NCBI RefSeq assembly: GCF_003473485.1
Contig: NC_053048.1
Coordinates: forward strand, 35,770,755 to 35,834,754
DNA: 64,000 nt
Direction: 5' to 3'
DNA from: Medicago truncatula
Lineage: Eukaryota > Streptophyta > Magnoliopsida > Fabales > Fabaceae
The position numbers were made by a program, and so were the translations under genes. Position 1 is the stretch's first letter; each line of letters starts with the position of its first letter. Shown in pieces: positions 1 through 64,000 of the stretch. The notes beneath the pieces are model-generated. The model made no database searches. It was given only the letters and a program-made list of their open reading frames with translations, and was not told the origin of the DNA.

Positions 1-553
1 ATATGAAGCATCCCATCAAACTTGATTAGAAACTCCAGCAGCATGACTGCATACATAAAATTTTAATTTAAACTTCAAACAAATTAGTAGTTATAGAGGG
101 TGGTAAATTTATGAATTTTTTGCTTCTTTGTGCAACAAGCCACCTAGCATGTGTTAAAAAGAACTAACAACACCTCCACTTACATTTTTGTTTAGCTTCT
201 CTTTAAAACATCAGTAATGCATAAAAAAATTATATTTTGGTCATTACAATGATTCAAAGACATTTATCTGACATTCTGACCTACCTATGATATAAGGCCA
301 TGCATCATGCTACTAGTCAACCATTATTTATAAGTACAAAATATCATTAAAGGGAGAATTTGGAGTATTGATATAAAGGCAAATATTCTATTTTCGATTT
401 GAGCTATATCAATAAAAGTATGTACTGTATTTTCTTAATAACAGAATGGTCACAAGTATATGATACATATACACATGATGAGAAATAAAAGTACAAAATA
501 AGTAACATGACTAAGTTAAACCATAGAAACACGAACAAGGATTTCAACTCATA
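1..553. other. 3' flank of first kiwellin; part of older module copy
   Basis: No gene seen. The sequence matches, with many small differences, the stretch downstream of the minus-strand kiwellins in the other module copies (about 8375-9740 and 41570-42480), for example the AAGCATCCCAT and TGTGCAACAAGCCACC patches. This is the left, truncated part of a third and more diverged copy of the module, which begins before the window. The last ~130 bases are probably 3' untranslated region of the kiwellin. Confidence 0.6.
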
Positions 554-1123
554 TCAAGCATCTGACCATGTAATGTCAAGGCCACCCCATTGCTCTTTAG
601 GCACATTTAAAGCTTTCCACACAGCCTTGGAAGCATCAACAATGTTATTTGGACAAGGAGGTTGGTAATCATGTTGTTCATCACATCCCTTTCTGGAGTC
701 ACACTCATCAACAACCATGGCCACCACACTTTTTCCATTCGCACTTATGGTAATGTTGTTGAGGCACCTGCTCTTGCGGTTGAACCATCCGGTTGAGAGT
801 GCAACAACGGGAGTGTCATCGGAATGATACTGCTTGTCACATTCTGAAGGACCACCTCCATCTCCACCCTTTTCAAAACTATTAAGAGTGAGATATGCTT
901 TTGTGTGAGTAGACACTGATGGAGAACATACATATGTTGTGTACATTTTTCCTTGTACACAACAATCAGAATCGTTCTCTTGATTACATTGTCCTGGAGG
1001 AGCTTTCTTTCCTCTAATTCTACCGCTTGGACGACAGTTCTGAGCTTCTGAATACACAAAACTTGTTAAAATAAGAGTAATAACCAACAAAATAAAAGAA
1101 GCTTTGGGGCAAAATCTCTTCAT
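554..1123 (-). CDS. Kiwellin (ripening-related secreted Cys-rich protein)
   Basis: Single-exon, 189-residue kiwellin. Residues 1-27 form a typical signal peptide (hydrophobic run 9-24, then SEAQ), so export to the apoplast is expected. The mature part has ten cysteines (30, 46, 54, 55, 66, 95, 120, 141, 147, 157), enough for five disulfides, and the family block [18 protein letters not shown] followed by VVALSTGWF, part of the double-psi beta-barrel core. It ends in [10 protein letters not shown] like its neighbours. One N-glycosylation sequon (N123-I-T) is present. Kiwellins include the kiwifruit allergen Act d 5 and maize KWL1, which binds a fungal chorismate mutase effector; the target of this protein is unknown. 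The start is fixed by the signal peptide and a TATA box 75 bp upstream. It looks intact. Confidence 0.93.
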   Translation of the reverse strand: MKRFCPKASFILLVITLILTSFVYSEAQNCRPSGRIRGKKAPPGQCNQENDSDCCVQGKMYTTYVCSPSVSTHTKAYLTLNSFEKGGDGGGPSECDKQYHSDDTPVVALSTGWFNRKSRCLNNITISANGKSVVAMVVDECDSRKGCDEQHDYQPPCPNNIVDASKAVWKALNVPKEQWGGLDITWSDA

Positions 1124-1197
1124 TTTGTCTATGAAACTCTATTTTTCTCTTTGTTGTTCTTCTTAGTGTTTGATGTTTTGGGATAGATTTTAGTTAG

Positions 1198-1337
1198 TAT
1201 ATATAGAGAACTCCTCTTCTAGTAAAGTAATTTGCTTGGTTTTGTATAAAAAGCAAAAGAAAAACAAACACAGCATATAGAAGTTAGATTTTTGGTCAAA
1301 GAAAAACATATATAGGTTCACTTTTGAGGTCAAAGAA
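1198..1337 (-). promoter_or_regulatory. Kiwellin promoter: TATA box and two W-boxes
   Basis: On the minus strand a TATATATA box lies at 1198-1205, 75 bp before the ATG. W-box cores TTGACC lie at 1294-1299 and 1328-1333. The second sits in the sequence TTCTTTGACCTCAAAA, which recurs upstream of the other kiwellin genes in this window. W-boxes bind WRKY factors, so pathogen or wound control is plausible but inferred. Confidence 0.6.
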
Positions 1338-2039
1338 CAAGTTCTACACTACCTTGTTTAACCAATACAATATCTATTTTGGACACTAACCAGAACTTGT
1401 TATTTATTATGTATTAACAGGTAAACATCTAATCTAAATCTAATACACATAAAGATATTCAGTTTAATGGTATTTTGTAGGTTTTTGAAACTCTTATGTC
1501 TCATTGCTTCCTAAGATGTTTTATGTTATATGCTCCTTATTGGAGAACGACTGGTTTTTTGTCTATTGTGACAACCAAACTTTCTATCCCCGTTTTCATC
1601 AAGTAGTGATTGTAGGCCATGATTCATTCATTTTACCTTACAATATTTTATTTAATATTAGCGTGAAAACAATAAGAATTAAGAATTGCATCTCAAACTA
1701 TTGTCCTTTAATATAATCTAATAACAATTATAATTTTGGGGAGTAGAACTTTAACTTATATGCATTCTGTAAAAAAAAGAAAAGAAGACTTGTTTATGTT
1801 TAGAGTGAAATATTAGTTCTGTTTCCTCTCACATAAAATTGTCATAAGCTTGAAAAACAATAACTCTCAAAGGCTTAATAAGAAGCAAAGTTGCTGTCTC
1901 CATGACAAAATAAATAAAATATTAATCAAGAAACATAGTTAGTTTGTAAACATGTACGTAATAATCTTTTCAAAGAAAACCGAACACTTATATTTTGGTA
2001 CACTTGCGACATCCCTTTTTCGTACAGGTGCGACACTAG
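1338..2039. other. Kiwellin intergenic spacer
   Basis: AT-rich spacer. The part to about 2000 resembles the distal upstream region of the minus-strand kiwellin at 9747 (for example matches to 10600-10960). No gene or clear mobile element seen. Confidence 0.5.
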
Positions 2040-2625
2040 GTTAATCACGTGCAAAATGTGGTTAATTCAATTGAATATATAGTTAATTTAGATCGTGTTG
2101 AAAATTGTGGTTAATCATTGTAATGATTTAGGTGTAAAAGGCCCAATCTAATTATCCTAATGATCATCACTCGATTCAAACGCTCCAAACTAGCCCAACA
2201 GCGAGGTCCAATAACGAGTCCATCTGAGGCGCTTAACTCGGCATTAAGGATGACAGAACACGAATATCAATATCCAACGTCATCTCAAAAAACTAGCTCA
2301 CCTCCAAAATAGAAATTCACTAATGTGCTCCACCCTTTCTACTTCCTAGTCTTATATGGAACATATTTGTTTATCTCAGATTCATTTTCCCTACCAAACC
2401 GAGCCTATTGAACATAAATTCAACATGAAGATAGCACAGTCTGAAGCCATCAGGGTTACAGGGGCATATCACTTTGGAACCACGGTACAAATAGGGGGTC
2501 TGTGTATGATCACCACACTTACTCTCACTCATTTGCTACGTGTTATTGCACAACCTGAAGCCAAGTCGTCCGGACCAATCTCAGAATGAACCAAGTCCTC
2601 AAATCATAACCTAAGCTATTGACGT
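2040..2625. mobile_element. Possible LTR-retrotransposon relic
   Basis: This stretch is less AT-rich than its surroundings and is not found at the matching place in the other kiwellin spacers. It has a TATA-like ACAAATAGGGGG patch followed by a run rich in CTCACTC, a layout seen in LTR leader regions. No end repeats, primer site or coding part can be seen, so it is at most an old fragment. The call rests on general look only. Confidence 0.3.
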
Positions 2626-3015
2626 GCCATTTATTGATTTATTCATGTTGGTCACATTTGGTTGGTGTTTTTCGATCTGTTGTTAAGATTTTGGACGATC
2701 AATGATTGTTGATTATTGTTTAAGGGCTTCCAATTGTTCTGTTGTTATCGATCTTGATTTGATTTGTGATTTTCAAAATACTAAATTGCTGTAGAATTTG
2801 CAAGCACCACTACAATTGAACTGAAGTATTGCAGTCATATCATAAGGTGGTGCAACTCACATTTTAAAACCACGGAAAATGTATTTAACTTTCTTAATTT
2901 ACAACAGAATGATCACTGGTAGCAATATTTACATAATCCACATAAGATGAGAAATAAATGTACACACTATCACATAAATATTACAGCACAAAAAGACACA
3001 TTTCATCTTCTACAA

Positions 3016-3582
3016 TCAAGCATCTGACCATGTAATGTCAAGGCCACCCCATTGATCTTGAGGCACACCCAAGGCTTTCCACACAGCCTTGGAAGCATCA
3101 ACAATGTTGTTTGGACAAGGAGGTTGGTAATCATGTTCTTCATCACATCCCATCGTAGAGTCACACTCATCAACCACAGTGGCCACTACACTTCTTCCAT
3201 TGGCACTTATGGTAATCTTGTTGAGACATCTGCTCTTGTCGTTGAACCATCCGGTGGAAAGTGCAACAACTGGAGTGTCATCAGAATGATATTGATTATC
3301 ACACGCTGAAGGTCCGCCTCCATCTCCACCTTTCTGGAAACTGTTAAGTGTGAGGTATGCCTTAGTATGAGTAGACACTGATGGTGAACATTCATAAGTT
3401 GTGTACATCTTTCCTTGTACACAACAATCAGAGTCATTCTCTTTGTTGCATTGTCCCGATGGAGCTTTCTTTCCCCTGATTCTACCGTTTGGACGACACT
3501 TTTGAGCCTCAGAATACAAGAAACTTGTTAAAATAAGAGTAATCAATAAGAGAAAAGAAAATTTGGGGCAAAAGCTCTTCAT
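3016..3582 (-). CDS. Kiwellin
   Basis: Single-exon, 188-residue kiwellin with a signal peptide (1-26) and all ten mature cysteines. It differs from the 554, 9747 and 42484 proteins by lacking the N-glycosylation sequon (NKIT instead of NNIT) and by having [11 protein letters not shown] near the C-terminus, so it is the most divergent minus-strand copy. In its 5' half (YECSP, SACDN) it resembles the plus-strand clade, which may reflect ancestry or gene conversion. A TATA box (3661-3668) lies about 80 bp before the ATG. No defect seen; secreted defence role inferred from the family. Confidence 0.93.
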
Positions 3583-3660
3583 TTTGTCTATGCAACTCTA
3601 TATTTCTCCTCTTAGTTCTTGTTCTTAGTGTTTGATGCTATGATGGAGCTTTTAGTAGGA

Positions 3661-3949
3661 TATATATAGGAAACTTAATGTGTATTATGTATGTTGATCG
3701 GCTTTGAAACAACAAGCAAGGGATTGCTTTTGAGGTCAAATAACAAGATTTGCACTACTAAATAAATTATCTTTTTTTTTTTTGACAAATACTAAATAAA
3801 TTATCTTAAAAAGTTATAAAATACACTTTAATAGCATAATGCAATAAATGGTAGATTAATATGTACATGTATAATAAAGGTTGTAGAACATAATGCTGTG
3901 TTTTGCTCAAATGACAAGTCCAGTCCTATAAGATCACTTTTGAGGTCAA
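3661..3949 (-). promoter_or_regulatory. Kiwellin promoter with TATA and W-boxes
   Basis: TATATATA at 3661-3668. TTGACC cores on the minus strand at 3734-3739 and 3944-3949, each in the shared TTTGACCTCAAAA context. The region holds a tiny target-primed insertion (3774-3790) between the two W-boxes. Confidence 0.55.
3757..3807 (-). mobile_element. Micro-insertion: retroposon tail with 17-bp target duplication
   Basis: ACTAAATAAATTATCTT occurs at 3757-3773 and again at 3791-3807. Between them lie only about 17 bases, which on the minus strand read ATTTGTC followed by a run of A. The SINE at 60240-60372 ends in CTTGAC plus poly(A), so this looks like an extremely 5'-truncated SINE or LINE copy that kept only its tail. 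Origin is inferred; the repeat is seen directly. Confidence 0.6.
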
Positions 3950-4330
3950 AGAATAAGTTCTACAGTATCTTGTTTAGACAATGCAATATTTATTTTGAAC
4001 ACTAACCATTACTTTTTAGTTATTAAATATTAACATGCAAAAAGATAATTTGTCTACAAGAGAAAACCTTTGCTCTTCTTTTGTCTTGTATTGATTTTTT
4101 TAAGCCAGTTTTGTAATATGCTTACAAGATATTTAACTGTTAATAAGTACTAATGTTTAACATAAACATTGTATGATTTTAATATGAATTTTACTTTCCT
4201 ATGTTTCAGGGCATTGCTTCGGATGTTGACTATGTGATCAATTTAATACATGCCCCTCAAACTATTAAATAAAGTAGAATGTAAAATTCGTTCAAGTAAT
4301 TGGCAAGCAAAGTAATATGAAACTAACTCT
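3950..4330. other. Intergenic spacer between divergent kiwellins
   Basis: AT-rich shared upstream region of the minus kiwellin (3016) and the plus pseudogene (4475). No gene seen. Confidence 0.5.
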
Positions 4331-4401
4331 TTGACCTCAAAAATGTTACAACCCTACATTGAAGTGGTGGACATATTTGTGGCAATTAATCTCTATATAT
4401 A
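4331..4401 (+). promoter_or_regulatory. Kiwellin-pseudogene promoter: W-box and TATA
   Basis: TTGACC at 4331-4336 and TATATATA at 4394-4401. The layout and much of the sequence match the promoters at 33267-33356 and 47399-47488. Confidence 0.55.
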
Positions 4402-4474
4402 CCTTTTGAGAATTCCAATCCATGCATATCAAACACACAAATACTCGGAAGAAAAACACAACTATATAGACAAT

Positions 4475-5041
4475 ATGAAGAGTTTTTGCTCAAAAGCATC
4501 CTTTCTTTTTTTTAGTTTTTATGATTATCACAAATTTGTTGCACTCTCAAGCCCAACAATGTCGTCCAAGTGGTAGAATTAAAAAAGAAAAGCTCCTTCC
4601 GGACAATGTAATCAGGAGAATGACTCTGATTGTTGTGTACAGGGAAAAATGTACACAACTTATAAATGTTCACCATCAGTATCTACTCACACTAAAGAAT
4701 TTATCACGCTAAATAGTTTTCAAGAAGGTGGAGATGGAGGTGGTCCTTCAGCGTGTGATAATCAATATCATTCTGATGACACTCCAGTTGTTGCACTTTC
4801 TAGTGGATGGTTCAACAACAAGAGTAGATGTCTCAACAAAATTAAGATTAGTGCGAACGGAAGAAGTGTGGTGGCCAAAGTTGTTGATGAGTGTGATTCG
4901 AGAGCAGGATGCGATAAAGAACATGATTATCAACCTCCTTGTAACAACAACATAGTTGATGCCTCTAAAGCTGTGTGGAAAGCCTTGGGTGTGCCTCATG
5001 ATCAATGGGGTGGATTGGACATTACATGGTCCGATGCTTGA
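4475..5041 (+). pseudogene. Kiwellin pseudogene with two offset frameshifts
   Basis: Closest to the intact plus-strand kiwellins at 33430 and 47563; over the last ~240 bp only a few bases differ from 33430. The ATG at 4475 starts the usual signal peptide ([12 protein letters not shown]). An extra T in the T-run near 4507 shifts the frame, and loss of one A near 4590 shifts it back. The frame from the ATG meets TAG at 4574-4576 between the two. After about 4595 the original frame resumes and is open to 5041. A 130-residue ORF from the ATG at 4649 keeps the C-terminal barrel but has no signal peptide and lacks four N-terminal cysteines. Promoter and 3' flank are well kept, so it may still be transcribed. 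The breaks look recent. Confidence 0.85.
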
Positions 5042-5785
5042 TATACTCTATGTGTTTCACGTAATATAAATTGTATTTTGGTGAGTTTATTTGTTTATAA
5101 TCTTTTATGGATCATATATATATGTACCGGTATATAAGTTTTCATTATTATTTTCCATTAATATTTATAATTTTTCTTTCAACTTGCAATATGATTTTAC
5201 TTATAAAAATCAGCATTAGCTGCTACCACATTTGGAGTTTGAGTTGTTTCACTTTAGCTTGGATGTGTGAAACATAACAATCACAGTCTTAATTCACTTC
5301 CAAGTTTTAACCATTCTTAAGTTCTATTTGTATTTGTTTCTGTCCTGAGCTTGTCTTAGTTTTTTTTCCCTTTGCTATACTTTATATTTTACCTTCATAA
5401 CTTTATCCTAAATGTTTCTCATATAGTTTATCTTGTGTCAAATGTGAACATCCATTTAATCATAGAACATATTAACTCATATTACCTCAAAACAAAAACA
5501 AAAGATAGTAACTTACGTTAATTTTATCATTTTGAATTATTGTTTATTTCTTGTCCTCTTTGGTGTCAATGAACAATGGTACATTAGTTTTGTGACGAGA
5601 TGAATTTACTTGTGTATTCATCGGCAGGATGCAATAATTACCTCCAAAATCCTTGCAATAATTACATTAATATTATCATTGAATTTTTATTTATTTCCTG
5701 GTCTTGTTCGGTTTATTGTTTTTGTAAGACTTTAGTGTTCTTTTCTACTACGCTTTGTGTTATATAAAATACTTTCTATGTGTGC
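5042..5785. other. Spacer between kiwellin and F-box units
   Basis: No gene seen. 5042-5200 matches the 3' flank of the kiwellin at 33430. About 5680-5785 matches 35095-35195, then jumps to sequence just before the F-box gene of copy 2. Compared with copy 2 the F-box promoter (about 35200-37500 there) is missing. Confidence 0.55.
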
Positions 5786-5849
5786 GGTTCCTTCAAACAG
5801 ATGTGCGCTGCTGCATTCATGTGAAATTGAATATACAATCGGCAAAGTC

Positions 5850-6480
5850 TATGGCTCTGTCGTCGGTGGTTCTTCCCGATGATCTCATCGCAGAAGTTCT
5901 TTCCTTCCTTCCCTTATATTTCTTCTTCGATTTAGGTCTGTCAGCAAGTCTTGGAAAACTCTTATTTCCAATCCTGCCTTCGTGAAATTGCATCTCAAGA
6001 GATCAGCAACACAAAATCCACACTTCACAGTAATCACGGCATACACCAAATATCTTCTGAGAGGAGACATTGACGTGGATTACCGTGTCGTTCCATACCC
6101 CATGTCCGGTTTAATTAAGAACCCGACTGAAACTTTCCCCCTTCTCGTTGATCCTTACTATTTTGTGAGCGACAAAGAATGTTGTGCTATAGTTGGTACC
6201 TGCAATGGATTGATCTGTTTGTCTGGTGAAAATTACAATCCCACCAATGATTAAACAGAGTACTGGCTCCGTTTATGGAACCCAGCCACCAGGACAACAT
6301 CTCCAAAATTTGGCAAAACTCTCCGGTCTGATGGAATGTTCAACTTTAAGTTTGGTTGTGACGATTCAAGCGGCACTTGTAAGGTTGCGGCATTCCGTTA
6401 TAATCATATTCAACTGAGAAGTGTAGTGAAAATTATCAGTTTTGGTGATAATGTTTGGAGAGATGTTGAAAGTTTCCCGG
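5850..6480 (+). pseudogene. F-box gene remnant (copy 1)
   Basis: Broken paralogue of the intact F-box gene at 37546-38841. The F-box start (MALSSVVLPDDLIAEVLSFLP) is present at 5850, but loss of one G near 5913 shifts the frame. The rest can be followed in other frames (KLHLKRSATQNPHF; CNGLICLSGENYNP). There is a TAA at 6252-6254 where copy 2 has TAT, and a short deletion near 6315. Homology stops at 6480 after WRDVESFPV. The next base joins sequence that in copy 2 lies about 1.8 kb further on (40003), so the 3' half of the gene and its flank are deleted. The promoter seen in copy 2 is also absent. Not expected to make an F-box protein. Confidence 0.88.
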
Positions 6481-6676
6481 TTAAAATCCCTTGGAGGTTT
6501 TTTTTCTTCTATAATATTAGAATTGAACCAAAGATTTTGGTTAATACGAGTGGTTGTTATTATTCTTATAGTTTTAATACCTGTTGGGAAATTTTGCTTT
6601 GTATTAGCTATTCATGGCGTTAATATGGCAGGAAAGGAAAATAGGACTGCACAGAGCTGATGCACCAGCATGCATG

Positions 6677-7034
6677 CAGTGGCGGAACCAGAAAAAAAAT
6701 GTCAGGTGGACCACTAAAATTAACTATTAAAAAATTGTTTAAAGTTTCGCAAATTAGACCTATAATTGAATTATTTAAATTTTTCGGGTGGACCACTACA
6801 CCAATTTGGATCAACCGAAACTTAAAACCGACATAAAATTGTATAAAATCTCGCAAAATAGACCTATAATTGAATTATTTAAATTTTCGGGTGGGCCACT
6901 ACACCACTTTGCAAGAATTTGGATCAACCAAAACATAAAACCGACACAAAATTGCATAAAATATCGCAAAATAGACCTATAGTCGTTGATTTTTTAATTT
7001 TTCCGGGTGGGCCACATGAAAGGCTCCGCCACTG
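6677..7034. mobile_element. Non-autonomous DNA transposon (hAT-like MITE), 358 bp
   Basis: Starts CAGTGGCGGAACC and ends GGCTCCGCCACTG, inverted copies with one mismatch. CCAGCATG (8 bp) occurs at 6665-6672 and 7035-7042; the matching place in copy 2 (near 40182) has it once, an empty site. Four extra bases (CATG) lie between the left duplication and the left end. An 8-bp duplication and CAGTG ends fit the hAT superfamily. Inside, a segment with CGCAAAATAGACCTATA and CGGGTGGGCCAC occurs three times at about 104-113 bp spacing (from 6748, 6852 and 6965). No coding capacity. Confidence 0.85.
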
Positions 7035-7042
7035 CCAGCATG

Positions 7043-7660
7043 GAATGCCGCTGTCGCTCATATCCGAAGGAAGCTGAACTCTGATATGCTCAACCTTGTG
7101 GATTTCAATTTTCATTTCCACAGAAATCAGATTCATGAACTCTTTTTGTCGAAGTACACTTTTTTTTCTGCATTTTGTTTTCCCTTTTTTTGGTTCTGGG
7201 TACCATAGATTTCTATGACAATTTCATAGTCGTGTCGGTGTTTATGCATTTAAGGGTTTATGATTGACTATATTGTCCAATTACTAATCTATAAACCATT
7301 TTATTAAATCTTGATTATCATTGACCTATTCAATTATTAAGCTTTGTTGATGCATTACATGATGTTCAAATGAAAACGTGGCAAAATGCACAGAAAATGA
7401 GATAAAATTGTGATTGAAGAGGAAATATGGAAGTGCTATTTTCTAGTGTTGTTTTCAATTGTTAGGAAAAAATAACTATTGGAATCAATGGTGACAAAAT
7501 AAAAGTTTGCACGATTTTTGTTTTTGCTACTTACAATAAAAGTTTCAGTACTACTTCCATAAATGTAAAGAGGCAATATTTTTTTGCTACAATGCTAACG
7601 AAACAAAGAGAAAAGAACAGAAGAAAAAAGAAAAACAATTAAAAACTATAGGAAAGAAAG
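7043..7660. other. Duplicated non-coding stretch
   Basis: Matches 40190-40800 in copy 2 almost base for base. A short open piece in both copies (MALIWQERKVGLHRAD in copy 2 at 40129) loosely resembles the C-terminal tail of plant LINE polyproteins. Otherwise nothing recognised. Confidence 0.45.
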
Positions 7661-7995
7661 TCCCAGCTGCACCCATCTTCAGGGGATACAAGAGACCATC
7701 TAGAGGGGAGGCATGGTAAACCATATCATTATCTTAGGAGGCTCCAAGCTTGGTCAAAAAATTCGCACATTGATTTCTCTCTCTGAGAGTGTGACAAACA
7801 ATAATATTAGTTTGTTCAGTCTAGTCCTTCACGTCTTGAATCAAAACAGCATAAACATAAAATTTGGGAGTTGGGTCTTTGACGAGGTTAATAAAAAGTA
7901 AAGAGTCGGAGTAGCAAACGAGCTCTTCAATCCCCAATTTTGTTTCCAATGTTTCCGTTGAGACATGCTTCCGGAAAAAATCCGCCCCTTACATC
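7660..7995 (-). pseudogene. RNase H-like (RVT_3 type) fragment, copy 1
   Basis: Read on the minus strand this encodes pieces such as EELVCYSDSLL, INLVKDPTPKFHVYA, CHTLKERNQCANFLAKLGASSDND. These match the plant RNase H-like domain found at the end of many non-LTR elements and in free-standing genes. One in-frame stop falls after the QDVKD stretch. The N-terminal catalytic part is not recognisable. The same fragment with the same stop lies at 40805-41135 in copy 2, so it was dead before the duplication. Confidence 0.7.
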
Positions 7996-7999
7996 ACTT

Positions 8000-8625
8000 G
8001 GTGATTGGTGTCTCCTAAAACACTATGAGTACTTTAAGATGGAAAGGCTTAGTGCAAGTATACACTGTCCAAGTTAAATTGAAGCAAAAACATCTTTTTT
8101 ATTTAGGCCTAATTCATTATTGGTAAAATAACATTAGTAGTGGTCAGATTGTAATCTTGCAATCATACAAGGGACAGTATTTGGAATGAATTTGCAAGCT
8201 TTGCATAAATTTATTTATTTATAGAAGCACGTTTCAAGACCTTGTAAGGTTTATGGAGGAACTGGATGATAAAATTTGAGTTACATTCCTTGGGAATCAA
8301 AAGTTTAGCTATCAAGCAGTACTTTTTATCAGTAATTGCAATCACTGATCACTTATGCTACATTTGGAATGACGCTATAAAGCATCCCATGAAACTTGAT
8401 TAAGACTGCTAAAATATAATTTGAACTTCAAAAATATTAGTAGTGATATGGTAGTAAATTTTGTGATTTTTGCTTGTTTTTCTTTTTTAGATGAACTAAG
8501 AGCAAACAAAAGCTCATCATGCTCAAATGACATCCCAACAAGACCGGCACCCCAAAAGAGCATCAATAATTTGCAGTACAATCGAAATAAATTTATTTAA
8601 AAAGGGGAAAATTACAAAACCTTAT
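8000..8625. other. Duplicated non-coding stretch
   Basis: Matches 41140-41825 in copy 2. No gene recognised. Confidence 0.5.
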
Positions 8626-8635
8626 GGATCCAAAC

Positions 8636-9107
8636 AGAGGCGTTCCTGAGGGGGTGCAAACAGCTTAAACGAGCAGGGCCTCCCCTCAAGGATGGGCCTC
8701 AATTTTTTTTTTATACCCAGTATAATATATATCCTTCAATAAAAAAAAAATTCTTCCATTCCATCACAAAAGTTAAACGCGTTTCCTTTGCTCTCATCAC
8801 CGAATTCTTCCATTCCATCACCTATTCACAACCAGTCCATCACTGATCAATCATCAACTGATTCACATCATCAGGCTTTCAGGATTGTTAGAATTAGTTC
8901 CTCTTGATTTTGGTGTTAGGTGGGGGTTCCTCATGTATACGGTAGTCATTTTCACCTCTTGGTGTACCGCATATATACGACACCTTGTATTTATCTTTTA
9001 AAAAATATAAATAGAACATTGCTCTTTTAAAAAAAATACGTTTTGATTTTATCACTGACCTCTTTTCATTCCCAGAGCCGAGCCTCCGAATTCTCAGGGA
9101 CGGCCCT
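8636..9107. mobile_element. DNA transposon remnant, 472 bp, probably Mutator-like
   Basis: Flanked by GGATCCAAAC at 8626-8635 and 9108-9117, while copy 2 has this 10-mer once (near 41826-41835), an empty site. The ends are imperfect inverted repeats sharing CGTYCCTGAG (left AGAGGCGTTCCTGAG; right end read inward AGGGCCGTCCCTGAG). A duplication of 9-10 bp suits Mutator-like elements. No transposase coding seen. Confidence 0.75.
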
Positions 9108-9117
9108 GGATCCAAAC

Positions 9118-9746
9118 CGAAACTTGCGAAGATTAAGAAAAGCAAAAAATAAGAAGAGAAAATCTATCAACAAGAAAATCTCTACTCAAAAAGAAGGGAG
9201 CAAACTCCACCAAAATACTCCATGGAGGGAGTGTCTATGACACACTAACAAATCTGCACATCTATTTCCATCTCTATCTCTATGAATATGAGAGAGGCCA
9301 TAAACTGCCGACTTTTGCTCGTTTGTGCAACAAGCCACCAAGCAGTGTCAAAATGAACTAACAAACATACATTTTTGTATAGGTTCTTTTTAAGAAATCA
9401 GTAAGGCGTCAAATATTTAGAAAATTATATTCTTGTGAATAACCAGACAAATTAGCCCGTGATATACAAATATGACATCTAAGGCCATGGAACATATGTT
9501 ACTTATCAATCATTATTTATAAGTACATATTTCAATAAAGAGAAATTTGCAGTATTGATATAAAAGCAAATGTTAAATTTAGGATTTGAACTCAATCAAT
9601 AAAAGTATGTGTTGTATTTTCTAAATTTATAACAGAATGGCAACAACAAGTATTATACATAGACATATGATAAAAATAAAAGTACAGAATATGATCACTA
9701 AATTAAACCATAGAAACACAAACATGAATTTTTAACCTAAAAAATT
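9118..9746. other. 3' flank of kiwellin, copy 1
   Basis: Matches 41836-42483 in copy 2 and, more weakly, the first 550 bases of the window. No gene seen. Confidence 0.5.
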
Positions 9747-10316
9747 TCAAGCATCTGACCATGTAATGTCAAGGCCACCCCATTGTTCTTTAGGCACACC
9801 TAAAGCTTTCCACACAGCTTTGGAAGCATCAACAATGTTGTTTGTACAAGGTGGTTGGTAGTCATGCTGTTCATCACATCCCTTTCTAGAATCGCACTCG
9901 TCGACAACCATGGCCACGACATTTCTTCCATTAGCACTGATTGTAATGTTGTTTAGACACCTGCTTTTATGGTTGAACCATCCGGTGGAAAGTGCAACAA
10001 CAGGAGTGTCATCTGAATGATATTGCTTGTCACATTCTGAAGGACCGCCTCCATCTCCACCCTTTTCAAAACTATTAAGAGTGAGATATGCTTTGGTGTG
10101 AGTGGACACATATGGTGAACATACATAAGTTGTGTACATTTTTCCTTCTACACAACAATCAGAATCATTCTCTTGATTGCATTGTCCTGGAGGAGCTTTC
10201 TTTCCTCTAATTCTACCGCTTGGACGACAATTCTGAGCTTCAGAGTACACGCAATTTGTTAAAATAAGAGTTATAATCAACAAAAGAAAAGAAGCTTTGG
10301 AGGACAATATTTTCAT
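9747..10316 (-). CDS. Kiwellin
   Basis: Intact 189-residue kiwellin, copy 1 partner of 42484-43053, and close to 554-1123. It has a signal peptide (1-27), all ten mature cysteines, the [18 protein letters not shown] block and a sequon at N123. Small differences from its partner are VEGKM for VQGKM, SPYVS for SPSVS, and CTNN for CPNN. There is an extra cysteine at position 22 inside the signal peptide. TATA box 80 bp upstream. The Ogre element begins about 790 bp upstream of the ATG, so its distal promoter is now bordered by an LTR. Secreted; family role in defence against fungal effectors is known from maize, not shown here. Confidence 0.93.
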
Positions 10317-10395
10317 TTTGTTTACACAACTTTATGTTTCTCCTCTTTGTTGTTATTCTTAGGTATTGATGCTATATGAGGGAGATTTAAGTGAG

Positions 10396-10574
10396 TATAT
10401 ATAGTGAATTCCTTTATGTTTGTAAAGTAATTTGGTTGGTTGGTTGGATTTGTAATAACAAGCAAAAGAGAGATATATAGAAGTTAGATTTTGGGTCAAA
10501 GGTATATCTGTTCTATGATCCTACTTTTAGTCCAAATGACAAGTACAAAATTACAGATTCACTTTTGAGGTCAA
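10396..10574 (-). promoter_or_regulatory. Kiwellin promoter: TATA and paired W-boxes
   Basis: TATATATA at 10396-10403; TTGACC cores (minus strand) at 10494-10499 and 10569-10574. The pair, in contexts TTTGACCCAAAATC and TTCTTTGACCTCAAAA, is repeated at the 42484 gene. Confidence 0.6.
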
Positions 10575-11101
10575 AGAACAAGTTCTTCACTACCTTGTTT
10601 AACAAAGGCAATATTTATTTTGAACACTAACCGGAACTTATTTTTTGTTATGTTTCAATATTCAATTTAATGGTAATTTGTAGGTTTCTGAAACTCTTTT
10701 GTCTTACATGTATAAGCATTCTCCAAAAAACAAAAAATTGTATATGCATGAAGTGGGATATTGCTATTAGTTCTGCTTTCTGTCTTACATGAAATTGTCA
10801 ATAGCTTGAGAAAGTAACTATCAAAGGATTAATAAAAAACAATGGTCATGCCTGTCTCTATGAGCAAGCAAAGAAAATACTAATTAAGAAAGATAGTTCG
10901 TTTGTAAATATGTCTTAAAATATTATTCTAATCTTTTCAAAGAAAACTGAAGACTTTTATTTTGGTTGTTAGTAATAGAACTACGTGCTTTCATCTTGTA
11001 GTTGTTATTTAGACTAAACATGACAAGTTAGGCCTCCTAGCCTTGACCTTAAAAGAACATTTTCTTTACCAAATGAAGGAGTTCTCTTACTCTATATATA
11101 T
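10575..11101. other. Kiwellin distal promoter and promoter of the interrupted plus kiwellin
   Basis: Matches 43303-43840 in copy 2. The last bases, CTTACTCTATATATAT, are the TATA region of a plus-strand kiwellin whose 5' leader resumes at 28787. The retrotransposon splits them. Confidence 0.65.
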
Positions 11102-14029
11102 TGTCATACCCCAATTTTGGACCGTTTAAAATCTCTTGTCCGTATTTTAAAATGGTTCACGTTCCCTTTTATTCGTTTTTTTTTACCATTTAAAATTCGG
11201 GTTTCTTGTCTTTAGTCATTCAAAAAGTTTTTATTTTTACATTTAAATCAACGTTCGCATTTCACAACAATTAAAACCGTCTCACTTTCATTTTTATGAC
11301 GCATTTTTGTTATATAGTCTTTTTAGTCGTAACGATCATGTCTAAAAAAAGAGAAGGCCTAATCGCATTTTAAAAGGCGTATCTTTTTAATCATTTCAAC
11401 CGAAATTTCGGCAGGGAGGATACTTTGAAGTACCTCATGTCAGATTTCGAAGGGGCTTTTTATTTTTTTAGTTTGTTTATTATTATTTTTTTTTATTTTA
11501 TTATTATTTTTTTTTTAAAAAAAAACAAAGAAAGGAAAGTCACGTGAGTGACTTTCTTTCTTCCTTCCTCTTTTCTTTTCTTTTTCTTATTTTTTTTTAT
11601 ATTTTTTTATGTTTTTTTTTATTTTTTTTTATTATTATTTATTTTATTGATTTATTTATTTATTTGTTAAAGTCTTTTTCTCCAAGTCTCAGCTGCAGGG
11701 GTATTTTGGTCTTTGATCTGTACCAGAGCCAACCCTAGTTTGTCACTATAAATACACTGTCCAATCATTGGGAAATGGTCCGAAAATCACTGTAGCCGCA
11801 TCAGAGTCAGAAAACGGGTCAGATTGGTCCCCATCACATAGAAAACACTTTTCCCTTTTCTCTCTCTTTCCAAATACGAATCAAACACCAAAAATCACAA
11901 AAAAGATGAACATCACCAACAACATTCATGAATATTCATGAACATTCATCCTCATAACTTTTTACCAGAAATCAACATAAACACCACAAATTCATAAAAC
12001 CAACTCAAATCAACACATAACAAAACAAAGCGAACCGAACCGGAGCAAAAGGGACGCGCCTGAACCGGATCGGAGAGAGAGCAGATCCAAACTTGGAATC
12101 AGCGTGAGGTCGCGAAGAAGAAAGAAGAGAACCGGACCGGAGCAAAAAGAGCAGGTTGGAGCAAAAAGAACAGATCGTGACGGATTCAACTCGAGGTAAA
12201 GATGTAGAAACTTTCTCTTTCACGTTTTTGTGCTTTCTTTGTAAAAAAAAAAATTAAATTCAAACTCAGATCTACTCCGTTTGGGACTTGTTTTCAAAAA
12301 TCTAAGCTCGGATTCACGTAAAGCAGGAAAATGGATGTTTAAAAGTGCAAAAAATTTCTGAATCGGAGCAAATTTTTTTACTCCGGCGGCGGCGCCGCCA
12401 CCGTAAGGCGACCGGCCGCCGCGCCGGAGTTAGACACCAATCGGAGAAGATGACCGGAATTCTAGAGAGAGGTCAGACTCTCTCTCTCTAGAATTCAAAG
12501 AGGAGAGAAGTTTTTTTGTGTTTTGTGTTGTTTTTTTTGTTGAAGTCCCTTTTTATACTACACTTGTTTTTGTCCAATCCTATATACGTGCGTACATGCT
12601 CTTTGGTGCTCCCTCGCGTTATGAGCCATCAGATCTGAATCGTTCCTTGATCTGATGGCTACTGTGTGTTTTGTTTTTGAATCATGTGTGTGTCTATTTG
12701 GGTGAACATTGGTATGCTTTCTGTTCAAACCGTCGGATCTATGATCTGACGGTCACTGTGTTTCCTTCTCTATTTTGTGTTTTTTTTAAACCCTTGGATC
12801 TTTGATCCAATGGCTATGATGAGATTTTGGGATTCAGATCTGGACCTCTGGATTCATCCAACGGCCCAGATTTGATCCTGCTGAGCCAATGTTTTATTAT
12901 TTCTTATTTTTATTTATCTTTATTTTTAAATACTGTTTTTTTACATTTTTTGACATTTTGTGTTTAGAAAAATTCTAAAAAAAAGTTTTCTCACTATTTT
13001 AATTTTCTCTAATTTTAAAAGTCCATCCTATTTATTTTTTTTCTTTTAATTTTTTTTTATTTATTTCTTATATGATGATCTTAATTATTATTTGTCTTAA
13101 TTCTTGCTTATTATTTCTTATGTCTCATTCATCATAATATTTCTTGTGATTACTAACTATTTAATTTTTTTGTCTTGAATCATAGCATGCACATTTAATT
13201 TTCCCATTATTTTATTTTGTCATTGACTTAGTGTGTATAAATAGGAAATTGGTGTAATTTTATTTCTTGCATTTTTATTTTGGCATAAAGGCCTTAGGGT
13301 TGTATTTAGGAATTGATGTAATAATGTAGGTAACACAAGCACCGACACTACCACGTTTTATTTACCGCTTTCCGTTAGTTTTTACGACGTTACGTTAGTT
13401 TTCACCGTTAGTTTAGAAAAATCATTTTCTCAAAAAGTCAAATATGCAAAACTTCAAAAATCATTTTCTTAATAACATTTTTCCTTTATTTTTTCTTAAT
13501 CAAACTCTCAATCAATTTTAATTCAACTTCAATCATTTTCAAAATTTAAAATCAATTAACTTCACTCATTTCTTTTATCTCATGCCTTGAGGCCTCTTTC
13601 TCTTCTTAAAACCCATTTCGAAAAATCTTAAAATCAACCTAACCCACTAAAGAAATTTTTGAGTGGAACTACGTCGGTTTTGATCCCTTTCCCAAAAAGG
13701 GTACGTAGGCAGAGGACTCGTCCTTCCAAATCAAATAAAAATAACCAAAAACATACTTCTTCTCCCTCCATTCTTTCACTTAGATTTTAGGTAATAATTT
13801 TTTCAAATAAGCAACAAAGTTAGCACAAGATAATCTAGGTAAGAGGTTCCTATGGAATACCATAGACGCTTAGGGTGCTAGCACCTTCCCTTCGCGTAAC
13901 CAACCCCCGAATCCAAAGTCTCGAAGGGGTTTTTACTCATTTTTTCCCTTCCCAAGAATAAAAATCGAGAGTTCAAAGATTGACGATTCAAATCAATTAA
14001 TGGTTTGACATCTGAAAATCGTGAGCACA
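11102..14029 (+). repeat. 5' LTR of Ogre-type element
   Basis: 2928 bp, TG...CA ends, nearly identical to 25846-28786. It contains a GC-rich patch near 12380-12430, a long inverted repeat around 12456-12497 (GAATTCTAGAGAGAG and its complement), and three neighbouring hairpins with GGATC/GATC-like cores between 12624 and 12813. Confidence 0.95.
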
Positions 14030-14033
14030 GAAA

Positions 14034-14051
14034 TGGCGACTTCACTGGGGA
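14034..14051 (+). other. Primer binding site
   Basis: TGGCGACTTCACTGGGGA starts four bases after the LTR end. It fits the complement of the 3' end of a plant tRNA-Arg, the primer usual for Ogre elements. Primer identity is from family knowledge. Confidence 0.75.
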
Positions 14052-14759
14052 TATTAGATCCTACGCGGGTTAAACCCACCTTACTTTCTTTATTTTGTGC
14101 TTTATTACTTGTTTATACTTTGTAAATATTTGCTTACATGTTTACCTTATTACGTGAGGGGTGAGAAAATAAGCTCTACACCCGAGCTCGAGGGAAATAT
14201 AAGATAGGAGTGGTAAACTCATAGTGGCATACCGAGAGTATACTCGTGTCTTGACACATGTGAGATAACCACACTTAGCGGAGGAGCTTGATGTGATATA
14301 TGTCGGCGTGTGTTTTCACGTTTAGACTTTATTACTCTTAAGTTTCCATTGAAGCTAAGGACCTTTAGTAACCCTTAACCCATCTTGGCCTTTTAGGATG
14401 TAGTGCGGTGGCTAACTGAGTGTTTTCTCGGATTTAGTCGACACGCGATACTACACTCAAATGAGACTTTCCTACGAACGTTGTTGGACCGGGTGTTTTC
14501 TCGGTATCCGATAATATTCGGAAGTGGTCAATGACTTTGGGAACCTCGGTAGAACCCTTGTTACAAGTGCAATTTAAACCATAGTCCTTACCAAATGGCG
14601 TTGTTACCCTTGACTCCAACATTGTGGAACTTACCCTCACCATGTATTCTATGTACTTGAGCATTATCATACATACATGCATTCATTCATAAACATATTT
14701 TCTCATCCATTGAAATATTGAAGGACTTATATAGGTTTTTTTTATAAACATCATAGGTT
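14052..14759 (+). other. Retrotransposon leader
   Basis: Untranslated leader between primer site and ORF1. No feature beyond short open frames. Confidence 0.6.
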
Positions 14760-16184
14760 ATGGAGGTTGTTGGAAGGAGGACCCACGGGTATAAATTCAA
14801 GGCACCGGATACAGAGAGTTTAGAGGGTTTGAGGGGTTTGACGAAGATGTTGAAAAATCCGGGTCATTTTCAGGAGCGGTATGGTAATTTACTCGACATT
14901 CTCAAGACAAAAGTGGATGTAATGCTTCTCAATACTTTGGTCCAGTTCTATGATCCGATTTACCATGGCTTCACATTCCCAGACTTTCAGCTCTTCCCAA
15001 CTCTAGAGGAGTATTCCCATTGGGTTGGTTTACCGGTGCTCGATGAAGTACCCTTTCATGCCTTTGGGCCCATTCCTAAAATCCCTACCATCGCAAAAGC
15101 CCTTCACCTTGAAGTAGCCGACATAAAAGACAAGTTCACAACCAAAGACGGTCTCCCATGCTTACCTTACAACTTCCTTCACCAAAAGGCCACCACTTGT
15201 TTCGAGAAATCCAAAACCGATGATTTTGAGTCTATCCTTGCCCTGCTTATCTATGGTATAGTCCTCTTCCCGAGAGTTGACAAGTTTGTTGACATGAATG
15301 CCATACGGGTCTTCTTAACCCAGAACCCGGTTCCTGTTTTACTCGCTGACACGTATGTTGCTATTCATGATCGCACTAGTCATGGAAAAGGGACCATCGT
15401 CTGTTGTACACCTTTACTCCACCGCTGGATTACTTCACACTTACCCCGTCCCAGTATTAGACCAGAACCTATCCCTTGGTCCCAAAAGCTCATGACTTGG
15501 ACCCCAAAGGACATAATCTGGTTCAACCCATCTTGTGACCCAGAGTTTATTATTGACAGTTGTGGTGACTTCAACAATGTACCTCTTCTTGGTACGCAGG
15601 GAGGAATTAGCTACATCCCAATTCTTGCGAGACGACAGTTTGGGTATTATATGGAGATGAAGCCTGTGTACCTCATCCTAGATAGGGATTTCTTCCTCTA
15701 CAAAAAAGATGATGCAAATCAAAGAGTGCAGTTCGAGAAAGCTTGGTATTCCATTGTCAAGAAAGATAAGAATCAGTTAGGAAAGAGATCGGTTATCGCC
15801 CATGAAGTTTATGTCCAATGGGTTATTGATCGAGCCAATAAATTGAAGATGCCATACCCACGACAAAGGATTGCAACATCAACCGTCCCAGCTATACCTT
15901 TACCTTTACCTCCCGAGTCCTTAGAAGGGTATCAAAAGCAGTTGGATATCGAAAGGCGTGAGAAGTCCATATGGGAAATGAAGTACCGCAAGAAGGATCA
16001 GGAGTATGAGGCTGTGATGGCCCTACTAGACCAAGAAGCCTATGATAGCCACAAGAAAGATGTGATAATCGCCCAGCTGACAAAGAGTATCAAGGAGAAA
16101 GATGCCGCGCTTGATCGAATTCCCGGGCGGAAGAAGAAACGTATGGATCTCTTTGATGGGCCGCATTCTGATTTTGAGGAGTAG
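14760..16184 (+). CDS. Ogre ORF1 (extra ORF before gag)
   Basis: About 474 residues. It lies between the primer site and gag on the coding strand, the hallmark position of Ogre ORF1. The central part (GLTKMLKNPGHFQERYG; FPDFQLFPTLEEYSHWVGLP) resembles the plant mobile domain shared with aminotransferase-like plant proteins. The C-terminus is charged and probably coiled. Function in the element is not known. Confidence 0.8.
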   Translation: MEVVGRRTHGYKFKAPDTESLEGLRGLTKMLKNPGHFQERYGNLLDILKTKVDVMLLNTLVQFYDPIYHGFTFPDFQLFPTLEEYSHWVGLPVLDEVPFHAFGPIPKIPTIAKALHLEVADIKDKFTTKDGLPCLPYNFLHQKATTCFEKSKTDDFESILALLIYGIVLFPRVDKFVDMNAIRVFLTQNPVPVLLADTYVAIHDRTSHGKGTIVCCTPLLHRWITSHLPRPSIRPEPIPWSQKLMTWTPKDIIWFNPSCDPEFIIDSCGDFNNVPLLGTQGGISYIPILARRQFGYYMEMKPVYLILDRDFFLYKKDDANQRVQFEKAWYSIVKKDKNQLGKRSVIAHEVYVQWVIDRANKLKMPYPRQRIATSTVPAIPLPLPPESLEGYQKQLDIERREKSIWEMKYRKKDQEYEAVMALLDQEAYDSHKKDVIIAQLTKSIKEKDAALDRIPGRKKKRMDLFDGPHSDFEE

Positions 16185-16402
16185 CTCGGTTCAGAGGCTT
16201 GAGAGTCTTTCAGTTTGTTTTTGATGTTTTTGTGTAGTTACGGAGTCTATCCCTTGGTTCACTTTGTTGAAAGGGAATTATCTTGTTTTATTTTGAAAGT
16301 TTATCCCTTGTCTTTGTTGTTAGAAAGGGAATTATCTTGTTTTACTTTGAAAGTTTATCTCTTGGCTTTGTTGTTAGAAAGGGATTTATCTTGTAATCAA
16401 CT

Positions 16403-18487
16403 TTGTTTTTTTATGATTTGTTTAGGTTGGTATGTTTACAAAACTGCTTCTATAGGTCCTTCAATAAAAATAAAAAAAATATATATAAAAATTGCATATT
16501 TTGGCATATAGCATATCATGCATCATATTGCATTCATAAAAAGTATCAAAATCCAAGTCTCATACTCTCCTCATTTCTGCCTCAGAAAAGCAAAGTGGCC
16601 CGGCGTATTCAGTACAAACCCACTCGCATTCACAACACTCGAGCTCATATCAAGAAAAGGATGTTAGCGGCAGAACAGGAAAACGCTCAGCTCAGAGAGG
16701 AACTGGTTAACCTCAAGGGGGAGATGGAAAGAATGGCACTTATGATGGAAACTATGATGGCTGAGAGAGAGCAAGCAGCAATCTCCAATTTAACTCCTGT
16801 TGTGGTCGTCACAGCTGCACCTGAGGGTCCCCCGCAACCATCTCCGACTACTACTACAACTATCGGTCTCACCCAGCCTCTGATGACTGATTTTTCTTCC
16901 GGTAATATGGCAACTATGGGCAACTCAGGCTTCCGTCCTCTTGGCCCCCAGGGTCCCTTTGCTACTCCTCAGTTTTCCATGCCTTCAGGCTACCCTTGGG
17001 GCATGCCGATTGCAACCAACGGGGGTTTTGGTCCAGGCGCTATTGAAATGCCTGTCACACAGGGTCAACAGACTTCGGCACATTTCCAGATGAGTCAACC
17101 GATTCCTCAAGCTACCATGACTCAAGCAGGTCCTACTGTGCATATTGGGCCACAACATGAAGAGCAGATTTATCACTCCGACAGTATAATGGGGGATGAT
17201 AAAGCAATCGATTGGGAAGAAAGGTTCGGTGCTCTAGAGAAGAAGATGAGTAATATGCGGGGGAAAGAAACAGTCGTCCAAAGCATATATGACCTTTGCT
17301 TAGTACCAGATGTAAACATACCTCCAAAGTTCAAGATGCCTGTATTTGAGAAGTATCAAGGGGACACATGTCCACAAAATCATCTAACTATGTATATTAG
17401 GAAGATGATAGCTTACAAGAATAATGTTCCCTTACTCATTCACTGCTTCCAGGATAGTTTGACTGGTCCGGCACATACCTGGTTCATGGGGTTGAAAGGA
17501 GTCACTACTTTTGAACAGTTGGCTGAGGCCTTCATGCAACAGTACAAATATAATACCTATCTGGCGCCAAGTCGCAAAGAGTTGCAGTCCTTAACCCAGA
17601 AAGATAAAGAATCGTTCAAAGAATACGCACAACGCTTCATTCAAAAAGCTGCTCAGATTCGTCCTCCCTTGGATGAGAGGGAACTTTCAGAATTGTTCTA
17701 TGAAACCCTGAGCCCTTGTTATTCAGAAAAGATGATTGTCTGTGCATCACAGAAGTTCACTGATTTGGTGGAAACAGGAATGCGTATCGAGGAGTGGGCT
17801 CGTAAGGGAGCAGCTGTTTCGGGAAGTTCTTCAGGTGGTTCTTCAGGGGTTTCGTCCAATGGTAATAAGAAATTTGGGAATGGTTACCCAAAGAGGAGTG
17901 CTCAAGAGGTTGGCATGGTGGCTCATGGAGGACCTCAGCCCGTGTACCCTAATCACCCCTTTGTTGCCAACATCACCCCACAAATGACTGCGCCCCAGAA
18001 CCCAAACTATCAATCACCCAGACCTCAAGGACCCGCACCATACTACCCCCCATTATACCAACCACTATACAACCTACAACAATTCCCTCAACAACCATAT
18101 TACTCCCAACAACCATACCAACAAAGACCACAGCAACAACCCCGTCCTCAGGTTCCTCACAATCAGCAGAATCAAAGGCAACAATTTGACCCCTTGCCAA
18201 TGACCTATGGAGCATTGCTCCCTTCTTTACTTGCACAGAATCTGGTCCAAACAATACCACCTCCTCGCATTCCAGACCCTCTCCCACGCTGGTACCGTCC
18301 GGACCTTCATTGTATTTACCATCAAGGGGCACCAGGCCACGATGTGGAGCGTTGTTTTGCTCTTAAGAAAGAGGTTCAGAAACTGATAAATAGTAAAGAG
18401 TTAACCTTCACCGACCCTGATGCTGTAGCTCAGAACAATCCTCTGCCTACTCATGGGCCTGCTGTTAATATGATTCAAGACGATTAG
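16403..18487 (+). CDS. Ogre gag region
   Basis: Contains a coiled N-terminal stretch, a Gln/Pro/Gly-rich low-complexity part, the capsid core of the retrotransposon gag family (FKMPVFEKYQGDTCPQNHL, WFMGL, AEAFMQQYKYN) and near the end a Tat-type zinc-knuckle-like motif (C-x2-H-x4-GH-x4-C in HCIYHQGAPGHDVERC). The true start is probably about 16661, inside the listed range. Confidence 0.85.
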   Translation: MFFYDLFRLVCLQNCFYRSFNKNKKNIYKNCIFWHIAYHASYCIHKKYQNPSLILSSFLPQKSKVARRIQYKPTRIHNTRAHIKKRMLAAEQENAQLREELVNLKGEMERMALMMETMMAEREQAAISNLTPVVVVTAAPEGPPQPSPTTTTTIGLTQPLMTDFSSGNMATMGNSGFRPLGPQGPFATPQFSMPSGYPWGMPIATNGGFGPGAIEMPVTQGQQTSAHFQMSQPIPQATMTQAGPTVHIGPQHEEQIYHSDSIMGDDKAIDWEERFGALEKKMSNMRGKETVVQSIYDLCLVPDVNIPPKFKMPVFEKYQGDTCPQNHLTMYIRKMIAYKNNVPLLIHCFQDSLTGPAHTWFMGLKGVTTFEQLAEAFMQQYKYNTYLAPSRKELQSLTQKDKESFKEYAQRFIQKAAQIRPPLDERELSELFYETLSPCYSEKMIVCASQKFTDLVETGMRIEEWARKGAAVSGSSSGGSSGVSSNGNKKFGNGYPKRSAQEVGMVAHGGPQPVYPNHPFVANITPQMTAPQNPNYQSPRPQGPAPYYPPLYQPLYNLQQFPQQPYYSQQPYQQRPQQQPRPQVPHNQQNQRQQFDPLPMTYGALLPSLLAQNLVQTIPPPRIPDPLPRWYRPDLHCIYHQGAPGHDVERCFALKKEVQKLINSKELTFTDPDAVAQNNPLPTHGPAVNMIQDD

Positions 18488-18544
18488 GAAGAGGCTCGCA
18501 TTCTCTCTGTAGGTGATATCAAGACTCCTCTGGTACCGATACAT

Positions 18545-20116
18545 GTGAAAATGTGTAAAGCAACTCTCTTCAACCACAATCATGAAGCTTGTGACATATG
18601 TTCGATGGATCCTCGTGAATGTATACAAGTCCAGAATGATGTGCAGGGTCTCCTAAATAGAAGGGAACTTGTGGTTACAAGGGAACCCGAGAGCAAGGAC
18701 GTCTGTGTTGTCACTCCGGTATTCAGAGCCAGGAGGCCGCTAGTGATAAACCCTAACAGTACAAAGCCCGTTGGTACTCCCTTGGTAATCTGTGTGCCTA
18801 GGCCCACGCCTACTACTGCTCAGAAAGCTGTACCCTACAAGTATGAAGGCACGATTCTAGAGCCCGGAAGTGAGACAACTTCACCTGTTGCTGTGGATAA
18901 TATCGCAGAGAATAGCCGGATTTTGAGGAGTGGCCGCATCCTTCCTACGGTGGGTCCGAAGAGTGTTAGTGTTCCGATCGATGAGCCAGTAAAAGAGCGA
19001 AACGCCGGTAAAGGTAAAGCTGGGGAGCAGGCCAAAGAGTTTGACTTTGAGGATGCCGATGAAGTTTTGAAGCTGATCAAGAAGAGTGAATACAAGGTGG
19101 TGGACCAGCTGTTACAAACTCCTGCGAAGATTTCCATCATGGCCCTGTTATCAAGTTCTGGTGCTCATCGGGATGCCCTGAGGAAAGTACTAGACCAGGC
19201 ATTTGTGGATTATGATGTAACTCTGGGTCAATTCGAAAGCATTGTGGGGAATGTGACCGCGTGTAACAGTCTGACTTTCAGTGATGAGGATCTCCCAGCG
19301 GAGGGGAATAAGCATAATCAAGCGTTACTCATCTCTGTACTTTGCAGAACAGACTCGTTATCCAACGTCCTGATAGATACCGGCTCTGCACTTAATGTGA
19401 TGCCCAAGTCAACCCTCGACCAATTGGCGTACTCCGAGGCTCCTTTGAGACTTAGCAAGGTGACGGTAAGGGCCTTCGATGGAACTAGGAGATCGGTGTA
19501 TGGTGAGGTAGATTTGCCAATTTCGGTCGGCCCACATGAATTTCAGGTTACTTTCCAAGTCATGGAAATCCAGGCTTCTTTCAGCTGTTTGCTCGGCAGA
19601 CCATGGATTCATGACGCTGGGGCTGTGACATCTACTCTCCATCAGAAATTGAAGTTTGTAAGTCGTGGAAAGTTGATCACTGTGAGTGGCGAATCGGCCT
19701 TTTTAATCAGCAATTTGTCTGCTTTCTCTGTTATCGGTGGTAGTGGTTCAGACGGGCCATCATTCCAAGGGTTCTCTGCCGAAGAAAGTGTCGGTAAAAT
19801 TGAGACTTGTATGGCTTCGTTGAAGGATGCCCGGAGAGTAATTCAGGAAGGCAAAACCGAAGGCTGGGGTCAGCTAGTGGAGTTGCCAGAAAACAAGCGT
19901 AAGGAGGGAATTGGTTTCCTTAACAGTAAGCCTGGGATGTTCGACCCTACCAGAGGTTCTTTCCACAGTGCTGGTTTCATTCATGATTCGCCAGAGACCA
20001 ATGCAATTTTAGATGATGCACCTGGAGGAGTGACACCGGTATTTGTGACGCCGGGAGGAGCTTGCTGCAACTGGATTGCTGTTGACATTCCTTCTGTGAC
20101 ACCCCGCTCTGAGTAA
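18545..20116 (+). CDS. Ogre protease region
   Basis: Carries the aspartic protease signature LIDTGSALNVMP followed by LLGRPWIHDAG, typical of Ty3/gypsy protease. The sequence after it, up to RT, is where the Ogre family is known to have a spliced intron. Confidence 0.85.
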   Translation: MKMCKATLFNHNHEACDICSMDPRECIQVQNDVQGLLNRRELVVTREPESKDVCVVTPVFRARRPLVINPNSTKPVGTPLVICVPRPTPTTAQKAVPYKYEGTILEPGSETTSPVAVDNIAENSRILRSGRILPTVGPKSVSVPIDEPVKERNAGKGKAGEQAKEFDFEDADEVLKLIKKSEYKVVDQLLQTPAKISIMALLSSSGAHRDALRKVLDQAFVDYDVTLGQFESIVGNVTACNSLTFSDEDLPAEGNKHNQALLISVLCRTDSLSNVLIDTGSALNVMPKSTLDQLAYSEAPLRLSKVTVRAFDGTRRSVYGEVDLPISVGPHEFQVTFQVMEIQASFSCLLGRPWIHDAGAVTSTLHQKLKFVSRGKLITVSGESAFLISNLSAFSVIGGSGSDGPSFQGFSAEESVGKIETCMASLKDARRVIQEGKTEGWGQLVELPENKRKEGIGFLNSKPGMFDPTRGSFHSAGFIHDSPETNAILDDAPGGVTPVFVTPGGACCNWIAVDIPSVTPRSE

Positions 20117-20396
20117 TGTGTTTGTCTTGTCTTTTGTTGTTTTTTTTGTTTGTTTTTTAGAAAACTCCTTTCGTTCTGCCCAAGGCGAAAGTGAAATCAT
20201 GTAGGGCTTTGTTTTGCTTCTAGTACTTTTATTACAAATAAAAATCGTCGTTTCTTTCACGGCTTTTATTACTTTTTATTTTTTGTTGCTTTTTCTGGAA
20301 AAATGGTAATACAAAAATCCAAAAAAATCATTCTCTTTTTCTTTTAAATTTCAAAACCAAAGGTCTGCATTTACTCATTAAAATCAATCATGAATC

Positions 20397-23300
20397 ATGT
20401 GCAGACTGAACATAAGTGAATCCGTTGAACACAGTGACCCCATGCTTTCTCCCAACTTTGAGGTCCCGGTTTACGAGGCTGTGGCAGAGGAGGATGAGGA
20501 GATCCCGAATGAGATCAAATGGATGTTGGAACAAGAAAGGAAGACAATTCAACCTCATCAGGAGGAGATAGAAATCATCAATCTGGGTACTGAGGAAGAC
20601 AAGAAAGAAATCAAGATTGGGGCATCGTTGGATGTATCTGTCAAGAAAAGAGTAATTGAGCTTATCAGAGAATATGTTGATATATTCGCATGGTCATACA
20701 AAGACATGCCGGGTCTAGACCCTGATGTCGTTGAACACAGACTGCCTTTGAAGCCTGAGTGTCCTCCGGTAAAGCAGAAATTGAGAAGATCTCATCCTGA
20801 TATGGCCCTCAAGATCAAAGAGGAAGTGCGAAAGCAAATTGATGCAGGTTTCCTAGTCACATCAGAGTATCCTCAATGGTTGGCCAACATAGTGCCTGTT
20901 CCAAAGAAAGATGGCAAAGTCAGAATGTGTGTTGATTATCGGGACTTGAACAAGGCTAGTCCGAAGGATAATTTTCCTTTGCCTCACATTGATGTATTGG
21001 TTGATAACACTGCTAAGTGCAAGGTTTTCTCCTTCGTGGACGGTTTCTCCGGCTACAATCAGATCAGGATGGCTCCTGAGGATAGAGAAAAGACGTCTTT
21101 CATCACACCCTGGGGTGCTTTCTGCTATGTGGTGATGCCATTTGGTTTGATAAATGCTGGTGCCACTTACCAAAGGGGTATGACCAAAATCTTTCATGAT
21201 ATGATTCACAAAGAAATTGAGGTCTACGTAGATGATATGATTGTTAAGTCTGGCACAGAAGAAGAACATGTTGAGTATTTGTTGAAGATGTTTCAGCGGT
21301 TGAGAAAGTACAAGCTCCGGTTGAATCCCAACAAATGTACTTTCGGTGTTAGATCTGGTAAACTCCTAGGCTTTATCGTCAGTCAAAAGGGTATTGAAGT
21401 TGATCCCGACAAGGTCAGAGCCATCAGAGAAATGCCTGTTCCAAAGACAGAGAAGCAAGTCAGAGGTTTTCTTGGTAGACTCAATTATATCTCCAGATTT
21501 ATCTCTCACATGACCGCCACATGTGGACCAATTTTCAAGTTACTCCGCAAGGATCAAGGGGTGAAGTGGAATGATGATTGTCAGAAGGCTTTTGATCAAA
21601 TCAAAGAATATCTGTTAGAACCTCCAATTCTTGTTCCTCCAGTTGACGGAAGACCTTTGATCATGTATTTAACAGTACTGGAAGATTCCATGGGCTGTGT
21701 TTTGGGTCAACAAGATGAAACCGGAAAGAAAGAGCACGCTATCTACTATTTGAGTAAGAAGTTCACTGATTGTGAGTCCCGATATTCTGTACTTGAGAAA
21801 ACTTGTTGTGCTTTAGCTTGGGCTGCCAAGCGTCTCCGTCATTATATGATTAATCATACAACTTGGTTGATATCCAAGATGGATCCTATCAAGTACATAT
21901 TTGAGAAGCCAGCTTTAACTGGAAGGATTGCTCGCTGGCAGATGTTATTGTCCGAGTATGATATCGAGTATCGCACTCAGAAAGCAATCAAAGGTAGCAT
22001 CTTGGCAGAACATTTGGCTCATCAACCAATCGAAGACTATCAACCAATCAAATTCGACTTCCTAGATGAAGAGGTTATGTATCTAAAAGCAAAAGATTGT
22101 GACGAACCAGTGTTCGGTGAAGGTCCTGATCCGGAATCCGAATGGGGTTTGATATTTGATGGAGCTGTTAATGTCTATGGAAGTGGAATTGGTGCGGTAC
22201 TCATTACCCCTAAGGGTACTCACATCCCTTTTACTGCGAGGTTACGTTTTGATTGCACAAACAATATCGCAGAGTACGAAGCTTGCATCATGGGTATCGA
22301 GGAAGCCATCGATTTGAGGATCAAGAAAATTGTCATTTATGGAGATTCCGCTCTTGTGATTAACCAGATCAAAGGAGAATGGGAAACTCGTCATCCTGGA
22401 TTGATTCCCTACAGAGATTATGCAAGGCGTTTGCTGACTTTCTTCAACAAAGTAGAGTTACATCATGTGCCCCGCGATGAGAATCAAATGGCAGATGCTT
22501 TAGCTACTCTATCCTCAATGATCAATGTGAATGGTCACAATACTGTGCCAGTAATCAATGTCCAATTTCTCGACCGACCTACTTATGTGTTTGTAGCTGA
22601 AGCAATTGATGATGACAAGCCATGGTATCATGATATCCAAGTTTTCCTTCAAACTCAAAAGTACCCACCTGGGGCATCCAACAAGGACAAGAAAACATTG
22701 AGAAAATTGTCAAGCCGTTTCTTCCTTAACGAAGACGTTTTGTATAAAAGGAACTTTGATGGGGTCCTACTTAGATGTGTGGATAAGCATGAAGCAGAAA
22801 AATTGATGCGAGAGATTCATGAAGGCTCTTTCGGAACTCACTCATGTGGGCACGCCATGGCGAAGAAGATATTGAGAGCTGGGTACTACTGGATAACAAT
22901 GCACGCTGATTGCTACAATCATGCCAAGAGATGCCACAAATGTCAAATCTATGCTGACAAGATTCATATACCACCATCTATGCTCAATGTCATCTCTTCC
23001 CCGTGGCCCTTCTCTATGTGGGGCATTGACATGATTGGTCGGATTGAACCAAAAGCTTCCAATGGGCATCGCTTCATATTAGTGGCTATCGATTATTTCA
23101 CCAAGTGGGTTGAAGCAGCATCTTACGCCAATGTGACCAAGCAGGTAGTGGTCAGATTTATCAAGAACAACATCATCAGCCGCTACGGTGTTCCCAACAG
23201 AATCATCACAGACAATGGCACAAATCTGAATAACAACATGATGAAAGAGTTGTGCGATGACTTCAAGATTCAACATCACAATTCTTCTCCTTACAGACCT

Positions 23301-23870
23301 CAGATGAATGGGGCAGTTGAAGCTGCAAACAAGAACATCAAGAAGATCATACAGAAGATGGTAGTTACTTATAAGGACTGACATGAAATGTTACCCTACG
23401 CTTTGTATGGATACCGTACCTCAGTGCGAACCTCGACAGGGGCAACCCCTTTCTCTTTGGTATATGGTATGGAGGCTGTACTACCTATAGAGGTTGAGAT
23501 TCCTTCTTTAAGAGTCTTGATGGAAGCTGAATTGTCTGAAGCTGAATGGTGCCAGAGCAGGTATGACCAGTTGAATTTGATTGAGGAAAAACGTATGGCT
23601 GCTTTGTGTCATGGACAGTTATATCAGTCAAGGATGAAACAAGCATTCGATAAAGGAGTCCATCCCCGCGAATTCAAGGAAGGAGATCTTGTGCTCAAAT
23701 GTATCAAATCCTTTCAACCAGATCCTAGGGGCAAATGGACGCCAAACTATGAAGGTCCCTACGTGGTGAAGAGAGCTTTCTCTGGTGGTGCTTTAATTCT
23801 TACAAATATGGATGGAGAGGAGTTACCTCGTCCTGTGAATTCTGATGCAGTCAAGAAATACTTTGTCTAA
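20397..23870 (+). CDS. Ogre reverse transcriptase, RNase H and integrase region
   Basis: Domains in order: RT (FVDGFSGYNQI, YVDDMIVKS), RT-linked RNase H (AIYYLSKKFTDCE), a second archaeal-type RNase H (LIFDGAVNVYGSGIGAVL), integrase zinc finger (HSCGHAMAKK...CHKC), integrase core (DYFTKWVEA, ITDNGTNLNN) and an integrase C-terminal part ending near 23870. The second RNase H marks the Tat/Ogre lineage. The region is close to complete. Confidence 0.9.
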
Positions 23871-23891
23871 ATATATAAAAGAACAGCTCGG

Positions 23892-24539
23892 TAGGTCGAA
23901 AACCTGAAAGGGCGGCTTAAACCAAAAATGAGCGTCTCGATGGATCGAAAACCCGAAAGGGCGGTCCAGGCAAAAATTAGAGACAAAAAAAAAAAAAAAA
24001 AGGAAATTATCCTGATAGATCGAAAACCCGCAAGGGCGATCTATGCAAAAATTAAGGATCGAGACAAGTAACTGCATCAGATGAAACATCACTCGCCCGA
24101 GACACCTTGACTGTCAGAAGTTCTCTAATATTGAAGCATCCAAACTATGGAATTCAAAGTGGTTAAGAAGTATAGCGGTTATTGTGTTCAATGTACCTAT
24201 CCCTTATAATTACCATATTCCAACTCTTTGTAATCTATGGTGCCATGCCTTTAGCCGGTCACCATTTCTATTAAATCAATTTGAGCATGTGCCCCTTTGT
24301 TGGAATTCTTGTTTATTCTATGTGCAAAAAAATCTTTCTTTCGTTTTTAGTATTAGTATTTGAAGCAAAAATTTTGAAAACTTTTCTAAAGATTTTATGT
24401 TTTCTTTCCAAAAAAAAAAAAAAAAAAAAAAAAAAAAACAAAAATGACAAACATATTATCTTTAAAAACATGTATCACATAAGTATGTGTCAACAGTTGG
24501 TCCGAAACAAGCAGGTTCAACAAAGAAGAAATAGTCATT

Positions 24540-24578
<39 letters not shown>

Positions 24579-24692
24579 CGCCCTGGTGGATCGAAAACCC
24601 GAAAGGGCGATCCAGGTAAAAATTAGGGGCATACAAAAAGAGAAAAAGAAAAATGTCTCCCCGGTGGATTGAAAATCCGAAAGGACGATCCA
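23892..24692 (+). repeat. Five dispersed 28-nt hairpins in the element's 3' region
   Basis: Copies at 23892-23919, 23941-23968, 24016-24043, 24587-24614 and 24665-24692, each exactly 28 nt. All can fold the same way: 7-bp outer stem, AAAA bulge on the 5' side, 3-bp inner stem, GAAA or GCAA loop. Paired changes keep the stems (see findings). Each is followed by a CAAAAATTAG-like tail. Poly(A) runs lie between the copies. Confidence 0.85.
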
Positions 24693-25299
24693 GGCAAAAG
24701 TTAGGGATTTCAAAAAAAATATATATACAAAAAGGCAATGACTATTCAAACATGAAAATACGGTGTTGCATTGGTGAAATGGCGACTTCTACCCCGGTTT
24801 GGGAGGACTTACCCCAGTAGTATGTTTAAGGGCTGTACCCCAACAATGGTTGATTCATTCCCTGTGACTTTATTCCCAATGAAGGTTTCGAGTGTTCGTC
24901 CAGTGATGCCGGGCCGTTCTCCTTGTAGACCTGCCCAGTCCTGCCTCAACAATCTTACCATTATGCCGTCATATGAGTCTCATACATACTCATTCATTCA
25001 TGCATACATAGCACGCATATAAATATCATCCATACATAGTTGCATTTTTACCCAATGACTTATTTCAATATCCTTAGATATCACCCCCAGCGTGTCTAAC
25101 TCCAAAATGTCATCAAATCAAACATGTGGCAGGTCTCATCAGTAATCAGTCTATACAATTCCCCTTTGTCTTCAGACAAATTCCTTGTTCCCCTCAACTT
25201 TATCTTTATCAAGTCATTCCCTTGATACCAAGCTTTACAATGTCTTCACTTTTACCGTGTGTTTGCTATCCCACAATGTTAGCAAACCCTATCGGTCCG

Positions 25300-25584
25300 T
25301 CTTGTCTTTACTTTCGCCACTCGTCGGCAAATCATGTCTTTACTTTCGCCACCCGTCGGCAAATCATGTCTTTACTTTCGCCACTCGTCGGCAAATCATG
25401 TCTTTACTTTCGCCACTCATCGGCAAATCATGTCTTTACATTCGCCACTCGTCGGCAATCAATCATGTCTTTACATTCGCCACTCGTCGGCAATCAATCA
25501 TGTCTTTACTTTCGCCACTCGTCGGCAATCAATCATGTCTTTACTTTCGCCACTCGTCGGCCAATCATGTCTTTACTTTCGCCT
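25300..25584 (+). repeat. Tandem array, 32-35 bp unit, about nine copies
   Basis: Unit with TCATGTCTTTACTTTCGCC and ACTCGTCGGCAA. Starts at 25300, 25332, 25364, 25396, 25428, 25463, 25498, 25533, 25565 (last partial). Four steps are 32 bp, then three are 35 bp from an added ATC, then 32 again. It lies in the 3' untranslated region of the retrotransposon, a place known in legume Ogre-like elements to breed tandem repeats. Confidence 0.92.
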
Positions 25585-25827
25585 TGAAACATTGTCATTT
25601 ATACTTACCTATCATTTCTTTCCCCAGTGATACCTATCCATTTGGCTCCCAGTCAGCCTCTGCATCATCTTTACCTTCATACTTACATCATATTCAGTCG
25701 TATTATCACATTCATCAGCATTACATCTCTGGCGTTTCAAATGGTCCAAAATTGGCGTTTTCATATATTTAAGTCTCTCCGACCCTTTGGTTTAAAAAGT
25801 TCTCTTTTAAAACCTTTGTGACGAAGA

Positions 25828-25845
25828 AACTTAAATAGGGGCATC
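25828..25845 (+). other. Polypurine tract region
   Basis: AACTTAAATAGGGGCATC directly before the 3' LTR; the AAATAGGGG core serves as plus-strand primer in this lineage. Confidence 0.65.
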
Positions 25846-28786
25846 TGTCATACCCCAATTTTGGACCGTTTAAAATCTCTTGTCCGTATTTTAAAATGGT
25901 TCACGTTCCCTTTTATTCGTTTTTTTTTACCATTTAAAATTCGGGTTTCTTGTCTTTAGTCATTCAAAAAGTTTTTATTTTTACATTTAAATCAACGTTC
26001 GCATTTCACAACAATTAAAACCGTCTCACTTTCATTTTTATGACGCATTTTTGTTATATAGTCTTTTTAGTCGTAACGATCATGTCTAAAAAAAGAGAAG
26101 GTCTAATCGCATTTTAAAAGGCGTATCTTTTTAATCATTTCAACCGAAATTTCGGCAGGGAGGATACTTTGAAGTACCTCATGTCAGATTTCGAAGGGGC
26201 TTTTTATTTTTTTAGTTTGTTTATTATTATTTTATTTTATTTTATTATTATTTTTTTTAAAAAAAAAAACAAAGAAAGGAAAGTCACGTGAGTGACTTTC
26301 TTTCTTCCTTCCTCTTTTCTTTTCTTTTTCTTATTTTTTTTTTTTTTTTTTTTATTTTTTTATGTTTTTTTTTATTTTTATTTTTATTATTATTTATTTT
26401 ATTGATTTATTTATTTATTTGTTAAAGTCTTTTTCTCCAAGTCTCAGCTGCAGGGGTATTTTGGTCTTTGATCTGTACCAGAGCCAACCCTAGTTTGTCA
26501 CTATAAATACACTGTCCAATCATTGGGAAATGGTCCGAAAATCACTGTAGCCGCATCAGAGTCAGAAAACGGGTCAGATTGGTCCCCATCACATAGAAAA
26601 CACTTTTCCCTTTTCTCTCTCTTTCCAAATACGAATCAAACACCAAAAATCACAAAAAAGATGAACATCACCAACAACATTCATGAATATTCATGAACAT
26701 TCATCCTCATAACTTTTTACCAGAAATCAACATAAACACCACAAATCCATAAAACCAACTCAAATCAACACATAACAAAACAAAGCGAACCGAACCGGAG
26801 CAAAAGGGACGCGCCTGAACCGGATCGGAGAGAGAGCAGATCCAAACTTGGAATCAGCGTGAGGTCGCGAAGAAGAAAGAAGAGAACCGGACCGGAGCAA
26901 AAAGAGCAGGTTGGAGCAAAAAGAACAGATCGTGACGGATTCAACTCGAGGTAAAGATGTAGAAACTTTCTCTTTCACGTTTTTGTGCTTTCTTTGTAAA
27001 AAAAAAAATTAAATTCAAACTCAGATCTACTCCGTTTGGGACTTGTTTTCAAAAATCTAAGCTCGGATTCACGTAAAGCAGGAAAATGGATGTTTAAAAG
27101 TGCAAAAAATTTCTGAATCGGAGCAAATTTTTTTACTCCGGCGGCGGCGCCGCCACCGTAAGGCGACCGGCCGCCGCGCCGGAGTTAGACACCAATCGGA
27201 GAAGATGACCGGAATTCTAGAGAGAGGTCAGACTCTCTCTCTCTAGAATTCAAAGAGGAGAGAAGTTTTTTTGTGTTTTGTGTTGTTTTTTTTGTTGAAG
27301 TCCCTTTTTATACTACACTTGTTTTTGTCCAATCCTATATACGCGCGTACATGCTCTTTGGTGCTCCCTCGCGTTATGAGCCATCAGATCTGGATCGTTC
27401 CTTGATCTGATGGCTACTGTGTGTTTTGTTTTTGAATCATGTGTGTGTCTATTTGGGTGAACATTGGTATGCTTTCTGTTCAAACCGTCGGATCTATGAT
27501 CTGACGGTCACTGTGTTTCCTTCTCTATTTTGTGTTTTTTTTAAACCCTTGGATCTTTGATCCAATGGCTATGATGAGATTTTGGGATTCAGATCTGGAC
27601 CTCTGGATTCATCCAACGGCCCAGATTTGATCCTGCTGAGCCAATGTTTTATTATTTCTTATTTTTATTTATCTTTATTTTTAAATACTGTTTTTTTACA
27701 TTTTTTGACATTTTTGTGTTTAGAAAAATTCTAAAAAAAAGTTTTCTCACTATTTTAATTTTCTCTAATTTTAAAAGTCCATCCTATTTATTTTTTTTCT
27801 TTTAATTTTTTTTTTATTTATTTCTTATATGATGATCTTAATTATTATTTGTCTTAATTCTTGCTTATTATTTCTTATGTCTCATTCATCATAATATTTC
27901 TTGTGATTACTAACTATTTAATTTTTTTGTCTTGAATCATAGCATGCACATTTAATTTTCCCATTATTTTATTTTGTCATTGACTTAGTGTGTATAAATA
28001 GGAAATTGGTGTAATTTTATTTCTTGCATTTTTATTTTGGCATAAAGGCCTTAGGGTTGTATTTAGGAATTGATGTAATAATGTAGGTAACACAAGCACC
28101 GACACTACCACGTTTTATTTACCGCTTTCCGTTAGTTTTTACGACGTTACGTTAGTTTTCACCGTTAGTTTAGAAAAATCATTTTCTCAAAAAGTCAAAT
28201 ATGCAAAACTTCAAAAATCATTTTCTTAATAACATTTTTCCTTTATTTTTTCTTAATCAAACTCTCAATCAATTTTAATTCAACTTCAATCATTTTCAAA
28301 ATTTAAAATCAATTAACTTCACTCATTTCTTTTATCTCATGCCTTGAGGCCTCTTTCTCTTCTTAAAACCCATTTCGAAAAATCTTAAAATCAACCTAAC
28401 CCACTAAAGAAATTTTTGAGTGGAACTACGTCGGTTTTGATCCCTTTCCCAAAAAGGGTACGTAGGCAGAGGACTCGTCCTTCCAAATCAAATAAAAATA
28501 ACCAAAAACATACTTCTTCTCCCTCCATTCTTTCACTTAGATTTTAGGTAATAATTTTTTCAAATAAGCAACAAAGTTAGCACAAGATAATCTAGGTAAG
28601 AGGTTCCTATGGAATACCATAGACGCTTAGGGTGCTAGCACCTTCCCTTCGCGTAACCAACCCCCGAATCCAAAGTCTCGAAGGGGTTTTTACTCATTTT
28701 TTCCCTTCCCAAGAATAAAAATCGAGAGTTCAAAGATTGACGATTCAAATCAATTAATGGTTTGACATCCGAAAATCGTGAGCACA
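25846..28786 (+). repeat. 3' LTR of Ogre-type element
   Basis: 2941 bp, near-identical to 11102-14029. Length differences are in T and A runs. Confidence 0.95.
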
Positions 28787-28829
28787 TATATCCATTAAAA
28801 TCTTAGTCTATATGCATCAATAATTGCAT

Positions 28830-29011
28830 GAGAATTAATGTTGACACATATGCATTGGCTGAAAAACACGAGAAATTTACTCAAATGCTCCTCAACAGTT
28901 AACTGCCGAGTTATGGAACCGGCTGCAGTTAACTACCGAGGAAAACTTCGACAATTAACTGTAATGGATTGATTTTGAACGTTTCAAACAATTGCAGTAT
29001 TATATTTATGC

Positions 29012-29084
<73 letters not shown>

Positions 29085-29688
29085 TAATAAGAATATCATT
29101 TAAATCTTGACCAAAAAAATAAAGAGCATTTAAGTACTCAAAAAACATTTCAATAAGTGTAAAAATTAAGCATTTGAATATTGTTTTGCAAATTACTTAA
29201 ATAAATAAAAAATCTTTGTGCACAATTATTTTAATGTAGAAAATATAACAATATATTATACCTTAAAAAAAATCGCTGTGCACAATTATTTTAACAATTT
29301 TTTTATTATTATTTTTATTTAAGTAATGTGCAAAACAATATTCAAATGCTTAAATTTTACACTGATTTAAATGTTATTCTTATTAAGATATATACGCATA
29401 AGTATAATACTGCAATTGTTTGAAACGTACCAAAATAATGATTGAAACATTCAAAATAAATAAATATTATTAATGACAATTTATGGTTTTTGTCAGAAAA
29501 AAACAGGTTTGAGGTTTCCTCGGCAGTTAACTGCCGAAGTTTTCAGTTTTCCTCGGTAGATTACTGCCGAATTTTTCCTCGGTAGTTAACTGCAGCCGGT
29601 TCCATAATTCGGCAGTTAACTGCCGAGGGATATTTGGATAAATTACTCGTGTTTCTCAGCCAATGCATATGTGTCAACAGCGATTCTC
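28830..29688. mobile_element. Mutator-like foldback element, 859 bp (copy 1)
   Basis: Long inverted repeats begin GAGAATTAATGTTGACACAT on the left; the right end read inward starts GAGAATCGCTGTTGACACAT. TAATTGCAT (9 bp) flanks both ends (28821-28829, 29689-29697), the usual Mutator duplication. The arms carry repeated GGCAGTTAACTGCC palindromes and the middle is an (AT)n run (about 29018-29082). The element sits in the 5' leader of the kiwellin pseudogene that follows, 7 bp before its ATG counting from the target duplication. The same insertion is at 44001-44932. Confidence 0.9.
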
Positions 29689-29704
29689 TAATTGCATAGA
29701 TACA

Positions 29705-30282
29705 ATGAAGAGCTTTTACTCCAAAGCTTCTTACCTTTGACTGATTACTCTCATTTTAACTAGTATGTATTCTGAAGCCCAACAATGTCGTCCAAGTGGT
29801 AGAATAAGTGGAAAAGAGGTTCCTTGTGGACAATGCAATCAAGAGAATGATTCTGATTGTTGTGTACAAGGACAAATGTATACAACTTATGAATGTTCGC
29901 CATCAGTGTCTACTTACACTAAAGCATATCTCATACTTAATAGTTTTCAAAAAGGTGGTGATGGTGGTGGTCCTTCGTATTGTGATAATCAATATCATTC
30001 TGACGATACTTCAGTTGTTGCACTTTCCATCTGATGGTTCGATAACAAGAGTAGATGTCTTCACAACATTACAGTGAATGCAAATGGAAGAAGTGTGGTG
30101 GCCATGGTAGTCGATGAGCGTGACTCTACAATGAGATGTGATAAAGATCATGATTACCAACCTCCTTGTCGCAACAACATAGTTGATGCCTCCAAGGTTG
30201 TATGGGAAGCATTGATATCAATGGGGTGATGCCTCAAAATCAATGGGGTGGCCTTGATATCATCACATGGTCAGATGCTTGA
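29705..30282 (+). pseudogene. Kiwellin pseudogene, promoter split by two transposons
   Basis: Plus-strand kiwellin relic. ATG at 29705; codon 12 is TGA (29738-29740) where the copy-2 relative has TTA. From 29765 the frame is open with C-rich kiwellin sequence ([28 protein letters not shown]) until a TGA near 30031 just after VVALSI. The rest is recognisable ([16 protein letters not shown] with the conserved DEC cysteine changed to R, HDYQPPC). Near the end there is a local duplication of an ATCAATGGGGTG stretch. The TATA box is 18 kb upstream because of the Ogre element, and the leader carries the foldback element. Dead by every measure. Confidence 0.9.
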
Positions 30283-31347
30283 TGTTGCTGAAGTTGGGAA
30301 TTTTATTTCTGGTTTTGTTTCTATATTTGTAATTAGTTCATTTTGCGAACTTTTTTTCTCTCTTTAGTGTTTCATGTGTATATCGTTCTATTGTAAAATT
30401 ATGAACTTTTTTTATACATACTATTTTCACACGTATACATCAAAGTTTTTTCTAAATTACATTTGAAGAATGGTGGGTAATTTACCCACCAACCAATGAA
30501 AATGAGCAATTTATTTGTGGGGTCAAGATAGTTCATATATGCTTATGTGGCTAATGTGTATTGGTTGAGGTAAATTACTCATCATTTTTTCATGGATAGC
30601 CTAGTTGTTACCATATATCAAATCCTAAACTAACTATTTCCCTCGTTCAAACCCTTTTTTTATAGACCATAAATATTACCTTGATGTGGATCACACCATT
30701 GAAATAATAGGGTTTGAGTAAATAAATTAAGAGCATTGGTACATCGATATCTTACAATTTTTTTTTAGAGGTGGTGCATCTTATAAACGATCCTCCTATT
30801 ATGTTTACCAAGTTCACAAACATATCTCAATCATAACTTCATATTGATGACTCTTAAAGATGGACGATAAGAATATCTCCCCTCCTCCAAAAGAAGCTCA
30901 GAGGCAGAGCCAGAGGGTGTCATGGCCTCCCCAAAGTTTAAAAAAATTCCATTTTTAATAGGTATATAGACACATTTTTAACTAAATGTTATGTTATATA
31001 TATTAACGTTTGTATTACAAATCATGTCTTTACACTCTAGTAAGGTGGTTAAGTGCCTCACATTTGAAGCTTGAAAATGTATATAAAAATGGACAAAAAG
31101 GACCAAATTGAAATGAAAAAAAAATAAAGGATCAAACTGTTACCTGAAATTAAGTTAAGGGACTAAAAGTGTAATTTTGCCTAAATATTAATTAGGACCA
31201 ACCCAACATGTTAAAAGGCCTAAAACATACTTTATAGTAAGGTTTTTGAAAATAAAAATAAAATAGCAAAATATTTATAAAAAGAAAAAAAAAGTTTTGT
31301 TAAGTCCAAGATTTGAACCTCAAACTAAAAGGATTTGAGGCATCAAT
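30283..31347. other. Spacer absent from copy 2
   Basis: No intact gene. About 30590-30660 has a weak tRNA-promoter look (GGATAGCCTAGTTGTTA, then CGTTCAAACCC), possibly a worn SINE. About 31270-31345 has a second such patch (GATTTGAACCTC). In copy 2 this stretch and the end of the kiwellin are replaced by a LINE fragment. Confidence 0.45.
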
Positions 31348-31540
31348 GTTAAATAACATAAATGATATTCTTTTTCAAAATTTTGAGATCTACAATCGTA
31401 GTTGTGTCCCTTGACCTGTGTCGGCCTTGAAGTTAATCTAACAATTGTAGGAACGTCTAATATGAATTTAGTCTAAATGTGTGCTTTACTAATTTTCGTA
31501 AATTTTAATAAAATATTATATATGTTGCCCATTTTTACTA

Positions 31541-32087
31541 GGCTTAATTACACTTTTGGTCCTCGTGTTTTGGCCTACTCACGAAACTGATCCTGCCCTT
31601 TTAAAACAGAACAAAACGGTCCTTCAATTATCATTTTTGTTGCATTTTTCGTCCTACCTCCTATTTTCAAACCCCAGAAACGTAGATAAATGACAGTTTT
31701 AGGAAGTTTTAGACCTACCTCTATGCTCAACCATGAAATCAACAAGGAATAAAACATGCGGACACAAAGAATCTATTATATTCAGCACACTAACAAAAAA
31801 AAATCATAATTTGAAACATATCTTAGAAATTAGGGTTTTTTTGGTTAGTGTGTTGAATAAAGTGGATTCTTTCTACCCACATGCTTTATTCCTTGTTTAT
31901 TTCATGGTTGAGCATAGGGGGTAGGTCTAAAACTGTTATTTCTCTGCGTTTTTGGAGAATAAAATGGGGGGTAGGACAAAAAATGCAACAAAAATGATAA
32001 TTGAAAGACCGTTTTGTTCTGTTTTAAAAGGGCAGGACCAATTTTGTGAGTAGACCAAAACACGAGGACCAAAAGTGTAATTAAACC
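31541..32087. mobile_element. Mutator-like MITE, 547 bp
   Basis: Inverted repeats of well over 100 bp: left GGCTTAATTACACTTTTGGT, right end read inward GGTTTAATTACACTTTTGGT. TTTTTACTA (9 bp) at 31532-31540 and 32088-32096. Copy 2 (near 46098-46106) has the 9-mer once, the empty site, so it inserted after the duplication. No coding. Confidence 0.92.
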
Positions 32088-32096
32088 TTTTTACTA

Positions 32097-33266
32097 TTAT
32101 TATTAAAACAAATTACCGAAAATTATAGGTCCATCCTTGTACTCGTTTTAAGAAGTCTAAATTAGATGCACCCCTAAATTTACTAATTAAAAGCAAATTT
32201 AAGGACAAAATTTGTTAACCAAAAATGCATTTGATAACCAAAATGACAAACAAAGAGACACGAGAGAATATGTTTTAATATTTTAATACATTCAATAACT
32301 ATAATGTTAATGGGTCACAAATTTAGTGCTCAAAATGATTGTTTATTCAAAATCAATTTATACTTTTTTTTTGTGGTGCAAATATCAAGGGTGATTAAGT
32401 GTATATGTTTGCCATTACAGTAAGTATGATAAGATCACGACGAATCGTCGCGTGAGCCTAACATACTCACTGTAATACCAAACATATATTAAGTTTCTAT
32501 TGTAATAGGGAATAACCTCGCATTTTATGAAAATCGGGACCAAATTGATACCTTCAAAAAAGTGAGGGACCAAGCAGGCCATTAACTCTTTTTTGTATTA
32601 CGGCTATAGACAGACGTTCACATGAAACAACATCATGACAAGCATTTTCAACTATTTATGTTATTTTTATCTTTATTAGTCTTGCACCAATTGATTCAGG
32701 CAATGTTCATGAATCATGTACATCCTTCATAACCACTTATGGAATTATATCAACACTACACAAAGATTCTCAACACAATGGTGAAGAGGGGAATTAGACA
32801 ATTTAGATTATGTAACAACACCCTTACATTTTTGTAAATAATTGATATAATTAATATTTTTACCTAGAACAGCATATTAGAATCAAAAGCTAAAGTTGAT
32901 GATATGGCCGGCAGAATCTATTAAGGATGTTGGCTAGTTGTATTTGGTGTGATTGCTACATCAATGGAGTGTTAATATTTGGACTATTACTTGGTTCATG
33001 TTCAAGTTACTTACTGCCAACTTGTGTTTCATTGATTTAGTTTTGTATTCAAAGTTTAACATCAACGTTGCATGATTGGATATTGTTTTTATTCTGAAGA
33101 AAAAACTATCAAGTAAATAATTAATTGATCTATATGTTGTTTTTTACATTTTTTTTTATTGAAACCCACAGCATCAAAAACAATAAACTATTGTAAAACT
33201 CTTTAAAAGAACCATTTACTAGTCAAGCTGTAGTTGTCAATGGCTAAACAAAGTAAAAGTAATTCT
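32097..33266. other. Duplicated spacer with a small hairpin
   Basis: Matches 46107-47398. Holds the hairpin at 32403-32487. No gene seen. Confidence 0.55.
32403..32487. repeat. Short inverted-repeat element (MITE-like hairpin)
   Basis: Arms ATATGTTTGCCATTACAGTA... and ...TACTCACTGTAATACCAAACATAT pair over about 26 bp, with a second palindrome (CGACGAATCGTCG) near the centre. The copy-2 version is 46413-46497. GTTTGGTA/TACCAAAC ends are common in plant genomes; the family is not identified. Confidence 0.6.
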
Positions 33267-33356
33267 TTGACCTTAAAAATGTTTCAACCCTACATTGCAG
33301 CTGTAGTGAACATAACCAAATGATTTACTTGATGTGGCTATTAATCTCTATATATA
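33267..33356 (+). promoter_or_regulatory. Kiwellin promoter: W-box and TATA
   Basis: TTGACC at 33267-33272 and TATATATA at 33349-33356 (74 bp before the ATG). Between them TTGATGTGGC and CAACCCTACATTG are shared with the 47563 promoter. Confidence 0.6.
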
Positions 33357-33429
33357 CCCTTTGAGAATCCCAATCCATGCATATCAAACACTCAAATACT
33401 CGGAAGAAAAACACAACTAAATAGACAAC

Positions 33430-33990
33430 ATGAAGAGTTTTTGCTCAAAAGCATCCTTTCTTTTTCTAGTTTTTCTGATTATCATGTTGCACTCTGCAGC
33501 CCAACAGTGTCGTCCAAGTGGTAGAATTAAAGGAGAAAAAACTCCTTCCGGACAATGTAACCAGGAGAATGACTCTGATTGTTGTGTACAGGGAAAAATG
33601 TACACAACATATAAATGCTCACCATCAGTATCTACTCACACTAAAGCGTATCTCACGCTCAATAGTTTTCAAGAAGGTGGAGATGGAGGTGGACCTTCAG
33701 CGTGTGATAATCAATATCATTCCGATGACACCCCGGTTGTTGCACTTTCTACTGGATGGTTCAACAACAAGAGTAGATGTCTCAACAAAATTAAGATTAG
33801 TGCGAACGGAAGAAGCGTGGTGGCCAAAGTTGTTGATGAGTGTGATTCGAGAGCAGGATGCGATAAAGAACATGATTATCAACCTCCTTGTAACAACAAC
33901 ATAGTTGATGCCTCTAAAGCTGTGTGGAAAGCCTTGGGTGTGCCTCATGATCAATGGGGTGGATTGGACATTACATGGTCTGATGCTTGA
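33430..33990 (+). CDS. Kiwellin
   Basis: Intact 186-residue kiwellin of the plus-strand clade. The signal peptide (about 1-24) is two residues shorter than in 47563-48129. All ten mature cysteines are present; [18 protein letters not shown] then [15 protein letters not shown], ending [11 protein letters not shown]. It lacks the N-glycosylation sequon of the minus clade (NKIKIS instead of NNITIS). Its last 80 residues are identical to those of the gene at 47563 and the pseudogene at 4475, far more alike than the N-terminal halves, which suggests recent duplication or gene conversion. Secreted; defence-linked by family. Confidence 0.93.
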
Positions 33991-35196
33991 TATACTCTAT
34001 GTGTTTCATGTAATATAAATTGTATTTTGGTGAGTTTATTTGTTTATAATCTTTTATGTATCATATTTATTAGTTTGTAAGTTTTCTTTATCTTCTTTGC
34101 TATGCAAGTTTTCTTTCAGATGTAAACGATCAAGTTTCATGATGCTTTGATTTGTAAATATTAGCACTACACTTCCATATAAGTTTGAGTTGTTTTACTT
34201 TAGTTTTGATGTGTGAACAATGAATTTGCATATTAGGGTCCGTTTGTTACGGATTAAAATAAAATTGATTTTGACATAAAATAATTTAGAGATTATTTTT
34301 CAGAGATTCTTTAAAAAATCAAAATCTATTTTTTGTTTGTTTACCATGTCAAATATCAAAATGATTTTTAGTTTGTTTGGATACAACTTTCTAAAAGTGA
34401 TATTTTATTATAAAATTCTATAAAGGACACAAAAATATTTTCAAATATAACATGTTTGTCAATCCCATTAGGAACAACACTCACTTCACCTTCTTCTATG
34501 TACACCAATTGATCTACCTGTCAATCCCATGGCAACCTGCATTTTCCAGTCTTCCATTCTGATCATCTTGAAACTTCAAGCTGAGCTAGTTTTTTAGGTG
34601 AAACTATTCTTTTTTGTAGAGTTACTTGCCTTTCAAAATCACCTTGAACCGTTGTTGGCAGGAGCGGGAAGGATGGTATTGTCAACAAGCGGTGCCTGTT
34701 AACATTTTATACTCAAAAGTGATTCACTTGTTAAATATCACAAATCTGCAAGAGAATAAGTGATTCACCTGTTAACCATTGTTGGCATGATTGGGTTTGA
34801 TTTTTTGTGTTTGTTAGTTGTTGGGTTTGATTCATGATTTTTTGGGGTTTCTAATTCATGAATGTTGATGATTGTTTAAATGAAGAATATGAAGATGAGG
34901 AAGAAGATGAAGAAAGTAATATAAATTAGGTGTCGGTGATTCAGAGTTATATGATGAACTTCCTTTATCTAACGGTCTTCTTTTTTATGGGTTTAAAATT
35001 AATAAAATAGGACTAAATTGATGAGACTAAGACAAAGATAAAGGACTATTTTGAAATTTTTAATAAGTTAAGAGACTAAATGATCAATTTAGCCAATTTT
35101 TATTTATTTCCAAATCTTGTTCGGTTTGTTGCTTTTGTAAGACTTTAGTGTTCTATTCTAATACGCCTTGCACTAAATAGAATACTTTCTATGTGT
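33991..35196. other. Spacer downstream of kiwellin, copy 1
   Basis: 33991-34200 matches 5042-5200 and 48130-48370. From about 34237 a stretch starting GGGTCCGTTTGTTACGG looks like the end of some transposon but no partner end is seen. About 35095-35195 matches 5680-5780. No gene. Confidence 0.45.
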
Positions 35197-35205
35197 TAAT
35201 ATATT

Positions 35206-35957
35206 GAGTAAATTACACTCACCTTCCCTTAAAAATGTTTGCATTACACTTCCCCTTCCCTCTTATGTTAAAATATACACTTCCCTCCTCTCTTATTCAA
35301 AATATATTTGAAAATAGTTCACTCCCCTCCCCTAAGAGAAGCTTGAATTATATTCTCCTCCCCTCTTGTGTTAAAATCTACACTTTACTCCCTCAATATT
35401 TTTTTTTTTATTTCTAACAATCAAGCAAAAAAATTAATTTAACACACTTCAAAGAAAAATAGTATTTCAGATCCATTTTAATATAATCAAAATATGAATG
35501 CACATTTTCGCTATTTTTTTTATTAACAAATTCATTAACATTTAATATTAAACTCTAACATAAAACATGAAACAACCCAAAATAAAATTAAAATATGTGA
35601 AAAATTACCAAAGTCGATTAAGTATGATTATTTAAAAGTGAATTTTATACTCCAAATTATAAAATTAATAACAAAATATTTAAATTTAATTATCATTGAC
35701 ATCTAAATTATAAAGAAATTAATATTTTCTCTTAAATGATGGTTCAAAATTATTATATATTATTAAACTATTATTTATGTTATAATAGATTAAAGTGTAG
35801 TGCATGATTAATTATTAAGGGTGATGGTTGCAATTCAAGTATCTCATGGGCGAGGAGAGGAGTGTAAATTTTACTTTTTAAGGAAAGAAAATGTATATTT
35901 TAAAAGAGGGAAGATGAGTGTAATTCAAGCTTCTCTTCGAGAGAGTGTAATCTACTC
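35206..35957. mobile_element. Mutator-like MITE, 752 bp
   Basis: Left end GAGTAAATTACACTC, right end read inward GAGTAGATTACACTC, with further matching inside the arms (GAATTACACTC, AAAATATACACTTCC). TAATATATT (9 bp) at 35197-35205 and 35958-35966. No coding. Confidence 0.88.
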
Positions 35958-36123
35958 TAATATATTTCATTATGTTTTTTTTTAGGGAATATTTCATTAT
36001 GCCTTGTTAAAGAAAAATCGTATAATTTGTTTTCTAATCTAGTTCAAATACAAGATAAGAAAACTTTACTAGAAAACAAAATATGATAACTGTGATAGCT
36101 TGTCATATTCCCTAAAAAAATAT

Positions 36124-37324
36124 GAGTTAATAGTGTTTTTCACCCCTGTAATATATGTTATATTTTGTTTTTTCTCCTATAAAATATTCGGTTTGAATTG
36201 CATCCTTGTAAAAAAAAAAATTTCCGGAAAACACCCCTCCTCCATCCAACTCAGCAAATTCGCTTACGTGGCGCTAATTTGGCTTTTTTTTTTTAATTGA
36301 CCATGTGTAAAAAATATATCCACATCAGATTTTATTTTTAAAAAATAAAAAAATCCAAAAAAATCATAAAAATATTCAGTTTTTTTTTCAAAAATTTGAT
36401 TTTTTTTGAAAAAAAATATTAAGGTTTTTTCCGAAATATAAAAAAAAAAAACAGAAAAATAGTCTTTTTTTTTTTTTTTGGAAAAATCGAAAAAAAAAAC
36501 TATTAAGATTTTTTTCGATTAAAAAGATTTTAAAAAATTCTGGAATTTAATTTTCAAAATACAAAAAAAGTAAATTTTCAAAATAAAAAAAAGGTCAGAT
36601 TTTTTAAAAACATTCTGGAAAAAAATATAATTTTTAAAAATTGGAATACAAATTTAGAGGGTTTTAAAAAAGTCGTGGAAATTTCATTTTTCCTAGAATT
36701 AAGCTTTTCCTTAGAGGAGGTAGAAATCATAAATCTTATATTTGTGGAATGAAATGATTTTTTTCCCAATATTTTTATTAAAATTGTGGAATAAAATTTT
36801 CGAATAAAAAATCTGAATTTTTTCTATATCTGAATCTTTTGTAATTTTGAAAATTTTTTTTTTTTTTATTTTGAAAAATTAAATTCCTGAATTTTTTTTA
36901 AATATTTTTAATTTTTAAAAAAATATGATTATATTTTCTGATTTTTTTCTAATTTTTGAAAAATAAAAAACAAATATGACTATTTTTTTTGTTTTTTTAT
37001 ATTTTGGATTTTTTTAAAATTAATTTTCGATTTTAAAATTTTTGGAAAAAAAAGTAAATATTTTTATGTTTTTTTATTTTTTTAAAATATTTTAAAAATA
37101 AAATCTGATGTGGATATATTTTTTACACATGACCAATTAAAAAAAAAATGAAAAAAAATTGTCAAATCAGCGCCACGTAAGCGAATTTGCTGAGTTGGAG
37201 GGGGGAGAGGTGTTTTCCGGAAGAAAAAAAAAAGTTTTACAAGGATGCAATTCAAACCGAAAATTTTATAGGGGTGAAAACTGAAAATGACCTATATTAC
37301 AGGGGTGAAAAACACTATTAACCC
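36124..37324. mobile_element. Mutator-like foldback MITE, 1.2 kb
   Basis: Left end GAGTTAATAGTGTTTTTCAC, right end read inward GGGTTAATAGTGTTTTTCAC. Arms stay alike for about 200 bp (ATGCAATTCAAACCGAA, AGCGAATTTGCTGAGTTGG, GATGTGGATATATTTTTTACAC). AAAAAATAT (9 bp) at 36115-36123 and 37325-37333. The middle 700 bp is almost pure A/T runs. It ends only about 70 bp before the TATA box of the F-box gene. Confidence 0.9.
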
Positions 37325-37390
37325 AAAAAATATTGATAGCTAGCTTATCATATATTGTGGACCAAGAAACCAAACAACCCTAAAAAGAGT

Positions 37391-37398
37391 CTATATAA
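37391..37398 (+). promoter_or_regulatory. F-box gene TATA box
   Basis: TCTATATAAG, about 155 bp before the chosen ATG. It rules out the in-frame ATG at 37402, which would lie at or before the transcript start. Confidence 0.55.
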
Positions 37399-37545
37399 GT
37401 TTTGCACGACAGTGTATCAGAGAAGAAAAACAAACACAGTTTGCGGTTCTTCAGAAAGAAAAGAAAAAACAAAATTTTGCAGTTGAACGTAAAAGATTTC
37501 TTTAAGGTTTTCCAAACAGACGTGCGTTGCTGCATTCATGTCAAT

Positions 37546-38841
37546 ATGAATATACAATCGGCAAAGTCTATGGCTCTGTCGTCGGTGGTTCTCCCCGATG
37601 ATCTCATCGCAGAAGTTCTTTCCTTCCTTCCCGTTATATTTCTTCTTCGATTTAGGTCTGTCAGCAAGTCTTGGAAAACTCTTATTTCCAATCCTGCCTT
37701 CGTGAAATTGCATCTCAAGAGATCAGCAACACAAAATCCACACTTCATAGTAATCACGTCATACGTCAAACATCTTCTGGGAGGAGGCATTGAAGTGGAT
37801 TACAGTGTTGTTCCATACCCCATGTCCCATCTTATTAAGAACCCGACTGAAACTTTCCCCCTTCTCGTTGATCCTTACTATTTTGTGAGCGACAAAGAAT
37901 GTTGTGCTATAGTTGGTACCTGCAATGGATTGATCTGTTTGTCTGGTGAAAATTACAATCCCACCGACGATTATATAGAGTACTGGCTCCGTTTATGGAA
38001 CCCAGCCACCAGGACAACATCTCCAAAATTTGGCCAATTTGGCGAATTTGGAAAAACTATGGGGCCTCATGGAATGTTCAATTTTAAGTTTGGTTGTGAC
38101 GATTCAAGCGGCACTTACAAGGTTGTGGCTTACCGTTACAATCATATTCAACTGAGAAGTGTCGTGAAAATTATCAGTTTTGGTGATAATGTTTGGAGAG
38201 ATGTTGAAAGTTTCCCGGTTGATCCTCTTGATGTGGACTGCATTTGGGGGGACTATTGTCCGGATGAAGGTGTGTATTTGAGTGGCACTCTTAACTGGTT
38301 GGCTATTCACAATAGCCTCGATTATAATTTTGAGGATATTACAGTTGGTCAATTTGTTATTGTTTCACTTGATTGGAGGATGGAGACATACAATCAATAC
38401 AAGTTGCCTCGTGGGTTTGATGAAGTGCCGTCAAAACGGCCAACAGTTGGTGTGTTGGGGGGCTGCCTTTGTTTTTCTTATTTATACGTAAAAACAGATT
38501 TTGATTTTGTTGTATGGCAGATGAAGAAATTTGGGGTTGAAGAGTCTTGGACTCAACTTTTTAAAATTAGTTACCAAATTCCTGGTGAATGGTTTAATGC
38601 GGAAGATGCAATAAAGTATTGTCAAATGGTACCGTTACTTCTTACGGAGAATGGTCATGTGTTGCTCAAGCTTAGAATCATGCAACAAGGATATGCATCT
38701 CTATATAATTGGAGTGAAAATAGAGAAGATAAAATACAATTTACTGCAAGTAGACCTATTACCAACAACAATATAACTAGAGAAGATGCACGCTTGTGTT
38801 GGGCTATGGATTACGTTGAAAGCTTAGTTTCAATATTTTGA
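37546..38841 (+). CDS. F-box protein with F-box-associated domain
   Basis: Single exon, 431 residues from the ATG at 37546 (a second in-frame ATG at 37570 gives MALSSVVLPDD and is equally possible). The F-box is at the N-terminus (LPDDLIAEVLSFLPVIFLLRFRSV...SWKTLISNPAF), then the plant F-box-associated domain: CNGLICLSG, LWNPATRTTSPKF, YNHIQLRSVVKI, WRDVESFP, SGTLNWLAI, VSLDWRMETY. Such proteins bind Skp1 by the F-box and present substrates to an SCF ubiquitin ligase; the substrate is unknown. A 3-codon upstream ORF (ATG at 37538) sits just before the start. The paralogue at 5850-6480 is broken. The open frame extends upstream to 37402, but the TATA box argues against that start. Confidence 0.9.
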   Translation: MNIQSAKSMALSSVVLPDDLIAEVLSFLPVIFLLRFRSVSKSWKTLISNPAFVKLHLKRSATQNPHFIVITSYVKHLLGGGIEVDYSVVPYPMSHLIKNPTETFPLLVDPYYFVSDKECCAIVGTCNGLICLSGENYNPTDDYIEYWLRLWNPATRTTSPKFGQFGEFGKTMGPHGMFNFKFGCDDSSGTYKVVAYRYNHIQLRSVVKIISFGDNVWRDVESFPVDPLDVDCIWGDYCPDEGVYLSGTLNWLAIHNSLDYNFEDITVGQFVIVSLDWRMETYNQYKLPRGFDEVPSKRPTVGVLGGCLCFSYLYVKTDFDFVVWQMKKFGVEESWTQLFKISYQIPGEWFNAEDAIKYCQMVPLLLTENGHVLLKLRIMQQGYASLYNWSENREDKIQFTASRPITNNNITREDARLCWAMDYVESLVSIF

Positions 38842-40002
38842 AAGTAAGTTGCTTTTCTATGGTTTACTTTACTTGTTTGAACTTATGTTTAGTAGTATAT
38901 GTTGTTTTGTTTTTATTATAATTGATTGAGTGATTATTCATTTTTATGACTGCTTAGGTTAATTGTATTTTTGGATGACTATGAGACTATCTATTTGCTA
39001 TTATTACAGTAATCCATCTCCTTGCTACATTGTACTATTTCATAGTTCGAGAGCTGCAATTTGTCACCATATGTATATGAGCGGTGCAAAGAATTATCTT
39101 TTTTAATTTATTCAAAATTTTATTAGAAAATAGAAATTGCATTCAAGCATGATTCTAAAGATTTACAGTTTCCATCTGCTTGCTTTGTCTAAGATTTATT
39201 GTTTCCTGTTAAAGAAGACAGAAATTCTTGCCAATATACTGTTATTCCTTACATGATTCTGAATAGAACTTATTTGAAAATGTAAGTCTCTTTTTCAGTA
39301 ATTGGGGTTGTAACAGAAATAGATAGTAATGCAGCTGCGCAAGCTAAACCTTATATATATACCTTCAAAAAGCCCATGTGTCATCTCTTTCATGGTTAGG
39401 CTGCTACTAGAGCAAGTCATAAAAAGTCACCTCGGTTCATAGTAATGTACCACAGAAGCTGAAAACAAAACACTCGTTCAAATCAAAATATATCTTGTCA
39501 AATACTCCATAGTTAAAGTATCCATTTTCGAAAAGTATTTACCAAATTGCAGTTAACACTTTCTTGATATTACTAGTACAAAAACTCTACAATAACCTCG
39601 ACAAATACTCGTTGATTTTCCCTTTGTTAATAATTAGCTTTGATATATACCGAAAGGCTTTTATGTAATAAAATCTGAATTCTCAGAATTGTAAGCCGCT
39701 CCTACGACCTCCTTTCCTCTTACTATAGCAGTAAGTTGGTAAATTTATTGTCATTCAATGCCTCCGAGATCACTTACATAGTTTATCACCGCTTCCTCTC
39801 TCGATATGTAGAGGATCGATGAAGCTGTCTAAGCACAACCTAAAATACTTCACAAAATGATATTCAGGAATCAGGATGTTACACAACAGGGGAATCACAA
39901 AATGCTGTAAACATAATAAATTAACTTCTGCAAACTAACAATTCATTTAAGAATTAGAGAGCCTATCCGTACATAATCAGAGGTTGTTATATAAAATCCT
40001 TC
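38842..40002. other. F-box 3' flank
   Basis: Present only in copy 2; the matching part of copy 1 is deleted. No gene seen. Confidence 0.5.
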
Positions 40003-40804
40003 AAATCCCTTGGAGGTTCCTTTTTTCCTTAATATTAGAATTGAACCAAAGATTTTGGTTAATACGAGTGGCTGTTATTCTTATAGTTTTATTACCTGTT
40101 GGGAAATTGTGTTTTGTATTAGCTATTCATGGCGTTAATATGGCAGGAAAGGAAAGTAGGACTGCACAGAGCTGATGCACCAGCATGGAATGCCGCTGTC
40201 GCTCATATCCGAAGGAAGCTGAACTCTGATATGCTCAACCTTGTGGATTTCAATTTTCATTTCTACAGAAATCAGATTCATGAACTCTTTTTGTCGAAGT
40301 ACACTTTTTTTTTTCTGCATTTTGTTTTCCCTTTTTTTGGTTCTGGGTACCATAGATTTCTATGACAATTTCATAGTCGTGTCGGTGTTTATGCATTTAA
40401 GGGTTTGTGATTGACTATATTGTCCAATTAGTAATCTATAAACCATTTTATTAAATCTTGATTATCATTGACCTATTCAATTATTAAGCTTTGTTGATGC
40501 ATTACATGATGTTCAAATGAAAACGTGGCACAATGCACAGAAAATGAGATAAAATTGTGATTGAAGAGGAAATATGGAAGTGCTATTTTCTAGTGTTGTT
40601 TTCAATTGTTAGGAAAAAAATAACTATTGGAATCAATGGTGACAATATAAAAGTTTGCACGATTTTTTTTTTTGCTACTTACAATAAAAGTTTCAGTACT
40701 ACTTCCATAAATGTAAAGAGGCATTTTTTTTTTTTGCTACAATGCTAACGAAACAAAGAGAAAAGAACAGAAGAAAAAAGAAAAACAATTAAAAACTATA
40801 GGAA
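40003..40804. other. Duplicated non-coding stretch
   Basis: Matches 6481-7660 minus the hAT-like insertion. The CCAGCATG target site appears once here (near 40182). A short open piece (WQERKVGLHRAD) may be a worn LINE tail. Confidence 0.5.
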
Positions 40805-41135
40805 AGAAAGTCCCAGCTGCACCCATCTTCAGGGGATACAAGAGACCATCTAGAGGGGAGGCATGGTAAACCATATCATTATCTGAGGAGGCTCCAAGCT
40901 TGGCCAAAAAATTCGCACATTGATTTCTCTCTTTGAGAGTGTGACAAACAATAATATTAGTTTGTTCAATCTAGTCCTTCACGTCTTGAATCAAAACAGC
41001 ATAAACATGAAATTTGGGAGTTGGGTCTTTGACGAGGTTAATACAAAGTAAAGAGTCAGAGTAGCAAACGAGCTCTTCAATCCCCAATTTTGTTGCCAAT
41101 GTTTCCGTTGAGACATGCTTCCGGAAAAAAAATCC
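40805..41135 (-). pseudogene. RNase H-like fragment, copy 2
   Basis: Same relic as 7660-7995, with the same internal stop. Readable pieces: CYSDSLLCINLVKD, FHVYAVLIQDVKD, CHTLKERNQCANFLAKLG. Probably the end of an old non-LTR element or a dead RNase H-like gene. Confidence 0.7.
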
Positions 41136-42483
41136 GCCCCTTACATCACTTGGTGATTGGTGTCTCCCAAAACACTATGAGTACTTTAAGATAGAAAGGC
41201 TTAGTGCAAGTATACACTGTCCAAGTTAAATTGAAGCAAAAACATCTTTTTTATTTAGGCCTAATTCATTATTGGTAAAATAACATTAGTAGTGGTCAGA
41301 TTGTAATCTTGCAATCATACAAGGGACAGTATTTGGAATGAATTTGCAAGCTTTGCATAAATTTATTTATTTATAGAAGCACGTTTCAAGACCTTGTAAG
41401 GTTTATGGAGGAACTGGATGATAAAATTTGAGTTACATTCCTTGGGAATCAAAAGTTTAGCTATCAAGCAGTACTTTTTATAACTATCAAATTGTGTGTA
41501 TTCCATTTTTCTTTTGTTCAAAATTTTGATTAGTAATTGCAATCACTGATCTCTTATGCTACATATGGAATGGAGCTATAGAGCAACCCATGAAAATTGA
41601 TTAAGACTGCTAAAATATAATTTGAACTTCAAAAATATTAGTAGTGATATGGTAGTAAATTTTGTGATTTTTGCTTGTTTTTCTTTTTTTAGATGAACTA
41701 AGAGCAAACAAAGCTCATCATGCTCAAATGACATCCCAACAAGACTGGCACCCCAAAAGAGCATCAATAATTTTCAGTACAATCGAAATAAATTTATTTA
41801 AAAAGGTGAAAATTACAAAACCTTATGGATCCAAACCGAAACTTGCGAAGATTAAGAAAAGCAAAAAATAAGAAGAGAAAATCTATCAACAGGAAAATCT
41901 CTACTCAAAAAGAAGGGAGCAAACTCCACCAAAATACTCCATGGAGGGAGTGTCTATGAGACACTAACAAATCTGCACATCTATTTCCATCTCTATCTCT
42001 ATGAATATGAGAGAGGCCACAAACTGCCGACTTATTTTGCTCGTTTGTGCAAAAAGCCACCTAGCAGTGTCAAAATGAACTAACAAACATACATACATTT
42101 TTGTATAGGTTCTCTTTAAGAAATCAGTAAGGCATCAAATATTTAGAAAATTATATTCTTGTGAATAACCAGACAAATTAGCTTAACTCGGCCGTGATAT
42201 ACAAATATGACATCTAAGGCCATGGAACATATGTTACTTATCAATCATTATTTATAAGTATATATTTCAATAAAGAGAAATTTGCAGTATTGATATAAAA
42301 GCAAATGTTAAATTTAGGATTTGAACTCAATCAATAAAAGTGTGTTGTATTTTCTAAATTTATAACAGAATGGTAACAACAAGTATATATGATACATAGA
42401 CATATGATAAAATAAAAGTACAGAATATGATCACTAAATTAAACCATAGAGACACAAACATGAATTTTAACCTATATATAATA
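41136..42483. other. Spacer, copy 2
   Basis: Matches 8000-9746 without the 472-bp insertion; single GGATCCAAAC near 41826. No gene seen. Confidence 0.55.
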
Positions 42484-43053
42484 TCAAGCATCTGACCATG
42501 TAATATCAAGACCACCCCATTGTTCTTTAGGCACACCTAAAGCTTTCCACACAGCTTTGGAAGCATCAACAATGTTGTTTGGACACGGTGGTTGGTAGTC
42601 ATGCTGTTCATCACATCCCTTTCTAGAATCGCACTCGTCAACAACCATGGCCACGACATTTCTTCCATTAGCACTGATTGTAATGTTGTTTAGACACCTG
42701 CTTTTATGGTTGAACCATCCGGTGGAAAGTGCAACAACAGGAGTGTCATCAGAATGATACTGCTTGTCACATTCTGAAGGACCACCTCCATCTCCACCCT
42801 TTTGAAAACTATTAAGAGTGAGATATGCTTTGGTGTGAGTGGACACTGATGGTGAACATACATAAGTTGTGTACATTTTTCCTTGTACGCAACAATCAGA
42901 ATCATTCTCTTGATTGCATTTTCCTGGAGGAGCTTTCTTTCCTCTAATTCTACCGCTTGGTCGGCAGTTCTGAGCTTCGGAATACACAAAACTTGTAAAA
43001 ATAAGAGTAATAGCCAAGAAAATAAAAGAAACTTTGGGGCAAAATCTCTTCAT
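42484..43053 (-). CDS. Kiwellin
   Basis: Intact 189-residue kiwellin; copy-2 partner of 9747-10316. Signal peptide 1-27, ten mature cysteines, [18 protein letters not shown] block and sequon N123-I-T. The N-terminus ([18 protein letters not shown]) is closer to 554-1123 than to its positional partner, while the C-terminal half is nearly the same as 9747, so some exchange between copies is likely. GKCNQEN replaces GQCNQEN. The TATA box lies 75 bp upstream with paired W-boxes further out. Secreted; defence role inferred from family. Confidence 0.93.
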
Positions 43054-43127
43054 TTTGTCTATGAAACTCTATGTTTCTCTTTGTTGTTCTTCTCAGTATT
43101 TGATGTTTTGGGACAGATTTTAGTTAG

Positions 43128-43302
43128 TATATATAGATATCTCCTCTTCTGTTTGTAAAGTAATTCGGTTGGTTTTGTAATAACAAACAAAAGAGAAAGA
43201 TATACAGAAGTTAGATTTTGGGTCAAAGGTATCTGTTCTATGATCCTGCTTCTTTTAGTCCAAATGACAAGTACAAAACTACAGCTTCACTTTTGAGGTC
43301 AA
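43128..43302 (-). promoter_or_regulatory. Kiwellin promoter: TATA and paired W-boxes
   Basis: TATATATA at 43128-43135; TTGACC cores (minus) at 43221-43226 and 43297-43302, in the same contexts as upstream of 9747-10316. Confidence 0.6.
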
Positions 43303-43814
43303 AGAACAAGTTCTACACTACCTTGTTTATCAAATGCAATATTTTGAACATAACCGGAACTTATTTTTTGTTATGTTTGAATATTCAGTTTAATGGTAAT
43401 TTGTAGGTTGCTGAAACTTTGTCTTACATGCACACACACACACATGTATATGCATTCTCCAAAAACAAAAAATTGTATATGCATGAAGTGGGATATTGCT
43501 ATTAGTTCTGCTTTCTGTCTTACATGAAATTGTCAATAGCTTGAGAAAGTAACTATCAAAGGATTAATAAAAAAAATGGTCATGCCTGTCTCTATGAGCA
43601 AGCAAAGAAAATACTAATTAAAAAAGATAGTTCGTTTGTAAATATGTCTTAAAATATTATTCTAATCTTTTCAAAGAAAACTGAAGACTTTTATTTTGGT
43701 TGTTAGTAATAGAACTACGTGCTTTCATCTTGTAGTTGTTATTTGGACTAAACATGACAAGTTACGCCTCCTAGCCTTGAGCCTAAAAGAATATTTTCTT
43801 TACCAAATGAAGGA
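43303..43814. other. Shared upstream region, copy 2
   Basis: Matches 10575-11080. Contains a short (CA)n run near 43432-43443. No gene. Confidence 0.5.
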
Positions 43815-44068
43815 GTTCTCTTACTCTATATATATCCATTAAAATCTTAGTCTATATGCATCAATAATTACATGAGAATTGCTGTTGACACATATGCATT
43901 GACTGAAAAACACAAGTAATTTACTCAAATGCTCTTCGGCAGTTCTCTTACTCTATATATATCCATTAAAATCTTAGTCTATATGCATCAATAATTGCAT
44001 GAGAATTGTTGTTGACACATATGCATTGGCTGAAAAACACAAGTAATTTACTCAAATGCTCCTCGGCA
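43815..44068. repeat. 127-bp tandem duplication over promoter and foldback end
   Basis: The stretch beginning GTTCTCTTACTCTATATATATCC at 43815 starts again at 43942. Each unit holds the TATA box, the leader to TAATTRCAT and the first ~68 bp of the foldback element. It arose after that element inserted, and it doubles the TATA box. Copy 1 does not have it. Confidence 0.85.
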
Positions 44069-44262
44069 GTTAATTGCCGAGTTATGAAACCGGCTGCAGT
44101 TAACTGCCGAGGAAAACTTCGGCAGTTAACTGCTGAGGAAACCTCAAACCTGTTTTTTTTTTTTGACAAAAACCATAAATTGTTATTAATAATATTTATT
44201 GATTTTGAATGTTTCAATAATTATTTTGTACGTTTCAAACAATTGCAGTATTATACTTATGC

Positions 44263-44325
<63 letters not shown>

Positions 44326-44932
44326 TAATAATAATATCATTTAAATCTTGACCAAAAAAATAAAGAGCATTTAAATACTCAAAAAACATTTCAATAAGTG
44401 TAAAAATTAAGCATTTGAATATTGTTTTGCAAATTACTTAAATAAATAAAAAATCTTTGTGCACAATTATTTTAATGTAGAAAATATAACAACATATTAT
44501 ACCTTAAAAAAAATCGTTGTGCACAATTATTTTAACGATTTTTTTATTATTATTTTTATTTAAGTAATGTGCAAAACAATATTCAAATGCTTAAATTTTA
44601 CACTAATTTAAATGCTATTCTTATTAAGATATATACGCATAAGTATAATACTGCAATTGTTTGAAACGTACCAAAATAATTATTGAAACATTCAAAAACA
44701 ATAAATATTATTAATGACAATTTATGATTTTTGTCAAAAAAAAAAAACAGGTTTGAGGTTTCCTCGGCAGTTAACTGCCGAAATTTTCAGTTTTCCTCGG
44801 TAGATTACTGCCGAATTTTTCCTCGGTAGTTAACTGCAGCCGGATCCATAATTCGGCAGTAAACTGCCGAGGGATATTTGGATAAATTACTCATGTTTCT
44901 CAGCCAATGCATATGTGTCAACAGCGATTCTC
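44001..44932. mobile_element. Mutator-like foldback element, 932 bp (copy 2)
   Basis: Same element as 28830-29688, with TAATTGCAT at 43992-44000 and 44933-44941. Left end GAGAATTGTTGTTGACACAT, right end read inward GAGAATCGCTGTTGACACAT. Arms carry GGCAGTTAACTGCC palindromes; (TA)n run near 44268-44323. It lies in the leader of the chimeric kiwellin, 7 bp before the ATG counting from the target duplication. Confidence 0.9.
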
Positions 44933-44948
44933 TAATTGCATAGATACA

Positions 44949-45791
44949 ATGAAGAGCCTTTACTCCAAAGCTTCTTACCTTTTACTGATTACTCTCATTT
45001 TAACTAGTATGTATTCAGAAGCCCAACAATGTCGTCCAAGTGATAGAATAAGTGGAAAAGAGGCTCCTTCTGCACAATGCAATCAAGAGAATGATTCTGA
45101 TTGTTGGGTACAAGGACAAATGTGTACAACTTATGAATGTTCGCCATCAGTATCTACTTACACTAAAGCATATCTCACACTTTGGTTGCCAGACCCTTTG
45201 GTGGGTTACTCTGTTCGTGGTTCATATCACTTGCTGACTTCTAGACACGTTCCTCTTAGGGATCATGCGTCTTCTCTGATATGGCATAAACAGGTGCCGT
45301 TGAAGGTTTCTTTATTTGCTTGGAGGTTGCTTCGTGATAGATTGCCTACTAAAGCTAATTTGGTTCAAAGACGAGTGCTTGACTCCGAAGCTTCTTTGTG
45401 TGTTTTAGATTGTGGCATGAGTGAAACAGCGCAACATTTGTTTCTATCTTGTGACGCTTTTTCATCTTTTTGGCCTCTGGTGCGCAATTGGCTGGGTATT
45501 CTTGGTGTTGATACCAATGTTCTTATGGATCATTTTCTTCAGTTTGTGAACTTGACAGGTGGAGGTAAAGCTGCTAGAGATTTTCTTCAGCTTATTTGGC
45601 TCTTGTGTGTTTGGGTTTTATGGAACGAACGTAATAACAGGCTTTTCAATAATGTTGTAACTTCAATTCCCAGGTTGTTAGATAAAGTCAAATATATGTC
45701 TTTAGCCTGGTTGAAAGCCAAGAAGGTTGTTTTTAGTTTTGGTTCAGATATGTGGTGTTCAAGTCCCTTACAATGCTTGGGCATCACGTAA
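44949..45791 (+). pseudogene. Kiwellin N-terminus fused in frame to LINE C-terminus
   Basis: 280-residue open frame. Residues 1-78 are kiwellin: signal peptide, [35 protein letters not shown]. From residue 79 (base 45183) it is the end of a plant LINE polyprotein: WLPDPLVGYSV, then the zf-RVT region (WHKQVPLKVSLFAWRL, RLPTKANLV, then a C...C...H...C pattern in CVLDCGMSETAQHLFLSC) and the usual tail (LLCVWVLWNERNNRLF, KAKKVVFSF). The kiwellin part has lost one of its paired cysteines (SDCW for SDCC) and gained another (QMC). It has no barrel core, so no kiwellin function is expected. Transcription is doubtful because the foldback element lies in its leader. An upstream in-frame ATG (44907) is inside that element. 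Confidence 0.8.
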
Positions 45792-45914
45792 TGATTTGTT
45801 ATGGTTGTTTGTATGACTCTAAATTTTTAGAGTAGCTCTTTTGGCACACCTTGTGCTAGAATAGTTGCTTTTGGTGATTAATATAATTCCATTTTTGATT
45901 GTTCAAAAAAAAAT
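45181..45914 (+). mobile_element. 5'-truncated LINE (L1-type) insertion
   Basis: Sequence foreign to copy 1 starts in the kiwellin after TATCTCACACTT and ends with poly(A) at about 45905-45914, after a 3' untranslated stretch (GGCACACCTTGTGCTAG). Coding is open to TAA at 45789. Copy-1 homology resumes at about 45915, matching 31348. About 1.4 kb of copy-1 sequence (29940-31347) is missing here, so insertion came with a deletion. No target duplication is therefore expected or seen. Confidence 0.82.
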
Positions 45915-47398
45915 ATTAAATAACTTAAATGATATTCTTTTTCAAAATTTTGAGATCTACAATCGTAGTTGTGTCGCTTGACCTGTGTCGGCCTTGAAGT
46001 TAATCTAACAATTGTAGGAACGTCTAATATGAATTTAGTCTAAATGTGTGCTTTACTAATTTTCGTAAATTTTAATAAAATATTATATATGTTGCCCATT
46101 TTTACTATTATTATTGAAACAAATTACCGAAAATTATAGGTCCATCCTTGGACTCGTTTTAAGAAGTCTAAATTAGATGCACCCCTAAATTTACTAATTA
46201 AAAGCAAATTTAAGGACAAAATTTGTTAACCAAAAATGCATTTGATAACCAAAATGACAAACAAAGAGACACGAGAGAATATGTTTTAATATTTTAATAC
46301 ATTCAATAACTATAATGTTAATGGGTCACAAATTTAATGCTCAAAATGATTGTTTATTCAAAATCAATTTATACTTTTTTTTGTGGTGCAAATATCAAGG
46401 GTGATTAAGTGTATATGTTTGGTATTACCGTAGGTATGATAAGATCACGGCGAATCGTCGCGTGAGCCTAACATACTCACTGTGATACCAAACATATGTT
46501 AAGTTTCTACTGTGATAGGGAATAACCTCGCACTTTATGAAAATCGGGACCAAATTGATACCTTCAAAAAAGTGAGGGACCAAGCAGGCCATTAACTCTT
46601 TTTGTATTACGGCTATAGACAGACGTTCACATGAAACAACATCATGACAAGCATTTTCAACTATTTATGTTATTTTTATCTTTATTAGTCTTGCACCAAT
46701 TGATTCAGGCAATGTTCATGAATCATGTACATCCTTCATAACCACTTATGGAATTATATCAACACTACACAAAGATTCTCAACACAATGGTGAAGAGGGG
46801 AATTAGACAATTTAGATTATGTAACAACACCCTAACATTTTTGTAAATAATTGATATAATTAATATTTTTACCTAGAACAGCATATTAGAATCAAAAGCT
46901 AAAGTTGATGATATGGCCGGCAGAATCTATTAAGGATGTTGGCTAGTTGTATTTGGTGTGATTGCTACATCAATGGAGTGTTAATATTTGGACTATTACT
47001 TGGTTCATGTTCAAGTTACTTACTGCCAACTTGTGTTTCATGGATTTAGTTTTGTATTGTATTGTTTACTTTTATAGTGATGTCTTTAGGGGTCTTGTTG
47101 GCATCTTAATTGGAATAGGAGAAAAGAATGCATTAGTATTGGTTTAGTATTCAAAGTTTAACATCAACGTTGCATGATTGGAATAGGAATTTTACTTCCC
47201 CACGTTTCAGGATATATTGTTTCTAATCTGAAGAAAAAACTATTAAATAAATAATTAATTGATCTATACGTTGTTTTTTACTTTTTTTTATTGAAACCCA
47301 ACAGCATCAAAAACAATAAACTAATATAAAACTCGTAAAAGAACCATCTACTAGTCAAGCTGTAGTTGTCATTGGCTAAACAAAGTAAAAGTAATTTT
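45915..47398. other. Spacer, copy 2
   Basis: Matches 31348-33266 without the 547-bp MITE. Hairpin at 46413-46497. About 47060-47150 holds roughly 100 bp missing from copy 1 between short repeats. No gene. Confidence 0.55.
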
Positions 47399-47488
47399 TT
47401 GACCTTAAAAATGTTTCAACCCTACATTGCAGCTGTAGTGAACATAACCAAATGATTTACTTGATGTGGCTATTAATCTCTATATATA
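47399..47488 (+). promoter_or_regulatory. Kiwellin promoter: W-box and TATA
   Basis: TTGACC at 47399-47404 and TATATATA at 47481-47488 (75 bp before the ATG). Confidence 0.6.
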
Positions 47489-47562
47489 CCCTTTGAGAAT
47501 CTCAATCCATGCATATCAAACACACAAATATTCAATAGTAAAACACAGCTAAAATAGATAAT

Positions 47563-48129
47563 ATGCAGAGTTTTTGCTCCAAAGCATCCTTTCTTTTCCT
47601 AGTTTTTCTTGTTATCACAAATTTGTTGCACTCTGAAGCCCAACAGTGCCGTCCAAGTGGTAGAATTAAAGGAGAAAAAGCTCCTTCCGGACAATGCAAC
47701 CAGGAAAATGATTCAGATTGTTGTGTGCAAGGAAAAATGTACACAACTTATAAATGCTCACCATCAGTATCTACTCACACTAAAGCATATCTCACGCTCA
47801 ATAGTTTTGAAGAAGGTGGAGATGGAGGTGGTCCTTCAGCGTGTGATAATCAATATCATTCCGACGACACCCCGGTTGTTGCACTTTCTACTGGATGGTT
47901 CAACAACAAGAGTAGATGTCTCAACAAAATTAAGATTAGTGCGAACGGAAGAAGTGTGGTGGCCAAAGTTGTTGATGAGTGTGATTCGAGAGCAGGATGC
48001 GATAAAGAACATGATTATCAACCTCCTTGTAACAACAACATAGTTGATGCCTCTAAAGCTGTGTGGAAAGCCTTGGGTGTGCCTCATGATCAATGGGGTG
48101 GATTGGACATTACATGGTCTGATGCTTGA
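47563..48129 (+). CDS. Kiwellin
   Basis: Intact 188-residue kiwellin, copy-2 partner of 33430-33990. Signal peptide about 1-26 ([20 protein letters not shown]...HSEAQ), ten mature cysteines, [18 protein letters not shown] block, no N-glycosylation sequon. Over the C-terminal 80 residues it is identical to 33430 and to the 4475 pseudogene. It is the last member of the array; the 3' flank matches 33991-34200 to about 48370, after which unrelated single-copy sequence begins. Secreted; family role in plant-fungus interaction known from maize. Confidence 0.93.
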
Positions 48130-48399
48130 TATTATGTGCATTCAAAAAACAGTATGTGTTTGGTGTAGTACAGTAAGTGTTTTGGTGAGTTTTATCTGTT
48201 TTTCGTCTTTTATGTATGATATATATATATCAAGTGTGCCAGTTTTCTTTTTCTTCGTTACCATTATGTAAGTTTTCTTTCAGATGTAAACGATCAACTT
48301 TCATGATGCTTTGACTTGTAAATATCAGCACTAGTTCCATATTTGAAGTTTGAGTTGTTTTACTTTAGTTTTGATGTGTGAAACAAAACTATCAGTCTT

Positions 48400-49261
48400 A
48401 TTTTTCAAGGCAAATTTCTTTTTTTATGGTCCTTGTTGAGTTCTACTGAAAATGATTTTGCTTGTAAAAATCACAAATTTACTTTTTCATGTTATGATTA
48501 TCTTAATTATAATCAATGCAAAAGTCTGCCACAAGAGGTCTAAAAGAGATAATTCATGCATAAGTTTGCCATAAGAGGTCTAAAAGTGTTACGTATTTAT
48601 ACAAGTTTCTCTATAAAAGTTTGTTATCATATTCCTCGCTTTGATGTATTCTAAAATTCAAAAAGTAAAATATATTTGTACATATCTAAACTTCATAGAT
48701 CAACACAAAAAACATCTATGGCAATATTGGCTGCATACTATTATGTAAATCAGTATATCTTATGCATGAAAACACTCTTGGAAAGAAAAAAATAACGTAG
48801 CATTCTTGGGATTGGACTCAGAAACAAAACTTCTGATTGAGTTAGAAGAGACTTGAATCATCTCATCTGAATACTCTTACGTGCCCAACACCATATTGTA
48901 AATATGAATTATTTCGCAAATGCATTGTCAACCATTCAATTAGAAAAATCACATAAAACTATTTGTCATAAATGGTGTTTCAAAACCACATAAAACATCT
49001 AGCCCAAGTTATTTTTTTTCAAACAGGCCATGAAATGTATCCTTACCAATGAGGAACATGAAACCTTCAAATTAAAATTCCTCACAGCTATAAAAACATG
49101 AGAACCCCTAGTGAAATCATGGGTGAAGGATAGCTAAGTGAGATTTATGAATTGCAAAAGTCAGCTTGCTCTATTCTGATGTTGGTACTTTTCATTGTTT
49201 CATCACTACTAAATAAAATTAGATGAGTGATCATGAGTCTGAAATATATACACAGTACGTG
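48400..49261. other. Spacer between kiwellin array and AHL gene
   Basis: AT-rich; the last part is probably 3' untranslated region of the AHL gene on the minus strand. A small local repeat (AGTYTGCCAYAAGAGGTCTAAAAG, 48513 and 48564 regions) is seen. No gene. Confidence 0.5.
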
Positions 49262-52200
49262 TCAACCACGCATTAAATCAATGTCAGCATGGGAGTTACC
49301 CATATCCATCTGACGCGATGCTGCTGACCAAGGGCTTAAGGATGAGGTTGGAGTCAGATTTTGATTTGGTGAAATGCTATTCAGTGCAGCTGGATTATGA
49401 GCTCCTTGATGATCTGATTCAACAGTACCTTCTGCATCTTCTGAGCTTTCCTTTTTCTTGTTCTTTGCCTTCAATCTACCCCAAAGAAAGCTCCCAATCA
49501 TCACCTACAATCGTGACTTTTATGTTCAATAAGTAGCTCAATTTTTTTATATAAACATGCGAGAAATTAGATATGAATAATTTATTTCATATACACTATC
49601 AGTGTAAATATTTTTTAGATTGTCAATCAATCGTATGATTGGTTATGATTTGTTAACAGTGTAAATTTTACATTAACAGGGTCAGGTGTAGAAATTAAAC
49701 TCATTAGATGTATGTTTTAAAAGTATAATCTAAAATAACATGATATATGGTAGCATTGAAAATGTTGTTACCTGGACAGGACTGGCAGCAACAAGCGGTC
49801 CACCAACTGCTCCACCAAAGAGGCGGCCATCAGGACCAAGAAGGGAAATACTTAGTCCACCATCTCGGTTCCGTGAGGAGCCATTTTCAGTAGGCACGTA
49901 ACAGCCTGACATGCTCATTATGTGAAAATGTCCCTAACAAAGCCAAAACCAAGCTGGCAATTAAAATATATAAACAACCTTATAATAACAGATAGTGGAT
50001 GTAGAGAGAAATTTGACAAAGCAATACAAACATGAGAAATGAAATTTCCTACTCAAAATATGTGCTTAAAGCTAGGTCTACATACAAGAATAGAAATTTC
50101 CTATTCAAAATATGTGCCAAAAGCTAATATAGGTCCATACACCAATTAGATAATCATGGTGACTCAAAAAGTCAAAATGATTCCATGGTACCAATTTATT
50201 TTGTTTTAGTAGAACCATCAAAATTTATTTGTACCAGACATATATGTTTGCATACGTATGAACACACATATTCAGGAATCTGTTTATGAAATATTTTGCA
50301 ACAAATTCCATGCTAGAACTATACAACTTAGTTTCAGATAGTATGGCATTGTGGAAGTGCTGCAACACATGATCAAAGGCTTACATACAAAATTGGAAAA
50401 GTAGCCAGAAAATAATCTTAACTTTGAGGGATAGACATTTGATTACGTGCACAGTGTCGTGCGTGCTTAAACGTGGCATATAGGCCATATATGTCTTTAT
50501 GTAACAACAATTCTATATGAACCGGTAAGTGTATCCAAATTAACAAAATAACAATAGCAAAGTCTCCATACCTCATATTTGAGAGTGCCGCCTGAAATTG
50601 AAGGCTCACGAATAATGACGGATGAGACACTGCCAGAAGATGACAAAACACAAAGAGCTCTAGCTCGCACCTGAGAAAATGTCAAGATTTTTGCTGCAAT
50701 GTCCTGCAGAAGAAAAAAATGTTCACATGTGTAATTCTCCAATATTTACATAAATGTTATAACCTTAGGCACACACTTGAAACAATATGAAATAAAATCA
50801 GGATTTACAAATGTGGTTATAAAATTCTGGGGGGAGCACTTCTATGACCCCTTGCCTTCCTACATTAATTTCTTCTTTACTATTATTGATATGAATATCA
50901 CCATAACTCTTGGTTTTGCTTTATTAGGTCAACTTTTTCTTTTAAGATAAATGTATATATGAAAATTTGTTTACAATTTAATTTAAACTTTTGTTATTAT
51001 TAAAAAAATAGTTGTACATAGTGCCACATTTCCTTGCTCTAAGAAGCCAAAAATTTGGTTGCAAATAAATGTTAGTAGATGCTTTAGATAAAACTTCAGG
51101 TGAATAAAAAAAACAGAAATATCAATAGAAACTCGGAAGTTGATATTTATTTAAATAGGTAAAAATATAAGGATTTTTATGTTTCAGTGATCATGTTGTA
51201 GTTGTTGGGCTAACTAGTAACTAGTATTTCACTAAAAATGATAGATGCAAATACATTTATTAGGCTAGTCATTGTAAAAAATTGCATATCAACACACCAT
51301 CATATTTCATTATGACATCCAAGTCTAAAAAAATCATATAATATCATTCAAATTCATATTTCTCCTTTCTCTCTTTTCTATTTAGTTTCTTCCCAAACTT
51401 AACATATAAAACCAAAACAGAGATAAAAACAGGTTAATATAATGGAAAAAAAAAACATACTTCTCCACTTGCAATTTCGATGACATGAGGAATGAATCCC
51501 GTCCCAGCTGAACCAGACATCAACTCTCCTGAAAATAAGTAACCACTTAAACCATCAGAAAATGCAGATAAAGAACTTAGCAAACTTATGCATTGTTACA
51601 ATAAATATAAGTATCATCATATGTTTTCATGATGAAATCATTGTTATTTTATAATTTTATACGCATGTTTTAGCCATTGCAATTTTGATTATTACATATT
51701 GTAGTGCAGAATTGTATAACAGTATCATAATAAAACCATAATACCCAACTAGTAAATATTTTTATATCACATGCATTTACTCATACACACACATGTGGGC
51801 ATGCCACACATACAGTCTGTTTGGTTAGAAATGTTTGATGTTTGATTTGTCAATATTGATAAAATATTTTTCAGATTTGATTTCTACTATATTCTGGTGC
51901 AGTAACTAATGATTCAGGTAATGTTGTTTTCGGACTATATAATTCTACAATTGCGGAAAGGCATCATGGTATATATAAATGAACATTTAAACCATAATCA
52001 CCAATTTAATTGTAATCAGATTTCCTTTCATTTATAATTTAAAATGAAAAAATGCATCTCTCTCTTGGAGAACAGCAAAACTTTAAATTCAAGCAAATTG
52101 ATACTCCATATCATTGGAACTTAAATGCCATTGCTTATTCATGTCATTATGATATTAGCATGTCAAATTATCAACATAAATATAAACAAAGAACCAAAAT

Positions 52201-54362
52201 AAAATTTAGAGAACCTATAACATTTGAATATAGATGTATAAAACTTTAATCCAAACTTTTTAAATACCCACTACCGAATACACGAGGCATCTTCGGTGCA
52301 GAAAACTGATTTGAAGAAGGGAGTTGGGGCTGGGGCCACGGCTGGTTCGCAGCAGAGGGGAGAGTGACGAGAAGAGAGAGCGGGCGTATCTGTTCTGTGG
52401 CCCCATAAGAGAAGGGGATATTAGGGTTTTCTTTTATGCGAAAACCCCAAAAATACCCTTGCAACTGCTCCATTTAAAGGGTATATTTGGATTTCCAAAC
52501 CCTTAAAAACAATCATACTCATGTAGTGGCGCCTCCTTAGCAAAACACGTGTTTCTCGTGCACGAACGTGGCCACACCTCTATTCTACACCACCTCGCCA
52601 CGTGTGGGTGAAGCTAGCCATTGATCCCCACCGCCCCAACTCTATCACACCGCACCGCTATTGACAACGTAGGAATCAATCAAACCAGTCCAAACCGGTA
52701 TGAACTAGTTGTCTTTGTTTTTTTATTGATTTTATTATAATTTTTAACCCAATAAAAATTGAATGTCAAGTTAAAAGCCCGGCATATTACATTCAGTAAT
52801 CAGTATGAATATTTAGCTTCTTAATATTTAATTTTTTTTTCTTGTAAGATTTAGATTATGATTATTTTAGGTGCTATCATACCTACACTAATGCACCAAA
52901 TCACATTAGATTATGATCATTATATGTTCATTTGAATTTTTTATCTCTCTTACTTTCTTATAGCTTTTTATTTATATTAGTTAAATTAATAGTTAATATC
53001 TTCTATAATGTTAAAAAGATATAGAGCTAGTTTGTTTAAGCTTACGAAAAAAGTGATTTTAAAGTTGTGTAAAAAAGTGATTTATTTCTTTCGTCTCACA
53101 ATACGTGTCCTCTTTACTATTTTTCCGTCTCAAATTATTTGTCCCTTTTACAATACTAATACAACATTTACTATTTTTTTCCACTAACATAACCTTATTT
53201 ATTGCATTTCAATCATCTAACTACTCCACTAACAATAATTAATGAGGGTGTTTTAGTAAATTAGACATATTTTACCATTAAAATCAACAATATTGATCAT
53301 TTCCTTAGTAACCGTGTAAAACTCAACTAACAACTATTTTCAGAAGCTACTTTGAGTAACATTCATAATGATTAGAAATATGATGTTTTTAAAAATTCAA
53401 ATAAACACACAAATATTTCAAAAGTGAGACCATATATTTCAGCTTTTTCATAAAATATGCTTTTATTTTGTCAAAAAATCACTTCGAGCATATGTATGTT
53501 TAAGCTTAATAAAGTAAAAAAAAAAATTACACTTCAGAAGATGTCTATTTAATCTATAGAAAATACATCAAAATTTTAAAAATTGTTTCTGAAGAAAAGC
53601 TTTAGTAACTACCGCTTAAAATAAAAAGTGATTTATATTATTGTAAAACAACAGAAAACAGCTTCTGATTTAGAAAAAACCTAAAAAACAAATCATATTT
53701 TTTAAACACAACCTAAAACCACTTTTCCTATGTGTACACAGCAGGACCCTAATTTTTTTCAAAATAAGAAGTTATCTTTTATGAAAATATTGTAACAAAC
53801 AGGCTCATAGTTAAACGGGTGCTTTCCCCAATTTGAAAAATTGATTCAAACCCCATACATATACCTTTCATGCATCAAACAATAATCATTATTAACACAA
53901 GACACTGTAAAATGCAAGAGATTTACCAAAAGAAGCCAGTTGTTGTTTCTTCCCACTCCCAGGCGGACGCCCTCTCCCTCGTTTCGGCCCGCCTTGCGTC
54001 ATAGTTCCAGGATTACTAGATGGTGTTGGACTTGGACTCAGTGCCAATGACACAACTCTATCTGCGCCATATTTCCTCGGCCTTCCTCTCTTCCTTTTCA
54101 CAGTTTCCCCAGACGGTACTCCAGTATGACCACTCATATTGACACCTTGAGATGAAATTGCCGAAGATTCTAGCGGTAGTGTGGTTCCAATGTTACTACC
54201 ACCACCACCAATGTTGGATTGAAATGGCAGATTGGGATTAGACAGTTGATTAAAACTCGGCGAAACATGTAACTCGGGTTGTGCTCCAGAACCAGGTAGT
54301 ACTCTCTGCTGCATATAGTAAGATGCAGAATTGGATAACGCCATATGGTCCCCGTGATCCAT
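49262..54362 (-). CDS. AT-hook motif nuclear-localized (AHL) protein, five coding exons
   Basis: Coding exons on minus: 54362-53927, 51528-51461, 50703-50572, 49933-49772, 49504-49262. All introns have GT...AG ends and the joined length is 1041 bp (346 residues), in frame. Residues about 90-135 hold two AT-hooks (KRKRGRPRKYG and KRGRGRPPGSGKK); exons 2-5 encode the PPC/DUF296 domain (GELMSGSAGTGFIPHVIEIASGE; DIAAKILTFSQ...; GHFHIMSMSGCYVPTENG; GGAVGGPLVAASPVQV) and a polar tail. Two hooks, a PPC domain and introns fit a type II (clade B) AHL. AHLs bind AT-rich minor grooves, form trimers through PPC, and tune transcription in growth and defence. Intron 1 is 2.4 kb. Confidence 0.95.
51529..53926 (-). 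other. AHL intron 1
   Basis: 2.4-kb intron, GT at 53926-53925 and AG at 51530-51529. About 53085-53270 has Stowaway-like CCGTCTCAAATTATTTGTCCC patches. About 53030-53720 is rich in short fragments of AGTGATTT and AAGCTT type resembling MITE debris. It also holds a GC-richer promoter-like block (52246-52640). Confidence 0.8.
52246..52640 (-). promoter_or_regulatory. Promoter-like block and possible orphan first exon inside AHL intron
   Basis: On the minus strand: G-boxes CACGTG at 52599-52604 and 52546-52551, a telo-box AAACCCTAA at 52429-52421, a pyrimidine-rich leader, an ATG at 52290 (MPRVF) and a possible donor GTAGTG at 52275. An ORF from 52473 (75 residues, MEQLQGYFWGF) overlaps it. Telo-boxes with G-boxes are common in promoters of ribosomal and other growth genes. 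No downstream exon is recognised, so it may be an alternative AHL promoter or a captured gene start. Confidence 0.4.
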
Positions 54363-55820
54363 GCATTTACTTTCAAATGCCTTCTTTCACAAGAAACTCA
54401 GACCTCCAATATTCAAATATACTAAAAACTTATCACCAAACTCTGCAGATAGAGTATAATGACAAAATTTAAACTGGGAAAAAAAAAAAAAAACATGTAT
54501 TAGAATACGATAAAATATATGAAATTCAATAAAAAATTACCAACAAGTGTCAAACAGTGCTTAAGCCCACATTATTTGTAACTATAGTTCAAGAAGAAAG
54601 ACTAGTAATCCTTCAAATCAAAATAGGGTAATAAAGTTTCTCCTTGATGGCAACATATTAACATACATATGAAAGAAAGTGAAAGGACGCAAACACAACA
54701 ATGTAGAAGACAAGATAACCATAAAGTAGAAGATAAATAAGAAAAAAAGATGGGAAGCCAAGGCATCCACACAAATAAGGGAACCACTATCCAATAACAA
54801 CATGTACATGTTTAACTGAAGACAAAAAGAGCAGCCACATCACATCTTACCAAACTTATAAAGCACTAACACGACATTTGACAGGAATTTGAAGTAAAGA
54901 AATAAAAAGTAAAATAGTTGAATGTAATCACATGTGTTAGTGTCAATGCTATATGAACTACAAAAAAGTAAAGGTTGCATATTGAACATGGAAAGGTCCA
55001 CACTTACCAGCCCTAATAATAAACCTTAAACACAAAGCAATTTCAAAGGTTACCAAATAAAACTCAACCTTCCATGCCAACACTCAAAAAATCAACAACT
55101 CAAAATCATAAAATTTGTAAAAGTATTACTACCCTTCTGAATTCTGATCAAAGATGTGTAATTACGACATGTGCTGCTGTCATACACCGACACGACACGA
55201 CAACTACACATGTTATGTTCAATTAATTCTTTATGTCGGTGTGTCACTGTCGTGTCCGGTGTCATTCAAAGGTATTACTTCAAACCAATGCCAAAGAAAG
55301 GTCACAAACCCAGTTCCAAAAAGATAGACCACAAAATACCACAGTACAATCTCAGAACCTCAAAATGACATACAAAAGCTAAAAACATAAAAGCATGATG
55401 TTTCTGAAATAAAGTCACAACCTTTGGCAAAATGGGTTTTGAGTTACAGCAAAATTCAACACCCCAAATACATGAAACACAAAACAAAAAGCAACATGCA
55501 TATAAAAGAATAAACAATGAGAAGGGATAAGAAATCATACATACATTTGTAAGCAATAATATCCAAAGGGTATGTTGCAACAACACCAATTCCACCTGTG
55601 AACAAATTGAAGCTAGGAATTGCGAAGAAAAAAAAAATCAAAAAAAGTTGATGTTTTTCACAGTGTGAGTGTGCAAAGAAAGCAAATTGAAAAAGGGTTA
55701 TTGAAAAATGGAAAAGAATGGTGTTTCTCTCTCTCTATCTAGTGCAGTAGTGTGTGAGCTGCACACAAAAGTCCTTATCTGGTTGCATAAAATTCTAGGG
55801 CTATGGTTACTCTCTCTCTC
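54363..55820 (-). other. AHL 5' leader region, probably with intron
   Basis: Between the ATG and the TATA box. A likely acceptor (TATCTGCAG) at about 54443 suggests a leader intron. About 55165-55262 is an inverted-repeat piece (CACCGACACGACACGAC ... GTCGTGTCCGGTGTC), probably a worn MITE. Leader near 55690-55815 is CT/AG-rich. Exon limits are inferred. Confidence 0.5.
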
Positions 55821-55846
55821 TAGAAAAAAAGAGTTTGTTTTGTTGC

Positions 55847-55854
55847 TATATATA
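55847..55854 (-). promoter_or_regulatory. AHL TATA box
   Basis: Minus-strand GTATATATAGC followed by AG-rich repeats on this strand. It places the transcript start near 55815. Confidence 0.5.
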
Positions 55855-56033
55855 CTTTCTCTCTCCTCGGTTGGGTTGCGATATCGGTTATGCTGCTGAT
55901 GATGTTTTGTGTGCGTGATGTTTCTGGGATTTAGGAAAGGAGGTTTTGAGAAGCAAACAAAATAAGCACTTTTTGTTTTGGATAATACTGAATATTTTAT
56001 TTTTTTAAAAGAAAGAGAATATTTTATTTTCCG

Positions 56034-56445
56034 GTTAAATATGTTTTTGGTTGTTATAAATATATTAAATTTTTGTTTTAGTTTCTCTAAATTTTTCCTT
56101 CAACGTTTAGTCCTAATAATATTTTCAATTATCACTTTTGATCCCTATTTTTAAGTCACTTGTGTATTTTTTGATGTAGTATACTGTGCAGATCTCTCCA
56201 AAAAAAAATTAAATTTTTTCATAAAATATAAATTAAATATGAATTTTTAACTGCATAAAATATACAAAAATTCATATTTAATTCATGTTTTTGTTAAACA
56301 ATTGTAATTTTTGTGAGAGGTTCTTATAATATTATAAACTTTTTTGCAAAATTTTATTCAAAAATATGAATTATACATGTGAGTATACTTAAAAGGAGGG
56401 ACAAAAATGGGGATTGAAAATATTATAGATACTAAAAATAAATGT
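56034..56445. mobile_element. MITE related to 59519-60004, worn
   Basis: Left end GGTTAAATATGTTTTTGGTT is the same as the start of the 59519 element. The right half has the matching GGACAAAAATGGGGATTGAAAAT stretch, but the outer right end is eroded. No clear target duplication. Confidence 0.6.
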
Positions 56446-56526
56446 AATAGACGAGTTACATTGGACACCGACGAAGATTCAAACCAAAATTCCAAAGAAG
56501 AGCACGCTTATAATTCTTAAACATTA

Positions 56527-56748
56527 CTCCTTTCCTCCTTAATTATAAGCTCCTAGAAAAAAAGTTTAGTCCACAAATATAAGTCTCTATACAAATGTGC
56601 ACATTTATTTTTTTTTTTCTTACACATATATACAAACAAAAGACAACTTAGTAAATTCACACATAAACTAGAAAAATTAAATACATTATCAATTTTTCTT
56701 AATATTTGTAAAATTAGTCAAAGAGCTTATAATAAGGGACGAAGGGAA
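56527..56748. mobile_element. Stowaway-like MITE, about 222 bp
   Basis: Ends CTCCTTTCCTCCTTAATTATAAGC and, read inward from the right, TTCCCTTCGTCCCTTATTATAAGC are imperfect inverted repeats of the Tc1/mariner Stowaway type. A TA precedes the left end; the right TA is not kept. Confidence 0.6.
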
Positions 56749-57680
56749 TTCCCTTGGAAAAAAAAGGGATAGAGTGAATATTAACTAACATCTTAACTTA
56801 ATTAAGTACTCATTCCGATCACAATTACAAATAAAAAAAATTAATTTTTGTATTCATTGAATATTGTATGTATTTGGTCTATAATATAGACCAAATACAT
56901 TAACTTTCAATGAATTTAAAAGTGGTGTTTTGTTTATAAATATGCCGTGGGAGAGCGGTTAATACTTTTATCGAAAAAATAAAGCATTTGATAGAATTTA
57001 AATTTAATAATTAGATAACTTACGCTCTTAAAACACATGTTAAGCAGTGATTCTATTAATTAATTAATACATGAATACATAATAGTACAACTTTACCTCT
57101 CTCACACATTATATATTTTTGGGGATTCTCAATAAAAGAAAGGGAATTTATTTATCTCTATGTATCCCACGTAGGATCCGATCATTATTTTGTTGCAACT
57201 TGCAAGTGCAAGGACGTTAGGGTGTTGGCTAATAGATTGGCGGCCTATATCACCCAAAATATCTCTCTAATCTTTGAGAATCTATGCTTACATTCTATAC
57301 ATACAATATATGCTCCTAATATAGTAACATTTTTTTTTTACAAAATTACATAACTTTATTTAGGGTTAAATTATATTATTTTTTGAGGTGGGGTTAATTG
57401 TTATTTTGTCCATCTAAATATATCGACTTTAATTTTTGATCTCCTAAAAATTTCATCCAATAATTATTCTTTGAACTTTTTCATCTTCAACCTTGATCTT
57501 CGTTGTTAATTGTGTCATTATTTTTTTTGAAGAAGTTAAAATGGAATATATTACTGAAGCTTGGAAATTTTAGCACAAGAAGTGCAAAAACCCCAGCTGA
57601 AAGAGTATCAAATTACACTCATAGAACAAAGGGTAACAAAAATAAAAAAAATAAAAAGATCAAATGGCAAAATCACCCCA
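56749..57680. other. AT-rich intergenic stretch
   Basis: A palindrome (TTTGGTCTATAATATAGACCAAA) at about 56874-56896 lies in a longer imperfect inverted repeat with ATTCATTGAA ends (56852-56925). No gene seen. Confidence 0.45.
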
Positions 57681-57683
57681 TTA

Positions 57684-58842
57684 TAGATAAATACCCAGAC
57701 AAGGTAAAGGGTTCAACCACCACAAATGGTAGGAAAAAGCAAAGGTAGGACGGTTCGCTTTCAGCCACCAGTATGATTGAAATTTAATTTTATCTAGTAA
57801 TTGATTGAACGAGGCCTCTTTTTGATGAAAGACCCGAGTGTTTCTTTCTATCCAAATCACCCACACAAGAAAGCCATATGAGATTAAAAGCTGAGCGGTT
57901 GCTTTTGGAAAACCCGCCTAAGGTGCCAAATTGATACAAATGATCTGACGCATGTTCAGGAAACACTAAATGGAACCTAAGCCAGTGAAAAATACCATAC
58001 AACAGTTTACCAAAAAAATCACAAGAGAAGAATAAGTGTTCTACGTCTTCTAACATGCCACATCCGCCCACACAAACTTAAGCATTTGATTGTATAATTT
58101 GTCTTTTAACTAAATTGTCTGTTGTTGGTAATCTATTACGAAGCAGACGCCAAGCAAAGAGACTGACTTTTAAAGGCACTTCCTTATTTCAAATTTCAGT
58201 TATGTGATCAGCTGTCAAGTTGTTATTTGTTGATGACAACAAGTAATTATAAGCACTTGTGACGTTATATTTGTTGGATGAATGTAAATGCCAAATCCAC
58301 CTGTCAGAATGATTAGACTGCAAAACAATATTAGTTAAAATATCACAACACTCCCGCACCTTCTCCTCCTCCCAATGTAACAACCGACGCCGCCACTTCC
58401 AAGCTTCACCCTCCTCCCCCCACCCAAGTGAATACATTTCAGCCACCGTTGCCATTTTATTAGTAGCAAGATCAAAAAGGCGACTAAAGCTATTTTTCAA
58501 AACCATGCCATCAATCCAAGGATCCCACCAAAATAAAGTTTGTGTACCATCTCCTACCTCTCGCCCAACATTAGCATCAAACCACCGACCACTTCCCACA
58601 CCAGCCTCATTTTTAATATTAATCAAATTATTCCACCAAACAGAGTTAAATTGCCCCTCCTCATCGATTATTCCTCCTACCTCCCCGTATCGTGATGCTA
58701 AAACTCTATACCACAAACTCTTATTTTCAACCCTAATCCTCCAACACCATTTAACAAGTAACGCCAAATTAAACTCCCTTATTCTCCGCACCCCCAACTC
58801 TATACAAATGATCTGACACATGTTCAGGAAACACTAAATGGA
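57684..58842 (-). mobile_element. Broken LINE (L1-type) fragment, C-terminal half
   Basis: On the minus strand 58821-58189 is open (about 210 residues): RT C-terminal region with GVRRIREFNLALLVKWCWR, LWYRVLASRYG, DGTQTLFWWDPW. After a stop the zf-RVT region continues in 58188-57684: PLKVSLFAWRLLRNRLP, GGCGMLEDVEHLFFSC, then SFNQLLDKIKFQSYWWLKA and the end LPCLGI. At least two breaks. It is related to, but clearly older than, the LINE piece at 45181. Its 5' (right) end carries an extra 42-bp copy of an internal segment (see findings). Confidence 0.85.
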
Positions 58843-58937
58843 GTTTAATTACAAAGATAACTTTGTAATTTAAATAGAATATATTTTTTATCATGGCAAT
58901 AGCAAGTGTTCACCAAACACAGAATATGATAAAATAA

Positions 58938-59111
58938 GAGTCCTGTTAACCGGTGCCCCCGGGGCACGGATTAAGGAATCCAAAAAAGGAAAATTTCAAT
59001 AAAAAATAACACTTTTTGACTTTTGAGAAATTGATTACACAATTTCCGATGCAAAAACTACTATATTTGCTTTCTTAACTAGTACCCCGAAGGCACCGGT
59101 TAACATTAGCC
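58938..59111. mobile_element. Short Mutator-like MITE, 174 bp
   Basis: Left end GAGTCCTGTTAACCGGTGCC, right end read inward GGCTAATGTTAACCGGTGCC. ATAAAATAA (9 bp) at 58929-58937 and 59112-59120. No coding. Confidence 0.8.
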
Positions 59112-59120
59112 ATAAAATAA

Positions 59121-59509
59121 TGCTATCATCTTTTTATCAAGTGTGCACCAAACGCATGACAAGATAAATGTTTATCCTATCACTATCATATCATATCCTT
59201 ATCCAGTTTCTTATCCTATCATGTTTCTATCATATCATGCGCACCAAACGGACTCTAGACGTACCTGATATAAATTATGTGTGAGAGGTACATGTGGCTA
59301 CACTATGTTCATTTGACTCATCGTCCTCTAATCAATCTAACTCAACAAGTTATTCTTAAAGGTGAAAAATAATATTCAAGAGTATATGAGAACCTGACAT
59401 AGATTGGAATCTGTAAACATTCCAATTTTCGGACTGTTTTTTATTCCTTACTATGTCATCGGACTCTAGCCTTATAAAAAAACAAAATATTAATTTCAAA
59501 ATTGGATCA
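59121..59509. other. Intergenic stretch
   Basis: Has several CACCAAACG and ATCCTATCA words, possibly debris of another small element interrupted by the 174-bp MITE. No gene. Confidence 0.4.
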
Positions 59510-59518
59510 AAGAAACTT

Positions 59519-60004
59519 TGGTTAAATATGTTTTTGGTTCCTATAAATATGTCAACTTTTCGTTTTAGTCTCTCTAAAAAAATTCTTCAACTTTTAGTCC
59601 CTCAAAAATTTTCCATCTTCACTTTTGGTCCTCCTTTAAAGTAAACTCATATGTAGAATTCATATTTTTTTAATGAAATTTTCCATAAAAATACATAATA
59701 TTATAAGAATCTCTCCAAAAAAAAAATAGAATTTTTTAATATGAATTTTTATATTTTTGAAGCTTAAAAATTCATATTTAATTTATGTTTTGTTAAAAAA
59801 TTCTAATTTTTATTGAAACTTTTTTTTACAATATTCTACATATTTCTGCACAATTTCATTAAAAAAAAATACAAAAATTAACTTTAAAATAGGGACCAAA
59901 AATAGTGATTGAAAATTTTATAGGACTAAAAGTTGAAGGAAAATTTTATAGGGACTAAAAAGAAAATTTGGTATATTTATATGGACCAAAAACATAATTA
60001 ACGC
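59519..60004. mobile_element. Mutator-like MITE, 486 bp
   Basis: Left end TGGTTAAATATGTTTTTGGT, right end read inward GCGTTAATTATGTTTTTGGT, with arms of TTTTAGTCYCT type. AAGAAACTT (9 bp) at 59510-59518 and 60005-60013. Same family as 56034. Confidence 0.85.
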
Positions 60005-60239
60005 AAGAAACTTACCCCAAATTAGAAAAAAAAAATTGGTGGATAATGTAGATGACATTCGTATGATCATTTTTGGCGTTGGTTTCACTTAGATCGAACT
60101 CACAGCCAATGATAAGGGAATAAAAATGTGAAATTTATCAACAGAGGAACCCTCAAATTTTGAGAAAAGTAATGAAATGGCTAAAAATTAAATTAGTATA
60201 TTAAAATGACTACCTCAAGGATAGAAACATTGTTGTATC

Positions 60240-60372
60240 ATCCTCGTGCGTATAGCTCAGCAGGTGGGGACACTGCAGTATAAATACAAAGGTTGGGGTT
60301 TGAACCTCATATTTCTAACTTATTCATCTTGAAAAGTGAAGTTATAGTCGTTAGACTACTTGACAAAAAAAT
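60240..60372 (+). mobile_element. tRNA-derived SINE with poly(A)
   Basis: Pol III A-box (TAGCTCAGCAGGTGG) near 60252 and B-box (GGGTTTGAACCTC) near 60296, then a tRNA-unrelated body ending GTTAGACTACTTGAC plus A-run. Flanked by ACATTGTTKTATC at 60227-60239 and 60373-60385 (one mismatch). Confidence 0.85.
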
Positions 60373-60385
60373 ACATTGTTTTATC

Positions 60386-61815
60386 TTTGGAATGTAATTA
60401 GGGATTTTGTGGTTTAAGAATCTTGCTTTCTTGTTCTCATAATGAGCCCAGCCCATTCAAGACAACTATTCTTGAGAATTTATTTTCTCACCCTTAATAC
60501 TTCTCATGCGTCTTTCAAACTTTCAAAAATGTTCTTTAGTTTTTGGATTCAAAATTTCAAATAGAGCTTTTTGACCATTTTCAAAGTGAAAAAAAAAAAT
60601 AGACACAGTCGTTTTCGCCACGGTTCAACCATGGTAAGTACTTCAAATTTTAGGATCCAAATGTCCCCTTTACATGATTCGAACCCCTCTTGCGCCAAAA
60701 AATTATGGGGAAAAATATGAAATTTAACTTTGACACGAGAAAGGTTTGAAGCATGTAAAATGGGTGTTTGGATAAACTCATTTTGAATTTCAGAATCCAA
60801 AAATTCAGAGGCATTTTTGGGTTTTCGAAAGCTGCGTGGGAAACATGGAGAGTGGAAAAAGAAATTATATGTATTTTTCTACTTTTAACTGCACGGGTGC
60901 GTTATAGTAAATCTGAAGAAGGGAAGGTGTGAATGGAAGGTCTGTTGATTAGAAGATGAAAAAAAAGGTAGTATTCACATACAGGACTGTGAATGGCTCC
61001 AGGGACGAAAATTAATTTGGCCCAATTCAGATGATAGATTACAACAGAAAAAATATGAGGTTTAGAAAGCAGTTTGGCTCATATATCTTTTTCTATTAGT
61101 TCAAGTTCTAAAGAAAATACTAATCATTAGTTCCACTCTTCCATAATTAAAATCTTAGTCTCTTAAATAAAAATATTAATTTATTAAACAAAAACTTAAA
61201 TAAAATTAAGGTAACCCATGCTTGAACTATTGTTTATCCTCGAACAATAAGTTTAGTAGAAAGTCTTTTAAGACAGACATTACATAAAAAAAAAAAAAAG
61301 AATAAAAGTTCAATTGTATGTATAAAGTATTGGTAAATTTTAACAATCAAGTGGTCATTTTCTTAAGTTCCTATAATCATATACTCCTTTAAGTTACACG
61401 TCCTCAAGAACTCATGCATTTTTCTCAAAGATCAAGTCCTGCTTATTTTCTTATTATTTTTCTCGATACTAATTTTATTATTTTACTTATTTTCTACCTC
61501 AATTTTCAACAAATGCAAGAACTTGACACATAAATCTTAAGGTACCTTTTTCTCCTAAGTATGCAATTAAACAGTATTTTTAAGTTTTTGAATGATTGAT
61601 GATTTTAATTTGATTGAAATATGCAACTGATAAAAATTCCCTCAAAACAAGGGAGTTCATCACTACAATTAACATTCAAAATCCTATTATGTTCTTAAGC
61701 CTCAGAACTTAACGCCTAAGGATGATGTAATTTCTAAAATATCAAATATTATATCTCTAGCAACAATAGAAGTGATGCACCAACCTATCTTCCTATTCTC
61801 CCTAATTACTATGAG
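60386..61815. other. Intergenic stretch
   Basis: AT-rich, no gene, RNA or clear mobile element recognised. Confidence 0.5.
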
Positions 61816-62979
61816 TGGTTTAATAATTAGTTTGTTATTTTTGGAGGGATTAATGGTATTTTACTATTTTTAATTTGTATCACCACAAAATTTTCTAGAA
61901 AGTACTCTACATTGGACATTTGTGGGCTATTGAAAATATTTTGCCCTTAAAAACTAAACATTTTGATAATCTCTCCACCCGTGATTAGAGTGAAAATTGC
62001 CTCTAGAAGAATTGAAAAAATAAATGAAGTGTATCCTCACTGCCCACCGTACATAGTGTACAATCTATAGGACATGTGACTCCTTTATCTTTTAGACGTA
62101 CACGAGTTGGTAAGCAATTCCTACAGATTCACCGCATAAAGTTTTTTACCTTTTGGGGAATCTTGAGCTTCCGGATTAGATTCCAAGAGCCTTGTACCTT
62201 GAAATGAGATGTATCAAGTAACTCTTGCACACAATACCGGTATGCACTACGAATAAAGTATTCACCATGATTTTTTTTCCTAGATGAGTCGATCTTCCGT
62301 CACTGATGGATAGAGCGGTGTGTTCACTATATTTTCAACTACATGGTGATCAAAGATTGACTGTAGGAAAGGTAGATTCCATTCCTTGCGGTCATGTAGC
62401 ATGCAATCTGAGACTCTTAGATCAGCTAGAGGAAAATGTCCATTAGCATGCGGGATAAGTGTAACATCATTTGCAATCCACTTGTTATACCAAACTGAGA
62501 TATCCTCACCATCACCTATCTTCTATCTACTTTCAACTTTCAGAATAAATTTAGAATTACATATGCTTCGCCATACAAAGCTAGGCTTATGTCCCAAAGT
62601 CGACTCAAAGAAATTGCACCTAGGATAGTATTTTGCCTTATAAAGTCGAGCTACCAACGAATCAGGATTTATCATAAGTCTCCAACCCTGTTTCCCTAAC
62701 ATAGCTAGATTAAAGGTAGGTAGATTTTTGAAACTCATACCTCCATCACTATTGTGCATAGACAATTTATCCCAAGAGAGTCAGTTAATACCTCTACTTT
62801 GACCTCCTGAATTACCCCACCAAAAAGAATTCATCATTCTTTCAATTTCACCAGAAAGAGAGACTGGGAGAGTGAACAAACTCATAAAATAGATAGGGAT
62901 AGATTGGAGCACAAATTTGATTAGAACTTCCAAATTATTTCATGTTGGTTTAATAATTAGTTTTTTATTTTTGGAGGGA
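61816..62979 (-). mobile_element. LINE (L1-type) fragment between 34-bp direct repeats
   Basis: Minus-strand RT C-terminal part: [30 protein letters not shown], a stop where a W is usual after RGIN, LSWDKLSMHNSDGGMSFKNL, FNLAMLGKQGWRL, KAKYYPRCNF, a stop near 62523, then a worn zf-RVT region (PTRVRLKDKGVTCPIDCTLC, EDTLHLFF) to about 62000. TGGTTTAATAATTAGTTT..TTATTTTTGGAGGGA stands at 61816-61849 and 62946-62979 with one difference. A long target duplication is the simplest reading, though no clear poly(A) is left. Confidence 0.75.
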
Positions 62980-63651
62980 ATAGTTCATATTTTATATCAA
63001 CTTGTTTTGGCGGCGTTGTTGTTTTCTTGATATATACAATAAAAAAATTAAATTGATTTCATGTTTTCAAACAGAAACTCATGAATGAGAAACGTTGTAA
63101 GAGTTGTTAGATGCAAACTAAAAAACAAGACAGCTAGCTGCAACTGCAAGCAACAATTTTATATACTAAAAGAAGCATGATTAAGTTGATCAAATGTATT
63201 CCATGAAATATAGCTAATTAAAAAAAGCTCAAAGGGACTGAATAAAAATATTTCAATTTAATTCATACGTGTTCTTATTTTTCATCAAGGACAAAAGGAA
63301 GAAACAGTGATAAGCATTAATTCTTCTTGCCAAAATTTATTGCAATTTGAGTTTTTGACAACAATTTTTTTGAAGGTGCAAGTGTTTAACAATTGATTCA
63401 TAGGGTAGAATTTAATTGAATTTAATGCTTCCTTAGTTGTTGTTCGTCCTCATTATCCCTTTCTTTGTTGAAATCCAGCATATGCTTTTTCTAGATAGTG
63501 TACACATGAACTCAATTATTTGATTGAATGTGCATGATTTGACTTTGTAAGCCCAATTACAGCCAATAATAAAAATAAATCCAAAATACATTGCCGGTGG
63601 AATCCTAAGAATATCTTAAAATTAATGTAGCACATTTATGTCTGTTTTTTA
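62980..63651. other. Intergenic stretch
   Basis: No gene or clear element seen. Confidence 0.5.
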
Positions 63652-63665
63652 ACATAAAAATACAA

Positions 63666-63799
63666 TTATTTTTTTTCAAATAGCTTAGCGACTGGAGAAA
63701 TTCACCTTAAAGATAAAATAGTGGGGTGTCTGGGGTTCAAACCCCGACTCTTGCATACATAATGCATTATCCCTTGCCGAGTGAGTTAAGCTCACGGGG
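63666..63799 (-). mobile_element. tRNA-derived SINE, minus strand
   Basis: Read on the minus strand: GTGAGCTTAACTCACTCGGC (A-box), GGGGTTTGAACCCC (B-box), then a body ending CGCTAAGCTATTTG and an A-run. ACATAAAAATACAA (14 bp) at 63652-63665 and 63800-63813. A different SINE from 60240 in the head, but a similar tail. Confidence 0.87.
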
Positions 63800-64000
63800 A
63801 CATAAAAATACAACTTCTTCTGGTTACATTTATAAATAAAAAACAAATTTTTAAATTCATTCAATTTTTTTTATCAAAGCAATAACATATAAAAGACAGA
63901 AGAGACATGAACCAATACAGTAGAGTCACGAAGTGTAAAACTTATGAAAAGAAAAACCGAATCTATCCCAAGAAAGGAAAAGTTCTAAAAAAAGAGGTGT

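Follow-up and report, generated by a model that had tools for sequence, protein, structure and literature searches.

The window analyzed here, a stretch of 64,000 nt of Medicago truncatula DNA, contains an LTR retrotransposon of about 17.7 kb on the + strand (11102..28786), delimited by a pair of LTRs and bordered by a TATAT target site duplication at 11097-11101 and 28787-28791. The 5' LTR (11102..14029) and the 3' LTR (25846..28786), both on the + strand, are 99.15% identical across 2,943 aligned positions, and a primer binding site (PBS) region (GAAATGGCGACTTCACTGGGG; 14030..14050, + strand) follows immediately 3' of the 5' LTR. The internal region, likewise on the + strand, encodes a 475-aa ORF1 with a DUF7745 match (14757..16184; E 1.4e-123), a gag (Retrotrans_gag) and protease region (16397..20116), which in the window copy carries one in-frame stop between gag and protease, and a frame for reverse transcriptase (RT), RNase H, a second RNase H-like domain (RVT_3) and integrase (20394..23870). 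In the window copy this last frame has an in-frame stop at 23379-23381 within the integrase part and its final stop at 23868-23870, and an uninterrupted 1,158-aa frame including the integrase end is present in many other copies of the host genome. Between the pol stop and the 3' LTR lie about 2 kb of 3' untranslated region (UTR), which holds the hairpin array described below.

Judged by its sequence features, the element is of the Ogre type (Tat lineage, Ty3/gypsy), in agreement with the preliminary description of this DNA. It has an extra ORF, the 475-aa ORF1, upstream of gag, and RT_RNaseH and RVT_3 occur together in one ORF, a second RNase H-like domain being a trait of the Tat lineage. The gag-pro ORF ends at 20116 and the RT-RH-INT frame opens at 20394, leaving a spacer or putative intron of about 280 nt, and the gag-pro and RT-INT ORFs of Ogre elements lie about the same distance apart, with an average spacer or intron of 274 bp given in the available part of one account (PMC6317226). 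Large size and the extra ORF upstream of gag are shared with Mtr57/Ogre1 and Mtr70, the Ogre elements of M. truncatula, of which Ogre1 is listed as the largest of 85 families in this species in the available part of its description (PMC2533021). Also in common with Ogre elements is a long non-coding 3' region holding tandem repeats, and the Ogre 3' UTR is usually called hypervariable, according to the portion of a further source at hand (PMC7004042). In the window element, a tandem repeat of 32-35 nt with 8.5 copies occupies 25303-25583 of the 3' UTR, and similar sequence is present in the 3' UTR of the related loci L056 and L065.

Hairpin units and their arrangement

Five copies of a 28-nt sequence, all on the + strand and starting at 23892, 23941, 24016, 24587 and 24665, lie where the preliminary description had placed them and fold as it had proposed, with standard pairs in all 50 inner pair cells (45 Watson-Crick, 5 G-U and 0 A-C), an AAAA bulge in all five copies, and a loop that is GAAA in four and GCAA in one. 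The compensatory changes that it had listed are correct but incomplete. At the second stem pair (2-27) the double change from G-C to A-U is found in copy 3, as reported, but also in copy 1, which had been missed; the double change from A-U to G-C at pair 4-25 in copy 1 had gone unlisted; and the inner-stem change in copy 5 was confirmed as C-G to U-A at pair 12-21. The 28-nt hairpin itself is real but forms only the inner part of a larger unit, as every copy sits inside about 50 nt closed by an outer helix of 4-5 bp beyond the A-rich 3' strand. From the outside inward, the unit thus consists of the outer helix, an asymmetric internal loop, a 7-bp helix, the four-A bulge, a 3-bp helix and a mostly GNRA loop, and in the internal loop the strand GGCAAAAAU or GGCAAAAAUUA mostly faces GG or GA.

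Three of the units lie close behind the pol stop on the + strand, namely I-1 (23886..23933; outer helix GCUC/GAGC, inner 28 nt at 23892-23919), I-2 (23934..23984; GUCUC/GAGAC abutting I-1, inner 28 nt at 23941-23968) and I-3 (24009..24059; AUCCU/AGGAU, inner 28 nt at 24016-24043), the last with the GCAA loop. The other two, on the same strand, are II-2 (24580..24630; GCCCU/GGGGC, inner 28 nt at 24587-24614) and II-3 (24658..24707; UCCC/GGGA, inner 28 nt at 24665-24692). The first unit of this second triplet, which exists in other elements, is missing from the window copy, and a covariance model built from the five units found no sixth copy in the window. Poly-A runs of about 17 to 35 nt, whose length differs among copies, stand beside the hairpin clusters at 23985-24001, 24410-24444 and 24542-24574.

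The outer helix differs in sequence among the five copies while its pairing is kept by compensation. With a narrow register, pairing with the own partner beats every other one of the 120 possible partner assignments; with a freer register, 4 of the 120 reach its value. Random placement of an equal number of stem substitutions, under a star model with no tree, keeps all pairs with a P of ~1e-6 to 1e-4 at kappa 2-4, and with a P of 0.002-0.005 if every change is taken as a transition under the same treeless star model. None of 500 shuffles attained the covariation score of the five window sequences. Folding energy is clearly below that of shuffled sequences in three of the five units (0-2 of 200 shuffles as low) and is less telling for copy 1 and copy 5, where 18 and 45 of 200 shuffles, respectively, reached it.

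Across loci, the units are grouped as two triplets with similar internal spacing, which is about 48 and 67 nt in many of the loci, and many also have the second triplet about 570 nt after the first. In 18 of the 19 aligned elements (20 sequences minus L065) the first outer helix begins 14-22 nt past the pol stop, and in one it begins 48 nt past it. Among 87 distinct neighboring pairs at a spacing of 44-52 nt, the outer helices are 0 nt apart in 46 and 1 nt apart in 26 (72/87), and in the remaining 15 one outer helix is shorter than 4 bp. Contact between neighboring outer helices is kept despite changed sequences, with GCUC/GAGC beside GUCUC/GAGAC and AGCGU/GCGCU beside UCCC/GGGA. Because the first two units of each triplet abut, end-to-end stacking of their outer helices would be possible, and we infer from the sequences that such coaxial stacking may indeed take place.

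The loop of unit I-1 in the 19 aligned elements is GAAA in 10, GAAAA in 7 and AAAAGA in 2, so that 9 of the 19 (L109, L110, L112, L114 and L116-L120) have loops of 5 or 6 nt; a GAAAA pentaloop can adopt a GNRA-like fold in phage boxB RNA. Most elements have at most six units, and the deletion-derivative locus L044, which overlaps L043, L045 and L046, has nine, arranged as three triplets. In L057, L073, L121 and L122, an extra and simpler hairpin (GCUC, UGAG ... CUCA, GAGC) lies between I-2 and I-3 and resembles a decayed or derived unit, with neither bulge nor GNRA loop.

Selection on the structure in the host genome

The search space was one genome, that of the host, with 429,922,655 bases in 42 contigs. 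A core pattern with the four-A bulge has 3,562 matches in it (1,824 + 1,738), and the reversed-pattern control has 0 + 0; when parts of the stems and the A-strand were fixed and the bulge and loop left free, there were 2,518 + 2,359 matches, again with 0 + 0 in the control. The first 100 listed matches of this free pattern are all related copies and come from the initial 14.4 Mb of a single contig; their loop is GNRA in 91 and non-GNRA in 9, and their bulge is AAAA in 88. Bulges of other lengths are represented by 109 matches of a 3-A form and 26 of a 5-A form, against the 3,562 of the 4-A form, the patterns differing elsewhere as well. Pair 7-22 looks invariant, because a pattern with a compensated change at this pair gave 268 matches versus 744 for its control.

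An integrase protein search of the genome scored 150 matches out of 3,209 first-look candidates, and at least three hairpin units were found in 48 of the 48 elements examined from it, which comprise the best 30 (the window element included) and 18 picked across 83-94% identity; the hairpins of the 30 closest elements were listed by a script requiring 8 of 10 pairs. Stems that vary freely in copies elsewhere, which the preliminary description had named as the observation that would speak against a selected structure, were looked for in the host genome and not found. Scanning IMG/VR and GTDB contigs with sequence patterns turned up only matches that lacked the remainder of the unit, and an IMG/VR protein search revealed no relative.

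A sequence-only profile gave 512 matches, of which 36 without an anchor were dropped before counting, and yielded 230 distinct stretches, whose inner cells are paired in 2,163 of 2,300 cases. On the sense strand of this set of related, and hence not independent, copies there are 257 G-U versus 47 A-C cells. Because a GNRA string and a minimum of three A served as the anchor of each unit, the loop and bulge rates of this set are partly built in, and the count from the pattern with free bulge and loop (91/100 GNRA) serves as the unbiased check on both. When stem substitutions were re-placed branch by branch, the observed inner pairing of 95.6% exceeded the null maximum of 90.3% and was reached by 0 of 500 replicates; for the outer helix, the observed 67.6% was reached by 6 of 500, with a null maximum of 73.2%. 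The numbers of pair-keeping change events lie inside the null range for the inner pairs (102 versus a null mean of 93.5 and a maximum of 105) and for the outer pairs (49 versus a mean of 46.5 and a maximum of 63), and no double change on the same branch was found in this tree-based test. With its own partner, the outer helix comprises 4.31 bp versus 3.29 ± 0.07 with shuffled partners (maximum 3.49, 0/500; 168 distinct flank pairs), a count from which 18 of the 230 units were removed for having fewer than 8 inner pairs, and several of those removed carry a 3-A or 5-A bulge and were read in the wrong register; in 21 of 168 units the outer helix is shorter than 4 bp.

Fifty-five divergent units, 54 picked from the anchored units by sequence difference and one from the window, were aligned by MAFFT, and RNAalifold recovered all ten inner pairs from this alignment, six of them with changes on both sides; the outer helix was absent from the RNAalifold structure. 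Scored against the named structure, 95.6% of cells are paired in helix 2, 97.6% in helix 3 and 75.5% in the outer helix, and a control in which partners were slid by one position gave 46.5% and 48.5%. The number of paired cells, the number of cells with a change on both sides and the covariation score all exceed 500 of 500 shuffles, and two of the five measures lie within the shuffles, namely the pairs with a both-sides change (44/500) and further pair types (275/500). A phylogeny-aware G-test with APC and a branch-preserving null, modeled on R-scape, found none of the pairs significant; its best structural pair has an E of ~0.63, and four of its seven top pairs are inner-helix pairs. Families differ in the outer helix of unit I-1, which most of them form from GCUC and GAGC and another from AGCGU and GCGCU. 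Because shuffles ignore relatedness, the case for a structure rests on the combined tests, on the slid-partner control and on such changes at the same positions between families.

Further evidence comes from arrays that sit behind a pol without its middle, the RT, RNase H and integrase core being gone. Eight such loci were compared (L026, L027, L031, L033, L040, L055, L065 and L070; L043/L044, L047 and L052 were left out as overlapping loci of the same sites), and the deletion junction, which joins the equivalents of window positions 20506-20516 and 23320, is seen directly in four of them (L026, L027, L055 and L070), with partial matches in the other four. The pol remnant of 372-420 nt upstream of the array has stops in every frame, and one remnant used as a query gave 40 scored places, among 473 candidates, dispersed over the genome. 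Loci L065 and L043 (overlapping L044) have a polypurine tract and an LTR start in common with the window element. Over the 28 possible pairs among the eight loci, identity is 89.0% and the share of gaps 3.5% in hairpin columns, compared with 77.4% and 16.1% for the pol remnant and 79.9% and 21.8% for the linkers; as exceptions, the remnant is better conserved than the hairpins in three pairs, all involving L031, and the linkers are so in three. As the decayed pol remnant offers a reasonable neutral standard, these values point to purifying selection on the hairpins that is not for making pol. The derivative family is probably mobilized in trans, and a function required by trans-mobilized RNAs leaves export, stability, packaging and reverse transcription to be considered.

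Taken together, the changes on both sides of the helices in the 55 units, the excess of G-U over A-C, the constancy of bulge and loop and the retention in elements without a pol core lead us to regard the feature, with high confidence, as a sense-strand cis-acting structured RNA kept by selection, and the earlier proposal of a selected RNA structure is upheld to that extent. No Rfam family reaches its gathering score on the array, and a relaxed Rfam search of 23800-24800 gave five matches, all far below the gathering score (best E 0.76). A ribozyme was rejected, with no Rfam ribozyme family found at the array or in the window in scans at E up to 10, as were a miRNA precursor, because the arms are too short, and a readthrough signal, because the units recur far beyond the stop. 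A literature search with the sequence letters of the unit returned nothing, and a description of the array was not found among the entries listed for open-access full text on Ogre, on non-autonomous Ogre in Medicago and on plant retrotransposon RNA structure, though an earlier mention may exist elsewhere in the literature; the available parts of four Ogre descriptions make no mention of a conserved hairpin array (PMC2533021, PMC6317226, PMC7004042 and PMC3305785). A similar placement of repeats is known from soybean Gmr9/GmOgre, which, according to the accessible part of the source, also has repeats between the coding region and the 3' LTR, but these are five families of DNA minisatellites for which that part reports no structure or compensatory change, the comparison being one of descriptions only (PMC3305785).

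Possible roles of the array

Because its shape is kept by paired mutations, even in relatives without enzyme genes, the array probably controls the fate of the element RNA. Our results lead us to propose that it may act as a cis-acting RNA module of the Ogre 3' UTR, in which the A bulge, the A-rich strand and the loop, which are likely contacts because they are the least-changing unpaired parts, would be recognized and the helices would serve as a scaffold. With several units, the array would presumably bind a single kind of protein, from the host or the element, in multiple copies, and, with less certainty, the bound protein might export intron-retaining genomic RNA from the nucleus and stabilize it in the style of the retroviral CTE or of the mouse IAP and musD transport elements. 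To this explanation as a whole, a structured module serving as a protein platform with a role in export or stability, we assign a probability of roughly 0.4, and the role in export or stability of intron-retaining RNA, taken by itself, is likewise a tentative assignment that falls short of even odds.

The CTE, RTE and MTE transport elements are located near the 3' end, and their fold differs from that of the array. Like the array, CTE, IAP RTE and musD MTE are structured cis RNAs of an LTR element, the export activity of the array being putative. In the available part of a 2025 review, the mouse IAP RTE and musD MTE are described as structured cis-acting RNAs that aid nuclear exit of the full-length RNA, and LTR-retrotransposon RNA export in plants is said to be without direct study (PMC12786077). 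Ogre retains its intron in part of its transcripts, as stated in the portion of the source at hand (PMC6317226), and this intron retention, the RTE/MTE precedent and the position of the array outside the intron are the reasons for favoring export or stability; that same position, however, means that the array would act alike on spliced and unspliced RNA, which is a point against export. In some legumes, few repeats are as abundant as Ogre elements, and a conserved RNA device in their 3' UTR would give a handle on RNA sorting between splicing, translation and packaging. With thousands of natural variants and a family that keeps the array without the pol core, the question is directly testable by comparative and reporter work.

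The array would be needed for mobility of the element on either of the two leading readings, of which we rank export or stability first and packaging second, as nearly as likely. Retroviral packaging stem-loops are neighboring hairpins with conserved unpaired bases in the 5' leader, and the array shares with them the adjacent hairpins but lies in the 3' UTR. As a packaging or dimerization signal, the array would have its stacked double hairpins bound by the Ogre Gag, or would let two RNAs pair, for entry into particles. Adjacent repeated hairpins at fixed spacing would fit a multivalent coat protein, and deletion derivatives that need packaging in trans keep the array, but from a 3' UTR position outside the intron it cannot alone separate unspliced from spliced RNA, and loop-loop kissing is not expected of GNRA loops, which are not self-complementary. 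On balance, we consider this role unlikely, though a serious contender. Slightly more doubtful still is the broader idea that the two triplets are a multivalent RNA platform that routes intron-retaining RNA, for export and then packaging, and is parasitized by the derivatives, which together with the PBS-like island discussed below would make the 3' UTR an Ogre assembly hub and the array the first cis-acting RNA signal to be defined in the plant Ogre lineage.

A role in export or stability can also be set against protection of the RNA from nonsense-mediated decay. The Rous sarcoma virus stability element shields RNA in this manner, and a structure just past the stop could recruit a protein that keeps UPF1 off a very long 3' UTR. 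The first unit starts 14-48 nt past the pol stop in the 19 aligned elements and about 2 kb of 3' UTR lie ahead of the LTR, which favors such a shield, but the second triplet stands some 570 nt further downstream and the array is kept in deletion derivatives with broken frames (though their RNA needs stability too), and we regard this role as improbable.

Downstream of the array, at 68 nt past its end, the 3' UTR contains a second PBS-like 14-mer (GAAATGGCGACTTC; 24776..24789, + strand), possibly related to the array, which is an exact repeat of the start of the PBS at 14030-14043 (E 0.005). Yeast Ty3 has a bipartite primer site, of which this island is reminiscent. A scan of 39 loci, one of them the window, found TGGCGACT in 11; its flanks vary from family to family, in the manner of a conserved island. 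The hairpins might be imagined to act with this island in reverse transcription or circularization, which the exact 14-nt repeat at 24776 and the family-specific flanks would favor, but the island was not found in the other 28 of the 39 loci, some of them incomplete, and is tied to the hairpins by nearness only, so that we think such a role quite improbable.

Growth of functionless tandem repeats together with gene conversion in the hypervariable 3' UTR would account for the array with no role at all. Varied tandem repeats are known from Ogre 3' UTRs, in the available part of one source (PMC7004042), the window 3' UTR also has the 32-nt array at 25303-25583, and the pairwise phylogenetic test was not significant; compensation in both helices, the sense-strand G-U bias, a bulge and loop that stay the same in most copies, and hairpins that in deletion derivatives are conserved above the level of linkers and pol remnant nevertheless make this explanation very improbable. 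Least credible of all is a DNA-level feature, a cruciform or dyad binding site, for although inverted repeats are present in the DNA, the wobble is strand biased (257 G-U versus 47 A-C among related copies; 5 versus 0 in the window) and the antisense strand folds less stably in three of the five window units and about equally in two.

Outside the element, the window has matches to the MIR2629 family (Rfam RF04063) in two facing pairs, at 28885-28953 and 29565-29633 and at 44056-44124 and 44809-44877. These matches sit at the ends of a repeated element, which suggests that the MIR2629 family derived from an inverted-repeat transposon.
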